DNA from: Desulfosarcina widdelii
Lineage (GTDB): Bacteria > Desulfobacterota > Desulfobacteria > Desulfobacterales > Desulfosarcinaceae
Assembly: GCF_009688965.1 (NCBI RefSeq)
Contig: NZ_AP021875.1
Span: forward strand, 124,001-188,000
Reading direction: 5' to 3'
DNA: 64,000 nt
Below are positions 1-64,000 of the stretch, in pieces. The stretch's first letter is position 1; every line of letters begins with the position of its first letter. A program made the position numbers and the translations under genes. Under the pieces are notes generated by a model, which saw nothing but the letters and a program-made list of their open reading frames with translations, did no database searches and was not told the origin of the DNA.

Positions 1-2
1 GT

Positions 3-161
3 AGCCTGCTTAAAATCGGAAGTTTGGGTGATACAGTTATCGCCAAATCATCAACAGAAAAATGGTTTCTGAAAAGCTACGATGCCATACTGTCAAGCGA
101 AGGCTCGGCACTCATTCCAGTTTTAACGGACTATCTTAAAAAAGATGAATCAGACATTTGA
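3..161 (+). CDS. C-terminal fragment of an unidentified protein
   Basis: An open frame enters from the left edge and runs 52 codons to a TGA at 159-161, ending in DYLKKDESDI. No start is visible because the gene begins outside the window. The fragment has no motif I recognise. Its last 12 bases overlap the 3' end of the opposite-strand gene, so the two are convergent. It could be a chance open frame, but its codon use looks like real coding sequence. Confidence 0.45.
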   Translation, partial: SLLKIGSLGDTVIAKSSTEKWFLKSYDAILSSEGSALIPVLTDYLKKDESDI

Positions 162-1043
162 ACCTTCCATAGACAATGCCCTTCCAGCCACCCGCTGTAA
201 CCACATAGCGCACTGTTCCGGTCCGCCAGCTATCCATGGCTGTGTTGAGTGAATCTTGGTAAATAGATCTTTGTGCTGGATATCACCTGCCAGAAAAATT
301 AATGCGAAATGCACCCGACGCATGATCAATTGGAACAACCGGTGGCTGTCCATTGCTTTTTCAATTTCAGCCGGAATCTTTTGTAATCCATTCCATGGTC
401 CAATATACCGCCGCAGATACTCTTTCACCAGATCAATGAGACTCCTATCGTTCCCCTCAAGCATCGGATATATATAGAATTTCAGCATATCGACGGCTTC
501 CACTCGTGTGCTGTCGTCCTTGATAAAGGCTTGCCAGCATGACCTTTTAAGTAGCGTAGACTCGAACTGTAGCTGGCTCAGTGGCAGAATGTTGCTAAGC
601 ATAGGGAACTCCTTTACCTCGCAGGAACGCTGAACCATCCAAACGATGGACGGTTGGCCCTTCAATAGCTGGTACTCACGGCTATTAAAGCCATGAACAA
701 CAGCGGCTTCCGTTAACCGGCAGGCCACGATGTCTGGATTGATTCCTATGAGCGGTTCCTTGCATTCGCATGAATTTTCAATGTCCTCGTCGGCCATGCA
801 GGTTCGGCAGTAGGCAGCAGATCGGTAAATGCTCTGCATCAGGTTCCGTGTCTCTTGGAGCAGGACGGCTATCTCGATGCAGGCCTGCGGTTGTACAGTG
901 TGGCCGGCGTCCTCAGCCAAATTTATCTGTTTGGCTAACTCATCGATGGAATCGTATTCTGGGAAAACGAGTTGGTTCTGTGATTCAACGACGGGATGTA
1001 CTGTACGTTCATTTTTTGTGAATAAATCCATGTTGTCCTCCAT
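150..1043 (-). CDS. Hypothetical protein with a central cysteine cluster
   Basis: This 297-residue soluble protein is not recognised. It has no signal peptide or membrane segment. Five cysteines fall in a short stretch at about residues 79-94 (CRTC, then CEC), which could bind a metal. The rest is alpha-helix-like with many Leu, Ile and Arg residues. A second in-frame ATG (MDLFTKNERT) lies four codons in and could be the true start. The upstream region at 1044-1219 is AT-rich and shared with the divergent lipoprotein gene. Gene reality is well supported by length; function is unknown. Confidence 0.6.
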   Translation of the reverse strand: MEDNMDLFTKNERTVHPVVESQNQLVFPEYDSIDELAKQINLAEDAGHTVQPQACIEIAVLLQETRNLMQSIYRSAAYCRTCMADEDIENSCECKEPLIGINPDIVACRLTEAAVVHGFNSREYQLLKGQPSIVWMVQRSCEVKEFPMLSNILPLSQLQFESTLLKRSCWQAFIKDDSTRVEAVDMLKFYIYPMLEGNDRSLIDLVKEYLRRYIGPWNGLQKIPAEIEKAMDSHRLFQLIMRRVHFALIFLAGDIQHKDLFTKIHSTQPWIAGGPEQCAMWLQRVAGRALSMEGSNV

Positions 1044-1219
1044 GCCGGTTTAAAACGTTGATTTTTTTATTTATTAAACTGGCAAAAGGGAGGCTGACAT
1101 TCGTAACATCAATAAATATTATGGATTAAATCAATATTGACATTTTTTATTAAACTTTTTTGGTACAGAAACCGATATTGAATTAAAAATAACCTTTAGA
1201 TTTACAGTAGGAGTTATCA

Positions 1220-1837
1220 ATGCTGGAAGATATCTATAAACCAACGGTTTCTTTTAAGAAAAACTTAGTTTTCTTTCTGGTCATTTTTGTATCATCGATG
1301 ATCACAGGTTGTGGTAAAGATGCTTCTGATCATCGGAGCGAACTTATAGAATCCATAGAAAATAAGTTTGAGAATGTATATCACTGTGATGATATAGAAT
1401 CATATAAGATAGATAAAAATGAGCAAGTTATTTATCCTGAAATGTCTTTCAGAGACAAAGGTAATAATAAAATAATAATTTCACATAATTCATTAAAAAA
1501 TAATAGTAAGAAAATTGTTTTTAATGGAAAAAGTTATAATATTTCAAAGTCATCATTTTTATTTTGGGAAAAAATAGAAATATTTCCTTCATCCTATGAT
1601 CAAAGTGATTTTCAATATTTTAAATGTAATAATCAAGGTTGCAGACTGATTGATCCAAATAATGATCACACGTCATCAGTTAATTTCTTTGCAACTCTTC
1701 TCATTGGTGCTGTGTTTGGTTTTGATGCTGGTGACGGTGCTGCAGGTGAGCTAATTACAAAATATGAAATGAGGATCTTAATTCCTGATGATATTAAAGC
1801 CATAACCATGCAAGTTAATTTAGGCAACCACGTCTAA
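1220..1837 (+). CDS. Putative lipoprotein, unknown function
   Basis: A 205-residue product with a lipoprotein signal: a basic n-region (FKKN), a hydrophobic stretch and a lipobox ending MITGC at about residue 31, so Cys31 would be lipidated and the protein held in the envelope. The start has a good ribosome site (AGGAG at about 1209). The mature part is Lys/Asn/Ser-rich, and a Gly-rich hydrophobic segment (FFATLLIGAVFGF) lies near residues 153-170. It is the first of a run of plus-strand AT-rich genes leading to the AHH nuclease. No family recognised. Confidence 0.65.
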   Translation: MLEDIYKPTVSFKKNLVFFLVIFVSSMITGCGKDASDHRSELIESIENKFENVYHCDDIESYKIDKNEQVIYPEMSFRDKGNNKIIISHNSLKNNSKKIVFNGKSYNISKSSFLFWEKIEIFPSSYDQSDFQYFKCNNQGCRLIDPNNDHTSSVNFFATLLIGAVFGFDAGDGAAGELITKYEMRILIPDDIKAITMQVNLGNHV

Positions 1838-1867
1838 AATCAAAAATTATAATTCTCAGGAGAAAAT

Positions 1868-2035
1868 ATGGCTAAATTTAGTATTGTTTATAAAATAATA
1901 TCCAAAAAAGATCAACGGAATATGCATATAGATGCTCTTGATAAAAATGATTCCGTTGCGAAATCAAAAATGAAATTATCTCAACTATACGGTAACGACT
2001 ATAAAATAATAAGTTCGGCTAAAATTGGCAATTAA
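1868..2035 (+). CDS. Small 55-residue protein
   Basis: ATG at 1868 follows a good ribosome site (CAGGAGA, about 1857-1863) and reads 55 codons to TAA. The product is basic (MAKFSIVYKI...SSAKIGN) with no signal peptide or membrane segment. It lies 30 bases after the first lipoprotein gene and 27 before the next, on the same strand, so it is probably co-transcribed. The pattern of short beta-strand and helix resembles small cytoplasmic proteins, but no family is recognised. Confidence 0.5.
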   Translation: MAKFSIVYKIISKKDQRNMHIDALDKNDSVAKSKMKLSQLYGNDYKIISSAKIGN

Positions 2036-2062
2036 ATAGAATCAGTATTTATGAGGGCAACA

Positions 2063-2476
2063 ATGGATAAAAAAGTATTTATGCTAAGATTACCAGCAGT
2101 GATCATTTTAATTACTTTTTGTTCGATATTTTTAATGTCATGCGATAACAGCACTTTAAACAAACAACAAAAAATAGATAATTGGACTCAAAAACCTGCA
2201 TTTAAAACGCTTTCTTCAGATGAGCATAATCAGTTTTTTGTTAGAAAGTTAGCCAATAAATGGATGACGCATTGGAAAAAATGTATCAGAAATAATAATT
2301 TTATTTGGGGAATACTTTTCTCTTCCTTATATCTATCAGCCTTTTTTTATGCAACGCCTGTTGTTTTTTTAGGTGATTTAATTACTTTAAACATTGGTGC
2401 TGCAATTGGCTCTGTAATCGATGGAGTTGGTGGTTTAATACATGCTTTATTTGCATTATTTAGACTATTTATATAA
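2063..2476 (+). CDS. Putative lipoprotein with hydrophobic C-terminus
   Basis: I chose the ATG at 2063 over the in-frame ATG at 2051 because GAGGG (2054-2058) is then correctly spaced. The 137-residue product has a signal peptide and lipobox (IFLMSC). A polar stretch of about 60 residues follows, then a strongly hydrophobic C-terminal half: an aromatic membrane segment (LYLSAFFYATPVVFLG) and a Gly-rich segment (AAIGSVIDGVGGLIHALFAL). The layout of lipid anchor, short polar linker and hydrophobic tail recurs in the gene at 2927. No family recognised. Confidence 0.6.
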   Translation: MDKKVFMLRLPAVIILITFCSIFLMSCDNSTLNKQQKIDNWTQKPAFKTLSSDEHNQFFVRKLANKWMTHWKKCIRNNNFIWGILFSSLYLSAFFYATPVVFLGDLITLNIGAAIGSVIDGVGGLIHALFALFRLFI

Positions 2477-2534
2477 TGTAGTTTTAGGAAATAAATATTA
2501 TTAGACAGATTTTTGTGGATCAAAGGATATTAGT

Positions 2535-2858
2535 TTGAAATATATATGCAAATATTGTGGAAACAAGACACAAAATTCAATGTATGCGCAATCAAACTGC
2601 GTGCAAAGCCCATTCAAAACACATTTGCTAATTACTGATTCTGGTAAATACGTTTGTAAATATTGCGGAATAAAAAATACTAATTCATTTTTTGTTAGAG
2701 GGTTATGTTCCAATCGGGTAAATGAGCATCATGAAATAATAAATGATATTAACTTTTATCTTTGCAAATACTGTGGCATAAAAGGGAATGATCCAATTTT
2801 TATTAGGCATAATTGTTCTAAAAGTCCACATGGTAAGCATGAATTAGTCGATCAATAA
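2535..2858 (+). CDS. Triple C2CH zinc-repeat protein
   Basis: This 107-residue protein is three copies of one unit of about 34 residues. Each begins Y-[IVL]-CKYCG, has a third Cys about 15 residues later and a His about 7-9 further on. Each unit could hold one zinc ion with a C-x2-C...C...H set. The start is TTG at 2535, supported by AAAGGAT at 2522-2528. There is no signal peptide, so it is probably cytoplasmic, unlike the flanking lipoproteins. Similar single units (CKYCG ... HPxGKHE) occur in small bacterial proteins of unknown role, from memory. A nucleic-acid or protein-binding role is only a guess. Confidence 0.6.
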   Translation: MKYICKYCGNKTQNSMYAQSNCVQSPFKTHLLITDSGKYVCKYCGIKNTNSFFVRGLCSNRVNEHHEIINDINFYLCKYCGIKGNDPIFIRHNCSKSPHGKHELVDQ

Positions 2859-2926
2859 TTCACAAAAAATAGCGTGATAAACGATTCGATTATTTTTTCT
2901 ATATAGTTAATTAATGAGGAGGATAT

Positions 2927-3427
2927 ATGTCAATTGATAACATTCATCTAAATAACTATATAAAAAAAATAAGTTTTATATTTCTTATCGTTTTACCAGT
3001 TTTGATATTAACAGGATGTGGAAGCAATAATATTCCCTTGGAAGAACGTATAAGAAACGACTATGTAAAAAATCATAGATTAGACAGATATTACGAGCTG
3101 CATGAAAGGTATGATGGAGTAAAAGTTGTACTTTGGCTGAATAGTGAGGAAGATCGCTCATGGTTTCTAAATTTTCCAGTTTGGGCCTTTTTCTCAATTA
3201 TGCCTGATTTGCCGGAAGTTTTAGCGGGAGGTGGTGTTATTGGTATTATCTATTTTGTTGCTTGGTGGATTGGCGTTACATTGACAGGTGGAGGTATATT
3301 AGCAGTCCTTGCATGGTTAGGTGCTATGGCTGGTGGTATTCCGGGTATTCCTCCAGCGATGGTAGGAATTGTATTTTTATGTTCGATGTTTGTAATACTG
3401 GTAAATATATTCGGAATGGTTTTTTAG
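2927..3427 (+). CDS. Putative lipoprotein with Gly-rich membrane-like tail
   Basis: A 166-residue product preceded by GAGGAGGAT (2915-2923). The signal peptide ends in a lipobox LILTGC with Cys at about residue 31. A charged linker of about 50 residues (LDRYYELHERYDGVK) follows. The last 80 residues are hydrophobic and Gly-rich, with two or three possible membrane segments. The stop is one base before the start of the AHH nuclease gene, so the two are translationally close. The architecture parallels the gene at 2063. A pore-forming or delivery role is speculation. Confidence 0.6.
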   Translation: MSIDNIHLNNYIKKISFIFLIVLPVLILTGCGSNNIPLEERIRNDYVKNHRLDRYYELHERYDGVKVVLWLNSEEDRSWFLNFPVWAFFSIMPDLPEVLAGGGVIGIIYFVAWWIGVTLTGGGILAVLAWLGAMAGGIPGIPPAMVGIVFLCSMFVILVNIFGMVF

Positions 3428-3428
3428 A

Positions 3429-3980
3429 ATGACTTTGAACGGAGGTAGCCGGATAGTAAAGACCTATTTCATCGCTCTTGCATTAACATTTAGTATGATA
3501 TTCAATGCATCAAGTACAGCTCATTGCAGTATCTTCAGCAATGCAAAAAAGCAAATTACAAAAAAACTGAAATCAGTAAAAAAGGGTACTGGTGTCGGTA
3601 AGACGACCGGCGGGTCAAGCGTAGTATTGGCCAACAGGCTTGGAATAGCAGCAAGAAAAGGATGGGCAGCACATCATGTCATTCCGGTACAATTGAAAAA
3701 CCACAGAGCTTTAAAAAAAATCGGAATGGATATGGATGAAATAGCTAACGGCATAGCCCTGCCTACAAAACCTGGCTTGGATCCAAAATTGCCTTTGCAC
3801 CGAGGCAGCCATCCATCGTATACTGCCGCAATAGCTCAGGAACTAGATCAAATACCGGTTGATGCATCTGTTAGTGAAACCAAACGGATGGTAAGCAAAA
3901 TACAAAAAAAATATAGACAAAAATTAGAATCAGGAACACCATTGCATGATAAATATGGAGCTTCAGATCCATGGTATTAA
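3429..3980 (+). CDS. Exported AHH-family nuclease (probable toxin)
   Basis: The 183-residue protein has a Sec-type signal (hydrophobic TYFIALALTFSMIF, residues 12-25), a basic linker rich in Lys and Gly, then an AHH nuclease core. That core shows WAAHHVIPVQL at about residues 77-87, NGIALPT, and LPLHRGSHPSY at about 121-131. The AHH superfamily belongs to the HNH/endonuclease VII group and is usually the C-terminal toxic domain of large polymorphic toxins. Here it is nearly the whole protein. The ATG at 3429 has no ribosome site of its own; GGAGGT at 3441-3446 lies inside the frame and would suit an ATA at 3453, so the start is uncertain. The 3' end overlaps the next gene by 10 bases, as in toxin/immunity pairs. 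Confidence 0.75.
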   Translation: MTLNGGSRIVKTYFIALALTFSMIFNASSTAHCSIFSNAKKQITKKLKSVKKGTGVGKTTGGSSVVLANRLGIAARKGWAAHHVIPVQLKNHRALKKIGMDMDEIANGIALPTKPGLDPKLPLHRGSHPSYTAAIAQELDQIPVDASVSETKRMVSKIQKKYRQKLESGTPLHDKYGASDPWY

Positions 3981-4489
3981 AAAATAGAATAGAAGATTTT
4001 ATAGAGATAATTGGTTCTATTGATTGGTTTTGTAGAATTGGAAGCAATTACATTTTCGATAACAAAAATTTGAAATACGCAAATAGCAAAAAAAACGCTC
4101 AATCATGTTGGATATCAGAATCATTTGAAGAAGCAAGTTCAGTTGCCTGGGAGGCCTTCAGACAAGTTATCGTTACAGAAAAAAAGAAATTAAAATATTG
4201 GGAAAAAAGTTTTAATAAATGCCATGAAAAGCTTATTAAAACATTAAGCACTTCAGAAAGTGCGTTAAAATTAATTAGTAGTCTTAATCAAGATGTTGAT
4301 GAGTTCGCATCGAAACTGCCCTTTTTAGGTGCAGTTGGTGAAATAATTGTATCAGATTTAAAGCCAGAATATGATTTTTTTACTACACAAATACCTTTGT
4401 ATATTGAAGGTGTTTGGGTTTGTGGTTGGGAAGGAAAACTAAACTCCGAAAAGTTCGTGTATCCAAAAAAAAATTTCATTATTTATTAA
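3971..4489 (+). CDS. Putative immunity protein for the AHH nuclease
   Basis: A 172-residue protein whose ATG lies inside the last codons of the nuclease gene (10-base overlap). It has no signal peptide. It carries several Trp and acidic residues (DFIEIIGSIDWF, YIEGVWVCGWEG), as often seen in immunity proteins. The family is not recognised, so the role is inferred only from size, coupling and position directly behind a nuclease toxin. The gene is AT-rich like its neighbours, and no further gene follows for 1 kb. An unrelated cytoplasmic protein remains possible. Confidence 0.5.
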   Translation: MVLKNRIEDFIEIIGSIDWFCRIGSNYIFDNKNLKYANSKKNAQSCWISESFEEASSVAWEAFRQVIVTEKKKLKYWEKSFNKCHEKLIKTLSTSESALKLISSLNQDVDEFASKLPFLGAVGEIIVSDLKPEYDFFTTQIPLYIEGVWVCGWEGKLNSEKFVYPKKNFIIY

Positions 4490-4765
4490 CTAACGTTTGG
4501 TTAAATGAAATACCACGTGGCGAAGAAACCCTCCAAGTCTATTGCAGAATACCCCCAAGATTGTCCAACAATGTGCATGCCTCTGTAGCCACAGGCAAGA
4601 TCAAGCATGTTGCGGTATTTGGTACGAAGCTGAAATGGCGTAGAGGGGATGTGACATCTATCAGTCTGTCAACTAATCTTGATGAATAGCAATGCAACGG
4701 CTTTATGGCCCCCATTTACGGTCATTTCATCGTAAGTTCGCCTAAATATGGCTCAAGCAACCGTA

Positions 4766-4879
4766 TTTGTTCCGCTTTCTGGCCAATTCTAAGCCGATTC
4801 TCCCGTATTTCGGTCGTTTGCGTATATCATGGCATGCGTTAACGGTGAAAATGCCACATTGCAGGTGTCGCACCCGAGA
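4766..4879 (+). repeat. Diverged 114-bp direct repeat, copy 1
   Basis: This copy aligns without gaps to 5023-5136. Blocks such as TTTGTTCCG, ATTTCGG, ATGGCATGCGTT and ATTGCAGGTGTC are shared; by eye about three quarters of positions agree. Both copies end near CGAGA/GGAGA. Confidence 0.7.
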
Positions 4880-5022
4880 TTGGTAATATCGGTAATTCAC
4901 CAGACACGATAGCAACCAAGCCGTACACAATTTCAAGTTAGGAGCTATAGCATACCTGCCAAAAATTAGATAAAACGGCAGTCAATATTCACGGCATCGC
5001 AAGAATATAGTCCAACAATAGT

Positions 5023-5136
5023 TTTGTTCCGTTTTCTGACTAACCATGAGACCGTTCTCCTGCATTTCGGCTGCTTACACGTATGATGGCATGCGTTCAT
5101 CGTGATAATGGCGTATTGCAGGTGTCACGCTGGAGA
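5023..5136 (+). repeat. Diverged 114-bp direct repeat, copy 2
   Basis: Second copy of the repeat at 4766-4879, same orientation, 257 bp downstream start to start. Neither copy encodes a supported protein. The divergence suggests an old duplication of a non-coding segment. Confidence 0.7.
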
Positions 5137-5305
5137 AGGGTAAGATCGACTTTTTGTGGTTCTATGATCACTTTTTAACCACAATCAAACTTTATTAAAA
5201 TTCTGCCAATCGTCAATATGGTAATGCTATCCATGTACCAACAGATAGGAGTGGTGAACAAAGGGTTAGAAGCAATTCAGCCAGATTCAATCTGCACAAC
5301 TATAT

Positions 5306-5339
5306 AGCCATAAGAGTTAAGATATCAATTCTTATAGCT
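5306..5339 (-). terminator. Hairpin downstream of the polymerase-like gene
   Basis: Imperfect inverted repeat with arms of 13 bases (AGCCATAAGAGTT and AATTCTTATAGCT, 11 of 13 paired) around GATATC. It lies about 160 bases beyond the stop of the minus-strand gene at 5498. There is no long T run, so terminator function is uncertain. Confidence 0.3.
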
Positions 5340-5400
5340 TAGGTTTACGGTGTTGCCGCTTGCGGCGTACTGGAGCTATAGATACCATGTCATGCTGTCG

Positions 5401-5417
5401 TACCGCCGGAGGCGGTA
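5401..5417. repeat. Perfect 7-bp stem hairpin
   Basis: TACCGCC-GGA-GGCGGTA is a perfect palindromic hairpin. A second tight one (GCCGC-TT-GCGGC) lies at 5355-5366. Both are GC-rich islands in AT-rich DNA close to the 3' end of the polymerase-like gene and resemble small REP-like sequences. Confidence 0.45.
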
Positions 5418-5497
5418 GTGGTGCATGTGATGATACATACCGTGTTACGCTGATAGTGTCAGATATAGCCTTAAATGTTAGTTGTCTGTATGTGAAC

Positions 5498-7210
5498 CTA
5501 TGTACGAGTGTATTTAACAAATTCAGCTTTCTTCTCCTTACTGACGATCGGTTTAATCTCGAAAGTGGGTGTCTCGAACCCAGAACGTTCACCAGCCATG
5601 GTGATTAACTTTTGAGGTATAATATCGCCTGTAATTAGTCCATCGTGCTCATTCTTATAAACAGGGATGCCGTCTTCACTGCACAATATGGTTAAGTGGT
5701 GGATAAAAGCAGCCTCTTGGCCTTGTAGCATGAACGCAGACAACGCACGCTTACAAGATGCTATGTGTTTGGGTTTTCTTAGCTCTTTGTTTCCTTTCAA
5801 CCTGTCTATCAATATTGGCTTGCTGTTTGGTGATTCCCGTAAGCCTTTCTCTTTGAACTTCATGCCGCAGGCGTTTTTCCAGTGTTTTAGTCCACTGTGC
5901 CTGTATATGTAGCGTTTATCATTGCAATAGTAGAGATATGTACCCCATTGATTTGTTGCCTTGATCAAGGGCTTGAAGTGTTCATGGAGAGCTCTTAGAT
6001 GCCTATTAATCCTTAGTATTTCGTAATCGTTCTCCTTGCTTATTAGTTTGTAAATTTTGCCTTTTTTATTCCAAAGAAATGTGCCCATTATTAATGAGTA
6101 GAACACTCTTTTCCACTTACTCTCTGACAGCCCCACAGATTCAGCCAGGTCTTCCCTGTTAACTGTACCGTTTACGTAATTATAAAGCCATGGGCATTTT
6201 ATTCCACTATACTCTAACTCATGGTGAAAAATGTATGCTTGACTTGATTTTACATCATAGTTGTAGAGGCCATTTATACCCGCCATACAGAGGTTTTTAA
6301 AAACTTTTGATGCACTTTGAAAGCCACCGTTTCTTTCGGATAATCTTCCACCTTTTTGGATTGTGTAGGCCGCTTTGTACGTGTAGACCGGATCGTTACC
6401 GTCTGCATCGCTTAGCAATACCGGGAACTGGGCAAGGATAGTGCTTTGTGCTTTCCGGCAGTTGTTTAGCCGGCCCCTGGCTTTAGATAGCTTTTTTTGG
6501 GCTTCCTTGTGCTTAACCGAGTCCTCCCCACTGGTACGCTTAGCCTCATCAAATTCACTTTGGCAGTGTTTCATTTTGCGTTCGAGGGCATTGACGAATG
6601 TACCAGCCTTCTTGGGCCTGAAAGGAAAGGGTTGCAGCGCCTTTATGCTGCGACGTATTAAAGTCGGGGTATTAAAATCATCGCCATGTTTGTTGACATA
6701 CCTGAACCTGCTAATGACCGGAGACCGCCACCGCTGACCAGTCATCAAATTGACCATCGGAGATCTTTTACCAGACCCTGTGCGCTTTAACCATAAATCA
6801 CGCCAACGCTGATTTACATTTTCATAGGGCAATTTGACGACTGCTCTGTAGAGGTCTCCTACAAGCCTGAACTCCCGGGACTTACCTCTTTGGATGCTTT
6901 CAGGCTTAATTTCAATGACATTGGCATCCTTTAACTTGTGTACCTTGAAACCCCGACCAAGTTCACGTTTGATGAGCCCGCTGTAGATTGGTATAAACGG
7001 TCCATCTTGATCGCTGTGTTTATCCACTATGAGCATTGATGCGCATACGTGAGCGACAAAGCGATAGTACAAACCCTGGTCAGAGTCCGGTACATTGCTT
7101 AGCTTGGCATCCACTGTATCTTTCAGAAAGCGGTACAAAGCATCGGTAGTGCGGTACTTTTTCTGAAAGCGCCCTCGTCCGTAGTAGCTTTTTTTTCCGT
7201 TTTTACCCAT
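5498..7210 (-). CDS. Polymerase-like protein of a mobile element
   Basis: The 570-residue protein starts with a very basic tail (MGKNGKKSYYGRGRFQKK). A probable winged-helix-like segment follows at about residues 85-130 (PIYSGLIKRELGRGF...SREFRLVGD), and a Lys-rich coiled coil lies at about 210-260. The C-terminal half carries three elements in the order of a family-A polymerase palm: YDVKSSQAYI (motif A-like, about 325), KRVFYSLIMGT (motif B/O-helix-like, about 370), and NEHDGLITG (motif C-like, about 530) preceded by LQGQEAAFIHHL. No exonuclease domain is seen. I infer a nucleotidyl polymerase or replication protein of an integrated element. The match is by motif only, so other folds are possible. 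The gene is cut off from its upstream neighbour by an insertion sequence. Confidence 0.5.
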   Translation of the reverse strand: MGKNGKKSYYGRGRFQKKYRTTDALYRFLKDTVDAKLSNVPDSDQGLYYRFVAHVCASMLIVDKHSDQDGPFIPIYSGLIKRELGRGFKVHKLKDANVIEIKPESIQRGKSREFRLVGDLYRAVVKLPYENVNQRWRDLWLKRTGSGKRSPMVNLMTGQRWRSPVISRFRYVNKHGDDFNTPTLIRRSIKALQPFPFRPKKAGTFVNALERKMKHCQSEFDEAKRTSGEDSVKHKEAQKKLSKARGRLNNCRKAQSTILAQFPVLLSDADGNDPVYTYKAAYTIQKGGRLSERNGGFQSASKVFKNLCMAGINGLYNYDVKSSQAYIFHHELEYSGIKCPWLYNYVNGTVNREDLAESVGLSESKWKRVFYSLIMGTFLWNKKGKIYKLISKENDYEILRINRHLRALHEHFKPLIKATNQWGTYLYYCNDKRYIYRHSGLKHWKNACGMKFKEKGLRESPNSKPILIDRLKGNKELRKPKHIASCKRALSAFMLQGQEAAFIHHLTILCSEDGIPVYKNEHDGLITGDIIPQKLITMAGERSGFETPTFEIKPIVSKEKKAEFVKYTRT

Positions 7211-7510
7211 ATAATGATCTTTCCACGATCAAGAAAAACGTCAAATTTGATTTTTTTCGTCTACAGGTCTATTTCCGCCGGCGTTAAATCAATCGCTTGA
7301 ATCCAGTCGAAATCATCGAATATTCGATTAAGTAGTGCCCGTCCAGAAACAGCGTATTTGAGTTCTCTTCGCGGAACAAAAAATTGAGCGCTACTTTTTT
7401 GAGAAGTACTTACGAAGGTGCCGCTCTTATTTTACGGTCATATGTGCATAAAGGCTCTTTTCGTGCCTACCTTTCCATCGGGTCGTTGCGCCGAACGGAA
7501 AATCCCGTTT
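7211..7510. other. Non-coding DNA between polymerase-like gene and transposase
   Basis: About 130 bases of the original upstream region of the minus-strand polymerase-like gene, then what is probably the non-coding left end of the insertion sequence (from about 7340). No gene is seen. Confidence 0.4.
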
Positions 7511-8978
7511 CTAAACGGTTGCCAGTTTCTTGCGCGCCATCGTAAGCAAATTGGCGGCAACGACCGATGACAAGACATAGGATTTAAACGAACGAAATCC
7601 TTTCCAGGTGCAACGGGTCAGCCCGAAGCTGCGCTTGAGCCAGGATATGCCGGATTCGATTCCGGCACGAAACTGGCGAAGTTTTTTGTAAACGTAGTCG
7701 CTGCGGCACATGTCCGCTTCTTTTAGGCCTCGTTTTTTGGAAAAGCATACGTCTTTGATTCTGCGTTCTTTGGCTTTGGCAAGATTGTCTTTGGAGGCGA
7801 AACCGCCGTCCAAAGCGACTTTCAACGGATAGCGGCCATAGATCCTTTTTTGACGGTCGAGCATGGTTTCGACCAATTCCGTATCGGCGGGGTTGCCTTC
7901 CAAGATGACGCAATCCAGGATCAGGTTGGAGGCACCGCCCGTCAAACAGATTTTATGACCGTAATGTGTCTCTCGGCGGTCCTTGATAATGATGTCCGTA
8001 TGGTCTTCGAAAATGGAAAACACCTTCTGGCCGGCCGGGACGCTTTCGCCTTGAACGATCCGGCGATAGGTTTGGTCGTATACTTGCCGGGCCAGGTCGC
8101 CATAGTGTCTGATTTCGTCGAACAAGCCCAACAAAAGCGGGTCCGCGCTGCAGTGTCGTGCCAGGATCTTTTCGGCCCGGATGGCATAGCCGATGGTTTT
8201 GCCAGTGACCTTGAGCAGATCTTTATACAGGGGAATACGCTGCTTCTCATTTTTGGCGTACTGGATACCGATCATCCTTTTCTTGGCGCGGCGCCGATGA
8301 TCGGTAAAGACGATCTTGATCCCGAATTCGTCTCGGGCTTTGGTCAACAAACGGGCGATCACGCGCACCGAATCGAACAGTTGCACGGAATCGAGAGGCT
8401 TATGGATGTTGGACTCGACCACCGTACAATCGATCCGTGCCTTCCTGCCCTTTTCGATTTTATCGTCCTTAGCGCAGGCCAAAAGGTCGTCGGATATACG
8501 TTGCCATGTTTGCGGCGACAACGTTTTGATATTGGCGTTGAGGGCCGACTTTTTGAATCCCTTGTCGGCGATGCCGATGCGACAGAATCGTCTCAAGGCC
8601 CTGGAGTCGGAGATATGAAACGCCAGGTCTTCATATGTGAAACCGTAAAGCCGCATCACCACCGCAGCACGAATAATCTGCTCGGCCGTCATGCCGCGAG
8701 CCCCGGTTCGACGCTTGATGATTTTTCCCTTGTTGAGATCTTGCAGTACATGATCGCAAATGGTAGGAGTGCTATCGAGCACAATGCTGATCGCTTCCAG
8801 CTCTTTTTCCTTGGGATGACCGGTTGGGGGATCGATAAGCAGCATTTGTTTTTGATGTTTTTCGCGCATTTTGTGTTTGGCCCTTTTCTTTTTTTTGTAT
8901 TGATATTGAACGTTTGGCGACATTCAATATACTACAATGAGAAAAGTAAAGCCAGTGCAAAATGCGCTTTTTTTATCA
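7345..8978 (-). mobile_element. DDE insertion sequence, ends tentative
   Basis: The element surrounds the transposase at 7511-8923. A weak terminal match, AGAAACAGCGTATTT (7346-7360) against the reverse complement of 8959-8975 (AAAAAAAGCGCATTTT), is the only candidate inverted repeat, so both boundaries are approximate. No target duplication was identified. It lies between two same-strand accessory genes (5498-7210 and 8990-9793). Confidence 0.4.
7511..8923 (-). CDS. DDE transposase (ISNCY/IS1182-like)
   Basis: The 470-residue transposase has a Lys-rich N-terminus, a helix-turn-helix-like region at about 75-125 and an RNase H-like core. Candidate catalytic residues are Asp165 (RIDCTVVESNIH), the Asp in VALDGGFAS, and the Glu in AGIESGISWLKR. 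It cuts and joins DNA ends of its own element. The frame is intact, with no frameshift, so it may be functional. It is GC-richer than the genes at 1-5.5 kb. The family name is from memory of the sequence style and is less certain than the enzyme class. Confidence 0.8.
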   Translation of the reverse strand: MSPNVQYQYKKKKRAKHKMREKHQKQMLLIDPPTGHPKEKELEAISIVLDSTPTICDHVLQDLNKGKIIKRRTGARGMTAEQIIRAAVVMRLYGFTYEDLAFHISDSRALRRFCRIGIADKGFKKSALNANIKTLSPQTWQRISDDLLACAKDDKIEKGRKARIDCTVVESNIHKPLDSVQLFDSVRVIARLLTKARDEFGIKIVFTDHRRRAKKRMIGIQYAKNEKQRIPLYKDLLKVTGKTIGYAIRAEKILARHCSADPLLLGLFDEIRHYGDLARQVYDQTYRRIVQGESVPAGQKVFSIFEDHTDIIIKDRRETHYGHKICLTGGASNLILDCVILEGNPADTELVETMLDRQKRIYGRYPLKVALDGGFASKDNLAKAKERRIKDVCFSKKRGLKEADMCRSDYVYKKLRQFRAGIESGISWLKRSFGLTRCTWKGFRSFKSYVLSSVVAANLLTMARKKLATV

Positions 8979-8989
8979 ATAACGGCAGG

Positions 8990-9793
8990 TTACGTTGCCG
9001 GATGGGCACTAAGTAGCCCAGATAATAGCTCTAATTCGTGGAAATATATTTCATCCTTAGCCATCGCCTCCCTAGCATGGTCGATATCGCCCTTTTTCAG
9101 ATACTGCTGGAGCCCTTGGGTAAGAGTACGAGTGGCACTTTTAATACGGACAACTGATATATCATCGTCAACGGACTCCCCACTGGCCTTTGCTTTCTTT
9201 TTCGCCAATTTTTCTTTACGGCGTATCCATTTACGTTCATCAATCCGCTGCTGTCTGCGTGCCCATTTATCCGATTTGCTGTTGTTGTAATCATCCTCAA
9301 CATAGGTAAAGCCCGGGCGTTTAATAACCTCAACCAGCATGTCGTTGACCTCCAATCGGAACATTCCAATCGATTTTGCGTCTGTAATGTCGGGTTTTGG
9401 ATCAACGCCATGATTTTTAAGGAACTGATCAACGGTCTGCTTTTTCGTGCTGTGAATGATGATGTCTAAGATGTGGCATTGTGGCAGGTAGCCGATGGCT
9501 GGGAACGCCTCAATGTCAATTCGTTTTGCCATCCTCATACATCTCTGAATCAACTGTTTGTCTATGTAGGGGAACCATTTATTTAATGCTTTCAACCATT
9601 TCTTCTTGTTTTGCTTGACTGACTTTTTCAACCCAAGGAAATGTTCGCCCATCCTGATCTTGTGGGCTGTTTTCGCTAAGTTGCCCTCCATGATCAATTT
9701 AAACTCTTTTTGAATCTTGCCGCTAACATACTCAAATTTCTGCTTGTCGGTCTTGCATCCATCTGGGAACTTGATTGATGGGATATCTCGCAT
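8990..9793 (-). CDS. DUF3102-like protein
   Basis: I chose the ATG at 9793 (MRDIPSIKF) because GAGGT sits just upstream on the minus strand; an in-frame ATG at 9856 would add 21 residues. The 267-residue product resembles DUF3102-type proteins in its middle: KIRMGEHFLGLKKSV, then LKALNKWFPYID and RMAKRID, a helical region often seen in phage and plasmid genes. The C-terminal third is a basic/acidic helix rich in Arg, Lys and Glu. The stop is about 10 bp from the insertion-sequence end. It was probably an upstream partner of the polymerase-like gene before the insertion. Confidence 0.5.
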   Translation of the reverse strand: MRDIPSIKFPDGCKTDKQKFEYVSGKIQKEFKLIMEGNLAKTAHKIRMGEHFLGLKKSVKQNKKKWLKALNKWFPYIDKQLIQRCMRMAKRIDIEAFPAIGYLPQCHILDIIIHSTKKQTVDQFLKNHGVDPKPDITDAKSIGMFRLEVNDMLVEVIKRPGFTYVEDDYNNSKSDKWARRQQRIDERKWIRRKEKLAKKKAKASGESVDDDISVVRIKSATRTLTQGLQQYLKKGDIDHAREAMAKDEIYFHELELLSGLLSAHPAT

Positions 9794-10131
9794 CGTTGAC
9801 CTCGTACCGAGTTTAGGCATCAGAATTAACGTTTTTGTATGGTCGCCAAGTGGCAAACCACGGGCACTTAACGTCGGTATCTGGCCGTTACCGGCACGAG
9901 TTGGTGGAGAGAATTACCTTAAATACAAAGGGAATAGGGTAGGTGACTGCTTCGCACCTCTTTTTAAGTCGTTCTAAGAATACTGATTTGACCCGAACAT
10001 TATCGTTTCCAGGGGCAAACCACGGGAAAAACGCTTGACATCGAAAAATATTGTGTGTATCTACCGCTTTCCTTTTGGATCCAAGGCTTTATTGCTGAGC
10101 ATAAAGTCCGATTTGATGGTACAATGATACT
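9794..10131. other. Non-coding boundary region with a 13-bp direct repeat
   Basis: No gene is supported here. GGCAAACCACGGG occurs at 9852-9864 and again at 10014-10026. The composition shifts from accessory DNA to GC-rich chromosomal DNA. A TACAAT box at 10120-10125 may be a -10 element for the leader at 10132. Confidence 0.35.
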
Positions 10132-10226
10132 GTTGGCGTCGTTTTGGGGACGCCACTTAAAAATATATGTTACATCCCTATGTACGGGCCGTTTGCGCGG
10201 GTTTTACCGCCAGGCGGCTTTTTTGT
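10132..10226 (+). ncRNA. Candidate short RNA or leader ending in a terminator
   Basis: A TACAAT box (10120-10125) is followed by a stem TGGCGTC/GACGCCA (10134-10155), an AU-rich linker, and a GC-rich hairpin CCGCCAGGCGG with six T at 10219-10224. The layout fits a transcript of about 95 nt. It could be a stand-alone RNA or an attenuator in front of the oxidoreductase gene. No known RNA family is recognised. Confidence 0.3.
10207..10224 (+). terminator. Intrinsic terminator upstream of the GMC oxidoreductase
   Basis: A short GC hairpin (CCGC-CAG-GCGG) is directly followed by CTTTTTT. It lies 16 bases before the chosen start of the oxidoreductase, which argues against any longer open frame starting at 10144. 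Confidence 0.5.
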
Positions 10227-10239
10227 TGTTAATCGACCG

Positions 10240-11745
10240 ATGCCCCTATCCAATCCCATACCCGAGCGTTTCGATGCCATCGTCATCGGCACCGGTGCTG
10301 GCGGCGGCACGGCCGGCTACAAGCTGGCAACCATGGGCAAGCGCGTCCTTTTTGTCGAGCGGGGAAAACGGTTTGACGATGCCCGGGCCTTTCAAGATGA
10401 ACAGGCCATGCAGATCGAAAAACAGGCATCGGACGACCGGCAGTTCGATTTCGGTGGGTTGAGGGATCGGCCGTTCATCGGAGGCATTGCCGGCGGAAGC
10501 ACAAGCCTATACGGGGCATGCCTGATGCGGCCGGGGCCAAGCGATTTCACGCCGGGCCGGTATTATGGCCGATACCTGGATCGAAGCCTTTGGGACTGGC
10601 CTGTTTCCCAAGAGGAGATGGCGCCGTTTTATACCGAAGCCGAAAATATTTTCCGGGTGGCCGGAGAAATCGGCCAAGCAACCCCGCATCTGATGCAGCG
10701 GTTCATGGCCTATCCCGCCGAATCCCTGCCGCTGCATCCCACCAACATTGCCCTGAAAGCGACGTTTGAAAAGGCGGGGCTGCGCCCGTTCACGCTCCCC
10801 TTGGGGATCGATCCGTCCACCTGTGACCGCTGTTCGACATGCCCGGGCTACATCTGTCCTCCCGGAGCCCGGTCTTCCAGCCTGAATCGCTGCATCGTTC
10901 CGGCAGTTGAAAAACACAATGCCGTATTGCTAACAGACACTGAAGTGACCGCGGTGAAATCCAAGGGGCGCCGGATCGTCGGCCTCGAGTTGAAAAATTC
11001 TGCTGGCAACTATAGGGTAGCTGCCGATCTTTTCATTTTATCCAGTGGTGCCATCGGCAGCCCGGCGTTCTTGATGCAGCACGGGTTGACAGGAGGAAAC
11101 GATGCCATCGGTCGCAACTACATGTTTCACCTCGGAGTGATTTTTACGGCCCTGTGCGCCCGCCGAACCGGTGCCGGCCGGGAGTTCATTAAGCAGCTTG
11201 GCATCACTGACCTGTATCTGTCCGACGATGCAGCGCCCCACAAGCTGGGTTATATCCAGCAATTGCCCATACCCGGCGTTCTGACCATGCGGGAGCAATT
11301 GCCGCTTCCCCTGCCCAAGTGGCTTCTTGAGCCGGCGCTGACCCGCAACATTACTTTCGCCGGTGCCATTGAAGACCTGCCCCAATACTCGAACCGAGTT
11401 GCGCTGCGCAACGGTCGGATAACCATCACGCATCGCTACCACCCCTATGACGTCCTCCGCGCACAACTGTTGAAAAAAGGTTTCCTGCCGGCCATGCGCC
11501 GTATCCCATCCAGTCTAACCTTTGCCATGATCGCCAAAAATGAAAAGCTGCATGTCGCCCATCAGGTGGGCACCTGCCGCTTTGGCAACGATCCGGCCAC
11601 CAGTGCCCTGGATAAAAACTGCCGCCTTCATCACTTGGACAATCTTTTCGTGCTCGACGGCAGCTTCATGCCCACCTCCCTGGGTGTTGCCCCGGCCTTG
11701 ACCATCATGGCCAATGCCCTGAGGGTGATCGGCAGCCTTTTGTAA
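10240..11745 (+). CDS. GMC-family FAD oxidoreductase
   Basis: The 501-residue flavoprotein has the FAD-binding signature at its N-terminus (AIVIGTGAGGGTAGYKL, about residues 12-28, then VLFVERGKR). It has GGSTSLYGA near residue 85 and a C-terminal GMC segment (VGTCRFG ... LDGSFMPTSLGVAPALTIMA) with the conserved His region. It should oxidise an alcohol or sterol-like substrate; the substrate is unknown. A Cys-rich loop (CDRCSTCPGYICPPG) at about residues 195-210 is unusual for the family and may be a redox or metal site. I chose the ATG at 10240 because a terminator-like hairpin lies between it and the next upstream start at 10144. It lies 165 bp before an SDR gene on the same strand. Confidence 0.8.
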   Translation: MPLSNPIPERFDAIVIGTGAGGGTAGYKLATMGKRVLFVERGKRFDDARAFQDEQAMQIEKQASDDRQFDFGGLRDRPFIGGIAGGSTSLYGACLMRPGPSDFTPGRYYGRYLDRSLWDWPVSQEEMAPFYTEAENIFRVAGEIGQATPHLMQRFMAYPAESLPLHPTNIALKATFEKAGLRPFTLPLGIDPSTCDRCSTCPGYICPPGARSSSLNRCIVPAVEKHNAVLLTDTEVTAVKSKGRRIVGLELKNSAGNYRVAADLFILSSGAIGSPAFLMQHGLTGGNDAIGRNYMFHLGVIFTALCARRTGAGREFIKQLGITDLYLSDDAAPHKLGYIQQLPIPGVLTMREQLPLPLPKWLLEPALTRNITFAGAIEDLPQYSNRVALRNGRITITHRYHPYDVLRAQLLKKGFLPAMRRIPSSLTFAMIAKNEKLHVAHQVGTCRFGNDPATSALDKNCRLHHLDNLFVLDGSFMPTSLGVAPALTIMANALRVIGSLL

Positions 11746-11910
11746 AGCCGATCATGCATTTGTTAGCGTTCAACCACCAGGTGGATTTAGCGCTTCCAAC
11801 CGGTTCCTCACATTTTTCTAACACAGCACTGACACTATCCTGAATCTCATTGAAAGGAACGGCTGGAGACGAGGCCGGTATCAATTGAACGTAATGGGTG
11901 GAATTGAGAT

Positions 11911-12687
11911 ATGATGGAAAAGAAGGTACTCATCACCGGTATCACGGGCACCTTGGGCAGCGCCCTTGGAGAACTTTATTTAAAGCGTGGTTGGAAAGTC
12001 CACGGCGCAACACGGCAATCCATTGCGCAGCATCCTGCGTGCAGCCATGTGATCACCAACGATCAAAGCAGCATCGACGATGCCCTGACCCTTCTGAAAA
12101 TCGAACCCGATCTCGTCTATCTCAACGCCGGTGCCATCGAAAAGGAGATCGGCGCCATGGGCGAGCCATTGTCCGAAGTGACCCAGTCCATCACGACGAT
12201 CAACTACACCTTCCCAGCCGTGTTTGCCCTCGAGGCCTCCAAATCTTCGCAAAAACCCATGGACATCATCGCCATCGGGTCCATCGCCGATGGCAGTCCT
12301 TCGGCTTTCGGACCGGTATACCACGCCTCGAAGGCGGCGCTGCACTATTTCATCCAGGGCACCAGCCCGATCTTAGGGTATGCCAATCCCAACATCAAAC
12401 TGCGTCTTTACCGCCCCGGCGCCATTCACGGGCCGCTCTCCTGGGCGCCGGTGAACCGCCTTAACGAAAAGGGGCATAAGGTCCGCGCCAAGCGGTGCAA
12501 AAACGCCCCCTCGGCGGAAAAAGTCGCCCTGCACGTCGAAAAATTTCAAAAGAGCGGCAAATGGGTCACCAATTACGACGAACCCATTTCGTTCAAGTTT
12601 TTGAAGTTCTTTTTCGCTCTGGCGCCCAACCTATATTGTAAGATGCAACACTGGGTCTGGCGTCGCGCAAGCAAGTTCAAGACATAA
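11911..12687 (+). CDS. Short-chain dehydrogenase/reductase (SDR)
   Basis: The 258-residue protein has the Rossmann glycine motif TGITGTLGSALG at about residues 9-20, an LNAGA motif near residue 72, a Ser near residue 127 (AIGSIADG) and the catalytic YHASK at about residues 137-141. These mark a classical NAD(P)H-dependent SDR. A C-terminal helix rich in aromatics (KFLKFFFALAP) suggests membrane association. Substrate unknown. The IS110-type element begins at its stop codon, so its natural downstream neighbour may have been displaced. Confidence 0.8.
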   Translation: MMEKKVLITGITGTLGSALGELYLKRGWKVHGATRQSIAQHPACSHVITNDQSSIDDALTLLKIEPDLVYLNAGAIEKEIGAMGEPLSEVTQSITTINYTFPAVFALEASKSSQKPMDIIAIGSIADGSPSAFGPVYHASKAALHYFIQGTSPILGYANPNIKLRLYRPGAIHGPLSWAPVNRLNEKGHKVRAKRCKNAPSAEKVALHVEKFQKSGKWVTNYDEPISFKFLKFFFALAPNLYCKMQHWVWRRASKFKT

Positions 12688-12699
12688 TGGTTGACAGTT
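12687..12699 (+). repeat. Left 13-bp inverted repeat of the IS1111-type element
   Basis: ATGGTTGACAGTT, exact reverse complement of 14357-14369. Confidence 0.75.
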
Positions 12700-12914
12700 T
12701 AGACCGAGCAACACGGTGAATCTATGAGAGCAACCCGCGAAAATCCATCATGACCTCCGACGAGCATTTTTAGGGGCCCATTCTCGGCCATGATGATTTT
12801 CGCTGGACTCCGCAGCAATCCCGGATAAAAAAACCTGCCATCCTTGCAAACGTGGGTTATGTTGGATGTCGTCTGATAAACCCCAACACAGAGCCAAAAT
12901 CAAGGAGGCAGGTC

Positions 12915-14030
12915 ATGACAAAGCATAACACATTTATCGGTATGGACGTCCATAAAAATTCCATTGATATCGCAATTGCTGACGAAGGCCGTAAAGGACA
13001 AGTGCGTCATTATGGTAAAATCGATGGCACTCTTTCCACCTTGGACAAGGTCGTTCGCAAACTGGTCAGCACGGGCAACCGACTACACTTTGTGTACGAA
13101 GCCGGTCCTTGTGGCTATCAGATCTATCGCCATCTTTCCGATCAGGGATTCGATTGTGATGTGGTCGCACCATCCAGGATTCCCAAGCCCAGTGGAAACC
13201 AAATCAAAAATGATCGTCGCGATGCTCTGATGCTGGCCCGTCTGCATCGTTCCGGCAACCTTACCGCTGTCTACGTTCCCCGTGCCGAAGACGAAGCCAT
13301 CAGGGATTTGACCCGAGCCAGGGAAGATGTAAAAAATGACGAGAAAAGAAGTAAACATCGTCTGCTATCTTTCCTCCTTCGCAGTGGGATCCGCTATACG
13401 GGTGGATCGCCGTGGAGCATAGCCCATATGCGCTGGCTGTCTGACATCAAGATGCCTCATCAGTCCCAACAGGTCGTCCTGCAAGAGTATATCGGCACCG
13501 TGAATCAATGCAAAGAACGCGCACAACGATTGACCGAACAAATCCAACAGCTACTGCCCGAATGGCAGCTGTACCCAATTGTTCAGGCACTTCAGAGCAT
13601 GCGCGGTGTCTCAACAATTGTGGCGGCCACGACCGTTGCCGAGATCGGCGACCTGAAACGGTTCCAAACACCAAGCGAACTGATGAGCTATCTGGGTCTG
13701 GTGCCGTCGGAGCACTCCAGTGGTCCAAAAACAAAGCGCGGTCCGATTACCAAAGCTGGAAATGGACATGTCCGCCGTGTCCTGACCGAGGCAGCCTGGG
13801 CATATCGGCTGCCGGCCCGGGTCAGCCGGGCATTGCTCAAACGACAAGAAGGCCTGCCAGAATCCGTCTGTGATATTTCGTGGAAGGCGCAACTCCGGCT
13901 TTGCTCTCGCTACCGTCGACTATGGAACAAAGGAAAAGCGAAACAAGTTGTCGTAACGGCCATTGCACGGGAACTATGCGGATTCATGTGGGCAATCGCA
14001 AATGAAATTGAAGTACCGGCAAACAACTAA
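12915..14030 (+). CDS. IS110-family DEDD transposase (recombinase)
   Basis: The ATG at 12915 follows AAGGAGG (12902-12908). The 371-residue protein has the IS110 acidic set: Asp11 (IGMDVHKN), Glu62 (YEAGPCGY), and Asp100 and Asp103 (NDRRDA), forming the RuvC-like DEDD domain. The C-terminal Tnp_20 region (VQALQSMRGVSTIVAATTVA, then YLGLVPSEHSSG) carries the candidate catalytic Ser at about residue 269. Members recombine a circular form into a target guided by a non-coding bridge RNA, as described for IS621-type elements. The frame is intact. Confidence 0.9.
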   Translation: MTKHNTFIGMDVHKNSIDIAIADEGRKGQVRHYGKIDGTLSTLDKVVRKLVSTGNRLHFVYEAGPCGYQIYRHLSDQGFDCDVVAPSRIPKPSGNQIKNDRRDALMLARLHRSGNLTAVYVPRAEDEAIRDLTRAREDVKNDEKRSKHRLLSFLLRSGIRYTGGSPWSIAHMRWLSDIKMPHQSQQVVLQEYIGTVNQCKERAQRLTEQIQQLLPEWQLYPIVQALQSMRGVSTIVAATTVAEIGDLKRFQTPSELMSYLGLVPSEHSSGPKTKRGPITKAGNGHVRRVLTEAAWAYRLPARVSRALLKRQEGLPESVCDISWKAQLRLCSRYRRLWNKGKAKQVVVTAIARELCGFMWAIANEIEVPANN

Positions 14031-14356
14031 CCCAAACAGATAATCAAAGAACAACTGGCAACAATCTAACGGAGATCATTTAACAAACAAATCCAACAAC
14101 GTTCCAGGGCAGTTACAGGGGCGCAACCACGGTCAGGAGAACCCTCGAGGGCACTATTGGATAGGTCGTTTGGCCGAACTCCCGAATCAAGACCGAGGCA
14201 GCTCCACGACGAAGCTATGTCATGCGGTATCCAATCCGCGAATATCAGAGTGATCAACCGTCGCAACTCTGGTTCCGCTCCTTTGAGTGCCCTGGAACAT
14301 AGCACTGACAAGGACCGCTGAAAAACAGTTGGCAGGGAGTTATTTTTTCTCTTGAC
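14031..14356 (+). ncRNA. 3' non-coding tail, candidate bridge-RNA region
   Basis: This 326-bp segment between the transposase stop and the right inverted repeat has no credible gene but contains hairpin arms (for example CCCTCGAGGG at 14143-14152). In IS1111-group elements the guide RNA is encoded at this end. RNA limits cannot be set by eye. Confidence 0.4.
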
Positions 14357-14369
14357 AACTGTCAACCAT
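14357..14369 (-). repeat. Right 13-bp inverted repeat of the IS1111-type element
   Basis: AACTGTCAACCAT, exact reverse complement of 12687-12699. The overlapping TTGACAACTGTCAA (14353-14366) is itself a small hairpin. Confidence 0.75.
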
Positions 14370-14491
14370 ATCAGCGCCCATAGGCCTTGCCCCAACCCCA
14401 CTGGGAACATTCATCCAGATGTACAGGCCGTTGTGCAGATTACACCGCCAAGCGGCTATTTTTTTTGAGAAACGAGAGAATTTGCAGCTTT

Positions 14492-14989
14492 TTACTCGGT
14501 TTTGCCCTTCATCTCCTCCGAAACCTTGTTGATGGGGCAGGCAAAATAAATACAGCGGTGGCATTCATGGCGCCGGACGGTGGCGGCGAACCCTGCCAAA
14601 GATAGCAGGAAAATGGCCAGCAGGTCTGGTTCGTGGATCAGCCAGATGAGGGGAAAGGCCAGCAGCGCTGCCGGAGCGGCCCAGGTCACGATTCTGTCCC
14701 TGGTATCGAGTTCTCCCGGACGCGCTGCAAAGAACTTGGGCAGGTCCCAGAAAAATATGCAGCGCAGCAGTTTGTCTTCACGGGCATAGTGAGGACAGCG
14801 GCTGCAAAAGAATTTGAGGACCAAAATTACCGCAACAACTATCAGAAGGATATACACCAGCAGGCCTCCCAACGTATTTCTTGCGATCCCCACGGCAGCC
14901 GTCAGCAGTGGAACGGCCAACAGGCAGGTATAGAAGAGAAAATCGAAAAAATCGTACCGTTCCCTTAATTCTTTCGAACACGGTTCCAT
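14492..14989 (-). CDS. Four-helix membrane protein with Cys pairs
   Basis: The 165-residue protein has about four membrane segments (FYTCLLAVPLLTAAVGI, LVYILLIVVAVILVL, APAALLAFPLIWLI, LAIFLLSLAGFAATV). Two Cys groups follow the second and fourth segments: CSRCPHY and CHRC...CP. These could bind metal or form disulfides. A strong ribosome site (GAGGAGGT) precedes the start. It is 25 bases downstream of the SDR gene at 15015 on the same strand, so the two are likely one operon. The family is not recognised. Confidence 0.65.
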   Translation of the reverse strand: MEPCSKELRERYDFFDFLFYTCLLAVPLLTAAVGIARNTLGGLLVYILLIVVAVILVLKFFCSRCPHYAREDKLLRCIFFWDLPKFFAARPGELDTRDRIVTWAAPAALLAFPLIWLIHEPDLLAIFLLSLAGFAATVRRHECHRCIYFACPINKVSEEMKGKTE

Positions 14990-15014
14990 GGTACCTCCTC
15001 GATTTGGGTATTAT

Positions 15015-15857
15015 TCATCCCGGTTTGGCTGTTTCGTTGCCAATTGCCCGCCGGATCACAAGATCCGTAACGGTACGCGATAAAAAACCGTTGGAGAGCC
15101 TGTGCATGAGGTAAAGGAAGCGGGTACGGCGCCCCGGAACGCACCAGTAGGACTTTTTTTGGATGGCCCGGACAATTTCTTTTGCCGTGAATTCGGGAGT
15201 CAGGAGACCGCCCATGTTCTTTACCGCCCTTGCCTGGGGCGGCAGGGTTTTGGCTTCCGTTTCGTTCATGGGGGTGTCCACCTCGGGCGGGAAAACGACG
15301 GTCAGCGGCATTTTCAGGGGCGCGAGTTCGTAGCGCAGGCTTTCAGCAAATCCCATCAGTGCACCCTTGGAGGCGGCGTAGGCCGTATACCCGAACATGC
15401 CGAACAGGGCTGCCGCCGAGGAGAGGATGACCACATGGCCCCGTTTGGCCTTCATAGGGCCGAGCAGGGCATGGATGGGGGTGCGCACCCCGTTGACATT
15501 GACGTTCATGACCTCGGTGAACATTTCTGGGGTGATGTTCTCGAAATGGTCGGCCGCCGTATTGATGCCGGCACTGAGAATCAGGATGTCCGGGGCGCCA
15601 AAGTCGGCAACGGCGGCCCTCATTTTTTCGTAAACCTGGACATGGTTGCTTACGTCGAGGCTCAGGGTAGCGATCCTTTGCCGGTCCGATTGCCGGGTGC
15701 GTTCAACGGTCCGTTGCGCTGCTTGGAGGCGTTGCGCCGATCTGGCTACCAGCAGGATGTCCGCGCCCAGAGTGGCCAAGATTTTGGCCAAAGCAAGGCC
15801 GATTCCGCTGGAACCCCCGGTAATGTAGGCAGTTTTATTCTTGAAAGATTTCGGCAT
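15015..15857 (-). CDS. SDR, similar to 3-ketodihydrosphingosine reductase
   Basis: The 280-residue protein has the Rossmann motif TGGSSGIGLALA (about residues 13-24), LSAGIN near residue 95, a Ser in ILSSAAALFG and YAASK as catalytic Tyr/Lys. The overall shape, with a C-terminal hydrophobic RFLYLMHRLSNGF tail, resembles 3-dehydrosphinganine reductases (KDSR type), which reduce the keto group in sphingoid-base synthesis. Other lipid-ketone SDRs look alike, so the substrate is uncertain. It is the first gene of a two-gene minus-strand unit with the membrane protein at 14492. Confidence 0.75.
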   Translation of the reverse strand: MPKSFKNKTAYITGGSSGIGLALAKILATLGADILLVARSAQRLQAAQRTVERTRQSDRQRIATLSLDVSNHVQVYEKMRAAVADFGAPDILILSAGINTAADHFENITPEMFTEVMNVNVNGVRTPIHALLGPMKAKRGHVVILSSAAALFGMFGYTAYAASKGALMGFAESLRYELAPLKMPLTVVFPPEVDTPMNETEAKTLPPQARAVKNMGGLLTPEFTAKEIVRAIQKKSYWCVPGRRTRFLYLMHRLSNGFLSRTVTDLVIRRAIGNETAKPG

Positions 15858-16019
15858 ATTGAAAAAAAATATGAGTACTCGGAGCCTGTTGAATAACCAT
15901 TCTTGATCGCCGGTGTCAAGGATTTACGGAAAAAAGCTTGTCCAGAAAATTCGCGTTGATCGCCTCTTCTGTCGCGTGGCCGAGCGTTCTCTGTCAGTGC
16001 CTCGATAACGGTTTGTATT

Positions 16020-16060
16020 CTGTAAATAAAGCGTTGACATCGTAAATTTTACAGTATAAA
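16020..16060 (+). promoter_or_regulatory. Promoter and operator-like repeat before the AAA_14 gene
   Basis: TTGACA (16034-16039) and TATAAA (16055-16060) are spaced 15 bp apart. An inverted repeat, CTGTAAA at 16020-16026 and TTTACAG at 16048-16054, surrounds the -35 box and abuts the -10 box, as an autorepressor site would. The ATG is 9 bases after the -10 box and has no ribosome site, which suggests a leaderless or nearly leaderless message. Confidence 0.4.
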
Positions 16061-16068
16061 AGTCGATA

Positions 16069-17334
16069 ATGAGTGAAAAAACACAGATTGCGCGGTTGCT
16101 GTCCGACCGCCTTCCTTCGTCTTCCGAAAAACGAATCGTTGTGCTTACCGGCGCACGGCAAACCGGCAAAACCACCCTGGTTAAACGTCAGTTTCCCAAT
16201 CTTAACTATATCAATCTCGATGCCCCGGAAAACAGGGATGCGTTGCGGTCGTTGGCGACTTTCGCCTGGGAGAAAACCGTCGGTAGCGCCGTTATTGATG
16301 AAGCCCAGAAGGAACCGGTGGTGTTCGAGAAGGTCAAATACGCCTACGATGAAGGAGGCATCCATTTTACCGTTCTGACCGGCTCCAGCCAAATTTTGCT
16401 GTTGAAGAAAATTCGGGAAACCTTGGCGGGCAGAGCCTTTTTTTATGAACTGTGGCCCTTGATGCAGTGTGAAATCAATGCCTCCATCGACAAGGATAAA
16501 GACACCTTGCCGCTGCTGGATACCATTTTGACGGAAACCTCCACTGACGCCGTGTTGACTGAAATCCCGACGACGCTATTGGGGAAAGCTGCCAATGCCT
16601 GTCAGGAGGCGGAGGACCACATGATCAAATGGGGCGGTATCCCTGCGCTGCTGAACCTTTCGGAGGATGACCGCTGGCTTTGGCTTAAAAACTACGAATA
16701 CACCTATCTCGAAAGGGATCTGAGCGATTTGGCAAGGTTGGATGATCTGATGCCTTTCCGAAAATTTCAACGACTTTCCGCATTGCGATCGGCCCAGTTG
16801 CTCAATTATTCCGAACTGGCACGAGATACCGGAATCAGTGTCGATACGGCCCGCCGCTATCTTGAATACCTTGCGCTTTCCTACCAGGTCGTTTTGTTGC
16901 AGCCGTACTACAGGAATCTGACCAGTTCGGTGATCAAGACCCCGAAACTTTATTGGATGGATATTGGGATATGGAGACATCAGACCGGGTTCAGGGGCGA
17001 TCTGTCCGGTCAGCTTTATGAGACCATGGTGGTTGCCGAAATCGTCAAATGGGTTCGCACCCGGCAACGGGAGGTTGAGGTCTTCTTTTACCGGACGCGG
17101 TCCGGCAACGAAGTGGACCTTTTGTTGGAGACTTCGTCCGGTGTGATCGGCGTGGAGGTTAAATCCCGGGCAAAATTAGCTGCCAAGGATACGCGATCGT
17201 TGAAAATGGTTGCCGAGAAGTTGGGGGAACGGTGGTGCGGAGGAATGGTGGTGTATCGGGGTGATGAAATCAAGCGAATCGGCGATCCGGACATTTTCGC
17301 CGTTCCGTCCAGACGCCTTTTCCAGAAGTCATGA
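16069..17334 (+). CDS. AAA_14 / DUF4143 ATPase
   Basis: The 421-residue ATP-binding protein has Walker A GARQTGKTTL (about residues 28-37), Walker B AVIDEAQK (about 84-91), and sensor-like LTGSSQILLL. A DUF4143 C-terminal half follows (winged-helix segment ELARDTGISVDTARRYLEYL, then an FYRTRSGNEVDLL nuclease-fold-like stretch with ...GVEVKSRA). The C-terminal E/D-(x)n-EVK pattern resembles the PD-(D/E)XK fold known in this family. The role of these proteins is unknown; many are mobile or stress-linked. The stop overlaps the trkA start (ATGA), so the two are translationally coupled. Confidence 0.85.
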   Translation: MSEKTQIARLLSDRLPSSSEKRIVVLTGARQTGKTTLVKRQFPNLNYINLDAPENRDALRSLATFAWEKTVGSAVIDEAQKEPVVFEKVKYAYDEGGIHFTVLTGSSQILLLKKIRETLAGRAFFYELWPLMQCEINASIDKDKDTLPLLDTILTETSTDAVLTEIPTTLLGKAANACQEAEDHMIKWGGIPALLNLSEDDRWLWLKNYEYTYLERDLSDLARLDDLMPFRKFQRLSALRSAQLLNYSELARDTGISVDTARRYLEYLALSYQVVLLQPYYRNLTSSVIKTPKLYWMDIGIWRHQTGFRGDLSGQLYETMVVAEIVKWVRTRQREVEVFFYRTRSGNEVDLLLETSSGVIGVEVKSRAKLAAKDTRSLKMVAEKLGERWCGGMVVYRGDEIKRIGDPDIFAVPSRRLFQKS

Positions 17335-18749
17335 AAAGATCGATCATGCTTAAAAAAAAATCGTTTATCGAAAACATCCTGATCCTGGGATTGGGCGGGG
17401 TCGGTTCTTACCTGGCCAAACGTCTGGTCCACGAAGGGTATGCCGTTACCGCCATCGAACCGGACAGTAGTCTGATTCATTACGCCGACAGCCATTTGGA
17501 CGCCCGGCTGATTCAGGGATCGGCGTTGGATATCGACTGCTGGCGTGGGGCCGGTGCTCAGGACATCGACGTGCTGATTGCCGTCACCAACAACGATGCG
17601 GTCAATATGTTGTCCGCCATGATTGCTGACAGGTTCCATATTCCACTGAAAATAGCCCGCGTCCGTTCCCTGGATTTCGGTGGCAGGGACGCCATCCTGA
17701 GTAATGAAGATCTCAAGATTGATCTGATCATTCACCCCGAAGAACTGGCCGCCCAGGAGATTGTGCGCCTGGTCAAACGTACGGCCGGCATCGAGATTAT
17801 TGACATCGCCGACGGCCAGACCCAGGTCATGGCTACCCGGGTAACCGAGGGATCGCCCCTGGCCCATAAAAAACTCAGAGACCTTTCCAGAACCTACAAC
17901 GATTTCCCCTTTCGGGTGGTGGGCATCGCCAGAGGCATCACCACCATTTTGCCAGGTGGAGACAATGAAATTTTGCCTCAGGATCAGGTGTTGATCATGG
18001 CTTCCAGACAGCACCTTCCCCGGTTGATGGCCATCACCGGCGAAGAGCAGCGGAGACGACACCGGGTCATGATTCTGGGCGGCGGACTGGTGGGCAGCCG
18101 TGTGGCCGACTTGATGGGCAAGGATGTCAAGGTCAAGATCGTCGAAAAGGACGAAGCGCGGGCTGCTGAATTGTGCCATCGACTCAGCCACGCCGAAGTG
18201 CTGCATGGTGACGGCTCCGATGCCGAATCCCTCGACCTGGCCGGTTTGACCGACATGGACACTTTTATCACGGCCACCGGAGAAAACGAAACCAACATCA
18301 TGAGCTGCATGCTGGCCAAGCACCTGATGACCACCAACAACGGCGAGAGCCGCAATACCGAGCGTAAAACCATTTCGCTGGTGAGCAAAGAGGAATATCT
18401 GGTGCTGGCCGCAACCAGCGGTTCGGACATCGCATTGAACAAGAAAGTCCTGGCCGCCAACGAGATTTTGAAGTTCATCCGGCGCGGCGAACTGCTATCC
18501 GTGGCCCACCTGCACGGGTTTGACGCCGAAGTGGTCGAAATCAAGGCGGCCAAGGGCTCGTCCATTACCCGCATCCCCCTTTCCAAAATCGATCCCTCCT
18601 TTCACGGTAAAATTCTCATCGGAGGCTTCTATCGGGACGACCAGTGGAAAATTGCCGTGGGGGACACCCGCATTCTGCCCGAGGAACGGGTGATCGTGAT
18701 CTGCAAGTCGATGCATCTTAAGGACGTGCATAAATTATTTCTTGGATAG
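17331..18749 (+). CDS. trkA: Trk potassium transport regulator TrkA
   Basis: The 472-residue cytoplasmic protein has two RCK-N/RCK-C units. The first NAD-binding motif is ILGLGGVGSYLAKRL (about residues 18-32) and the second is ILGGGLVGSRVADL (about 247-260). Each unit has an acidic ribose-binding position (AIEPDSS, IVEKDEA). It binds NAD(H)/nucleotides and gates the TrkH pore, which is encoded convergently at 18927. A second ATG five codons in (MLKKKSF) could be the real start. Length and domain order fit TrkA. Confidence 0.93.
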   Translation: MKRSIMLKKKSFIENILILGLGGVGSYLAKRLVHEGYAVTAIEPDSSLIHYADSHLDARLIQGSALDIDCWRGAGAQDIDVLIAVTNNDAVNMLSAMIADRFHIPLKIARVRSLDFGGRDAILSNEDLKIDLIIHPEELAAQEIVRLVKRTAGIEIIDIADGQTQVMATRVTEGSPLAHKKLRDLSRTYNDFPFRVVGIARGITTILPGGDNEILPQDQVLIMASRQHLPRLMAITGEEQRRRHRVMILGGGLVGSRVADLMGKDVKVKIVEKDEARAAELCHRLSHAEVLHGDGSDAESLDLAGLTDMDTFITATGENETNIMSCMLAKHLMTTNNGESRNTERKTISLVSKEEYLVLAATSGSDIALNKKVLAANEILKFIRRGELLSVAHLHGFDAEVVEIKAAKGSSITRIPLSKIDPSFHGKILIGGFYRDDQWKIAVGDTRILPEERVIVICKSMHLKDVHKLFLG

Positions 18750-18921
18750 GGTTCAAGGGGTCGAGGGTTCAAGGATTCAAGTGAAGATCTAAAACCAGAG
18801 CAAAGGGTTCAAGGGGTCGAGGATATAAGGGACCGTGGGTTTGTTTTCCAGGGACCGTATCAATTCTTTATAGTTTTTCAGCATTTCCCTCGAATCCTCG
18901 ACCCCTTGACCCCTCGAACCC
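18749..18921. repeat. Word-repeat and inverted repeat between trkA and trkH
   Basis: The block begins at the last base of the trkA stop. GGGTTCAAGGGGTCGAGG occurs at 18749-18766 and 18805-18822, and a related sequence in reverse complement at 18887-18921 (CCCTCGAATCC ... CTCGAACCC) sits at the trkH end. AGGGACCGT also occurs twice (18829, 18850). Transcripts from either side could fold into a long hairpin, so it may act as a bidirectional terminator. Confidence 0.6.
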
Positions 18922-18926
18922 TTCTT

Positions 18927-20381
18927 TTATTTTTTCCAGAAGGAGGGATAAAAGATGACCAGGGCAGAGAACATCTCCAGACGGCCCACCAGCATGTTGT
19001 AGGAGAGAAACCATTTGCCCGCATCCGAGATAAAGGCGTAGTTCTCGGACGGACCGATGGCCCCGAATCCGGGGCCGATGTTCATCAACGTTGCGATTAC
19101 CGAACTCATGGCGGTGACATAATCCATGTCGTCTGTAAGCACCATCACACAGCCGCCGCCCAACACCATGAAGATGTTGACAATAAAGTAGCACACCGAG
19201 AGGTGGATGATGGTGTCGTCCACCGGGCGCTGGTTAAGGCGCACATAGATGACGGACATGGGTTGGAAGAATAATTTTTTAATGGCCGCCGACATGAATT
19301 TGCACAGTACCACGTAGTGAACGATCTTGATGCCGCTGGTGGTGGATCCGGCGCAGGCGCCGATGAAGCATACCGCATACAGGAACATCTGGGCGGCCTG
19401 GGGCCATTTTTCATAGTCCGCTGTGGTAAAGCCCGTGGTGGTCAACAGGCTGGTGACCTGAAAAGTGCCGTAGCGGATGGCGTCCATCAGTCCGTATGTG
19501 TTTTCCTTCCACAGCAGCCAGGAGACCACGCCGCAGAAAAAGAGCATAAATCCGACGTACCAGCGAAACTCCGTGTTGATCCGCAGGGAATGGAAATCTC
19601 CGCGCATCATCTGGTAGAAAAGGACGAAGGTCATCCCGCCCAGAAACATGAACACAATGACGATCCAGTCGAAATAGGCGTTGTTGTAATGCCCGATGCT
19701 GGCATTGTACGGAGAGTATCCCGAGGTCGACACCGTTCCGAAGGCGTGGCACAGAGCGTCGAACAGGCTCATGCCTCCTCCGCAGAGCAAAATCGTCTGG
19801 GCCGCATTGAGACCCAGGTAAATCAACCACAAACGCACCATGGTATCCCGGTTGCGGGCATGGAACTTCTCTTTGGTGATCACTTGGCCGGGCGAGGACT
19901 CCGCCCGGAAAATGCGCAATCCCCCCATGCCGTGGGGCAGGAAGATCACCGTCAGGGTCAGAAAACCCATGCCGCCCAAAAGATGGGTTTCACTGCGCCA
20001 GAACAGCAGACCGCGCGGCACCACTTCGATATCGGTCAAGATGGTGGCCCCGCTGGTGGTGTAGCCGGACATCATCTCAAAAAAAGCGTCGGTGAACGAA
20101 GGGATCGACCCGTGGATCATGAAGGGCAGGGCGCTGAGGGCCGAAACGAACACCCAGCCGAAGGCGGCGATGAAGATGCCGTCTTTGATACCCAAATCAT
20201 GGTGTTTCCTAAATCCCCACCACAGCGGTATCCCTATGAAGAGCGTCACCAGTGCAGAGATGGCCAAGGCCGCAACGTCATCGCCGCCGTAGATCAGGGC
20301 GCAGGCGACGGGCAGCAGCATCGAGATGCCGGTGACCATAAATAAGGTTCCGAAAACATGGAGAATTGGAAACAGGTGCAT
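18927..20381 (-). CDS. trkH: Trk potassium uptake pore protein TrkH
   Basis: The 484-residue polytopic membrane protein has four pore-loop repeats with filter-like Gly motifs: YTTSGATIL (about residue 110), TVSTSGYSPY (about 219), SLLTTTGFTTADY (about 312) and MNIGPGFGAIGP (about 430). It moves K+ with a proton or Na+ across the inner membrane and needs TrkA. It is convergent with trkA rather than in one operon. Length is normal for the family. Confidence 0.93.
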   Translation of the reverse strand: MHLFPILHVFGTLFMVTGISMLLPVACALIYGGDDVAALAISALVTLFIGIPLWWGFRKHHDLGIKDGIFIAAFGWVFVSALSALPFMIHGSIPSFTDAFFEMMSGYTTSGATILTDIEVVPRGLLFWRSETHLLGGMGFLTLTVIFLPHGMGGLRIFRAESSPGQVITKEKFHARNRDTMVRLWLIYLGLNAAQTILLCGGGMSLFDALCHAFGTVSTSGYSPYNASIGHYNNAYFDWIVIVFMFLGGMTFVLFYQMMRGDFHSLRINTEFRWYVGFMLFFCGVVSWLLWKENTYGLMDAIRYGTFQVTSLLTTTGFTTADYEKWPQAAQMFLYAVCFIGACAGSTTSGIKIVHYVVLCKFMSAAIKKLFFQPMSVIYVRLNQRPVDDTIIHLSVCYFIVNIFMVLGGGCVMVLTDDMDYVTAMSSVIATLMNIGPGFGAIGPSENYAFISDAGKWFLSYNMLVGRLEMFSALVIFYPSFWKK

Positions 20382-20571
20382 GGGAGAAGTCCGCTTATTT
20401 CTCTATGCGCATCGCCAACGGGCGATTTCGAATTAGTGCGTTCATATCTCAGGTGTCCGTAAAAAGCAAAACATGGCAACAATGTTTCGTTGACACGCCT
20501 TGCCGGCTGCCGCTATTGTCCAATGGCAAGATTTTCAACACGAAAACAACGCAACTTGAGAAGGCAGCCCA

Positions 20572-21828
20572 ATGAAAGCGGAAATCCTGGCCACGGGAGA
20601 CGAAATCCGGTCCGGCACGCTGGTGGACAGCAATTCGGCCCATATTTCCGAAAAACTAGAGGAAAACGGTGTAGAGGTTGTTCGTCACACCTGTGTGGGG
20701 GACGATCTTTCCATGTTGACATCCACCCTGCGTGAAATCGGCCAGCGTGTGAATGTGTGCGTGGTAACCGGCGGACTGGGCCCCACCACGGACGACCGAT
20801 CGGCCGAGGCTGCCGCCAAAGCGGCGGGCCTGGAACTGGTGGAGAACGAGGAAGCCCTGGCCAACGTCGAAAGCTTCTTCAAGAAATTCAAGCGGCCCAT
20901 GACCGAGTCCAACCGCAAGCAGGCCTTTTTACCGGTCGGTGCCAAGATCCTGTTCAATCCGGTGGGAACGGCCCCTGGCTTTGCCGTGTCCATCAAAGGA
21001 TGCCGGTTTTTCTTTCTTCCCGGCGTGCCCTACGAGATGAAGCGCATGCTGGCCGACCACGTGATCCCCGACCTGCTGGCCATCCAGGGGGACGCGGCCC
21101 TGCACAGCCGGGTGAAGACCATCACCACCTTCGGGCTGCCCGAATCGTTGGCCGGAGAGAAGAGCGCCGGGGTGGAAGCTGCCTTTCCGGGCGTTCAACT
21201 GGGACTGCGGGCCAACTTTCCCCAGATCCAGGTCAAACTTTACGGACGGGACAGCGACGCCAGGCGCCTGGAAGAGCGTCTGGACGAGGCCGGCCGATGG
21301 ATCGTGGAAAAGCTGGGCAAACATGTGGTTTCGCAAAACGGCGAGACCATGCAGGCCGTCATCGGCCAGATGCTGCTGACACAGTCGGCCACCCTGGCCC
21401 TGGCCGAGAGCTGCACCGGGGGCCTGATGGCCAACTGGCTGACCCACGTAGCCGGAAGTTCCGGCTATTTTCTCTTCTCAGGGGTAACCTATTCCAATCG
21501 GGCCAAAATCGATGTGCTGGGCGTCGACCCGAATACATTGGAAGAACACGGGGCCGTTCACGAAGAGACCGCCCGGCAGATGGCCGAAGGTGCCCGCAAG
21601 GTGGCAGGGGCCACCTACGGGCTGTCCACCAGCGGCATCGCCGGTCCCGACGGCGGTAGCGAGGACAAACCAGTGGGAACGGTTTGCATCGGTTTTGCCG
21701 CTCCCGACCGTTCCTATGGCCGCCGGCTTTTCTTTCCGTTCGGCAAGCGGCTGATGAACAAGAAGATTTTCGCCATGGCGGCCCTGGATATTTTGAGAAA
21801 AGAGCTGATGGGGATCGGTGAACCGTGA
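20572..21828 (+). CDS. cinA: CinA: NMN amidohydrolase / MoaB-like domain protein
   Basis: The 418-residue protein has an N-terminal MoCF/COG1058 domain (ILATGDEIRSGTLVDSNS; VVTGGLGPTTDD at about residues 65-76) and a C-terminal PncC domain with ALAESCTGGLMANWLT (about 276-291) and STSGIAGPDGGSEDKPVGT. The C-terminal half deamidates nicotinamide mononucleotide for NAD recycling. The last codons (GIGEP, stop) lie within the 21-bp tandem repeat that starts the intergenic element before manC. It is divergent from trkH. Confidence 0.93.
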   Translation: MKAEILATGDEIRSGTLVDSNSAHISEKLEENGVEVVRHTCVGDDLSMLTSTLREIGQRVNVCVVTGGLGPTTDDRSAEAAAKAAGLELVENEEALANVESFFKKFKRPMTESNRKQAFLPVGAKILFNPVGTAPGFAVSIKGCRFFFLPGVPYEMKRMLADHVIPDLLAIQGDAALHSRVKTITTFGLPESLAGEKSAGVEAAFPGVQLGLRANFPQIQVKLYGRDSDARRLEERLDEAGRWIVEKLGKHVVSQNGETMQAVIGQMLLTQSATLALAESCTGGLMANWLTHVAGSSGYFLFSGVTYSNRAKIDVLGVDPNTLEEHGAVHEETARQMAEGARKVAGATYGLSTSGIAGPDGGSEDKPVGTVCIGFAAPDRSYGRRLFFPFGKRLMNKKIFAMAALDILRKELMGIGEP

Positions 21829-21932
21829 ACAGTGATCGGTGAACGGTGGTCAGTGAGTGGTGAATGGTCGGGCGACCGGCCGGTCGCGCCTGCCTGCAGA
21901 CAACTCGAAACCCAACAAACCCAAAGAACGCA
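21813..21932 (+). repeat. Composite intergenic element, copy 1 (cinA/manC)
   Basis: A 21-bp tandem (GATCGGTGAAC... at 21813-21833 and 21834-21854) includes the cinA stop. It is followed by the palindrome GCGACCGGCCGGTCGC (21872-21887) and an AACCCAACAAACCC-type A/C-rich tail running to the manC ATG. The same parts in the same order occur on the minus strand at 27354-27470. The in-frame readthrough upstream of manC (GRPAGR...NPTNP) is treated as repeat, not protein. Confidence 0.7.
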
Positions 21933-23402
21933 ATGAACTCAACAAACCAGACTCCAACAATTCTTCCCGTCATTCTCGCCGGCGGCAGCGGCACCCGACT
22001 CTGGCCGTTGTCTCGCGCCCTGTACCCCAAACAGCTTATCCGTTTGGTGGATCGTCATACCATGCTGCAAAACACGATTCTGCGGCTGGACGGCCTGGCG
22101 GATGTGGGCCGTCCCATGGTGATCTGCAACGACGAGTATCGCTTCATGGTGGCCGAGCAACTGCGCCAGATCGAAATCGAGCCCCATGCCATTATCCTGG
22201 AGCCGGTGGGCAGAAATACGGCCCCGGCGTTGGCCGTGGCAGCCATGCGGACCATGGAAAGCGGTGCCGATCCGGTGCTGTTGATCCTGCCCGCCGACCA
22301 CCACATCCAGATCCCCGAAAATTTCAGGCAAGTTGTCCAGGCGGGCGTCAAGCATGCCCTGGATGGACGGCTGATTACGTTTGGCATCGTCCCTCAAAGT
22401 CCTGAAACCGGATACGGCTATATTAAAATGGGCGAGCCATTGGGGGAAAACAAAGAGGATGATACGGCGGTTACCATCGCCGCCTTCGTAGAAAAACCGG
22501 ACTTGGAAACCGCCAAGCAGTATTTGGCCACAAAGGCTTACTGCTGGAACAGCGGGATGTTCATGTTCAGGGCCTCAACGGTGCTCCAGGCTCTTGAAGC
22601 ATTTGTTCCCGACATTGTCGCCGCCTGCCGCAAGGCCGTGGAACGGGGAACCGCCGACCTGGATTTTTTCCGGCTGGACAAAAAGGCCTTTTCTTCCTGC
22701 CCCGGCAATTCCATCGACTATGCCGTCATGGAAAAAACGGATCGCGGGGCCATGATTCCCATGGAAGCTGGCTGGAACGACCTGGGTTCCTGGGAGGCCT
22801 TATGGCAGGTCGGTGAAAAGGACGGCATGAACAACGTGGTCAAAGGGGATGTGGTCCTGCATGACGTGGAAGACTCCTACCTTCACGCCGAAGACCGCCT
22901 GCTGGCGGCCGTGGGATTGAAGGACCACATCGTCGTCGAGACCTCGGACGCGGTGATGATCTCGCCCAGGGATCGGGTCCAGGATGTCAAGGGACTGGTG
23001 GATCGGCTCAAGGCCAAGCAGCGTGAAGAAACCCGCTCCCACAAGCGATCCTATCGGCCCTGGGGAACGGTAGATCTGCTGGTAACGGGCGCCCGGTTCC
23101 AGGTGAACCGGATCACGGTCAAGCCCGGCGGTGCACTCTCCCTTCAGAAGCATTTCAACCGCTCCGAGCACTGGATTGTGGTGCGCGGATCCGCATTGGT
23201 CACCCGGGCCGACGAGCAGTTCGTCCTTAAGGAGGACAGCTCCACCTACATCTCCGCCGGCGTCGCCCACCGACTGGAGAACCCGGGAAAGATTCCCCTG
23301 GAACTGATCGAGGTGCAGACGGGCGGGTATATCGGCGAGGACGACATCACCCGTCTGGAGGATATTTACGGTCGGCATCGGGAAAACGGGGGAGGTGAAT
23401 AA
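21933..23402 (+). CDS. manC: Mannose-1-phosphate guanylyltransferase / mannose-6-phosphate isomerase
   Basis: The 489-residue bifunctional sugar-nucleotide enzyme has the pyrophosphorylase signature VILAGGSGTRLWPLSR (about residues 11-26) and GRNTAPA for mannose-1-phosphate binding. A cupin C-terminus carries metal His residues (SLQKHFNRSEHWIVV, about 404-418). It makes GDP-mannose for surface polysaccharide. I chose the ATG at 21933 because the longer frame from 21864 only adds translated repeat sequence. Upstream DNA is repeat-rich and a strong ribosome site is not obvious. Confidence 0.92.
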   Translation: MNSTNQTPTILPVILAGGSGTRLWPLSRALYPKQLIRLVDRHTMLQNTILRLDGLADVGRPMVICNDEYRFMVAEQLRQIEIEPHAIILEPVGRNTAPALAVAAMRTMESGADPVLLILPADHHIQIPENFRQVVQAGVKHALDGRLITFGIVPQSPETGYGYIKMGEPLGENKEDDTAVTIAAFVEKPDLETAKQYLATKAYCWNSGMFMFRASTVLQALEAFVPDIVAACRKAVERGTADLDFFRLDKKAFSSCPGNSIDYAVMEKTDRGAMIPMEAGWNDLGSWEALWQVGEKDGMNNVVKGDVVLHDVEDSYLHAEDRLLAAVGLKDHIVVETSDAVMISPRDRVQDVKGLVDRLKAKQREETRSHKRSYRPWGTVDLLVTGARFQVNRITVKPGGALSLQKHFNRSEHWIVVRGSALVTRADEQFVLKEDSSTYISAGVAHRLENPGKIPLELIEVQTGGYIGEDDITRLEDIYGRHRENGGGE

Positions 23403-23405
23403 AAC

Positions 23406-23422
23406 GCGGGGATAAACCCCGC
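23406..23422. terminator. GC hairpin after manC
   Basis: GCGGGG-ATAAA-CCCCGC begins 3 bases after the manC stop. It lacks a T run, so termination is not certain. The sequence is also typical of the GGGGCG-type short intergenic repeats in this window. Confidence 0.4.
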
Positions 23423-23471
23423 CCCTACACCTGCGAAGTTAAATCCCGAACATCGAACTCAACAAACCTTT

Positions 23472-24482
23472 CTACGCCATCTCCATACGCAGCACGATCC
23501 GTCGCAGCGCCTTGGCAAATTCGCCGTCGGGCGATTTGGCCACGTGGGGTACCAGATCCCTGGCGCTCTTCTGGATTCCGTCCGTATATGGAACGCCGCC
23601 GAAGTGGTTCAGGCGGATGGAAAGCATTTTTTGGGAAACCTTGTCCAACCGGGATACCAGTTCCTTCACTTCATCTTTTTCCCTGACCATGGTGACCACG
23701 GTGCCGGGACGGAAATTGTCCAGCAACTCTTTGACCAGGCCGTGATGGGTCGGGGCGGATTCGGCTAAACGTTCGACCAGATGGTCCATTTGGCTTCCGT
23801 TGCTGGACGCATTGGAGAAGATGAATTCCCGGATCAGTTGTTCAACTTCATGATCCCGGAACTTATGGTAGTCCGATTCGGCTCCGAACAGGCGGGTAAG
23901 CCGGCGATGCAGGGCCATTTTGATGAAGCCGTAGGCGTCCAGGTAGGATGCCGGTTCGCAGGTGGTCAGTACAAATCCCTGGTCCGCGGCCAGATAGAAG
24001 TCAAGGATGTTGTAGGTGGTATCTCCGCCCAGATCCAGGATCACGTAGTCCGCATCGATGGTCTTCAGGGCCCGCAGCAGTTTCAGCTTACGGGCAAAGG
24101 GGATGTTGGCCGCCCCGAGTTTTCCCCCGCCGCCGCCGATCAGGGTAGGGCCGTACTTGGTCGGTGTCATGATGTCGTTGATGGACGGCATCTTCTTGGT
24201 GAGAAAATCGTCGATGCGATGGGTCAATCCCCATACGCCCATGTAAAGATGCAGGTTGGCGCCTCCCAGGTCCAGGTCTACGACGACGACCTTTTTGCCA
24301 AGTTGGGCCAAAAAGACGCCGAGATTGGACACGAAAAGGCTTTTTCCGATTCCGCCTTTAGCGCCTCCCACGGCAATCATTTTACCGGGGACGCCGGGTT
24401 GTGTGGACGCGTTTGAAAGGGGCATTTTGTGTCTATCCGTGCCCATCGACAAATGGCAATTCACCTGATTGCGAAGGGGCAC
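23472..24482 (-). CDS. MinD/ParA-family ATPase
   Basis: The protein has the deviant Walker A GGAKGGIGKS near residue 39, switch-I-like VVVDLDLGGANLH and switch-II-like YVILDLGGDT. These mark a MinD/FlhG-type SIMIBI ATPase. No C-terminal amphipathic membrane helix stands out, and the closing segment is basic (FAKALRRIVLRMEM). No flagellar or min partner is adjacent, so the cargo is unknown. The start is uncertain: GTG at 24464 or ATG at 24446 or 24425 may be real, because the first residues are poorly conserved in type and no clear ribosome site is seen. Confidence 0.82.
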   Translation of the reverse strand: MPLRNQVNCHLSMGTDRHKMPLSNASTQPGVPGKMIAVGGAKGGIGKSLFVSNLGVFLAQLGKKVVVVDLDLGGANLHLYMGVWGLTHRIDDFLTKKMPSINDIMTPTKYGPTLIGGGGGKLGAANIPFARKLKLLRALKTIDADYVILDLGGDTTYNILDFYLAADQGFVLTTCEPASYLDAYGFIKMALHRRLTRLFGAESDYHKFRDHEVEQLIREFIFSNASSNGSQMDHLVERLAESAPTHHGLVKELLDNFRPGTVVTMVREKDEVKELVSRLDKVSQKMLSIRLNHFGGVPYTDGIQKSARDLVPHVAKSPDGEFAKALRRIVLRMEMA

Positions 24483-24612
24483 GATCTAAGGTTCGGTCAT
24501 CTCTTTCTATTGCTTGATGTATCGGACAAACGGGGTAGAACTTTAAGCCGGGATGGACTTTTTATGCGGGACGAACGTAACGCGGATATCAGTTTTTTTA
24601 AGTAGCCGTCCG

Positions 24613-25053
24613 TTATCGGCTGTGAACCAGCAAAGTCACCGGCCCGTCGTTGACGATTTCCACCTGCATCATGGCGCCGAAGCGACCCTTTTGGGTGTCG
24701 ATGCCCAGTTTTTTGACAGCATCGATGAAGTGGCGGTAGAGTTGCCGGGCAGCTTGCGGTTCTGCGGCGTGGACGAAGGATGGGCGCCGACCTTTGCGGC
24801 AGTCTCCCAACAGGGTGAACTGGGGAACCACGATCATCTGGCCGCCGGTATCGATCAGCGAGCGGTTCATCTTGCCGCCTTCGTCCTCGAAAATTCTCAG
24901 GTTGACGATCTTGGCGGCCAGGTATTCAGCGTCGGCAGGCGCGTCCCCCTCTGCCACGCCCAGCAGAACGTTCAGGCCGGGACCGATGGCGCCCACCGTT
25001 TTTCCATCGACAACCACACGGCTCTCTTTCACCCGCTGGACCACGGCAATCAT
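24613..25053 (-). CDS. dtd: D-aminoacyl-tRNA deacylase
   Basis: The 146-residue enzyme starts [13 protein letters not shown] and has the catalytic loop [15 protein letters not shown] (conserved SQ/PQFTL motif) and the Gly-cisPro-type NDGPVTLL motif at the C-terminus. It removes D-amino acids wrongly attached to tRNA, and Gly from tRNA-Ala. The start at 25053 is 8 bases after the tex stop, so it is the last gene of the tex unit. The longer frame back to 25338 is out-of-frame tex sequence. Family length is normal. Confidence 0.93.
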
Positions 25054-25061
25054 CGCGGATC

Positions 25062-27353
25062 CTATCGTCCGGACGCTTTCCGGAAAGCGTCGGCAAAGGG
25101 GTTGTTGAAGGGCTTGGGACCAGCCGGCTTTGGGGGCTGGGGCGACTTTTTGGGGCCGGACGCCGGGCGTTTTTTCCGGGGAGTTTCGGCTTTGGCTTTC
25201 GACTGGGGTTTTTTGCCAGGATCGCTGCGCATGGACAAGGAGATCCGGTTGCGGGCCAGATCCACCTCCATCACCGTAACGGTGACTTTCTGCTGCACAC
25301 TGACCACATCGGAAGGCGTTTTCACAAAGCGGTCGCACAATTGGCTGATATGTACCAGCCCGTCCTGATGGACGCCCACGTCCACAAAGGCTCCGAAATT
25401 GGTGACATTGGTGACGATGCCGGGAAGTCTCATACCCGGCTGCAAATCCTGGATGGTGGACACATTTTCGTCGAAAGAGAAGTGCTCGAACGGTTCGCGG
25501 GGATCCCTTCCGGGCTTGGCCAGCTCTTCCAGGATGTCCGTGAGGGTCGGCAGGCCGATGGCATCGGAAACGTAGCGCGCAAGGTCGATTTTTTTGCGCA
25601 ATGCGCCGTCGGCCATCAGGTCGGAAACGCTGCAGTCCAGATCTTTTGCCATGGCATTAACCACTGCATAGCTTTCCGGGTGAACGGCGCTGGCATCCAG
25701 GGGATTGTCGCCATCCTTGATACGCAGGAAGCCGGCGCATTGCTCAAAGGCCTTGGGCCCCAGCCGTTTGACTTTTTTCAATGCATCGCGGCCGCTGAAT
25801 GCACCGTTTTCATCGCGGTAGGCGACGATGTTTTTGGCAAGCTGCGGGCCTAGACCCGAGACGTAGGTGAGCAACTGGACGCTGGCCCGGTTGACTTCCA
25901 CCCCGACGCCGTTTACGCAACTGACCACCACATCGTCCAGGGCCCCTTTGAGGGCAAATTGATCGACATCGTGCTGGTACTGGCCCACCCCGATGGATTT
26001 GGGGTCGATTTTGACCAGTTCCGACAAAGGATCCATGAGGCGGCGGCCGATGGAGACGGAACCGCGCACGGTGAGGTCGTGGTCGGGAAATTCCTGACGG
26101 GCGGTTTCCGAGGCCGAGTACACCGATGCGCCGCTTTCGTTGACCATGATCACCGAAATCGACCGGGCGTCCACCAGGGCCTCTTTGACAAACGCCTGGG
26201 TTTCCCGCCCGGCGGTTCCGTTGCCCACGGCCACCGCTTCGACAGCGAACTTTTTGCACAAGGTGGCCACGGTTTGCCTGGCGGCGTCGGCCTGCTTTTG
26301 GGAGCCATGGGGATAGATGGTGTCGTTGTGCAGGAGCTTGCCCTGGCGGTCCAGGCAGACCAGCTTGCAGCCGGTGCGAAATCCCGGATCGAGGCCCATT
26401 ACCCGTTTGGCGCCCAGGGGGGAAGCCAGCAGCAACTGCCGCAGGTTTTCGGAAAAGACGCGGATGGCCTCCGCATCGGCGCGCTCTTTTAGGCGGACGC
26501 GGACCTCGGTTTCCATGGAGCGGGACAACAGGCGCTTGTAGGCATCCTGGGCCGCCAGGCGCACCTGCTCGGCATCGGGGCCTTCGCCGGTAACGAAGCG
26601 ATCTTCGCAAATGGCGATGGCCTGCTCCGCCGGCGGGGCAATGCTCAGGCTGAGGATCTCCTCCTTTTCTCCGCGGCGCATGGCCAGGATGCGATGGGAG
26701 GGTGAGGTTGCCACGGATTCTTCCCACTCGAAATAATCCTTGAACTTGGCGCCTTCCACCTCCTTGCCCTCGATCACCCGACTGTGGATGACGCCCTTCT
26801 CGAAGAAAAGATCGCGAACCCGTGAACGGGTTTCGCCGTCTTCGTTGATGGTCTCGGCAATGATGTCCCGGGCGCCGGCCAGGGCGTCCTCCACGGTTTC
26901 CACCGATTTTTCCGGATCCATGTAATCGGCGGCCAGGGTCTGGGGATCGGCGCCTTTTTGGGCCAGGATTGCCAGTGCCAGCGGTTCCAGGCCTTTTTCG
27001 CGGGCGATGGTGGCTTTGGTGCGCCGCTTGGGCCGGTAGGGCAGGTAGATATCCTCGATTTCGGTCATGGTTGCCGCGGCCAGCACCTGGTCCTTGAGTT
27101 CGTCGGTCAGATGCCCGTGCTGCTCGAGGGACTTGAGGATCGTATCCCGCCGGCTATCCAGTTCATCCAGTTGGGTCAGCCGGTCACGGATAGCCGTCAC
27201 GGCCACTTCGTCCAGACTGCCGGTGGCCTCCTTGCGGTAGCGAGAGATAAAGGGAACGGTGGCGCCGTCTTCCAGCAGACGGGCCACGGCCTGGATTCGG
27301 TCCGCCGTCAGGTTCATTTCAGCGGCGATGGTGGCGATGTGGGTCGGGTTCAT
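25062..27353 (-). CDS. tex: Tex-family RNA-binding transcription accessory protein
   Basis: The 763-residue protein has the Tex N-terminal helical domain, a YqgF-like RNase H fold ([18 protein letters not shown] at about residues 340-357), helix-hairpin-helix repeats ([20 protein letters not shown]) and an S1 domain ([20 protein letters not shown]). A Lys/Pro-rich tail follows. It binds RNA and is linked to transcription. I chose the ATG at 27353 ([13 protein letters not shown]) over 27440 because the longer version only translates the intergenic repeat. Confidence 0.94.
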
Positions 27354-27470
27354 AGGGTTCTTTGAGTTTGTAGGATTTATTGAGTTTATTGGATTTGTCG
27401 GGTTGTGGCGGTAGGGGCGACCGGCCGGTCGCCCGTACAATCACAGTTCACAGTTCACCGATCACTCGGT
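27354..27470 (-). repeat. Composite intergenic element, copy 2 (topA/tex)
   Basis: Read on the minus strand it starts inside the last topA codons (GTGATCGGTGAAC including the TGA stop). It continues through the palindrome GGGCGACCGGCCGGTCGCCC (27415-27434) to an A/C-rich tail (AACCCGACAAATCC...AAAGAACCC) ending at the tex ATG. Part order and position match the copy between cinA and manC. Confidence 0.7.
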
Positions 27471-29737
27471 TCCTGCCGATGACGGCACTCCCGGTTGGGG
27501 CATACGTGCAGGGTGCCGTCCCGCTTGGTGGTTTTTTCCACCATGTAGGGGTTGCCGCAAACTGGACAGGGGATGGGGACCGGGCGGTCCCAACTGGCGA
27601 AATCGCATTTGGGATATCGGTTGCATCCATAAAAGATCTTGCCCCGCTTGGAAGACTTTTCCACGATCTCGCCGTCGCATCCATTTACGGGGCATTTCAC
27701 ACCGATGGGCTTGGCGTTGGGGCCGCCGTTCAAAGACTGGGTGTGCTTGCATTCGGGATATCCGCTGCAGGCCAGAAAATCGCCGTAGCGGCCCCGCTTG
27801 ACCACCATGGGTTTGCCGCACTTGTCGCAAACCTTGTCGGTTGGTTCGCTCTGCACCGGCGCCACCGGGGCGATAACGCCCTTCTCATTCCTTTCGTAAT
27901 CGCTGGAGTAGGTGCATTCGGGGTATCCGGAACAGGCCAGAAAATGGCCGTTTTTGCCCATCTTGATGCGCAGGGGATTTTTTTTGCACAAAGGGCAGGT
28001 CAGGTCAGTGGGCATGCCGACACCCTTGACGCTGAGCATGTTTTCACCGGCCTCTTCCAGTTTGCGGCTGAAAGGATCGTAAAACCGGTTGAGAATCGTC
28101 AGGGCCTCCACCTCGGCCTGTTCCACCCGGTCCAGGTCGCCTTCCAGGCGGGCGGTGAAATCGACGTCCAGGATTTCCGGAAAGTTTGCGATGAGCAGAT
28201 CGTTGACGATGAAACCCAGTTCCGTGGGCCTGAAGTATCGGTTGACCAGGTCCACGTAGCCCTTGTCCCGGATGGTGGACAGGATGGCGGCATAGGTGCT
28301 GGGCCGGCCGATGCCGTTTTCCTCGAGTTCCTTGACCAGGGACGCCTCGGAAAAGCGCGGCGGCGGCTGGGTGAAGTGCTGTTTGGGATCGATGCCCAAC
28401 AACTCCAGCGGCGATTTCTCCTTGAGTTCCGGAAGGGGCTGGCTTTTTTTGCTGCTTTCAGCTTCGTCGTCGGCGCTCTGATAAACGGCCAGAAATCCGG
28501 GGAACTTCACCGAAGAGCCGCTGGCGGTGAAGGTGTAGTCACCGGCGGCGATGGATAGGGTCTTCTGGTCGATCAGGGCCTGGGCCATCTGGGAGGCCAT
28601 GAAGCGCTGCCAGATCATGGTGTACAGGGCCAGTTGATCCCTGGACAGGTAACGTTTGAGTTTTTCCGGCGTATGATACACGGAAGTCGGGCGGATGGCC
28701 TCATGGGCGTCCTGGGCCTTGTTCTTGTTTTTGAAAAATCGCGGCTTGGACAGGGAGTAGGGCTGGCCGAACTGCTCGCGGATCAGGCTCAGGGCTTCTT
28801 CGGCGGCTTCGTCGGCGATGCGGGTGGAATCGGTACGCATGTAGGTGATCAACCCCACGGGTTCGCCGGGCCCCAGGTCGATGCCTTCATACAACTGCTG
28901 GGCGACCATCATGGTCTTTTTGGCGGAAAACCGCAGTTTGCGGATGGCCTCCTGCTGGAGCTTGCTGGTGATGAACGGCGGCTGGGGGTTTCGGCGCGTG
29001 GTGCGTTTGACGATTTTATCGACCAGAAAGCTGGCTGTCTCCAGGTCTTTCAAGATCGCATTGGCCGTGGCTTCGTCGGGAACTTCGATCTTCTCGTCGT
29101 TTTTTCGCACCAGCTTGGCGGCGAACGCCGGTGGCGCTTCGCCTTTCAAGTCGGCCGTGATCGACCAGTATTCAACCGGTTCGAAGGCCTGAATGGCCCG
29201 CTCCCGGTCGCAGATGATGCGTACCGCCACGGACTGCACCCGTCCGGCACTCAAGCCTCCTTTGACCTTGCGCCACAGCAGCGGGGAGATCTGGTAGCCC
29301 ACCAGGCGGTCCAGAATGCGGCGGGCCTGCTGGGCTTCGTACTTGTCGCGGTCCAGGTCCTGGGCCTTTTGCATGGCTTCAAGAATGGCCTTTTTGGTCA
29401 GTTCGTGAAACAGTACCCGGTGAAAATGGCGTCCCTTTTTTTTAAGGACTTCGGCCGTGTGCCAGGCAATGGCCTCGCCTTCGCGGTCCGGGTCGGGGGC
29501 CAGGTAGATCTCGGTCGCGTCGCCGGCCGCCGATTTCAGTTGGCTGAGTACCTTGGATTTGCCCGGGATGGTCCGGTAGTGTGGGGTGAAGTCCTTTTCG
29601 ATATCGATTCCCAGGTCTTTACTGGGCAGGTCCTTGATGTGGCCGACGGTCGCGGCGACATTGTAGTCGCTGCCCAGGTATTTCTTGATGGTTCGAACTT
29701 TCGTGGGGGATTCCACGACAACCAGGGGTTTACTCAC
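27455..29737 (-). CDS. topA: DNA topoisomerase I
   Basis: The 760-residue type IA topoisomerase has a Toprim domain at the start (LVVVESPTKVRTIKKYLG; DPDREGEAIAWH) and the active-site Tyr in YMRTDSTRI (about residue 297). Four C-terminal zinc-ribbon units follow: CPLCKK...CSGYPEC, CDKCGK...CSGYPEC, CPVNGC...CNRYPKC and CPVCGN...CPNREC. It relaxes negative supercoils. It is 19 bases downstream of dprA, and its stop lies inside the repeat element at 27455-27470. Confidence 0.95.
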   Translation of the reverse strand: MSKPLVVVESPTKVRTIKKYLGSDYNVAATVGHIKDLPSKDLGIDIEKDFTPHYRTIPGKSKVLSQLKSAAGDATEIYLAPDPDREGEAIAWHTAEVLKKKGRHFHRVLFHELTKKAILEAMQKAQDLDRDKYEAQQARRILDRLVGYQISPLLWRKVKGGLSAGRVQSVAVRIICDRERAIQAFEPVEYWSITADLKGEAPPAFAAKLVRKNDEKIEVPDEATANAILKDLETASFLVDKIVKRTTRRNPQPPFITSKLQQEAIRKLRFSAKKTMMVAQQLYEGIDLGPGEPVGLITYMRTDSTRIADEAAEEALSLIREQFGQPYSLSKPRFFKNKNKAQDAHEAIRPTSVYHTPEKLKRYLSRDQLALYTMIWQRFMASQMAQALIDQKTLSIAAGDYTFTASGSSVKFPGFLAVYQSADDEAESSKKSQPLPELKEKSPLELLGIDPKQHFTQPPPRFSEASLVKELEENGIGRPSTYAAILSTIRDKGYVDLVNRYFRPTELGFIVNDLLIANFPEILDVDFTARLEGDLDRVEQAEVEALTILNRFYDPFSRKLEEAGENMLSVKGVGMPTDLTCPLCKKNPLRIKMGKNGHFLACSGYPECTYSSDYERNEKGVIAPVAPVQSEPTDKVCDKCGKPMVVKRGRYGDFLACSGYPECKHTQSLNGGPNAKPIGVKCPVNGCDGEIVEKSSKRGKIFYGCNRYPKCDFASWDRPVPIPCPVCGNPYMVEKTTKRDGTLHVCPNRECRHRQEPSDR

Positions 29738-29756
29738 ATAACACCTCTTGTTTCGT

Positions 29757-30875
29757 TTATTTCAACGGCTTCGGATCGATGCCCGGAGCCAGGGAGAACT
29801 GTTTACCCGGATGCTGAACCGCCACCTGCTTCAGTTCGAGCTGTAGCAGCAGTCCGGACAACCGCCCCGATGCCATGGCCAGTTGCCGGGCCAGGCTATC
29901 GATGTGAATGGGGTCGGCTTCCAGTACCTCCATAACCTTGGCTTCCTCGTTCGTCAATGCCGGTATTTTCGACTGCACTGATGGAACCGGCTGCCGGTCG
30001 GGTGCCTGCATGTGCGCGAATTCTTCGAGCACATCCCCGGCGTGGGCCACCAGCTTGGCCCCCTGCTTGATCAGGCTGTGGGTGCCGACGCTTTTAAAGG
30101 AGTGGACATTGCCGGGCACGGCGAAGACCTCCCGGTTCTGTTCGGCCGCCAGCCGGGCCGTAATCAAGGAACCGCTGCGTCCGGTGGCCTCCACCACCAC
30201 GGTTCCGTGGCACATGCCGCTGATGATGCGGTTGCGGGCCGGAAAATGGTGGGCGTCGGGGCCGCTGTCCAGGGACAATTCGGTGATCACGGCGCCGTTT
30301 TCGGCGATTTGATGAAACAGGCACCGGTTCTCCCGGGGATAGATCCGGTCCAGGCCGGTGCCCAGAACGGCGACCGTTGTTCCGCCGCCGGCAATGGCAC
30401 CGGAATGGGCCGCGGTATCCACGCCCCGGGCCATGCCGCTGACGATGGTCACTTGGTGGGCGGCCAGATCCAGGCAGAGCCGGCGGGTGGTGGCAATGCC
30501 GTAGCCGGTGGCATTACGGGAGCCGACCACCGCAATATTCAGGTGACTATCCGGCAGCTCGCCGTAGATGTACAACACAGGCGGCGGATCCGGAATCCTG
30601 CGCAGCAAAGCGGGATATCGCCGGTCTGTCAGGGTGACCAGACCGTATCCTTTGTGCTGTAAGGCTTCCAGTTCCCGATCGATTCCATCGGAAGGCCGGC
30701 AGTGTCGAATGGCGGCCGCCAGGCGGGCATTGACCCCCTGAACCGCCATCAGTTCCGTTTCGCCGGCGGCCAACACGGCATCCGGCGATCCGAACTGCTC
30801 CACCAGGCGGCGGAAGATCAGATTGCCGACGCCTGGTACGCCCTTGAGGGCGAACCAGGGCCGCAGGGCGTCCAT
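29757..30875 (-). CDS. dprA: DNA-processing protein DprA
   Basis: The 372-residue protein has an N-terminal HhH-like region (GVPGVGNLIFRRLVEQFG), a Rossmann-like core with VVGSRNATGYG, VSGMARGVDTAAH and VLGTGLDRIYPREN, FPARNRIISG near residue 220, and a C-terminal winged-helix domain. It loads RecA on incoming single-stranded DNA in transformation. The start directly abuts the secF stop, so it is probably the next gene in the sec unit, and topA follows. Confidence 0.93.
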   Translation of the reverse strand: MDALRPWFALKGVPGVGNLIFRRLVEQFGSPDAVLAAGETELMAVQGVNARLAAAIRHCRPSDGIDRELEALQHKGYGLVTLTDRRYPALLRRIPDPPPVLYIYGELPDSHLNIAVVGSRNATGYGIATTRRLCLDLAAHQVTIVSGMARGVDTAAHSGAIAGGGTTVAVLGTGLDRIYPRENRCLFHQIAENGAVITELSLDSGPDAHHFPARNRIISGMCHGTVVVEATGRSGSLITARLAAEQNREVFAVPGNVHSFKSVGTHSLIKQGAKLVAHAGDVLEEFAHMQAPDRQPVPSVQSKIPALTNEEAKVMEVLEADPIHIDSLARQLAMASGRLSGLLLQLELKQVAVQHPGKQFSLAPGIDPKPLK

Positions 30876-31910
30876 CTATTTTCTCCGGGACTGCCAGGCC
30901 AGCAGAATGGGACTGGCAACGTAAATGGAAGAATAGGTTCCGACGAGCACGCCGACCAGCAGGGCGAAAGAGAAGTCGTGGATGATGCCGCCGCCCAGCG
31001 CGAACAGGGCGGCCACCACCACAAGGGTCGTCAGCGAGGTGAGGATCGTCCGGCTCAAGGTTTCATTGATGCTTTTGTTGACGATGGTGGTCATGGGCTC
31101 TTTATGATACTTCCGCAGGTTTTCCCGGATGCGGTCGAAGACGATGATGGTGTCGTTCAGGGAATAGCCGATGATGGTCAACAGCGCGGCCACGATGGGC
31201 AGGGTGAATTCTTTCCCGAAGATCGAAAAGAGGCCCACGGTAATGGTTACGTCATGGATCAGGGCAACGATGGCGCCCATGGCATATTTGAATTCGAAAA
31301 ACCAGAAGATGACCAGAGAAACTACCAGGGCGGCCAGCATGAGAAAGGGAACCGAGACGTCGAACAGCGACAGCACGTAAACGGCCCCCATGATGGCCGC
31401 TGCCACGATGCCGCTTTTGGCCCATTTTAACTCGAAGCGACCCGAGATGTAGACCGTGATGAAGAGCAGGGCGTAGAACATGGCGAAAAGAGCCTTCTCG
31501 CGCAGATCCTGGCCTACCTGGGGTCCGACCATTTCCACCCGGCGAATTTCCACCGGTACACCGGTAGCTGCCTTAAGGTGCTGTTCGACCCTTTCGGACA
31601 GTCCTTGCAGGGCCGTAGTGGTCACGTCCGTGCGAATCAGGTACTCGTTGTCATGGACCTGGCCGAATTGCTGAACGGCCGAAGCGGCGATTTCCATACC
31701 CTGCAGGCCCTTTTTGATGTCGTCGATGGTGACAGGCGCTTCGAATTTGACCTGAACCAGGGTGCCGCCGGCAAAATCGATGCCGTAGCGCGGCCCCCGA
31801 TGAACCACCAGCGTGGCGATACTGACGACGATCAGCACCAGCGAAAAGGTAAAGGCGAATTTGCGTTTGCCAATGAAATCGATGTTGATACCCGGTTTGA
31901 TGAACTGCAT
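30876..31910 (-). CDS. secF: Protein translocase subunit SecF
   Basis: The 344-residue inner-membrane protein has an N-terminal membrane segment (FAFTFSLVLIVVSIATLVV), the SecF signature DFAGGTLVQVKF, and five more membrane segments including GYSLNDTIIVFDRIREN (the conserved cytoplasmic loop). With SecD and YajC it uses the proton gradient to help late steps of protein export. It is 77 bases after secD on the same strand. Length is normal. Confidence 0.95.
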   Translation of the reverse strand: MQFIKPGINIDFIGKRKFAFTFSLVLIVVSIATLVVHRGPRYGIDFAGGTLVQVKFEAPVTIDDIKKGLQGMEIAASAVQQFGQVHDNEYLIRTDVTTTALQGLSERVEQHLKAATGVPVEIRRVEMVGPQVGQDLREKALFAMFYALLFITVYISGRFELKWAKSGIVAAAIMGAVYVLSLFDVSVPFLMLAALVVSLVIFWFFEFKYAMGAIVALIHDVTITVGLFSIFGKEFTLPIVAALLTIIGYSLNDTIIVFDRIRENLRKYHKEPMTTIVNKSINETLSRTILTSLTTLVVVAALFALGGGIIHDFSFALLVGVLVGTYSSIYVASPILLAWQSRRK

Positions 31911-31987
31911 GAATCCAATCCTTGAGATGGTGGTTTGCCGTTTTCGGCTTGGGAATTTACGCCTGCCTGGAAACGATCCCTTTCTGT

Positions 31988-33637
31988 TCAGATGCTGATG
32001 GTGCGAATCTTACGGCTGATCAGAAAATAATCGAATATGGCGCGGGTAAGAATCAGCGCGGTGAACAGGCTGGCCACCACGCCGAGGCTCAAGGTCACGG
32101 CAAAACCCTTGACCGGACCAGTGCCGAACTGAAACAGCACCAGGGCGGCGATCAGGGTGGTGACATTGGCGTCCATAATGGTCAACGTGGCCCGGTCGTA
32201 GCCGGAATCCACGGCTGCCCGCGGTGTTTTCCCCAGGGACATTTCCTCACGGATACGTTCGAATATCAAAACGTTGGCATCCACGGCCATGCCGATGGTC
32301 AAAATGATTCCCGCGATGCCGGGCAGGGTGAGGGTGGCGCCGAAACCGGCCAGGCCGCCGGCGATGAGCAGGATGTTGAGCAACAGGGCAAAATCGGCCA
32401 CCAGCCCCGAACCCTTGTAGTAGATCATCATGAACAGGACTACCAGGATGCCGCCCACGCACATGGAGAGCAGGCCCATGCGGATGGAATCGGTACCCAA
32501 AGAAGGGCCGACCGTGCGCTCTTCGAGGATCTGGACCGGGGCCGGCAGTGCGCCGGCGCGCAGCACGATGGCCAGGTCCCGCGCTTCCTCGGTGGTGAAG
32601 TTGCCGGTGATGCGGGCCTCGCCGCCGGCGATTTTTTCCTGGATGACCGGAGCCGAATAGACGTTGTCGTCCAGCACGATGGCCAGACGCTTTTTAACGT
32701 TGTCCGCGGTGATGCGCTCGAACAGCCGAGCCCCTTTCTTGTCGAACGTTATGGAGACGTAAGGTTCGTTGTACTGGCTGTCGATCTGCACCCGGGCGTC
32801 GGTCAGGTAGGCGCCGGTCAGAGAAGTGCGTTTTTTCACCAGATAGGGGGTTTTCAAGGCACGGTGAGTGGTCCGGTCCTCCTTGGTCTGGTAGAGGATT
32901 TCGCTGCTGGCGGGAAGGTTGCCGTCCAGTGCCGATTGTACGTCGTGATCCTCATCCACCAGTTTGAATTCCAGCAGCGCGGTTTTTCCGATCAGGTCCT
33001 TGGCTCGCTGGGTATCCTTGATACCCGGAAGCTGGATCAGAATGCGCCGTTCGCCCTGAATACGGATATCCGGTTCGCTCACCCCGAACTGATCGATGCG
33101 GTTGCGAATGGTTTCCAGAGCCTGGTCCACGGCGAGTTTGCGGATATGCTCGGTTTCCTTTTCGGGAATGTCCAGAACGATCTCAAGACGCTCATCCGTT
33201 TCGCTGCGGTCGGCGATGCGAAGGTCGGGAAACTCCTCGTCCAGCATCGCGTCGAACTTTTCAATGCTTTCCGTATTTTCCACCGTGACGGCCAGTTTGA
33301 CGCCTTCCACACGTTCGACGCTTCGATAGCGGATGTGCTCCTGGCGCATGAGACTGCGCATTTCCTGGCCGATGCGCTCGATGGTGTTTTCAACGGCCTT
33401 GTCCGCATCCACCTCCAGGGCCAGGTGCATGCCGCCCTGCAGATCGAGGCCCAGATTGATTTTCTTATGGGGCCACACACCGGGCGAAAAAGTCGGAATC
33501 ACATAGACGACGGCGGCCAGAATGACCGCCGCAATCACGATGAGCCTCCACGAAAGATTCTTCAACGCTTCTTTCCTTTCATGATCTACAAACCAAAGCC
33601 CCGGCCGCCGCTTCATGCCAGCGCCGACCGCAGGCAA
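31988..33637 (-). CDS. secD: Protein translocase subunit SecD
   Basis: The product has an N-terminal membrane segment (LIVIAAVILAAVVYVIPTF), DLQGGMHLALEV, a large periplasmic P1 domain, and a C-terminal membrane domain with GMAVDANVLIFERIREE. It partners SecF in proton-driven export. The ATG at 33637 gives 549 residues, but a TTG at 33565 (LKNLSWRLIV), preceded by AAAGGAAAG, begins right at the usual family start and may be the true start. It lies between yajC and secF. Confidence 0.94.
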   Translation of the reverse strand: MPAVGAGMKRRPGLWFVDHERKEALKNLSWRLIVIAAVILAAVVYVIPTFSPGVWPHKKINLGLDLQGGMHLALEVDADKAVENTIERIGQEMRSLMRQEHIRYRSVERVEGVKLAVTVENTESIEKFDAMLDEEFPDLRIADRSETDERLEIVLDIPEKETEHIRKLAVDQALETIRNRIDQFGVSEPDIRIQGERRILIQLPGIKDTQRAKDLIGKTALLEFKLVDEDHDVQSALDGNLPASSEILYQTKEDRTTHRALKTPYLVKKRTSLTGAYLTDARVQIDSQYNEPYVSITFDKKGARLFERITADNVKKRLAIVLDDNVYSAPVIQEKIAGGEARITGNFTTEEARDLAIVLRAGALPAPVQILEERTVGPSLGTDSIRMGLLSMCVGGILVVLFMMIYYKGSGLVADFALLLNILLIAGGLAGFGATLTLPGIAGIILTIGMAVDANVLIFERIREEMSLGKTPRAAVDSGYDRATLTIMDANVTTLIAALVLFQFGTGPVKGFAVTLSLGVVASLFTALILTRAIFDYFLISRKIRTISI

Positions 33638-33704
33638 GCCGGCAGTCGGAACAGGTCAGTAGTCCGGTGGCAAAGGGGCTTTCTATTGAAAAACGATGAG
33701 CTGC

Positions 33705-34085
33705 TTAGGATTTGCCGTTATCGTTTTTTTCTTTTTTATCCTTTTTGGCGGCTTTGGCGGCGGCCGGCGGAGAACTGCTCTGCATAATTCCGGAAACCGA
33801 TCCCCGGTTGACCTTCACCCGGACTTTTTCGGCAATTTCCACGGTCAGGGTGCTTTCCGACACGCCGGTGACCCGGCCGTGCAGACCGCCGCTGGTGATA
33901 ATGCGATCTCCGGTTTTCAGGTTTTCGATCATCTGTTTGTGTTCTTTGGTCTTTTTCTGCTGGGGACGGATCAGCAGAAAATAGAAGATGACGAACATGA
34001 GGATCAGTGGAATGAACGATGCAAAACCTCCCGATCCACCCTGAGCGGCGGCCCCGCCCTGTCCCATTGCGTAAGCGATATTCAT
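33705..34085 (-). CDS. yajC: Preprotein translocase accessory subunit YajC
   Basis: The 126-residue protein has one membrane segment (FIPLILMFVIFYFLLI) followed by RPQQKKTKEH, the YajC signature. TGDRIITSGGLHGRVTGV is its conserved beta-rich domain. A Gly/Ala-rich N-terminus and a Lys-rich tail frame it. It joins SecDF in the membrane. First of the yajC-secD-secF unit; AGGAGG precedes the ATG. Confidence 0.94.
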   Translation of the reverse strand: MNIAYAMGQGGAAAQGGSGGFASFIPLILMFVIFYFLLIRPQQKKTKEHKQMIENLKTGDRIITSGGLHGRVTGVSESTLTVEIAEKVRVKVNRGSVSGIMQSSSPPAAAKAAKKDKKEKNDNGKS

Positions 34086-34239
34086 TGGTAAACAAACCTC
34101 CTGTCAGAAATGATCGGCGGACGCCGGATCGTTTTGCCGATTTATTGTGCTGGCGTCACAACCGTTTCGGCTCGGGTTGAAAGTGGCGCTGGTATACTGC
34201 AAATCCCCTCCGCCGTCAATGGTTCTTGAACACGCGGCT

Positions 34240-35733
34240 TTAAACGGAGGGCGTCTCGGCGGCCTTGGCTTTGCGGTCGTAGACCACATCCATCTGGCCG
34301 GGGACCAAGTCATCCCGGGAGACGATGGTGATACCCAGGTCCCGTTTGATTTCCAGGTCGCTCAGTTCCCTGCGCTTGCGATTGAGCAGATAGTTCGCCA
34401 CGGGCGCCGGTAGGCCGGCGGTTACATGCCGAACCCCTTCTTTAAGGGTTTCCAACTTCAGCTTGCGCATGAAGCTCAGTCCCAAGGATTCCGTAGACGG
34501 TACCTGCCCCTTGCCGCCGCAGTGGGCACAGGTTTCCATGCTGCCGAAATCGATGGAAGGGCGCAGGCGCTGACGGGAAAGTTCCAACAGCCCGAACTTG
34601 GAAATCTTGCCGATTTTGACCCGCGCCCGATCCTGCTTCATGCTGGCGCGCAGGGTTTTTTCCACCTGGTTGCGGTGCTTTTGATCCCGCATGTCGATAA
34701 AATCAACCACGATGAGTCCGCCCAGATCGCGGATGCGCAACTGGCGGGCGATCTCCGCGGCCGCCTCCAGGTTGGTCATCAGTGCAGTCTCCTCGATATT
34801 TTTTTTCTGGGTGCCCTTGCCGGAGTTGACATCGATGGCCACCAGGGCTTCGGTGCGATCCAGCACGACCGATCCGCCGGATTTGAGCGCCACCCGGTTG
34901 CCGAAAAGGGTCGCAATCTGGTCCTCGAGCTGGAAACGGGTGAAAAGGGGCTTGTCCGATTTGTGGAACTTGACAATCTGGGTCTGTTTGGGGGCGATTA
35001 TATGGACAAAATTTTTCACCTCCTGGTGGACCGCTTCATCGTCGATGAGAATTTCTTTGATGTCCGGAGAGAAATGGTCCCGGATGGAACGCACCGCCAG
35101 GTTGCGATCCTTGTAAAGGGAACACGGGGCCTTGGCCTTCACGGCCCGGGCGGTGATGTTCTTCCACAGGCGCAGCAGGTACTGGACATCCTTGGCCAGT
35201 TTGGTCTTGGTGCAGCCTTGGCCGGCGGTACGGATAATGATGCCGAAACCGTCGGGCAGGTTGAGTTTGGAAACGATTTCCTTGAGGCGGTCACGTTCGG
35301 CTTCGTCTTCGATCTTGCGGGAAATACCGCGGCCGCTGCTCCCCGGCATGAGCACGGCATAACGGCCGGGCAGGGAGATAAACGTGGTGAGCATGGCCCC
35401 TTTTTTCATGATGGGGTCCTTGGTCACTTGCACCATTAGCTCCTGGCCGCGCTTTACCAGGTTCTGGATGGCTTTGGCGCTGGCCGGCGGATCCTGGAAG
35501 TAGTCGCTGTGGATTTCCTGTTTTTGCAGAAAACCGTGCCGTTCGGCGCCGAAGTCCACGAAAACGGCCTGAAGGCTGGGTTCGACGCGGGTGATCACTC
35601 CTTTGTATATATTGCTGTGCAGAATTTCATGCGCCGACGTCTCGATGTGAAATTCTTCCAGAAGGCTGTCCTTGACGATGGCGAGGCGAACCTCTTCCGA
35701 ATCTACCGCGTTAATGAGAATTTTTGTGGTCAT
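34240..35733 (-). CDS. rng: Ribonuclease E/G family endoribonuclease
   Basis: The 497-residue enzyme starts MTTKILINAVDSEEVRLAIV and has an S1 domain (IYKGVITRVEPSLQAVFVDF). The catalytic Asp pair is in VAIDVNSGKG and VVDFIDMRD, and a CAHCGGKG zinc-link motif lies near residue 405. It cleaves single-stranded A/U-rich RNA in rRNA maturation and mRNA decay. Size fits RNase G more than RNase E (no long C-terminal scaffold). The longer frame back to 36060 is rejected; the ATG at 35733 matches the family start. Confidence 0.9.
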   Translation of the reverse strand: MTTKILINAVDSEEVRLAIVKDSLLEEFHIETSAHEILHSNIYKGVITRVEPSLQAVFVDFGAERHGFLQKQEIHSDYFQDPPASAKAIQNLVKRGQELMVQVTKDPIMKKGAMLTTFISLPGRYAVLMPGSSGRGISRKIEDEAERDRLKEIVSKLNLPDGFGIIIRTAGQGCTKTKLAKDVQYLLRLWKNITARAVKAKAPCSLYKDRNLAVRSIRDHFSPDIKEILIDDEAVHQEVKNFVHIIAPKQTQIVKFHKSDKPLFTRFQLEDQIATLFGNRVALKSGGSVVLDRTEALVAIDVNSGKGTQKKNIEETALMTNLEAAAEIARQLRIRDLGGLIVVDFIDMRDQKHRNQVEKTLRASMKQDRARVKIGKISKFGLLELSRQRLRPSIDFGSMETCAHCGGKGQVPSTESLGLSFMRKLKLETLKEGVRHVTAGLPAPVANYLLNRKRRELSDLEIKRDLGITIVSRDDLVPGQMDVVYDRKAKAAETPSV

Positions 35734-36058
35734 TCGCTGCTGCTTTTTCCCATTGGTCATTGGGGGGTTAATGTTAAATCTGTTTAGATAATGGTTTGTT
35801 ATGGCCAAGTCAATGGGTTTTTCGTCTTTGGGTGTGAAGGGGGCCGGCGGAAAAACCGTTGACGCTGCCATGGGTACGGCCCGGTCGCGGTACATTCCCA
35901 TCCTGGGTCCTTGATCTTTAGCGGTCTTTGTGGCATGAGGGTGCACGCTGTCCGACCGTTGCCGATCACAGATGTAAAAGGTAGAAATCTTTTGGATTTT
36001 GCAGCCATCGCCGATGGCTTCGCATAATCCGCAATGTTCGCAGGAAGATAGGAAAGTC
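35734..36058. other. Divergent intergenic region between rng and leuS
   Basis: This 325-bp region must hold the promoters of both genes. A perfect palindrome GCCATCG-C-CGATGGC lies at 36004-36018, 40 bases before leuS. No T-box leader features were recognised. Confidence 0.4.
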
Positions 36059-38653
36059 ATGGATTCACGCTACAATCCACAATCGATCGAAACCAAGTGG
36101 CAGAAACGCTGGCAGGATGACAGGCTGTTCAATGTTACCGAAAACCCCGGCCAGAAAAAATACTACCTGCTGGAAATGTTTCCCTATCCGTCCGGCAAAA
36201 TTCACATGGGCCACGTGAGAAATTACACCATCGGCGATGTGGTGGCCCGCTACAAGCGCATGCGCGGTTACAACGTCCTGCATCCCATGGGGTGGGACGC
36301 CTTCGGCATGCCGGCGGAAAATGCCGCCATCGCCAACAACACCCATCCGGCCAAATGGACCTACGACAATATCGATGCCATGCGGGCCCAGCTCAAGCGA
36401 TTGGGCTTTTCCTACGATTGGGAGCGTGAACTGGCCACCTGCCGACCCGAATACTATCGCTGGGAGCAGTGGCTGTTTCTCAAGATGGTCGAAAAGGGCA
36501 TGGCTTATCGCAAGGAGTCTTTCGTCAACTGGTGTGAGCCCTGCCAGACGGTGCTGGCCAATGAACAGGTGGAGGCGGGCATGTGCTGGCGTTGCGGCAA
36601 GCCGGTTCGCCAGAAAAAATTGTGGCAATGGTTCTTCAGGATCACCGACTTTGCTGAAGACCTGTTGGTGCATTGCGACAAACTGCCCGGATGGCCCGAA
36701 AAGGTGACCACCATGCAGCGCAACTGGATCGGCAAAAGCATCGGTGCCGAAATCCGGTTTGCCGTGGCCGACAGCCAGGCGGTCATCAGCGTCTTCACCA
36801 CCCGGCCGGATACGGTTTTCGGGGCCACCTTCATGTGCCTGGCGCCGGAGCATCCCCTGGTTTCCGAACTGTCCACTGGAACGGAGCAGGAAGTGGACGT
36901 GGCGGCATTCGTCGAGCGCATCTCCCTGCAGGAGCGGTCGAGCAAGGCCATCGAAAGCTATGAAAAAGAGGGCATCTTTACCGGGGCGTATTGCATCAAT
37001 CCCATGAACGGCCGTAAAATGCCGATCTACACGGCCAATTTCGCTCTCATGGAATATGGCACCGGGGCCGTCATGTCGGTGCCGGCCCACGATCAGCGCG
37101 ATTTCGATTTTGCCAGAAAATACGACCTGCCCATTGTTGTCGTGGTGCGTCCACCGGAAGAAGGTCTGGACGGGAACACCATGGAGGCGGCCTACACCGA
37201 CGAAGGCATGATGGTCAACTCCGGGGCGTTCGACGGCATGGACAACCGCAAGGCCATCGATGCCATCACCGCCGCCCTGGAGCAAAAAGGTCTGGGTAAA
37301 AAGACGGTCAGCTTCCGGCTGCGGGATTGGGGTATCTCCCGACAGCGCTACTGGGGGGCGCCCATTCCCATGATTCATTGCGAAAGCTGCGGTATCGTGC
37401 CGGTGCCCGAATCTGACCTGCCCATTTTGCTGCCTGAAAACGCCCATATGCTGGAAGGTGGGCGGTCGCCGCTGCCCAGCCTGACCGAGTTCGCCCGGAC
37501 CCGCTGCCCCCAATGCGGCCGCGAGGACGCCCGCCGGGAAACCGACACCATGGACACCTTCGTGGAATCGTCATGGTACTTCGAACGCTATTGCAGCCCC
37601 CGCTGCGATACGGCCATGTTCGACAAACAGGCCGTCGACTACTGGATGCCGGTGGACCAGTATATCGGCGGAGTGGAGCACGCCATCTTGCACCTGCTTT
37701 ATTCGCGATATTTTACCCGGGTGCTGGAATCCATGGGCCTGGTAACCTTCAAGGAGCCCTTCACGCGCCTTTTAACCCAGGGCATGGTGTGCAAGGAGAC
37801 CACCGCCTGTCCGCAGCATGGCTTTCTCTTTCCCGAAGAGGTGGTCGAAACGGGTGACGGCGGGCGCGCGTGCCGGCACTGCGGTCAGCCGGTGACCGTG
37901 GGGCGGGTGGAAAAAATGTCCAAGTCCAAGAAAAACGTCATCGACCCCAATGTACTGCTCGATCAGTACGGGGCCGACACGACCCGTCTTTTCTGCCTGT
38001 TTGCCGCACCTCCGGAAAGAGACCTGGAATGGAGCGAGCAGGGGGTGGAGGGCAGCTATCGGTTTTTGCAGCGGGTCTGGCGTCTCGCCGAAGGCTGGCT
38101 GCCCATCATCGGGGACACGCCACCGGCTGAGGGCGATCTGTCTCCAACCCAGGCCGAAACCAAAGAACTCTGCCGTAAAACGCACGCAACCATCAAGCGG
38201 GTCACCCAAGACATCGAAGAGCGCTTTCACTTCAATACGGTCATCAGTGCGGTCATGGAACTGTTCAACGCCATGCAGGCCCTGGACGAAGGCAATGTGC
38301 AGGATGCGGACAAGCCGGTCATGCGCTTTGCATTGGAGACCGCCGTCCTGCTCCTGTCTCCCATCGTTCCCCATTTTTGCGAAGAGCTGTGGGAGAATCT
38401 GGGGCGCCGCAAGAGCGTTTTGCTCCATCCGTGGCCGACCTTTGACGACGCCGCCACGGTGAAAGACGAAGTGGAGATCGTGGTACAGGTCAACGGCAAG
38501 CTGCGCAGCCGTTTTTCGGCGGCAGTGGATGCCGATGACGCCAGCTTGAAAGAATCTGCCCTGTCCGACGAACGGATTGGGAAGTTTATCGATGGTAAGA
38601 CAGTCCGGAAGGTGATTGTTGTCAAGAATAAACTGGTTAATATTGTTGTATAA
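36059..38653 (+). CDS. leuS: Leucyl-tRNA synthetase
   Basis: The 864-residue class Ia synthetase has the HIGH-type motif in [20 protein letters not shown] (about residues 41-60), the CP1 editing domain ([31 protein letters not shown]), a zinc-like CESCG...CPQCG insert, and KMSKSKKN (about residue 620). It charges tRNA-Leu. The ATG at 36059 follows AGGAAAG. It is upstream of lptE, the order known from many Gram-negatives. Confidence 0.97.
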
Positions 38654-38659
38654 ATAAAA

Positions 38660-38793
38660 AGTGTTAAGTATTAAGTTTTAAGTGTTACGTTGAGGATGTT
38701 GCTCGATTGGATAAGCGGAAAAAGAGTGGCGTTTTTTCTTTTTTTAATCGACAGCATTCATTCGCTTAACCACTTAAAACGTAACACTCTTGA
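38660..38793. repeat. Inverted repeat block between leuS and lptE
   Basis: AAGTGTTAAG/TTTTAAGTGTTACGTT words begin about 7 bases after the leuS stop and return in reverse complement (CACTTAAAACGTAACACTC) near 38774-38792, just before lptE. A hairpin of about 130 nt is possible. A T-rich run (GTTTTTTCTTTTTTT) lies in the loop. Confidence 0.55.
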
Positions 38794-38808
38794 ATCAATG
38801 GAAGCCCG

Positions 38809-39330
38809 ATGAAACGCCGGATTCTATCCACACTCGCAATCGCCGCATTCTTCGCCTGTTGTTCCGGCTGCGGCTACCATTTTTCCGGCAGCGGCAGCTA
38901 TCCGTCCGGGGTCAGCCAAATTTTTATCACCCTTTTGGAGAACCGAACGGCCGAGACCGGGGTGGAGAGCACCTTTACCAACGACCTGATCTACGAATTC
39001 ACACGCAATCGCAAGGAGAGCCTGGCTCGTGATCGCTCGTCTGCCGACGGCATTTTGTCGGGGACCATTGCCCGGTTGTCGGTGGCCAACATCACCCGAA
39101 CCAGCGTGTCGACTGCCACGGAACGACGGGTGACCGGCACGTTAATCCTGCGGTTGGAATCGCCGGAGGGGCGGCTGCTCTGGAGTTCGGGAAATATTGT
39201 CGAAAGCGAGGCCTATGCGGTGGTAGCCGGAGACAAAATGGCGACGGATCGCAACAAATCGGATGCCATCGCCACGCTTTCCCAGAAACTGGCCGAATCG
39301 GCCTTCAACCGTCTGACGGAAGATTTTTGA
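38809..39330 (+). CDS. lptE: LPS-assembly lipoprotein LptE
   Basis: The 173-residue lipoprotein has a signal and lipobox CCSGCGYHF (Cys at about residue 21). The mature part matches LptE style: CGYHFSG, then FITLLENRTAETGVES, LILRLESPEGRLLW and a C-terminal ATLSQKLAESAFNRL helix. LptE plugs LptD and helps place lipopolysaccharide in the outer membrane. Location directly after leuS supports the call. Its presence shows the host makes LPS. Confidence 0.85.
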   Translation: MKRRILSTLAIAAFFACCSGCGYHFSGSGSYPSGVSQIFITLLENRTAETGVESTFTNDLIYEFTRNRKESLARDRSSADGILSGTIARLSVANITRTSVSTATERRVTGTLILRLESPEGRLLWSSGNIVESEAYAVVAGDKMATDRNKSDAIATLSQKLAESAFNRLTEDF

Positions 39331-39363
39331 CGACGGCGGGCAGCAACCGGCCGAAAGGCGAAA

Positions 39364-39392
39364 AACCGGCAGGGGAGCGTCCACTGCCGGTT
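39364..39392 (-). terminator. Terminator of rpsT
   Basis: Stem AACCGGCAG/CTGCCGGTT (39364-39372 and 39384-39392) with an 11-base loop. Read on the minus strand it is followed by TTT. It lies 27 bases beyond the rpsT stop and also faces the end of lptE. Confidence 0.7.
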
Positions 39393-39419
39393 ATCTATAA
39401 CTGGAAGACAGGTAACGTT

Positions 39420-39683
39420 TCAGGCTTGCTGAGCGTTGACCTGGCGGGCGAGACGGGAAATTTTACGGGAAGCGGTCCTTTTATGGAGCACCCCTTTTTT
39501 GGCCGCCTTGTCGATGGCGGATTTGGCCGCGTTCAGCTTTTCGGCCGCATCGCCCTCATCCTGGGCGAAGGCGAGGCGCACATCCTTGACAACGTTTTTG
39601 ACCCGGGTCTGAACCGCTTTGTTACGCAGCCGCCGACGTTCGTTCTGCCCGGCGCGTTTCAGTGCTGATTTATGGTTAGCCAC
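39420..39683 (-). CDS. rpsT: 30S ribosomal protein S20
   Basis: The 87-residue very basic protein (MANHKSALKRAGQNERRRLR..., KGVLHKRTASRKISRLARQV) matches S20 throughout. It binds 16S rRNA. It is a single-gene minus-strand unit, divergent from murJ, with its own terminator at 39364. Confidence 0.97.
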   Translation of the reverse strand: MANHKSALKRAGQNERRRLRNKAVQTRVKNVVKDVRLAFAQDEGDAAEKLNAAKSAIDKAAKKGVLHKRTASRKISRLARQVNAQQA

Positions 39684-39767
39684 CTTGTTCTTACTCCTTT
39701 CGGAAATGAGTTGGGAAAATACAAAACTTCTTGATAAACAAAAAATTTGGGGAAGTCAAGGACTATT

Positions 39768-41402
39768 GTGGAAGATCGTCATTGTCGGGGCCTTATGAAT
39801 TCAAGCCGAGAGCGGCAGCCAAAAAGCGAGAACCGACAGGTCACCCGCGCGGCCGGCGTGGTGGGAGCGGCCACCCTGCTCAGCCGGATTTTCGGGTACG
39901 TGCGCGACATGGTGCTGGCCTCTTTTTTCGGAGCCGGAATGGCCGCCGATGCCTTTATCGCCGCCTTCAGGATCCCTAATTTACTCCGTCGGCTGTTTGG
40001 TGAAGGCTCCCTGAGCCTAGCCTTCGTGCCCGTTTTTACCGATGCCATGATCAACGGGAATCGTGAGGACGCCCATCGGTTGGCCGTCAGTTCGCTGAAA
40101 TTGCTACTGGTCTGCCTGTCGGTGGTCGCCATTGTCGGCGTGGTGGCTGCTCCGCTCATCATCCGGGCGGTAGCACCAGGATTCGCTTCGCCTCCTGAGA
40201 AGATGGCCCTGACAGTGACCTTGACCCGCATCATGTTTCCCTACGTGATCCTGATCGGGCTGGTAGCCCTGTGTATGGGAATTCTCAATGTGTTGGGGCA
40301 TTTTGCCGCTCCGGCCGTGGCGCCGTTGATGTTGAACCTGGCCATGATCGGCGCCGTATTCGCCGTGTCCCGGTTTTCCGAATCCCAGACGGTTCGGGTT
40401 CTGGGCCTTTCCGCAGGGGTGCTGCTGGGGGGCATTCTTCAACTGGCGATGCAACTGCCCTATCTGGTCAGGCACGGCATCCGGTTCTGGAAGCGTTCCG
40501 GGTTGTGGCATCCACGGATGAAAACCGTAGGTTTGCTGATGCTGCCTACGATTTTCGGTGCGGCGGTATACCAGATCAACATCCTTGTGGGCACCCTGCT
40601 GGCCTCCCTGCTTCCCGAAGGCAGCGTATCCTATCTCTACTACGCCGACCGGCTGGTTCAATTTCCGCTGGGGATCTTCGGCCAGGCGGCAGCTACCGCG
40701 GTTCTGCCCAGCCTGTCGCGTCAGGCCGCCAGCCACGATTATACCGGTATGGGCGAAACTTTCGGCCACGCTATGCGCCTGGTCCTGTTTCTGACCCTTC
40801 CGGCCATGGTCGGGCTGATCGTTCTGCGCGAGCCCATCGTGGCGCTGTTGTTCCAGCGCGGGGCTTTCGACACCCAGACCGCACGATTGACCTCCGATGC
40901 GCTTTTGTACTATGCTTTAGGATTATGGGCCTTCTCCGCGGTGAGAATTGTGGTCTCCACCTTCTACGCCATGCAGGACACGCGCACACCGGTAATCAGT
41001 GCGACGCTGGCCATTGCCGCCAACATCCTCTTGGGCATGGCGCTCATGGGGCCCATGGGGCACTGCGGGCTGGCTTTGGCGACAGCGCTTTCCTCCATGG
41101 TGAATCTGACGATTCTGGTGGTTCATCTGAAAAGAAAGCTGGGTGTGATCCGGTGGCGGGCGATTCTCTCCAGTTGCCTGAAAACCCTGATCGCCAGCGG
41201 GGTGATGGCCGCGGCCGTCATCATGCTCTGCCGACCACTTTTCCCCGATGCATCGACGGTCGGCGGTTTACGAATGCTGCTGAATGTCAGTATTGCCATC
41301 GGCGCAGGTATCCTCGTTTTCTGCGGCATGGCCGTCATTTTGAAAATACCGGAATGGCAGAAGATGACCGCCCTGGTCAAAAGGAGTCTTAAACGATCAT
41401 GA
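39768..41402 (+). CDS. murJ: Lipid II flippase MurJ
   Basis: The polytopic protein has about 14 membrane segments. Its conserved N-terminus is LLSRIFGYVRDMVLASFFG, followed by ADAFIAAFRIPNLLRRLFGEG, the MurJ signature. It flips lipid II to the periplasm for cell-wall synthesis. I chose the GTG at 39768 because AAGGA (39758-39762) precedes it; the ATG at 39795 (MNSSRERQ) is the alternative. Its stop overlaps the ftsB-like start (ATGA). Confidence 0.94.
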   Translation: MEDRHCRGLMNSSRERQPKSENRQVTRAAGVVGAATLLSRIFGYVRDMVLASFFGAGMAADAFIAAFRIPNLLRRLFGEGSLSLAFVPVFTDAMINGNREDAHRLAVSSLKLLLVCLSVVAIVGVVAAPLIIRAVAPGFASPPEKMALTVTLTRIMFPYVILIGLVALCMGILNVLGHFAAPAVAPLMLNLAMIGAVFAVSRFSESQTVRVLGLSAGVLLGGILQLAMQLPYLVRHGIRFWKRSGLWHPRMKTVGLLMLPTIFGAAVYQINILVGTLLASLLPEGSVSYLYYADRLVQFPLGIFGQAAATAVLPSLSRQAASHDYTGMGETFGHAMRLVLFLTLPAMVGLIVLREPIVALLFQRGAFDTQTARLTSDALLYYALGLWAFSAVRIVVSTFYAMQDTRTPVISATLAIAANILLGMALMGPMGHCGLALATALSSMVNLTILVVHLKRKLGVIRWRAILSSCLKTLIASGVMAAAVIMLCRPLFPDASTVGGLRMLLNVSIAIGAGILVFCGMAVILKIPEWQKMTALVKRSLKRS

Positions 41403-41698
41403 ACCTGAACCGGAAATGGTTGATTGCCGCTGCGGCGGTGATCCTGTTCAACCTGATGCTGGTGATCGTTTTCGGCGACAACGGGCTGGTGGAGCTTTCC
41501 CGGATGCGGGAACGACAGCGGCATCTGGCTGCCGGGAACGAAACGCTGGCCAGGGAAAACGTCAGCCTTTACCGCATCATCGGGCGACTGAAAAACGATC
41601 CGGTCTATATCGAGAGCGTTGCCCGCCACGAACTGGGCATGATCGGCAAAGATGACTTCATTCTTTCGCGGACCACAGACAAAAGAGCCGGAAAATAA
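41399..41698 (+). CDS. ftsB: FtsB/DivIC-like septum protein
   Basis: The 99-residue protein has one N-terminal membrane helix (LIAAAAVILFNLMLVIVFG), then a coiled coil with Leu/Arg/Glu heptads (LVELSRMRERQRHLAAGNE). The C-terminal DPVYIESVARHELGMIGKDD is typical of FtsB/DivIC. It belongs to the division machinery with FtsQ and FtsL. It overlaps murJ by 4 bases, so the two are coupled. Confidence 0.85.
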   Translation: MNLNRKWLIAAAAVILFNLMLVIVFGDNGLVELSRMRERQRHLAAGNETLARENVSLYRIIGRLKNDPVYIESVARHELGMIGKDDFILSRTTDKRAGK

Positions 41699-41699
41699 G

Positions 41700-41996
41700 A
41701 TGAGCGCTGACGGAGACAAAACGTTTTATACCGTGACCATGGCCAGGGTCTATGCGGACCAGGGCCGCAATGAAGAAGCTGCCCGGATCTACCGTTACCT
41801 ACTGGATCGAACCCCGGATCGCCCGGACCTGCAAAGAGCCCTGGACGATGTTCTGGCCAAACTGCCGGAAGCCCCCGGCGGTTGGGCGGACATTGCCGGA
41901 TCGGTGGAACGGTGGATCAGCCTGATGCTGCGGTACAATGCGCTGCGCAAGCTGGAACAGACACGGTTGCCGTCGGAAGCAATGGATCGGCGCTGA
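41700..41996 (+). CDS. Small TPR-like protein
   Basis: The 98-residue protein starts at ATG 41700, one base after the ftsB stop. It shows one TPR-like pair of helices (TMARVYADQGRNEEAARIYR, then LLDRTPDRPDLQRALDDVLA) and a basic tail. It lacks a signal peptide and is likely a cytoplasmic scaffold. Function is unknown. The close spacing makes it part of the murJ-ftsB unit. Confidence 0.65.
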   Translation: MSADGDKTFYTVTMARVYADQGRNEEAARIYRYLLDRTPDRPDLQRALDDVLAKLPEAPGGWADIAGSVERWISLMLRYNALRKLEQTRLPSEAMDRR

Positions 41997-42033
41997 TGAT
42001 GGATTGAACCTGCACGCAGATCGAGGAGGAAAA

Positions 42034-42510
42034 ATGGGCGAATCGAACGGATGGTTTTCCAAAACGGCAACCATTGCCTTTTTTATGGGCCTTTTGATTC
42101 TGCTGGCAGGAGGCTGCGCCTCCCAGAAAGGGATGTCCGGAGAAGCTGCCAACGAAGGTACCGATCCCAACGCCCCGTTGTATTACGATTTCGGCGATGT
42201 GCTGGTTCCCCGTGAAATGAAGGTCGACAAGAACGCCTCTTTCGTTTTTCGTACCCCGGGACTTTCCGCCGGGGTATTGTCCATGAAGGGCCGGGTGGAC
42301 GGCTCCTCGTTGATTGCCTTTTTCGAAAGCAACATGGCCAACGACAACTGGAGTTTGGTCAGTGCCTTCAAATCCTACCGCAACATCATGCTGTTCAAAA
42401 AGGAAAACCGCTGGTGCGTGATCAACATCACCGAGAAAAAGATGTACACCTATCTCGAGATCTGGGTGTCGCCCACAATTGCCGGCGCATCCCCCGGACT
42501 TTACAAGTAG
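42034..42510 (+). CDS. Putative lipoprotein, conserved small envelope protein
   Basis: The 158-residue product starts at ATG 42034 with a very strong ribosome site (GAGGAGG). It has a signal peptide and lipobox LLAGGC. The mature part is a compact alpha/beta domain (VLVPREMKVDKNASFVFRT; LIAFFESNMANDNWSLVSAF; ...KKMYTYLEIWV) resembling DUF4810-type or BamC-like single-domain lipoproteins, by impression only. It lies 37 bases after the TPR-like gene. Confidence 0.7.
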   Translation: MGESNGWFSKTATIAFFMGLLILLAGGCASQKGMSGEAANEGTDPNAPLYYDFGDVLVPREMKVDKNASFVFRTPGLSAGVLSMKGRVDGSSLIAFFESNMANDNWSLVSAFKSYRNIMLFKKENRWCVINITEKKMYTYLEIWVSPTIAGASPGLYK

Positions 42511-42568
42511 TGCCTGTTTTTAAAAGGGAATTGACATTGACTGGCAACGACCCATCGGGGCGGATATC

Positions 42569-43771
42569 ATGAATCGATCGGTGCTGGACAAGAAGAATAT
42601 CGTTCTAGGCGTGTGCGGCGGCATTGCCGCGTACAAAAGTGTGGAAGTGCTCAGACGGTTGGTGAAGCTGGGCGCCCGGGTACGGGTGATCATGACCCAA
42701 AGCGCCGCCCGGTTCGTTGGCCCCATGACATTTGAAGTTCTTTCGGGAAATCAGGTCTGCGTGAATCTGTTTGACGAAAAGGACGATGCGGCCATTCGAC
42801 ACATCGCCTGGGCCGAGGACGCCCATGGCGTGGTCATTGCGCCGGCCACGGCCAACATGGTCGCCAAACTGGCCCACGGCATCGCCGACGACGCCCTGAG
42901 CACCTTCATGCTGGCCGTGACCTGCCCGGTCATGATCTGCCCTTCCATGAACTCCAACATGTTCGAGCACCCTGCCCACCGGCGCAATCTCAATCAGCTT
43001 CAAGCCGACGGTTGCCATCTGCTGGCGCCTGGAGAAGGGGAGTTGGCCTGCGGCGTCACCGGACCGGGGCGGCTGCCCGAACCGGAGGAGATCGTCGACC
43101 GCCTGGGCGCCCTGCTGACCCGCAAGGACTTTGCCGGCAAACAGGTGCTGGTCACTGCCGGGCCCACCCGCGAAGCCATCGATCCGGTACGATTCATCAG
43201 CAATCCTTCCTCCGGGAAAATGGGCTATGCCATAGCCCGCGCCGCCGAAAATCGCGGCGCGCGGGTGGTTCTGGTCAGCGGGCCGGTGAGTCTTCAGCCG
43301 CCGCTGAACGTGGTGCGGATTTGCGTTTCGACCGTGGACCAGATGGCTGAGGCGGTCTTTGCCCACCTTGAACAGTCTCATGTGGTGGTTAAGGTGGCGG
43401 CGGTTTCCGACTACCGGCCGGTGAAGACGGCTACCCATAAGATTAAAAAAGGGGAGGACAGCCTCCAACTGAGCCTGGAGCGCACTACGGACATTTTAAA
43501 AGAGGTTGGCAAGCGCAAAGGCAATCAATTCGTGGTGGGATTTGCCGCAGAAACCCGCGACATGGAAGCGTACGCCCGTAAAAAGCTGAAGGAAAAGCAT
43601 CTTGACATGATCGCTGCCAATCTCATCGGACCGCCCGACTCCGGTTTTGCCGCGGACACCAACCGCATGACCCTGTTTTTCGCCGACGGCAGCCAGGAAG
43701 CGCTTGACGTCATGGACAAGCAGGCCGTGGCCCATCTGATTCTGGACAGGATCGTCGACCGGTTGGGATGA
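42569..43771 (+). CDS. coaBC: CoaBC: phosphopantothenoylcysteine decarboxylase/synthetase
   Basis: The 400-residue bifunctional enzyme has a CoaC flavoprotein half ([32 protein letters not shown]) with active-site His in [13 protein letters not shown]. The CoaB half has [33 protein letters not shown] and KIKKG. It makes 4'-phosphopantetheine from phosphopantothenate and cysteine for CoA. Length is normal. Confidence 0.95.
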
Positions 43772-43836
43772 CCGACCGTTTTTCCATAGAAACGAACCTC
43801 CATGCCGTGCATCCCGCAATGCCCTGGTGAAGCGAT

Positions 43837-44541
43837 ATGACCAATACTCCTTCCGTTGATCGGATCATACGGGACATCCACCACTCCCTCGTCCATCTCA
43901 AGGAAAGCGGCTGCACCGGATTCGACTGCTCTTCCCGCAGCCTGGAGATCCTCGGTGGCCTGGGATGGCCGGCGACAGAGACATCCGGGAAACACGACGA
44001 GACTTTGGCGGACATCCGGGCAGACCTGGGCGATTGCACCCGCTGCGGCCTGAGCGCCTCGCGAAACCATATTGTTTTCGGAGAAGGCGCGGAAAACGCG
44101 CGGCTGGTTTTCGTCGGTGAAGGGCCGGGGTTCGATGAGGATCGATGCGGTCGGCCTTTCGTGGGCGCTGCCGGGCAACTGCTGACCCGGATCATTGCCG
44201 CCATGCAGTTAACCCGCGAAGCCGTCTATATCTGCAATGTGATCAAATGCCATCCCCCCGGCAACCGCGACCCGGAACCCGAAGAGATCCGGCACTGCCT
44301 GCCTTTTCTCAAGCGGCAGCTTGCCGTAATCCGGCCGCGCGTGATCTGCGCCTTGGGAAGGGTGGCCGCCCAGACCCTGCTGGATACCCAGGCGCCCATT
44401 TCCCGGCTGCGAGGCCGGTTTCACGACTTCATGGGCATCGCGGTGATGCCGACTTTCCACCCCGCCTATCTGCTGAGAAATTCGGAAAAGAAGCGGGAAG
44501 TTTGGGAGGACGTGCAGCAGATCATGAAGCGACTGGAATAG
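43837..44541 (+). CDS. udg: Family 4 uracil-DNA glycosylase
   Basis: The 234-residue enzyme has an N-terminal extension of about 70 residues and then the FeS-type UDG core. It shows DCTRCGLS (two Cys), FVGEGPGFDEDRCGRPFVG (catalytic motif region), CNVIKCHPPGNRDPEPEEIR and CLPFLKRQ (the other Cys), and MPTFHPAYLLRN. It removes uracil from DNA. The 4Fe-4S Cys set is complete. The extension (HHSLVHLKESGCTGFDC) is not recognised. Confidence 0.9.
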   Translation: MTNTPSVDRIIRDIHHSLVHLKESGCTGFDCSSRSLEILGGLGWPATETSGKHDETLADIRADLGDCTRCGLSASRNHIVFGEGAENARLVFVGEGPGFDEDRCGRPFVGAAGQLLTRIIAAMQLTREAVYICNVIKCHPPGNRDPEPEEIRHCLPFLKRQLAVIRPRVICALGRVAAQTLLDTQAPISRLRGRFHDFMGIAVMPTFHPAYLLRNSEKKREVWEDVQQIMKRLE

Positions 44542-44580
44542 ATTCTTAACCCGTCCCTTTAACCGTTTTAAGGGGATGTT

Positions 44581-45888
44581 ATGAACAAAAGCATCCTTAT
44601 TGCCCTTCCCCTGATCGCCATTCTGTCCGGAGTTCTGCTCGGGCCGCCGTTCGTGAATCCGGCCACGGCCGGATCCGCCCCGGTATACCTGGTCCGCCTC
44701 ACCGGCGCCGTCAGCCCGGCGAATGCCGATTTTCTGGAATCGGCCATCCGGCAGGCCAACGCCGGAGGTGCCGGCTGCCTGATCGTGATGCTGGACACAC
44801 CGGGCGGCCTGGCCGAATCCATGCGTCGGATGGTCATGGCCATTTATGCCAGCAACATTCCCGTGGTGGTCTATGTGTCGCCTTCGGGGGCGCGGGCCGC
44901 GTCGGCCGGGGTGATGATCACCATGGCCGCCGACGTGGCCGCCATGGCCCCCGGCACCCACATCGGGGCGGCCCACCCGGTCAATGCCGGCGGCAAGGAC
45001 CTGGACAAGACCATGTCTGAAAAGGTGATCAACGACATGGTGGCTTTTATCAAGAGTATTGCCGAAAAACGCGGCCGCAATATCCAATGGGCAGAAAAGG
45101 CGGTCCGCGAGAGCGTGTCCATCACCGAAACCGAAGCGCTGGAAAACAAGACCATTGACCTGGTGGCCCGCGATGTGGACGCGTTGATCGATCTGATCGA
45201 CGGACTCGAGATCGCCGGAAAAGGGCGCATCGACATCGATAAAGCCCAGCGGGTCTTTATTGATGAGTCTCTGCGAACCCGGGTCCTCAAGGCGCTCAGC
45301 GATCCCAACATCGCCTATATCCTGATGATGATCGGGCTGGCCGGTCTCTATTTCGAACTTTCCCATCCGGGGGTGGTGTTGCCCGGCGTGGTGGGCAGCA
45401 TTGCGCTGATCCTGGCCTTTTACTCCTTTCAGACCCTGCCGGTGAATATCGCCGGGGTCCTGCTGATCGTGCTTGCCCTGATCTTTTTTATCATGGAGAT
45501 GAAGATCGCCAGCTACGGACTGCTCAGCGTTGCCGGGGTCGTCAGCCTGCTGCTCGGTTCGGTGATGCTTTTCGACCGGGGCATCGACGGTCAACCCGGG
45601 ATCTCCTGGAGCGTGCTGATGCCCACCTTGGTCCTGGTCAGCGGTTTTTTCGTGGGTGTAGCCGGACTGGTTTTTCGTTCCCGGCGGTGTCCGCCCATGA
45701 CCGGGGATTCGGGCCTGATCGGCAAAACCGGTGTGGTGAAAACCGCGCTCGATCCCATGGGCCGGATTCAGGTGCATGGCGAACTCTGGTTCGCCCGCAG
45801 TCGGACGCCGGTAGCGGTCGGGCAGACGGTGCGCGTTGTGGCCGTGGACGGGCTGACTCTAGAAGTAGAGCCTGATGCACCCGAATAG
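44581..45888 (+). CDS. NfeD-family membrane serine protease
   Basis: The 435-residue protein has a signal peptide, a ClpP-like domain with Ser in SGARAASAGVMITMAAD and LDTPGGL, and Lys in the following helix. Then four or five membrane segments and a C-terminal OB-fold NfeD domain (GKTGVVKTALDPMGRIQVHG) follow. Such 'long NfeD' proteases cleave stomatin partners; the next gene is a stomatin-like slipin, so they form the known nfeD-slipin unit. Confidence 0.9.
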   Translation: MNKSILIALPLIAILSGVLLGPPFVNPATAGSAPVYLVRLTGAVSPANADFLESAIRQANAGGAGCLIVMLDTPGGLAESMRRMVMAIYASNIPVVVYVSPSGARAASAGVMITMAADVAAMAPGTHIGAAHPVNAGGKDLDKTMSEKVINDMVAFIKSIAEKRGRNIQWAEKAVRESVSITETEALENKTIDLVARDVDALIDLIDGLEIAGKGRIDIDKAQRVFIDESLRTRVLKALSDPNIAYILMMIGLAGLYFELSHPGVVLPGVVGSIALILAFYSFQTLPVNIAGVLLIVLALIFFIMEMKIASYGLLSVAGVVSLLLGSVMLFDRGIDGQPGISWSVLMPTLVLVSGFFVGVAGLVFRSRRCPPMTGDSGLIGKTGVVKTALDPMGRIQVHGELWFARSRTPVAVGQTVRVVAVDGLTLEVEPDAPE

Positions 45889-45937
45889 TCGGTTTTTGAG
45901 TAAGCCAGTTGCTATTTTATCCTTTTAGGAGTTCGTT

Positions 45938-46702
45938 ATGATACCTTACATTGGTGCCGTCGTCCTGGTTGTTTTGTTTCTGTCCGCCGCCCTGCGGATT
46001 CTCAACGAATACGAGCGGGCGGTCATTTTTCGTCTGGGCCGGGTCATCCGGGCCAAAGGGCCGGGCCTGATCATTCTCATACCCGTGGTCGATAAAATGG
46101 TGCGGGTCAGCATGCGGCTGGTGGCCATGGATGTTGATCCCCAGGATGTGATCACCCTGGACAACGTTTCCGTGAAGGTCAATGCAGTGATCTATTTCCG
46201 GGTTATCGACCCCATTAAAGCCATCGTGGAGGTGGAGAACTACACCTACGCCATTTCTCAACTGGCCCAGACAACCCTGCGTAGCGTCTGCGGACAGGCA
46301 GAGCTGGACGAGTTGCTGTCCGCCAGAGAGAAGATCAACGCCCAACTGCAGGAGATCCTGGATACGCACACGGACCCCTGGGGGATAAAGGTCGCCACGG
46401 TGGAACTCAAACATATCGACCTGCCCAACGAGATGCAGCGGGCCATGGCCAAGCAGGCCGAGGCCGAGCGGGAACGGCGGGCCAAGGTGATCAATGCCGA
46501 AGGCGAATACCAGGCCGCCGACCGGCTGGCTGCAGCGGCCAAGATCATCGACGCTCACCCGACGGCCATCCAACTGCGATACCTGCAGACCATGCGGGAG
46601 ATGTCCGCCGAGAACAATACGACCACGGTCTTCCCGTTGCCCCTGGACCTGTTCAAGCCGTTTATCCGACTGGCCCAAAAAGACAGGCCGGAAAACGAAT
46701 AA
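45938..46702 (+). CDS. Slipin (SPFH/stomatin-like membrane protein)
   Basis: The 254-residue protein has one N-terminal hydrophobic segment ([18 protein letters not shown]) and the SPFH core [20 protein letters not shown] Glu/Ala/Arg-rich coiled-coil helix ([20 protein letters not shown]) follows, with a proline-rich tail. It forms membrane oligomers and is the usual partner and target of the preceding NfeD protease. The start follows AGGAG. Confidence 0.93.
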
Positions 46703-46842
46703 CTTATCGATTGACACCCTTGTACCGAAGGGATTACAAAAATACCTTTTTGCCGACGAACGTCCAAAGGCCGCGCAGAACGTGTAAGCAGCATCCATGC
46801 TCGGAGATTTGACCGCAACTTCATGAAAAGGAGACTGGATCC

Positions 46843-47166
46843 ATGACCAAAGGTACGGATGGAAAGGAAAAACCGTTGGACAAAATGACCGTCAAGGAGC
46901 TTCGTGAAATTGCCCTGGAGATACCGGATCTTACCGGCGTGCATGGCATGAACAAACAGGACCTGCTGGATGCCGTAAAGGCCCATCGGGGGATCAAGGA
47001 AGCCAAACCCAAAAAGGTGAACCGCTCGGTGAGAGAAATCAAGAAACAGATTCAGGAACTGAAAGCCAGAAAACAGGCGCTGGCCTCGGAAAAGGATCGC
47101 AAACAGAGCGACATCTTGCGCCGTAAGATTTCCCGCCTGAAAAAGAAGACGCGCCGGGCCGGCTGA
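46843..47166 (+). CDS. Rho N-terminal-domain-like small protein
   Basis: The 107-residue protein begins with a Rho-N/SAP-like helix-extended-loop-helix (KMTVKELREIALEIPDLTGV, then HGMNKQDLLDAVKAHR). The second half is a Lys/Arg-rich coiled coil (KKQIQELKARKQALASEKDR). It probably binds nucleic acid. No signal peptide. Ribosome site AAAAGGAGA precedes it. Precise role unknown. Confidence 0.75.
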   Translation: MTKGTDGKEKPLDKMTVKELREIALEIPDLTGVHGMNKQDLLDAVKAHRGIKEAKPKKVNRSVREIKKQIQELKARKQALASEKDRKQSDILRRKISRLKKKTRRAG

Positions 47167-47194
47167 CAACCCCGACGGACGGACTGAAAGAATC

Positions 47195-47767
47195 ATGATC
47201 GATCCGGCAGTATTGGCTTTTGACATTGACGGCGTGATCGCCGACACCATGCACCTTTTCCTGGACATCCTGGCTGACCATTACGATGTCCATACGGTGC
47301 GATACGAAGACATCACCTGCTATCAACTGGATCAATGCCTGGACCTGGATGAAGAGACCCTCGAAGGGGCCATTGCCCGCATCCTGGAGGGCCGCTATCG
47401 GGCCGAACTGAAACCCTATCCCGGGTCAGGTGAAGTGCTCAGGCGTATTGCAGAAACCACGGGCCGGGTGCTGATGGTAACGGCCCGTCCCGATCCGGGT
47501 CCCATCGCCGATTGGATGGACCGGCTGCTCGACGGCCAGCACCACCGGGCGCAGATCGTTGCCACCGGTTCCTTTGAGGCCAAAACCGACGTGCTGCTTC
47601 AAAACGGCGTACGCTGGTTCGTAGAAGACCGCCTGGATACCTGCCATTTGCTCAAGGCCGCCGGCATAACGCCCGTCGTCTTCTCCCAGCCGTGGAATCG
47701 GGAATCCCACGATTACGTGCAGGTGGCGTCCTGGCCGGAACTCGAACGGCGAATCGACTACCCATGA
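47195..47767 (+). CDS. HAD-family hydrolase
   Basis: The 190-residue protein has HAD motif I FDIDGVIADT (about residues 9-18), motif II VTARPD (about 92) and motif IV VEDRLDTCHLL (about 145). The cap is small, similar to 5'-nucleotidase (NT5C)-type proteins. It should hydrolyse a small phosphate ester; substrate unknown. Its stop overlaps the xerC start (ATGA), so the two are coupled. Confidence 0.82.
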   Translation: MIDPAVLAFDIDGVIADTMHLFLDILADHYDVHTVRYEDITCYQLDQCLDLDEETLEGAIARILEGRYRAELKPYPGSGEVLRRIAETTGRVLMVTARPDPGPIADWMDRLLDGQHHRAQIVATGSFEAKTDVLLQNGVRWFVEDRLDTCHLLKAAGITPVVFSQPWNRESHDYVQVASWPELERRIDYP

Positions 47768-48693
47768 ACCGTCCCCGACTGGAAGAACAGATCGACCTTT
47801 TTCTTCAGGCCCTGGTCGCGGAGAAAGGGTACTCGATCAACACCATCCGGGCCTATGGCCACGATCTCAAGGAGTTCGCCGACTACGCCGCCAAAACGTC
47901 GGGTGGGGAGGACCCAAAAGCCTCCCGGTCCATAACCGTAGATGAAATCGACAGTCTGACGGTGCGCGGATATTTGGGGATGCTGCACCGCAAGAACGAG
48001 AAGGCCACTATTGCCCGCAAGCTGTCGGCCCTGCGATCTTTTTTCCGCCACCTGGTTCGGCACCGATTGACGGACGAAGACCCCACGGCGACGATCCTGA
48101 CGCCCAAGCACATCCGGCGGATGCCGTCCTATCTGTCCGTAGACGACATGTTCCGGCTGCTGGACCGCACCGCCGAGGATACCCTGCTGGGGCGGCGCAA
48201 TCGGGCCCTGTTCGAGGTCCTCTACGGATCGGGCATCCGTGTTTCCGAGCTGACCGGGCTTAACATCTTCAACGTGGACTTTGCCAGCGGCTGCCTGCGG
48301 GTGGTCGGCAAGGGCGGTAAGGAGCGTATCGTGCCGGTGGGAGAAAAGGCCCTGGCGCGTGTCCGGGACTATCGGGAGACGTTGCGGGAGAAAACCGGAA
48401 TCGACATGCAGACCGACGGGCCGCTGTTTCTCAACAAGAACAAAGGGCGGCTCAGCACCCGGTCCGTGGCCAGAATTCTCGAGGCACTGGTGCGCAAGTG
48501 CAGCCTGGCGGTGCCCATCTCCCCACATGGGATCCGGCACAGTTTCGCAACTCACATGCTCGACGCGGGGGCGGACCTGAGAACTGTTCAGGAACTGCTT
48601 GGCCACAAGAGCCTGTCGACCACCCAGAAGTACACCCATGTGAGTATTGACCGGCTTATGGCGGCCTATGACCGGGCGCATCCGCGGCGCTAG
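47764..48693 (+). CDS. xerC: Tyrosine recombinase XerC
   Basis: The 309-residue recombinase starts MNRPRLEEQIDLF and has an N-terminal core-binding domain (SINTIRAYGHDLKEFADY). The catalytic set is complete: Arg in YGSGIRVSEL, Lys in VGKGGKER, His/Arg in PHGIRHSFATHM, His in LLGHKSLSTT and Tyr in QKYTHV. It resolves chromosome dimers at dif with XerD. Position before hslV-hslU is a common arrangement, which favours XerC over a mobile-element integrase. Confidence 0.9.
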   Translation: MNRPRLEEQIDLFLQALVAEKGYSINTIRAYGHDLKEFADYAAKTSGGEDPKASRSITVDEIDSLTVRGYLGMLHRKNEKATIARKLSALRSFFRHLVRHRLTDEDPTATILTPKHIRRMPSYLSVDDMFRLLDRTAEDTLLGRRNRALFEVLYGSGIRVSELTGLNIFNVDFASGCLRVVGKGGKERIVPVGEKALARVRDYRETLREKTGIDMQTDGPLFLNKNKGRLSTRSVARILEALVRKCSLAVPISPHGIRHSFATHMLDAGADLRTVQELLGHKSLSTTQKYTHVSIDRLMAAYDRAHPRR

Positions 48694-48903
48694 GCAGTGG
48701 CTACCTATTCAATGGCCAATTTGCCCGATATCCTTGTTGCGCGAAAAATTTTATCCTCGGAATATCAACCAGATACCTGCGGTAAAATTTTTTGGGCGCC
48801 TCGATCTCGACCAAATTTTCCTATTGCTGGATAGCCACTGGGGAATAAATGGCCAATCTGCTGATTAGTTGATAAATTTTTAAGAAGAAAGAAAACAATC
48901 TCT

Positions 48904-49461
48904 ATGCCACAAGCTTCCAGCGAACCAAACCTGCGGTTTCACGGCACAACCATCCTGGCCGTGAGGGACAAAGAACGGGTGGTCATGGCCGGAGACGGCC
49001 AGGTGACGCTGAACAACACCGTGATCAAGCACAATGCCCGCAAGGTGCGGCGCATCTACAACGATACCATTTTGGTGGGCTTTGCCGGCGCCACCGCCGA
49101 TGCCCTGACTCTGACCGAGAAGCTCGAGCAAAAGCTGGAGCGTTACAACGGTATCCTGACCCGTTCGGCCGTGGAACTGGCCCGGGACTGGCGGGCGGAC
49201 AAATACCTGCGCCGCCTGGAAGCACTGATGATTGCTGTGGACAAACGCTCCATGCTGCTGATTTCCGGCAACGGCGACGTCATCGAGCCGGACGAGGGCA
49301 TCGTGGCCATCGGTTCGGGGGGGGTGGCCGCCCAGGCAGCCGCCACGGCCCTGTGCCGCCAGACCGAACTGGATGCCCGCCAGATCGTGGAAACCGCCAT
49401 GACCATCGCGTCCTCGCTTTGCGTATTCACCAACGATCGCTTCACCATCGAAGAACTGTGA
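48904..49461 (+). CDS. hslV: HslV: ATP-dependent protease peptidase subunit
   Basis: The 185-residue protein is a proteasome-fold Thr protease. The active-site stretch is [20 protein letters not shown], with the nucleophilic Thr at residue 15 or 16. It therefore carries about 14 residues ([14 protein letters not shown]) ahead of the mature end, longer than the single Met removed in many HslV proteins. It forms a double hexamer capped by HslU. hslU follows after 3 bases. Confidence 0.95.
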
Positions 49462-49464
49462 CCT

Positions 49465-50829
49465 ATGAAAGACCTCAAACCCGCTGAAATCGTATCCGAA
49501 CTGGACAAGTACATCATCGGCCAGGACCAGGCCAAACGCTCGGTGGCCATTGCCCTGAGAAATCGCTGGCGCAGGCGGCAGGTACCCGAACCGCTCAGAG
49601 ATGAAATTGCGCCCAAGAATATCATCCTCATCGGCCCCACCGGGGTCGGTAAAACAGAGATCGCCAGGCGGCTCTCGCGGATGAGCGATTCTCCCTTTTT
49701 CAAGGTGGAGGCGTCCAAATTCACCGAGGTAGGCTATGTGGGCCGCGATGTGGAATCCATGGTGCGCGACCTGGTCGAACTGACGGTCAACACGGTGCGT
49801 GCCGAGGCCCAGGAAAGGGTCCAGGAAAAAGCCTGGCGGGTGGCCGAAGAGCGCATGCTGGATCTGCTTTTGCCCAAAGCCGACCGTCCTCGTCCGGAGG
49901 GCGCAGCGGACGGCGGGCTTGAAGTGGTCAGCGCTCCCGCCGAGACGACCTCGTCCACCCGGGAAAAACTGCGCAAGATGCTTCAGGCCGGAAAGCTGGA
50001 CAGCCGATACGTGGACCTGGATGTGGCCGACCGCAGCATGCCCATGGTCGAGATCTTTTCCAATGTCGGCATGGAGGAGATGGGCATCAATTTCAAGGAC
50101 ATGCTCGGTCCCTTGATGCCCAAGAACACCCGCCGGCGAAAGATCAAGGTGCCCGAGGCCATGAAAACCCTGGCCGCAGAGGAAGCCCAGAACCTGGTGG
50201 ACATGGACCAGGTGATCCGGGATGCCATTGCCAAGGTAGAGCAGGCCGGCATTATCTTTCTGGACGAAATCGACAAGATTGCCGGAAACGGCAAGGGACA
50301 CGGCCCGGATGTCTCCCGGGAGGGGGTTCAGCGGGATCTTCTGCCCATCGTGGAAGGATCCACGGTGACTACCAAATATGGGCCGGTAAAGACCGACCAC
50401 ATTTTGTTCATCGCCTCGGGTGCGTTTCATGCGATCAAGCCCTCGGATCTGATTCCGGAGCTGCAGGGCCGCTTTCCCATCCGTGTGACTCTGGACGCCC
50501 TGGACCGCAAGGATTTCTATCGCATCCTGACCGAGCCGCAGAACGCTTTGCTGCTGCAGTACATCGCCCTGTTGAAGACCGATGGCGTCGAGGTGGAATT
50601 CTCGGACGATGCGGTAGAGAAGGTCGCCGAGATCGCCGAGGAGGTCAATGTGCGCACCGAGAATATCGGGGCCCGTCGTCTGCACACCCTCATGGAGCGC
50701 CTGCTGGAAGACGTCCTGTTCGATGCACCCGACGGTTGCCAGCCGCACCTTACGGTGGATGCGGCCTATGTGGCTGACAAACTCAAGGCAATCAAGGATG
50801 ATGAGGATTTGAGTCGGTATATCTTATAG
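49465..50829 (+). CDS. hslU: HslU: ATPase subunit of the HslVU protease
   Basis: The 454-residue AAA+ unfoldase has Walker [17 protein letters not shown] (about residues 52-67) and Walker [12 protein letters not shown] (about 263-273). It has a long I-domain and the pore-type motif [16 protein letters not shown]. The C-terminal tail LSRYIL inserts into HslV. It feeds unfolded protein to HslV. Length is normal. Confidence 0.96.
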
Positions 50830-50922
50830 GTGGGTAGTCTGAAGACTAAAGGAGTTTCGGCTTTTTTATTTTTTTCTATCTGCAATTCGCTATGCGTGAC
50901 TATCTGAAATAGAGGAACGATC

Positions 50923-51819
50923 ATGACCATCGAAACACCCCCTCCCAATTCCACCGTCGCCGATATTCTCATCGAGGCGCTCCCCTATATCCGCAAATTT
51001 TCCGGTATGACCGTAGTCGTCAAATACGGCGGCCACGCCATGGTGGACGAACAGCTTAAAATCGATTTTGCGCGGGACATCACCCTGCTCAAATTTATCG
51101 GTCTCAACCCGGTGGTGGTCCACGGCGGAGGCCCCCAGATCAACCGGGTGCTGGACCAGATGGGCATCCAGCCCCAGTTCGTGCGCGGAATGCGGCTGAC
51201 CGACGGCCCCACCATGGACGTGGTCGAAATGGTGCTGGGCGGCAAGGTCAACAAGGGCATCGTGGCCCAGATCAACCAGCAGGGCGGCCGGGCCGTGGGG
51301 CTTTCCGGAAAGGACGGAGGGCTCATCGAGGCCAGGAAGATGCACATCGTCCATCAGGCCGACGCGGCCAGCCCCCCGGAGATCATCGACCCCGGCATGG
51401 TGGGGGAGGTGACCCGCGTCAACCCGCAGATTATCCACACCCTCTCCGAGAAAGGATTCATCCCCATCATCGCTCCGGTGGGTGCGGGCCGGGAAGGGGA
51501 AACTTACAACATCAACGCAGACCTGGTGGCCAGCCATATTGCCATGGCCCTGTCCGCCGGGCGGCTGATGCTGCTGACCGACGTGGATGGGGTGATGGAC
51601 GCCAAAGGGCAGTTGATCTCTTCCATCGATGCGGCCGCCATCCGAAGCATGATCGCCGACGGCAGCATCAGCGGCGGCATGATCCCCAAAATCGAATGCG
51701 CCCTTGCGGCCATTGAAAGCGGGGTGGAGAAGGTACCCATCCTCAACGGCACGCGCCGCCACGCGATCCTTCTGGAACTGTTTACGGATAGGGGCATCGG
51801 GACGGAAGTAACGGAGTAG
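50923..51819 (+). CDS. argB: Acetylglutamate kinase
   Basis: The 298-residue amino acid kinase has [15 protein letters not shown] (about residues 31-45) and [18 protein letters not shown] (about 65-82). The ATP-site [13 protein letters not shown] and [10 protein letters not shown] are also present. It phosphorylates N-acetylglutamate in arginine synthesis. The extra N-terminal helix ([16 protein letters not shown]) is typical of hexameric, arginine-inhibited forms. First of the arg cluster. Confidence 0.95.
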
Positions 51820-52074
51820 AACGCCTGGAAGCGGCATATTTCGGTCAGGTTAGACGTTCTCATGCTTTTGAGATCCTTGACATAGCGCTGCCACGCCTCC
51901 GGTCGCAAAATCGCTGCGGCCTTGACCCGAACCACAAGCAACCATTTCCGAGCGGCCCGATAAGAACCGATTGAAAGGAAAAGTCATTTGGTCTTGATTC
52001 GACCCCGTCGAAGGTGTATCGACCTTAAATTCTGAACGCTGAACCCAGAACGCTGAACAAATCGGAGTGAACAA

Positions 52075-53259
52075 ATGACAGACACAATCATGCAGACGGC
52101 TGACCGGGTGATCGCCGCCACCTACAAACGCTTTCCCATTGTCCTGGAAAGGGGCGAGGGCACGGCGGTGTGGGATACCCAGGGGCGCCGCTATACCGAT
52201 TTTGTCTCCGGCATCGCCGTGTGCAATCTGGGCCACGCCCATCCGCGCATTGCCGAGGCCGTCGCCCGGCAGGCCAGGCAACTGGTTCATGTCTCCAATC
52301 TATACTATACGTTGCCCCAAACCGAACTGGCCGACCTGCTGGTGGCACAATGCTTTGCGGACCGTGTCTTTTTCTGCAACTCCGGCGCCGAGGCCAACGA
52401 AGCGGCCATCAAGCTGGCCCGTAAATATTTCAAGGACAAGGGCCAGCCAGAGCGCTACCGGATCGTCTCCATGGAGCAGTCCTTCCACGGACGAACCATG
52501 GCCACCTTGTCCGCCACCGGGCAGGAAAAGATCAGGGCGGGATACGACCCGGTTCTCCAAGGGTTTTCTTTCGTGCCGTTCAACGACATCGAGGCCCTGG
52601 AGGCTGCCGTGGATGAGGGCACCTGTGCCGTGATGCTGGAGCCCATCCAGGGCGAAGGCGGCATCCGCTGCCCGGCCCCCGATTATCTTCAACAGGTGCG
52701 GCAGCTCTGCAACCGGCACGGCATTCTGATGATTCTGGATGAAATCCAGACCGGCATGAGTCGCACCGGCGCCCTCTTCGCCCATCAGCACGAAGGGGTC
52801 ACCCCCGATATCATGACGCTGGCCAAGGCCCTTGCCAACGGGTTGCCCATCGGCGCCATGCTGGCCACGGAAAAGGTGGCCGCGGCTTTCGGTCCCGGCG
52901 CCCACGCCTCCACTTTCGGAGGGACTCCGCTGGTTACCGCCGCCGCCCTGGAAACGCTGAGAACCATGCTTGACGAGCAGATTCCCCGGCGGGCCGCAGA
53001 AACCGGCGTCTATTTCAGGCAGGCCCTCGAAGGACTGAAAAAGCGGTGCAGCCACATTGTCGAGGTGCGGGGCAGGGGGCTTTTGCTGGGGGTTCAACTG
53101 GACGGGCCGGCCGACGACCTGGTAGCGGTCTGCATGCAGAAAGGGTTTCTGGTCAATTGTGTCCAGGGAGACACCTTGCGGTTCGCACCGCCGCTGATCG
53201 TCCAAAAAGAAGAAATCGATGCACTGATTGCGTGCCTCGAAGTTATTCTAAAACAATAA
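52075..53259 (+). CDS. argD: Acetylornithine aminotransferase
   Basis: The 394-residue PLP enzyme (class III) has FCNSGAEANEAAIKLARKY, SFHGRTMATLSATGQEKI and LDEIQTGMSRTGALFAHQ. PLP Lys lies in MTLAKALANGLPIGAMLA, and STFGGTPLVTAAAL follows. It transfers an amino group to N-acetylglutamate semialdehyde. It is 255 bases after argB and 29 before argG. Confidence 0.95.
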   Translation: MTDTIMQTADRVIAATYKRFPIVLERGEGTAVWDTQGRRYTDFVSGIAVCNLGHAHPRIAEAVARQARQLVHVSNLYYTLPQTELADLLVAQCFADRVFFCNSGAEANEAAIKLARKYFKDKGQPERYRIVSMEQSFHGRTMATLSATGQEKIRAGYDPVLQGFSFVPFNDIEALEAAVDEGTCAVMLEPIQGEGGIRCPAPDYLQQVRQLCNRHGILMILDEIQTGMSRTGALFAHQHEGVTPDIMTLAKALANGLPIGAMLATEKVAAAFGPGAHASTFGGTPLVTAAALETLRTMLDEQIPRRAAETGVYFRQALEGLKKRCSHIVEVRGRGLLLGVQLDGPADDLVAVCMQKGFLVNCVQGDTLRFAPPLIVQKEEIDALIACLEVILKQ

Positions 53260-53288
53260 ATTCTGTATCGTAAAAGGAGAACCACACG

Positions 53289-54515
53289 GTGAAGGAAAAG
53301 ATCAAGAAAGTTGTTTTGGCCTATTCAGGGGGCCTGGATACCTCGGTCATCCTGAGATGGCTCATCGAAACCTACGAATGCGAGGTGGTGACCTTCAGTG
53401 CCGACATCGGTCAGGTCGATTCGCTGGAAAACGTCGAGGCCAACGCCATGAAGACCGGCGCGGTCAAGGCTTATGTGGACGATCTGAAAGAGACCTTCGT
53501 CAAGGATTATGTATTCCCGGCCTTCCGGGCCAATGTGATTTACGAAGGCCAGTATCTGCTGGGCACCTCCATTGCCCGGCCGCTGATCGCCAAACGGCAG
53601 ATGGAGATCGCCGCTATAGAAGGTGCCGATGCGGTCAGCCACGGCGCAACGGGCAAGGGCAACGACCAGGTGCGTTTCGAGCTGGGCTATTACGCCATCG
53701 ATCCGGACATCAAGATCGTGGCCCCCTGGCGGGAGTGGGACTTGAACTCCCGCACGGCCTTGATGGCGTTTGCCGAAAAGCACGGTATTTCAGTACCCAC
53801 GACCCATGCCAAACCTTACAGCACCGACGGCAACCTGCTGCACATCAGCTACGAAGGCGGCATCCTGGAAGACCCCTGGGCCGGACCGCCCGACGATATT
53901 TTTACCCTGACAACGTCTCCCAAAGACGCTCCCGACACCCCCGAAATCATCGAGATCACGTTTGAAGGCGGCGACCCGGTCGCCATCGACGGAAAACCGC
54001 TCTCACCGGCCAACCTGCTGGCCGAGCTGAACCAGCTGGGTGGCAAGCACGGCATCGGGCGTATCGACATCGTGGAAAACCGCTTTGTGGGCATGAAATC
54101 CCGCGGGGTATACGAAACGCCGGGCGGTACGATCTTGCGCCAGGCTCACATGGCCATGGAATCCATTACCCAGGATCGCGAAGTGATGAACCTGCGCGAT
54201 TCCCTGATTCCGCGCTACGCCCAGCTGATCTACAACGGATTCTGGTTTTCACCGGAAATGGAGGTGCTGCAGGGCCTGATCGACAGCACCCAGACCCACG
54301 TATCCGGCGTGGTGCGTCTGGAGCTCTACAAGGGCAACTGCACGGTACAGGGACGCAAATCAGACCACAGTCTTTACAGCGAAGCCCACGCCACGTTCGA
54401 GGACGACGATGTATACAGCCAGGCGGATGCCGAAGGCTTCATCCGGCTTAACGCTCTGCGGCTTCGGATTCGTAAACTGATGCAGCGCAAAGAGGCAGGC
54501 AGGAATCATGGCTGA
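53289..54515 (+). CDS. argG: Argininosuccinate synthase
   Basis: The 408-residue enzyme starts at GTG 53289 after AAAAGGAGA. The ATP P-loop-like [16 protein letters not shown] (about residues 9-24) and [16 protein letters not shown] (about 118-133) are signatures of the PP-loop synthase family. It joins citrulline and aspartate using ATP. It overlaps argH by 8 bases. Length is normal. Confidence 0.96.
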
Positions 54516-55896
54516 GAAACCCTGGGACGGGCGTTTTGCCGAAAAAACGGACAAGCGCGTGGAGGCCTTTACCGCCTCCCACGCCTACGACCGCCGGCTT
54601 TACCCCTATGACATTGCCGGCAGCATCGCCCACTGCAAGATGCTGGCCAAAGTCGGCGTGATCACCGGCGAAGAGGTTGCCCAACTGGTGGAGGGGCTGG
54701 GGACCGTCAAACGCGAGCTGGACCATGGAAAATTCGTGTTCGACGACAGCCTGGAAGACATTCACATGCACATCGAGGCCCGCCTGCTGCAAGTGGCCGG
54801 AAAGGTTGCCCAGAAGCTGCACACTGCACGCAGCCGCAACGACCAGATTGCTCTGGATGTGCGCATGTACCTGCGCGAAGAGACCAGGTGCACCATCGGA
54901 CTGCTGCGCGCCCTGAGAAAGGCGCTGGTTGAGCTGGCCGCCGCCCACCCGGATGTGATCATGCCGGGCTACACCCATACTCAGCGGGCCCAGCCGGTAC
55001 TGATGGCCCACCATCTGATGGCCTATTACGAGATGTTTACCCGGGACCAGGCCCGGATGGTCGACTGCCTGGGCCGCATCGACGTCATGCCTCTGGGAAC
55101 CGCGGCCCTGGCCGGAACGACCTATCCCATCGACCGGGCATACGTGGCCGAGCTGCTAGATTTTCCGGCGGTCAGCAACAACAGCATGGATGCGGTGTCC
55201 GACCGGGATTTCGCCATGGAATTTTTGTCGGCAGCCAGTATCAGCATGGTCCATCTCAGCCGCCTTTCCGAGGAGCTGGTGTTATGGTCCACGGCCGAAT
55301 TCGGCTTTGTCACCCTGCCCGACGCTTTTGCTACTGGCAGCAGCATCATGCCCCAGAAGAAAAACCCGGATATTCCCGAAATCGTACGCGGTAAGACCGG
55401 GCGGGTGGTCGGCTCCCTTGTGGCCCTGCTGACGCTCATGAAGAGTCTGCCCATGGCCTACAACCGGGATATGCAGGAAGACAAGGAACCGCTGTTCGAT
55501 GCCGTGGACACCCTGACGGCCTGCCTTTCCATCAACGCCGACATGATCCCCCGCATTATCGTCAACCGGGAGACCATGCGCCGGGCCGCTTCGGTGGGGT
55601 TCCTCAACGCCACGGACATGGCCGACTACCTGGTGGGCCGGGGCATGCCCTTCAGAAAGGCACACGCCTGCGTGGGTAAGGCCGTGGCTTTTGCCCTGGA
55701 CAAGGGCAAGGAACTGCACGAGCTGACACTGGACGAACTCAAAGGTTTCTCTTCGCTGATCCAGGAGGATCTTTACGAACACCTGACCCTGGAGCACATG
55801 GTCGACCGGCGGCAAAGCGTGGGGGGAACTTCAACCCGCAACGTGGTTGCCGCCATCGACGCGGCTCGCAGGGTGCTGGCCGGAGAGGAAGCATAA
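54508..55896 (+). CDS. argH: Argininosuccinate lyase
   Basis: The 462-residue fumarase/aspartase-family enzyme has the signature [12 protein letters not shown] (about residues 275-286), preceded by the flexible loop, and [17 protein letters not shown] and [13 protein letters not shown]. It splits argininosuccinate to arginine and fumarate. It ends the argG-argH pair. The repeat-like intergenic sequence begins directly after the stop. Confidence 0.96.
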
Positions 55897-56036
55897 AATT
55901 CCAATATCCAAAAGACAAATTCCAAATAAATTCCAATTGTCCAAATTTCAAACAGGGGGATTGGGAGCCTGTTTGGGATTTGGAGCTTGTGATTTGATAT
56001 TTGTTTGAGATTTGGTGCTTGTTTATTGTCAATTTG
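55897..56036. repeat. Low-complexity inverted repeat after argH
   Basis: ATTCCAA/AAATTCC words fill 55897-55955 and reappear in reverse complement form (TTTGGGATTTGGAGC, TTTGAGATTTGGTGC) at 55970-56025. It can fold into an imperfect hairpin between argH and the lipoprotein gene. Confidence 0.55.
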
Positions 56037-56045
56037 CTTCCAGTC

Positions 56046-56516
56046 ATGCGAAACTTGATTTCGACAAATTGCATTGCCGCCGCATTTTTTCTGGCTGTTT
56101 TTTCCCTTGCCGCCTGCGGCGTAAAGGGCCCGCCAATGCCCCCCAAGGCAGCACCGCTTCCGGCGGTGGCGCTGACATACCGCCTGGACGGCGCTTCGGT
56201 GCAGCTACAGTGGGAAATGGCATCGGACCTTTCGAATAAGCAGGCCCGCCAGGCGACTTTTACGATCTACCGCTCCCGTCGAGATCTTTCCGAAGGGGCC
56301 TGCGACGACTGCCCGCTGGTGTTCGAAAAAGTCACCACCCAACCCTTCGTACAGACGGGCGGCAACCGTTTTTCCAGCGTCGAAACCTTGGATTCGGGCT
56401 ATGGGTACGCGTTCAAGGTGCGCCTGGAGATCCGAGGACAGGCGGGCGCCGACTCCAACACGGTTCGATTCGAATATCCCTTTGTGGGCCAATCGTCGGA
56501 TAAGGAGACGCCATGA
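56046..56516 (+). CDS. Lipoprotein with an LptM-like N-terminus
   Basis: The 156-residue product has a signal peptide and lipobox LAACGVKGPPMPPK. The CG-x-KGP-x-x-PP motif right after the lipidated Cys is the hallmark of LptM (YifL), a small lipoprotein that binds the LptD/LptE translocon. Unlike the usual LptM of about 67 residues, a domain of about 110 residues follows with fibronectin-III-like beta strands (TYRLDGASVQLQWEM; TFTIYRSRR; YAFKVRLEIRGQ). It precedes dapF, also as LptM does in enterics. It overlaps dapF by 4 bases. Confidence 0.7.
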   Translation: MRNLISTNCIAAAFFLAVFSLAACGVKGPPMPPKAAPLPAVALTYRLDGASVQLQWEMASDLSNKQARQATFTIYRSRRDLSEGACDDCPLVFEKVTTQPFVQTGGNRFSSVETLDSGYGYAFKVRLEIRGQAGADSNTVRFEYPFVGQSSDKETP

Positions 56517-57340
56517 CACCCATTCCCTTTTTCAAAATGAGCGGCAGCGGCAACGATTTCATCCTTATCGACAACCGCACGTCCGTGGTGCCCGAAGCGC
56601 GGCTTGAGGAACTGGTTGTGGGCGTCTGCCGCCGTAAGATGTCGGTGGGTGCCGACGGCATGATTCTGGTCGAGCCTTCCGAGAACGTCGATTTCAAATG
56701 GCGTTTTTTCAATTCCGACGGCAGCCTGCCGGACATGTGCGGCAACGGCGCCCGCTGTGCGGCCCGTTTTGCGTTCCTCAACGGCATCGCCGGCCGCAAG
56801 ATGGCCTTCGAGACGCTGGCCGGGGTGATCGAGGCCGAAGTGGGCGATGCGGGCGTGCGCATCCGTATGACCGACCCCAAGGATTTCAGGCTCGCACAAC
56901 GGCTGGAACTGGACGGCCGATCGGTGGCGGCCAGCAGTGTCAATACTGGTGTGCCCCACGCAGTCGTGATGGTCGACGACATTGAGGCCGTGGACGTCGC
57001 GTCCGACGGTCGGGCCATTCGATTCCACCCGGATTTTGAACCCGATGGTACAAACGCCAATTTTGTGGAACTGAATCCTGCCGGGGAGATTTTCATCCGC
57101 ACCTACGAGCGAGGCGTCGAAGAGGAAACCCTGGCCTGCGGCACGGGCAACGTGGCCGCCGCATTGATCCTGGCTAAGGAGCGGGGGCTGGCATCACCGG
57201 TGACCCTGACGACCCGCAGTGGGGGACGACTGACCGTGCATTTCACCCGAAGGGACGAAGGCTTCGTGGATGTATTTCTCGAAGGCGATGCCCGGGTGAT
57301 CTATCGCGGTGAACTCTGGGAGGAAGCATGGCAGGGGTAG
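56513..57340 (+). CDS. dapF: Diaminopimelate epimerase
   Basis: The 275-residue enzyme has both catalytic Cys motifs: MCGNGARC (about residues 77-84) and ETLACGTGNVAAALI (about 210-224), plus FFKMSGSGNDFILID at the start. It interconverts LL- and meso-diaminopimelate for peptidoglycan and lysine. It is followed by folK with a 13-base overlap. Confidence 0.96.
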   Translation: MTPIPFFKMSGSGNDFILIDNRTSVVPEARLEELVVGVCRRKMSVGADGMILVEPSENVDFKWRFFNSDGSLPDMCGNGARCAARFAFLNGIAGRKMAFETLAGVIEAEVGDAGVRIRMTDPKDFRLAQRLELDGRSVAASSVNTGVPHAVVMVDDIEAVDVASDGRAIRFHPDFEPDGTNANFVELNPAGEIFIRTYERGVEEETLACGTGNVAAALILAKERGLASPVTLTTRSGGRLTVHFTRRDEGFVDVFLEGDARVIYRGELWEEAWQG

Positions 57341-57870
57341 GGAATCGGCAAACGGTCTACCTCTCCGTGGGTTCCAACCTGGGCGACAAACTGGACAACT
57401 GCGTAAAGGGTATCGCAGCCCTGGTCGCCGGGGGCGAATGCGAACTGCTGGCCGTTTCGCGTTTTTACCGTACCTCGCCGGTGGATTACACGGACCAGGA
57501 CTGGTTCGTCAACGCTGCCGTAAAGGTCGCTACCCGCCTGGAGCCCTCCGATCTGCTGAAGAAGCTGCAGACCATCCAGTCGCAAATGGGGCGCAAGAGC
57601 AACGGCATCCGCTTCGGGCCGCGCACTCTGGACTTGGATATCCTGCTTTACGACGAGCAGGTGATCCGGATCCCCGATTTGGAAATCCCCCATCCGCGCA
57701 TGCACAAAAGGGTCTTTGTCCTGCAGCCCATTTGTGATATAAATCCGGCGATTATTCACCCCGTGTTGGGAAAGACCGTTGCCGATCTGTTGAAGCAACT
57801 CGATGCCCAAGATCAGCAGGTCGTTCCCATGCGCAGCCAGCCGGAATTACCACAAGGCGGGACGCCGTGA
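57328..57870 (+). CDS. folK: HPPK: 2-amino-4-hydroxy-6-hydroxymethyldihydropteridine pyrophosphokinase
   Basis: The 180-residue enzyme has YLSVGSNLGDKLDNC near its start and the HPPK signature RFGPRTLDLDILLYD (about residues 94-108). It passes pyrophosphate from ATP to the pterin in folate synthesis. It overlaps dapF and the next small gene, so the three are coupled. Confidence 0.94.
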   Translation: MAGVGNRQTVYLSVGSNLGDKLDNCVKGIAALVAGGECELLAVSRFYRTSPVDYTDQDWFVNAAVKVATRLEPSDLLKKLQTIQSQMGRKSNGIRFGPRTLDLDILLYDEQVIRIPDLEIPHPRMHKRVFVLQPICDINPAIIHPVLGKTVADLLKQLDAQDQQVVPMRSQPELPQGGTP

Positions 57871-58124
57871 AACTGCTGCTGCTGATCGTCATCGTTTACC
57901 TGACGTACCGGGCCGTAAAATCCTGGCTGTTGCGCAACCTTCAGGTTCCCGGGCAAAACGCGCCACACAATCCGAAAATCGATGATGTGATGGTCAAAGA
58001 TCCGGTTTGCGGCGTCTATTTCCCAAGAAGAGAAGGGGTGGAATTGCGCCACAAGGGACAAGAATTCATCTTCTGTTCGGAAAAATGCCGGGACCGGTTT
58101 TTGGAAGAAAACGTTGAACTGTGA
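57867..58124 (+). CDS. Small membrane-anchored YHS/TRASH-like protein
   Basis: The 85-residue protein has one N-terminal membrane helix (LLLLIVIVYLTYRAVKSWLL), a short linker and a Cys-rich C-terminal domain: VKDPVCGVYFPRREGVELR, then FIFCSEKCRDRFL. The C...C-x3-C spacing resembles YHS/TRASH metal-binding domains, sometimes called PP0621-type. It overlaps folK by 4 bases. The last codons and stop merge into a GTGAACAGTGAAC-type repeat. Confidence 0.75.
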   Translation: MKLLLLIVIVYLTYRAVKSWLLRNLQVPGQNAPHNPKIDDVMVKDPVCGVYFPRREGVELRHKGQEFIFCSEKCRDRFLEENVEL

Positions 58125-58157
58125 TCAGTGATTCGTGAACAGTGAACGGAAGGTGGA
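58120..58157 (+). repeat. GTGAACAGTGATC-type repeat after the YHS-like gene
   Basis: TGTGATCAGTGATTCGTGAA and CAGTGAACGGAAGG begin in the last codons of the gene at 57867 and include its TGA. The same word family begins at the cinA and topA stops. Confidence 0.5.
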
Positions 58158-58214
58158 AGTTCAGCATCAACCTTTAAACATGTTTAATTGACCAATCGGG
58201 AAGGAACAGCATTC

Positions 58215-58859
58215 ATGAAATTTTTTATCGATACGGCCAACGTGGATGAAATCAGGGAAGCCCACGCCATGGGGATGGCGGACGGTGTGACCACCAATCC
58301 ATCGCTGATCGCCAAAGAGGGCCGTGTTTTCGAGGAAGTGATCCAAGAAATTTGCGAAATCGTGGACGGCCCCATAAGTGCCGAAGTGATCAGTCTGGAG
58401 GCGGATGGCATGGTCAAAGAGGCGCGGGAGTTGGCCAAGATTCACCCCAACGTGGTCATCAAGGTTCCCATGACCGTGGATGGACTTAAAGCCACCCGCC
58501 AGTTGGCCGCGGAGAATATCAAGACCAATGTCACCCTGATTTTCTCCCCTCTCCAAGCCCTGATGGCGGCCAAGGCCGGCGCATCCTATGTCAGTCCCTT
58601 TGTGGGCCGGCTGGACGATCTTTCCAGCGACGGAATGCTGCTCGTCGAGCAGATTGCAGAGATTTTTGCCAACTATGCTTTTGAAACGGAGATCATCGTG
58701 GCCAGCATCCGCAATCCGTTACACGTGCTGGATTCGGCTCTGGCCGGGGCCGACATCGCCACCATTCCCTTCAACGTCTTGAGCAAACTGGCCGCCCATC
58801 CCCTGACCGACAAGGGGATCAAGGCCTTTATGGCCGACTGGGAGAAGACCAAAAAATAG
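58215..58859 (+). CDS. fsa: Fructose-6-phosphate aldolase (transaldolase-like)
   Basis: The 214-residue small transaldolase starts [20 protein letters not shown] and has [12 protein letters not shown], the Schiff-base Lys in VVIKVPMT, and [11 protein letters not shown]. It fits the short FSA/TalC subfamily, which forms fructose-6-phosphate from dihydroxyacetone and glyceraldehyde-3-phosphate or acts as transaldolase. The ATG at 58215 follows GGAA and is chosen over 58188. Confidence 0.92.
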
Positions 58860-58948
58860 ATACTAGCGGTTGCCCGGGCGCCGGCTACCGGGAAAACCGG
58901 TCCGGCGCCTTAAAGGCAGGCGCTCATCCAACGGACAGGCAACGGCAA

Positions 58949-59512
58949 ATGAAAAAAACGTCCATCAACTCTCTTCTCACCCATCCCAATACGCTGACGC
59001 TTTTCAGGATCGTTGCGGTCCCGGTTATCGTAGTGCTTTTGTTGATGCCCAACCGGTTTACGGCATTTATCGCCGGCCTGATTTTCAGTGCCGCGGCCAT
59101 CACCGACTATTTCGACGGTTATCTGGCAAGGCGCTACGGGCTGGTTTCCAACCTGGGAAAGGTGATGGACCCGGTGGCGGACAAGCTGCTGGTTTCCTGC
59201 TCGCTGATTATGCTGACCGCTTTGGGATGGATGCCCGCCTGGATCGCCTGTATCATCATCGGCCGCGAACTGGCCGTTACCGGACTGCGCAACATCATTG
59301 CCCAGAACGAGATGGACGTCTCCGCGTCCAGCCTGGGAAAGTACAAAACAGGGTTCCAGATCGCGGCGATCATCCCCTTGATGTTTCACTATCCGGCCCT
59401 GGGATTCGACTTTCAGGCCATCGGCATGTTCTTTCTGTGGGGGGCGCTGATATTCACTCTTTGGTCGGGGACGGACTACTTTCTGCGCTTCAGAAAGTTG
59501 CTGCGCGGATAA
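58949..59512 (+). CDS. pgsA: CDP-diacylglycerol--glycerol-3-phosphate 3-phosphatidyltransferase
   Basis: The 187-residue membrane enzyme has the CDP-alcohol phosphotransferase motif in DYFDGYLARRYG and GKVMDPVADKLL (about residues 53-80), with the expected Asp/Gly/Ala-Arg set, and four or five membrane segments. It makes phosphatidylglycerol phosphate. N-terminus NTLTLFRIVAVPVIVVLLL is typical. Confidence 0.93.
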   Translation: MKKTSINSLLTHPNTLTLFRIVAVPVIVVLLLMPNRFTAFIAGLIFSAAAITDYFDGYLARRYGLVSNLGKVMDPVADKLLVSCSLIMLTALGWMPAWIACIIIGRELAVTGLRNIIAQNEMDVSASSLGKYKTGFQIAAIIPLMFHYPALGFDFQAIGMFFLWGALIFTLWSGTDYFLRFRKLLRG

Positions 59513-59520
59513 ATTTTCTG

Positions 59521-59547
59521 TTGACATCCAGCCCGAATATTTATAAA
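59521..59547 (+). promoter_or_regulatory. Promoter of the tRNA-Gly/tRNA-Cys unit
   Basis: TTGACA (59521-59526) and TATAAA (59542-59547) are 15 bp apart and lie 17 bases before the first tRNA base. Confidence 0.55.
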
Positions 59548-59564
59548 AGTGCCACTTCAACTGA

Positions 59565-59639
59565 GCGGGAATAACTCAGTGGTAGAGTGCGACCTTGCCA
59601 AGGTCGAAGTCGCGGGTTCAAATCCCGTTTCCCGCTCCA
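59565..59639 (+). tRNA. tRNA-Gly (GCC)
   Basis: 75 nt with acceptor arms GCGGGAA/TTCCCGC, D arm CTCAGTGGTAGAG, anticodon GCC in CTTGCCAAG, T loop GGTTCAAATCC and encoded TCCA end. All four arms pair. Confidence 0.97.
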
Positions 59640-59653
59640 TTTTTTTTTAAAGG

Positions 59654-59728
<75 letters not shown>

Positions 59729-59761
59729 AAATTAAGTCCTAAAAATTCAAGTTTTTATAGT

Positions 59762-59790
59762 AAAAAGGAGCCCTTAACCGGCTCCTTTTT
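59762..59790 (+). terminator. Intrinsic terminator after the tRNA genes
   Basis: AAAAAGGAGCC-CTTAACC-GGCTCCTTTTT with a T run, a classic strong hairpin ending the tRNA transcript. Confidence 0.85.
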
Positions 59791-60042
59791 CTTTTCTAAC
59801 TTCTCACCTGTAAACGTCACTCAGCGTACAGAAATACTCTAAAAGTACCCTTTTCACCTACCAAGTCCCATCAAAATTCACAACACCCCCGATCTACATA
59901 AAAGCCCATGCCGATTAGGATCTGTTGGTTTTGATCTTAAAATTTCTGCGGAAAAGTCACATCAATTGATGAAACCAAAATTGCGAAACATAAAAATGAA
60001 AAAGTTGTTGACAAACACGATTATAATCTATAGGTGTCAATT
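59791..60042. other. AT-rich boundary before the accessory element
   Basis: About 250 bp without a gene. It contains a perfect 12-bp palindrome CATCAATTGATG (59960-59971), which could be a regulator site, and a TTGACA box (60008-60013). No second tRNA-Cys 3' fragment is visible inside the window. Confidence 0.4.
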
Positions 60043-60044
60043 AT
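60023..60044 (+). promoter_or_regulatory. Operator-like 22-bp motif, copy 1
   Basis: ATAATCTATAGGTGTCAATTAT contains ATAAT/ATTAT arms and overlaps the ribosome site and first base pair of the MerR-like gene. It matches 60542-60563 at 18 of 22 positions. Confidence 0.5.
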
Positions 60045-60525
60045 GAATGATGGCACTAAAAAGATAGGAAGCATGCAGTTCACGACAAAGGACATCGAGA
60101 ACCTCTGTGGATTGAAGCAGAATACGCTCCACCTTTATATTCAAGCGGGCGCACTTACACCTGACATCGATCCTGGAAAAGGAACCGGAAAAACGCGCCT
60201 CTTGTCAGGAATCAACTTTGTCCAGGCTGTCATCATTGCAAATATGATCGATCACGGTCTGCCACGCAGGGCAATTGTGGAAATGATGAAAAGCTTAAAC
60301 CAGGACCGCGGGCGCTTGGATCCAGATGAACTTCCAAATCATGGGACGGTCTATGTTGCGTTTTTTAAGATTCGAGGGCGGTGGGTCCATAGCTTTTTAG
60401 ATCAAGATGAGAGCGGGAGGATTTTGTTTGCGGATGTTCTTGGCCTTGCCGGGTTTTCACATCTTTTCAATTTGTCCCATATTTTAGGGGCATATGCTGA
60501 AATAGTGTTCAAAAAATACAGTTAA
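60043..60525 (+). CDS. MerR-like DNA-binding regulator
   Basis: The 160-residue protein has an N-terminal MerR-like helix-turn-helix (FTTKDIENLCGLKQNTLHLY, then IQAGALTPDIDPGKGTGKTR) and a helix HGLPRRAIVEMMKSL. A C-terminal half of unknown fold follows. No metal-binding Cys set. I chose the ATG at 60043, with AGGTG six bases upstream, over GTG at 60034. The operator-like motif covers its start, suggesting self-control or control by the XRE protein. Confidence 0.7.
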   Translation: MNDGTKKIGSMQFTTKDIENLCGLKQNTLHLYIQAGALTPDIDPGKGTGKTRLLSGINFVQAVIIANMIDHGLPRRAIVEMMKSLNQDRGRLDPDELPNHGTVYVAFFKIRGRWVHSFLDQDESGRILFADVLGLAGFSHLFNLSHILGAYAEIVFKKYS

Positions 60526-60541
60526 TTTTTTTTTGGTCATA

Positions 60542-60567
60542 ATAATCTATGGCTGACAATCATAGAT
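60542..60567 (+). promoter_or_regulatory. Operator-like motif, copy 2
   Basis: The 22-bp motif recurs (ATAATCTATGGCTGACAATCAT, 60542-60563). It includes a perfect 7-bp inverted repeat ATCTATG/CATAGAT (60545-60551, 60561-60567). It lies just before the ribosome site GGAGG (60571-60575) of the XRE gene. Confidence 0.55.
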
Positions 60568-60581
60568 AAAGGAGGGTGGGG

Positions 60582-60773
60582 ATGCATTTCAACACTTCAT
60601 TGCTGGTAGCCATCAAAGAAAAGGGATGGACTCAAAAAGAGTTTTCAGCAATTGCCGGTGACCATCCAACTTTTGTTTCCAGAGTAATCAATGGATGGAT
60701 CAATCTGGACGATGCTCGCAAGGCCAAATATGCGAAGGTTCTGGATTGCGAAGTCGGCGACCTTTTCGACTGA
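60582..60773 (+). CDS. XRE-family small repressor-like protein
   Basis: The 63-residue protein is almost only a helix-turn-helix domain (LLVAIKEKGWTQKEFSAIAG, then PTFVSRVINGWINLDDARK). It resembles Cro/CI-type regulators of phages. ATG at 60582 follows GGAGG by six bases. The operator-like motif directly upstream suggests autoregulation. Confidence 0.8.
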   Translation: MHFNTSLLVAIKEKGWTQKEFSAIAGDHPTFVSRVINGWINLDDARKAKYAKVLDCEVGDLFD

Positions 60774-60779
60774 AGAATC

Positions 60780-60998
60780 ATGAGCACTCAAGGCGATCAA
60801 AAATACCTCACAGCCACCGAAGCGGGCGAATATATCGGCGGTCGATCCGCTGGAGCCGTTCGCAATTTGGTCATGCGAAAGGCAATCCCTTTCCGCAAGC
60901 CTGGCGGTCGCCTTTTATTCATCCGAGAGGAACTCGACGAATGGATACAAACTTCCAGCGGTATCAAAATAGACGAGTTACTTGAAAAGAGAAGATGA
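60780..60998 (+). CDS. Excisionase-type HTH protein
   Basis: The 72-residue protein has an HTH_17/excisionase-like winged helix (YLTATEAGEYIGGRSAGAVR, then FRKPGGRLLFIREELDEWIQ). Such proteins bind DNA bends at attachment sites or act as small regulators. It is 6 bases after the XRE gene. No integrase is visible in the window, so the excision role is inferred only by type. Confidence 0.7.
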   Translation: MSTQGDQKYLTATEAGEYIGGRSAGAVRNLVMRKAIPFRKPGGRLLFIREELDEWIQTSSGIKIDELLEKRR

Positions 60999-61060
60999 GA
61001 CCACATTTGGCGCCCCGGCATCGGCGCAAAACCCATGGAGCGTGGAAATGGCAAAAGTGA

Positions 61061-62470
61061 ATGGCCGAACATGTAAAATTACCTAACGACGCTGACCTTG
61101 AACAGTCGGTTCTGTCTGGGATGCTCTTAGATCCAGAATCTGCCGAGACTGTTTTTCAAATCATTTCACCCAACGATTTTTATCAAACCCGCCACCAGAT
61201 CATCGCCCAAACGATCCACGATCTCCAGAGCAAAAACGATCCGTATGACATCACCATCGTTGCGCTGGCCTTGAGGGAAAATAGTCAGTCAAAGCAGGTT
61301 GGGGGGGCTGCCTATCTCAAAAAAATCACCATGGAAGCGCCAGTCCCGACCAGCGTCAAATACAGTTGTGAAAAACTGGCAAGCCTTGCCACCAAGCGGA
61401 AGCTGGCAGAGGTTGGCAGCAGGATAATACAGGTGGCCACGTCAAGCAACGGTGACGGTGACCCGTTGGCTTTTGCAAAGGATCTCATCGCTGGTGTCGC
61501 CAAAAGTCAGACCGCCGATCGCGCTCAGTGTGATTGGGAATGTTTGGCAGACTTGCAGGGAAAAGAGTTCCCTCAGCCCAAATGGATCGTGCCGGGCATC
61601 TTGGCCGAAGGTTCCACCATTATCGGCGCACCTCCTAAGATCGGCAAATCGACCCTTTGCGCGAATATCGGCATATCCGTTTCCACTGGCGGTAAGGCGC
61701 TGGGCTGTTTCGATGTTGAAAAAGGCAGCGTCTTCTACATATCGCTCGACGATAAGTCAGAACGGCGCCTCAAGGGACGCATTGAGAGGATGCTGCCGGA
61801 ATACAATACCACCTGGCCATCAAACTTTTTTTACCGTACCGACTTCCCCAAAGCCGATGAAGGTGGCATTGAGATGTTGCGGGGCACACTTGAGAAACAC
61901 CCCGATACCCGCCTGGTGATCATCGACACCATGTACAAATTCCTATCTGGCAAGCGCGACCGCCAGAAAAACGCCTACGAAATAGACGTCGACCGCATCA
62001 CACCAATTGCCACTCTCGCCACGGAGGCCGGTGTATGCATCCTATTAATCCACCACACGACCAAAACGCGATATGCAGACCCGTTTGATTCCCTAAGCGG
62101 CAGTATTGGCGTTCAGGGAACCGTTGATGATCTTATCGTGATCGAGCGTGATCGCACCGGGTTTAAGTTGTCAACCCGCGGCAGGAGCCTTGATGACAAA
62201 GAAATCATCATCGAAAGGCACGAACCAACCTTTACCTGGCATTACAAAGGGGAGGCTTGTGAGGTCGTGGACACAGACAACCAGCAGGCAATCTTAGATG
62301 CTTTACGCGACGACGGCGGCAGCATGTCACCAAAGGAGTTGATGAAGGCCACCGGTTTGAAGAGAAGAACGCTCATGTACAACCTCAACCGTTTCTGTGA
62401 GCAAGGAATAGTAAAAACCATCGGATACGGACAATACATTATAACGACCCTGCAAGAGGAGAGAGATTAA
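61061..62470 (+). CDS. DnaB-N / RepA-type ATPase (element replication helicase-like)
   Basis: The 469-residue protein has an N-terminal DnaB-like helical domain (PNDADLEQSVLSGMLLDPES, about residues 8-27; DFYQTRHQIIAQTIHDL). It then has a RecA-like ATPase of the AAA_25/RepA type with Walker A IIGAPPKIGKSTLCANIG (about 188-205), Walker B LVIIDTMYKFLSG (about 286-298) and LLIHHTTKTR. A C-terminal winged-helix follows (SPKELMKATGLKRRTLMYNL). It is neither a plain DnaB nor a plain RepA but joins parts of both. An iteron-like array follows directly, pointing to replication initiation or helicase loading. Confidence 0.75.
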   Translation: MAEHVKLPNDADLEQSVLSGMLLDPESAETVFQIISPNDFYQTRHQIIAQTIHDLQSKNDPYDITIVALALRENSQSKQVGGAAYLKKITMEAPVPTSVKYSCEKLASLATKRKLAEVGSRIIQVATSSNGDGDPLAFAKDLIAGVAKSQTADRAQCDWECLADLQGKEFPQPKWIVPGILAEGSTIIGAPPKIGKSTLCANIGISVSTGGKALGCFDVEKGSVFYISLDDKSERRLKGRIERMLPEYNTTWPSNFFYRTDFPKADEGGIEMLRGTLEKHPDTRLVIIDTMYKFLSGKRDRQKNAYEIDVDRITPIATLATEAGVCILLIHHTTKTRYADPFDSLSGSIGVQGTVDDLIVIERDRTGFKLSTRGRSLDDKEIIIERHEPTFTWHYKGEACEVVDTDNQQAILDALRDDGGSMSPKELMKATGLKRRTLMYNLNRFCEQGIVKTIGYGQYIITTLQEERD

Positions 62471-62492
62471 GTGTTTTTTTTTCTCTGGAGGC

Positions 62493-62671
62493 TTTTCACA
62501 GTTTGCACAGTTTGCATGGTTTACACACCTTGCACACTTTACACAGTTTTAATGGGAAGTGTGCAAAGGGTGGCCTTAAGTGTGCAACAACTGTGCAAGG
62601 GGTGTTTTGAAGAAAATGCATTGTTTTTAGGATCTTATTATGAAGTGTGCAAGGTGTGCAGGGTGTGTAAT
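62493..62671 (+). repeat. Iteron-like array of 9-bp units (putative origin)
   Basis: Six head-to-tail 9-bp units (TTTGCACAG-type) fill 62493-62546 without gaps. Three single inverted units (GTGTGCAAA-type) lie at 62559-62567, 62580-62588 and 62591-62599. Three tandem inverted units lie at 62645-62671. Most are one or two mismatches from the DnaA box TTWTNCACA. A T-rich run precedes the array at 62474-62481. The position between a replication ATPase and a helicase fits an element origin. Cys-rich translations of this stretch on both strands are treated as repeat artefacts. Confidence 0.6.
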
Positions 62672-62769
62672 AAATCCAAGTTTGCCGCTGCTCGGCCATT
62701 CCAGCGGCAAACCGGATGCCCCCGGTGCCGGCCGGGGGCGTCCACCTCAACCGCTTAACAGGTGACATT

Positions 62770-64000
62770 ATGCAGACCGAAATAAGCAACACAACCCACT
62801 TGATCGGTGCCCCTTCTCGGGTGGTTTCCCAAATCAAGGAACGGTTGACTTTCGTCAACCCAAAATGGCTTGAAAACGACCGCATGGGCCGCTGGAACGG
62901 GGAAACTTCCAGAGTGCTCAAGTGCTACGACATCGACGATGACGGCTGTCTTTTGGCGCCCCGCGGATTTACAGGCCAACTGCTGGCCATGCTCAAAAAG
63001 GACGGAATCTCACCATCCCTTATCGACAACACCCGCGAACTGGACGCTGTTGATTTCCAGTTCCAGGGATCGCTGCGCCCATTCCAGGAGCGAGCTGTTG
63101 CTGACATTCTGCCGCGTCGATTCTCTACCCTGGCTGCTCCAACCGGTAGCGGCAAGACCGTCATGGCCTTGTACCTCATCGCTGAGCGCCGCCAGCCGGC
63201 CCTGGTGGTTGTTCACACAAAGGAGCTGTTGAACCAGTGGATCGACCGCGCCGAGCAGTTCCTTGACATCCCCGCTGAGGAGATTGGCATCATCGGAGCC
63301 GGGAAACGCACCATCGGCAATCGTATTACCATCGCTACCGTGCAGAGCCTTTATAAGTGCTCTCAAGACGTCTATCCGTACATAGGGCATCTACTTGTTG
63401 ATGAGTGCCACAGAGCCCCCAGCAGGACATTCACCGAGGCCGTCACGGCTTTTGACTGCCGGTACATGCTGGGCCTGTCCGCTACGCCCTGGCGCCGTGA
63501 CAAGCTGAGCAAGTTGATTTTTTATTATCTGGGCGACGTCCACCACCAGGTTGACAAAGCCGAGCTACAGAATGCCGGCCATATCATGCGCGCCCAGGTC
63601 ACCACCCGTGAAACGAATTTCATTCCCTATTGCGACCCATCAACGGAATATTCGGCCATGCTGCGCGAGCTGACAGCGGACTATGAACGCAATCGCCTTA
63701 TCGCTGCTGACGTTGCCAGTCAGATTGGCAACGGAGTAGCCCTGGTACTGTCCGATCGAAAAGAGCATTGCCGATCACTGGCATCGATCCTTGATAAGCA
63801 CCATGGCATTGAAGCCGCGGTGCTCACCGGAGACGTGCCGGCGAAGCAGCGCGAGGAGATCGTTCAAATGATCAACCGCGGCGATGTAAAGGTTTTGGTG
63901 GCGACAGGTCAGCTCATCGGCGAGGGGTTCGACTGCAAGCACCTAAGCACGTTGTTCCTGGCCACGCCGATCCGGTTCAGCGGCCGACTCCTGCAGTACG
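62770..64000 (+). CDS. SF2 helicase, XPB/UvsW-like (truncated by window end)
   Basis: ATG at 62770 follows AGGTGAC. About 410 residues are visible with no stop. An N-terminal domain of about 110 residues is followed by the helicase core: LAAPTGSGKTVMALYLI (Walker A), HTKELLNQW (motif Ia), VDECHRAP (DECH box), LGLSATPWRRD (motif III), and VLVATGQLIGEGFDCKHL (motif V). The layout resembles phage UvsW/XPB helicases that unwind branched DNA. It fits a replication module with the upstream ATPase and iterons. Confidence 0.85.
   Translation, partial: MQTEISNTTHLIGAPSRVVSQIKERLTFVNPKWLENDRMGRWNGETSRVLKCYDIDDDGCLLAPRGFTGQLLAMLKKDGISPSLIDNTRELDAVDFQFQGSLRPFQERAVADILPRRFSTLAAPTGSGKTVMALYLIAERRQPALVVVHTKELLNQWIDRAEQFLDIPAEEIGIIGAGKRTIGNRITIATVQSLYKCSQDVYPYIGHLLVDECHRAPSRTFTEAVTAFDCRYMLGLSATPWRRDKLSKLIFYYLGDVHHQVDKAELQNAGHIMRAQVTTRETNFIPYCDPSTEYSAMLRELTADYERNRLIAADVASQIGNGVALVLSDRKEHCRSLASILDKHHGIEAAVLTGDVPAKQREEIVQMINRGDVKVLVATGQLIGEGFDCKHLSTLFLATPIRFSGRLLQY

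Follow-up and report, generated by a model that had tools for sequence, protein, structure and literature searches.

Gene content of the integrated element

The window analyzed here (the whole stretch of DNA under study, 64 kb, G000:C1:124001-188000) contains the left part of an ~8.39-kb element that is integrated in tRNA-Cys and carries a repeat array (Table 1). The right copy of the att direct repeat is located beyond the window at G000:C1:192070-192119 (window-equivalent 68070-68119). Following the tRNA, the gene order is MerR-like regulator, Cro-like helix-turn-helix (HTH) protein, HTH_17 protein, ATPase, array, superfamily-2 (SF2) helicase and RuvC-like resolvase (phrog_159). Past the resolvase are unrecognized proteins, a weak HTH/terminase-small-subunit match, the C-terminal half of a tyrosine recombinase and the right repeat. 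The ATPase and SF2 helicase genes, which the initial annotation had placed on either side of the array, were both confirmed. The element also encodes a glycine-rich protein of 349 aa (L003:6275-7324). Neither the ATPase nor any of the other nine element proteins scanned matched a primase domain in Pfam or PHROG. Of the tyrosine recombinase, which adjoins the right att copy, only the catalytic C-terminal half was recognized (L003:8525-9055; window-equivalent 67525-68055). The missing N-terminal half suggests that the element is a deletion derivative, for which a prophage or a satellite origin are both possible, and because the recombinase is apparently truncated, the present copy may be inactive.

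Table 1 Features of the element and its array, in window coordinates
Feature	Position	Strand	Evidence
tRNA-Cys, element integration site	59654..59728	+	ARAGORN
Left copy of 50-bp att direct repeat, begins inside tRNA-Cys	59681..59730	.	Unbroken shared 16-mers
MerR-like regulator, weak, under Pfam cut-off	60034..60525	+	MerR_1, E 0.005
Small Cro/C1-type HTH protein	60582..60773	+	Pfam HTH_3, HTH_26, above cut-off
HTH_17 excisionase/AlpA-like protein	60780..60998	+	HTH_17, E 3e-9; TIGR01764 slightly below cut-off
Putative initiator ATPase, 469 aa	61061..62470	+	Pfam, PDB profile match, AlphaFold2 model
Winged-helix coding segment, proposed iteron-binding domain	62255..62458	+	Pfam HTH_24, residues 406-452; model helices/strands 399-461
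Forward iteron block, six units in 9-bp phase: TTTTCACAG TTTGCACAG TTTGCATGG TTTACACAC CTTGCACAC TTTACACAG	62493..62546	+	Direct reading, repeat search
Three reverse units at 62560, 62581 and 62592, unphased	62560..62600	-	
AT-rich stretch, 74% AT, proposed melting region; GGATCTTAT at 62630	62604..62645	.	
Reverse iteron block, three units in 9-bp phase	62646..62672	-	
Two hairpins in array-helicase gap, arms 100% and 92% complementary	62680..62743	.	Inverted repeats I14, I15
SF2 DNA helicase, end at window-equivalent 64131	62770..64000	+	ResIII, E 5e-26; phrog_16, E 4e-71

A RecA-fold motor with a C-terminal winged helix

The ATPase gene, directly 3' of which lies the array, encodes a DnaB-N domain (residues 7-106), an AAA_25 RecA-fold core (~162-398) and a C-terminal winged helix (~399-466), and the order of AAA_25 motor followed by winged helix was found both by Pfam and in the structural model. 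The best sequence/profile match in the PDB was RSF1010 RepA (1g8y, E 2e-13). In an AlphaFold2 model computed from a 60-sequence alignment (A2, with L096 excluded), the motor core and winged helix were mostly predicted with pLDDT >90, while the N-terminus was poor; the top Foldseek matches to this model include DnaB and RepA helicases and RAD51-type proteins. Domain composition across the family was surveyed with 60 members (the window ATPase and 59 viral-contig clusters). All 60 matched AAA_25, together with Prim-Pol (7), PriCT_1 (4), DnaB-N (3), RepB_primase (2) and Toprim (2), and assorted winged-helix families were matched among the same members. The variety of N-terminal domains indicates, at the level of domain matches, that the N-terminus of this family is exchangeable.

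Anatomy and periodicity of the array

Direct reading and a repeat search resolved twelve 9-bp-type units from 62493 to ~62672, in the layout initially annotated: six phased forward units, then three scattered and three phased reverse units. The forward units start at 62493, 62502, 62511, 62520, 62529 and 62538, with a spacing of 9 bp throughout, and the third (TTTGCATGG) is degenerate. The reverse units contain TTGCACA-like 7-mers. The first three are spaced by 21 and 11 bp, and the last three start at 62646, 62655 and 62664 (9 and 9 bp). Within the AT-rich stretch, GGATCTTAT starts 16 bp ahead of the last reverse block. The two hairpins between the array and the helicase gene (62680-62712 and 62714-62743) may act as terminators or as signals for single-strand initiation.

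The lag-9 score of 38/54 at 62493 is the highest for this lag within the 64-kb window. In 100 first-order Markov simulations of 64 kb, the mean lag-9 score was 27.1 and the maximum 31, so that 38 was reached in 0/100. A three-unit pattern allowing up to three mismatches was found at six places in the 7.3-Mb host genome; four of these are registers of the array itself and the other two are isolated three-mismatch matches away from it.

The 9-bp phase recurs beside homologous ATPases

Recurrence was analyzed at 73 non-redundant loci, obtained as 74 clusters at 70% identity minus L094, which has no DNA past the gene; near-identical loci were thereby collapsed. The 94-locus set excludes L020, L021 and L087, and its viral-contig loci from the alignment-based scan are the best 80 of 123 confirmed relatives. 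Within 350 bp past the winged helix, lag 9 was the top lag (of 4-17) in 41/73 loci and exceeded all 100 dinucleotide shuffles in 37/73, or at least 35/71 once the window and L070, which was found by its array, are set aside. The next best was lag 12, with 10/73. Control stretches did not display this excess: lag 9 was top in 4/73 and above shuffles in 2/73 inside the gene, 8/67 and 2/67 at +1000 to +1350, and 8/55 and 3/55 at +1800 to +2150. Past DnaB genes, which lack the winged helix and served as a further control, the top lag was 9 in 4/18 (scores 17, 19, 22 and 23 of 36). The absence of arrays beside homologous ATPases, which had been named as evidence against an origin, was therefore not what we found: phased arrays recur at the same place well above the controls, with unit letters that differ, and not beside all homologs, as lag 9 was not on top in 32/73 loci and not above all shuffles in 36/73.

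Among 34 arrays, an inverted two-unit block exceeded all 40 simple shuffles in 25. With respect to the ATPase gene, 19 of the 34 are past the stop codon, three overlap it and 12 lie in an open-frame tail of the ATPase, where they may have a coding role. The units of homologs are unlike those of the window and include GGGAACAAC, GATCAC-type, TGTAACCCC and others. For example, at L085 and L086, whose ATPases are 38 and 37% identical to that of the window, the ATPase gene ends in repeats with a 9-bp phase; their units, GGGAACAAC and GGGTAGGAG, are unrelated, and GGGTAGGAG also occurs in inverted copies. We also looked for a contiguous conserved core within the unit and found no convincing one: the difference between core and rest was 0.30 compared to 0.26 for permuted positions, with 17/34 arrays above their own null.

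Searches of 395 and 389 genomes gave best identities of 36-38% for proteins of the winged-helix/AAA_25 type. A single-sequence search of viral contigs with the window ATPase yielded no relative, and none of 22 pattern-matching stretches there was confirmed; single-sequence scans for relatives of L116 and L099 returned two loci each, on contigs already in the set. Plasmid 5 of Tsukamurella tyrosinosolvens has a clear two-block array past an AAA_25-winged-helix gene. Among eight public phage and plasmid records, lag 9 was top in three, of which two are near-duplicates with the best window >370 bp past the frame. The Caldicellulosiruptor plasmid pATHE01 (L172), chosen because its plasmid nature is established, encodes an AAA_25 ATPase whose last 70 residues, judged by eye, are unlike a winged helix; lag 9 was not top there, which is as a cognate model predicts, in one case. 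Altogether, the AAA_25-winged-helix family was seen in genomes of the host phylum, viral contigs, an actinomycete plasmid and an Ardenticatenia MAG, the last found by its array.

A syntenic locus shares the layout with different letters

The locus L014 of genome G254 encodes an ATPase 31% identical to that of the window, with the same gene order and a longer recombinase (416 aa) upstream. Among 108 loci searched with the proteins of the window element, some incomplete and some duplicates, it is the only one with the SF2 helicase beside the array (E 7e-124). Its array consists of a 9-phased forward block, three reverse units, an AT-rich stretch with GGATCTTAT and three 9-phased reverse units. 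The window has this order too, and at either locus the start of GGATCTTAT lies 16 bp ahead of the final block. This 9-mer was chosen after comparing the two loci; in the 400 bp that follow the winged helix, it is present in 2/94 loci, the window and L014 only. The units of L014 are GATCAC-type, compared to TTGCACA in the window. The same scaffold with different letters fits a cognate initiator-iteron pair and not DnaA boxes.

Unit letters alone do not mark the ATPase family

Three phased TTKxCACA units were found in 39 stretches of genome contigs and four of viral contigs. Searching these 43 stretches with the window ATPase identified a relative beside L070 only, to which the family profile added only a weak match at L046 (E 0.007). 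Pfam analysis of twenty neighboring proteins from 12 of the 39 loci recognized AAA_25 (L070), DUF3987 (L066) and Rep-type domains (L059 and L064); the other scanned neighbors of these loci are housekeeping, regulatory or unrecognized proteins. As TTKxCACA arrays mostly occur without a relative of the ATPase, the family is marked by the phase and not by the letters of the unit.

Several of the repeats encountered elsewhere have features of their own. A viral-contig protein (L007:1276-2217) has C-terminal TVQ repeats encoded by a similar 9-mer, ACTGTGCAA; these are probably coding repeats unrelated to origins. Phased TTTCCACAG arrays at L053, L060, L072 and L078, all on gammaproteobacterial contigs, lie inside a frame of ~290-310 aa and could be a recurrent coding repeat. 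On Firmicutes contigs, L056, L059 and L064 carry three phased TTTACACA units; scanned neighbors of L059 and L064 match RNA_helicase, and at L064 also Rep_OBD. A viral contig of 102 kb carries, close to its end, about two dozen 9-bp units in tandem (L009:462-631; TTTGCACAG with variants).

Units and winged helices in close relatives

Units were read by eye in four small groups of close ATPases. In one group, L103, L112 and the pair L116/L118 (AAA domains 78-92% identical) display three different units, and their winged helices are 48-63% identical between unit types and 89% identical within the unit-sharing L116/L118 pair. L089 and L090 are likewise in agreement. The L099 group supplies a counter-example: the same unit is found in L110 and L114, whose winged helices are 60% identical, and different units in L099 and L110, at 74% identity. 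Units are also alike in L003 and L070, at a winged-helix identity of 17%, with L070 having been found by that pattern. Across 47 loci, the partial correlation of unit with winged helix, holding the motor constant, was 0.29, a value reached in 0/2000 permutations. This correlation rests on near-identical sequences, as r was 0.01 for the 11 close pairs outside the largest cluster, that of L121; the low value arises in part because automatic unit picking fails, as for L161 and L165, whose winged helices are identical and whose unit score is 0.20. Given this result and the counter-example in the L099 group, we rejected covariation of winged helix and unit as a general statistical proof. That the winged helix is most likely the binder is argued from where it lies, what type of domain it is and the known precedents, and not from the statistics.

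A proposed replication origin

Based on the layout and the recurrence of phased arrays beside homologs above controls, we consider it likely that the array is the replication origin of the element, bound by the winged helix of the neighboring ATPase. The proposal of an origin beside the ATPase in the initial annotation thus gains support from sequence comparison. In the mechanism envisaged, which would resemble those of P4 alpha/crr, PICI rep/ori and SCCmec Cch2, several copies of the ATPase would contact the 9-bp units by way of the C-terminal winged helix and would sit in two opposed sets around the short AT-rich stretch. Such binding could position the RecA-fold motors, which are RSF1010-RepA-like and probably form hexamers, for melting of the AT-rich stretch and for loading, and the downstream SF2 helicase and RuvC-like resolvase would act later. 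The unit sequence would be specific to an element or a close group; what would stay constant is the phase of 9 bp, the opposition of the two sets and their place just past the coding segment of the initiator domain.

The array could instead serve as an operator for the helicase operon, bound by the ATPase or by another HTH protein of the element and playing no part as an origin, in keeping with its location directly upstream of the SF2 helicase gene and with the presence nearby of genes for three further HTH-type proteins, of which one is matched weakly. This we regard as unlikely, since the downstream gene is not kept (the SF2 helicase of L014 is the only one among the 108 loci) and yet the arrays recur, and since opposed sets flanking an AT-rich stretch are more in line with an origin. 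The two roles may also be combined in one site that starts replication and regulates transcription.

A host DnaA-driven origin, with the units as DnaA boxes, was suggested at first by resemblance to TTWTNCACA. Most units are indeed one or two changes from this motif, as had been noted: 10/12 have one or two mismatches and the other two have three. None of the twelve is exact, although the 64 kb contain six exact nine-mers on both strands, and with 101 nine-mers within one mismatch in the same DNA, the resemblance on its own carries little weight. At homologous loci, including L014, the corresponding position carries arrays of equal phase whose units are unrelated, and because unit letters differ from locus to locus, we find DnaA boxes improbable and the ATPase of the element the more likely binder. 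For a centromere-like partition site with a ParB or CopG-type binder, the chances are very small, as ParA/ParB was not recognized among the ten element proteins scanned. A functionless, slippage-prone 9-bp tandem repeat or a coding repeat, for which similar units in frames elsewhere (the TVQ repeats of L007; L009 and L010) and the preservation of frame by nine could be cited, is the least credible reading, given that the lag-9 excess is absent from control stretches, coding ones included, that 22 of the 34 arrays lie past or across a stop codon (19 and three), and that both the inverted blocks in 25/34 and the fixed short core with variable filler in L167, L151, L015 and L016 speak against recent slippage.

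Possible extension to other motor families

Taking the array as an origin of the ATPase, we tentatively suggest a wider rule, to which we give somewhat less than an even chance: any motor fold (AAA_25, DUF3987, DUF927, P4 alpha and possibly Cch2) joined to a C-terminal DNA-binding domain would be accompanied by opposed 9-bp-phased iteron sets, with the recognition domain and the unit changing together and the phase fixed. Using small samples and simple shuffles, lag 9 exceeded all 100 shuffles for DUF3987 in 9/20 loci, DUF927 in 6/14, D5_N in 5/20 (mostly low-complexity) and DnaB in 1/9, and was the top lag in 9/20, 5/14, 3/20 and 3/9, respectively; the nine DnaB genes are a second treatment of nine of the 18 above. 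The DUF3987 loci L191 and L199 are textbook examples of a phased array, and the 9-bp pairs of P4 crr also fit the rule. Against it count the D5_N result and the failure of the winged-helix profile trained on AAA_25 proteins to recognize most C-termini of the other families. VapE-like proteins (PF05272) were found in 0/218 genomes.

A 9-bp phase just past the initiator gene, and not a motif, could allow sequence-blind origin finding for integrated elements and phages. An origin layout described as unique, among known replicons, to the phage-inducible chromosomal islands (PICIs) (PMC6092414) would be extended to another motor family. The change of initiator specificity under a fixed geometry becomes testable, as does the upkeep of a spacing shorter than a helical turn. 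A possible driver of unit change is origin-targeting nucleases, as in the PLE satellites described in the covered part of PMC8263062.

Comparison with known systems

RSF1010 RepA resembles the window ATPase in its motor domain by sequence and fold; with 279 aa, it matches the motor part only (profile 76-239). The iterons of RSF1010 are longer and are bound by a separate protein.

In phage P4, as in the window, the iterons come right after the initiator gene on its 3' side, with 45 bp separating the alpha stop codon from crr, and occur in both orientations. Of the annotated type 1 repeats, the first two are spaced by 9 bp and the following pair, in the opposed orientation, by 18 bp. A separate structure has been solved for the C-terminal portion of alpha (1ka8, residues 671-770), a domain that we take to be a winged helix that binds the type 1 iterons. 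Unlike the window, P4 crr has two to three iterons per set, and an annotated replication origin is present ~4.5 kb away in the linear record. Alpha is, to our knowledge, a primase-helicase with a motor that is not of the RSF1010-RepA type, and by Pfam the window ATPase, unlike alpha, has no primase domain.

The motor of PICI Rep belongs to a different family from that of the window ATPase. PICI origins are located 3' of rep, with two iteron sets around an AT-rich region (PMC6092414, in part), and the C-terminal domain of SaPI Rep recognizes the origin (PMC7581432, in part). The window likewise has a forward set, an AT-rich stretch and a reverse set 3' of the initiator, but with three extra reverse units between the forward set and the AT-rich stretch, and the primase homolog (pri) that accompanies the initiator (rep) in PICIs was not found among the ten element proteins.

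According to the covered parts of PMC7581432, the C-terminal domain of SCCmec Cch2 binds short direct repeats just past its own gene, at a putative origin of three 5-nt iterons in a 23-bp region; by arithmetic, this region would fit a 9-bp phase (5+4+5+4+5). Unlike the window ATPase, Cch2 is described there as a 3'-to-5' helicase and compared with Cch, MCM and D5, not with AAA_25, and in contrast to the window it has three iterons only. In PrimQH proteins, an interchangeable P-loop ATPase (RepA, DnaB, MCM, VirE, DUF927 or DUF3987) precedes a C-terminal winged helix for which recognition of the origin has been proposed; origin sequences are not identified in the parts of that paper covered (PMC5862659). 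The window ATPase differs in having DnaB-N and no AEP primase, although 7/60 of its family match Prim-Pol. In the Vibrio cholerae PLE satellites, the DNA-binding domain of RepA and the origin covary and work as cognate pairs only; unlike the window ATPase, PLE RepA has a RepA_N domain and is paired with three iterons of ~30 bp (PMC8263062, in part).

The covered part of a paper on a lactococcal phage helicase (PMC8965321) contains nothing on such arrays, and neither a phased array beside AAA_25-winged-helix genes nor a conserved 9-bp phase was found in the open-licence papers searched, which is weak evidence. The early description of an origin of an unusual kind has to be narrowed: a two-set layout 3' of the initiator is known from PICIs (PMC6092414, in part) and pairs of repeats 9 bp apart from P4 crr. 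The system is most likely P4- and PICI-like in its working and a distinct family by its type of motor.
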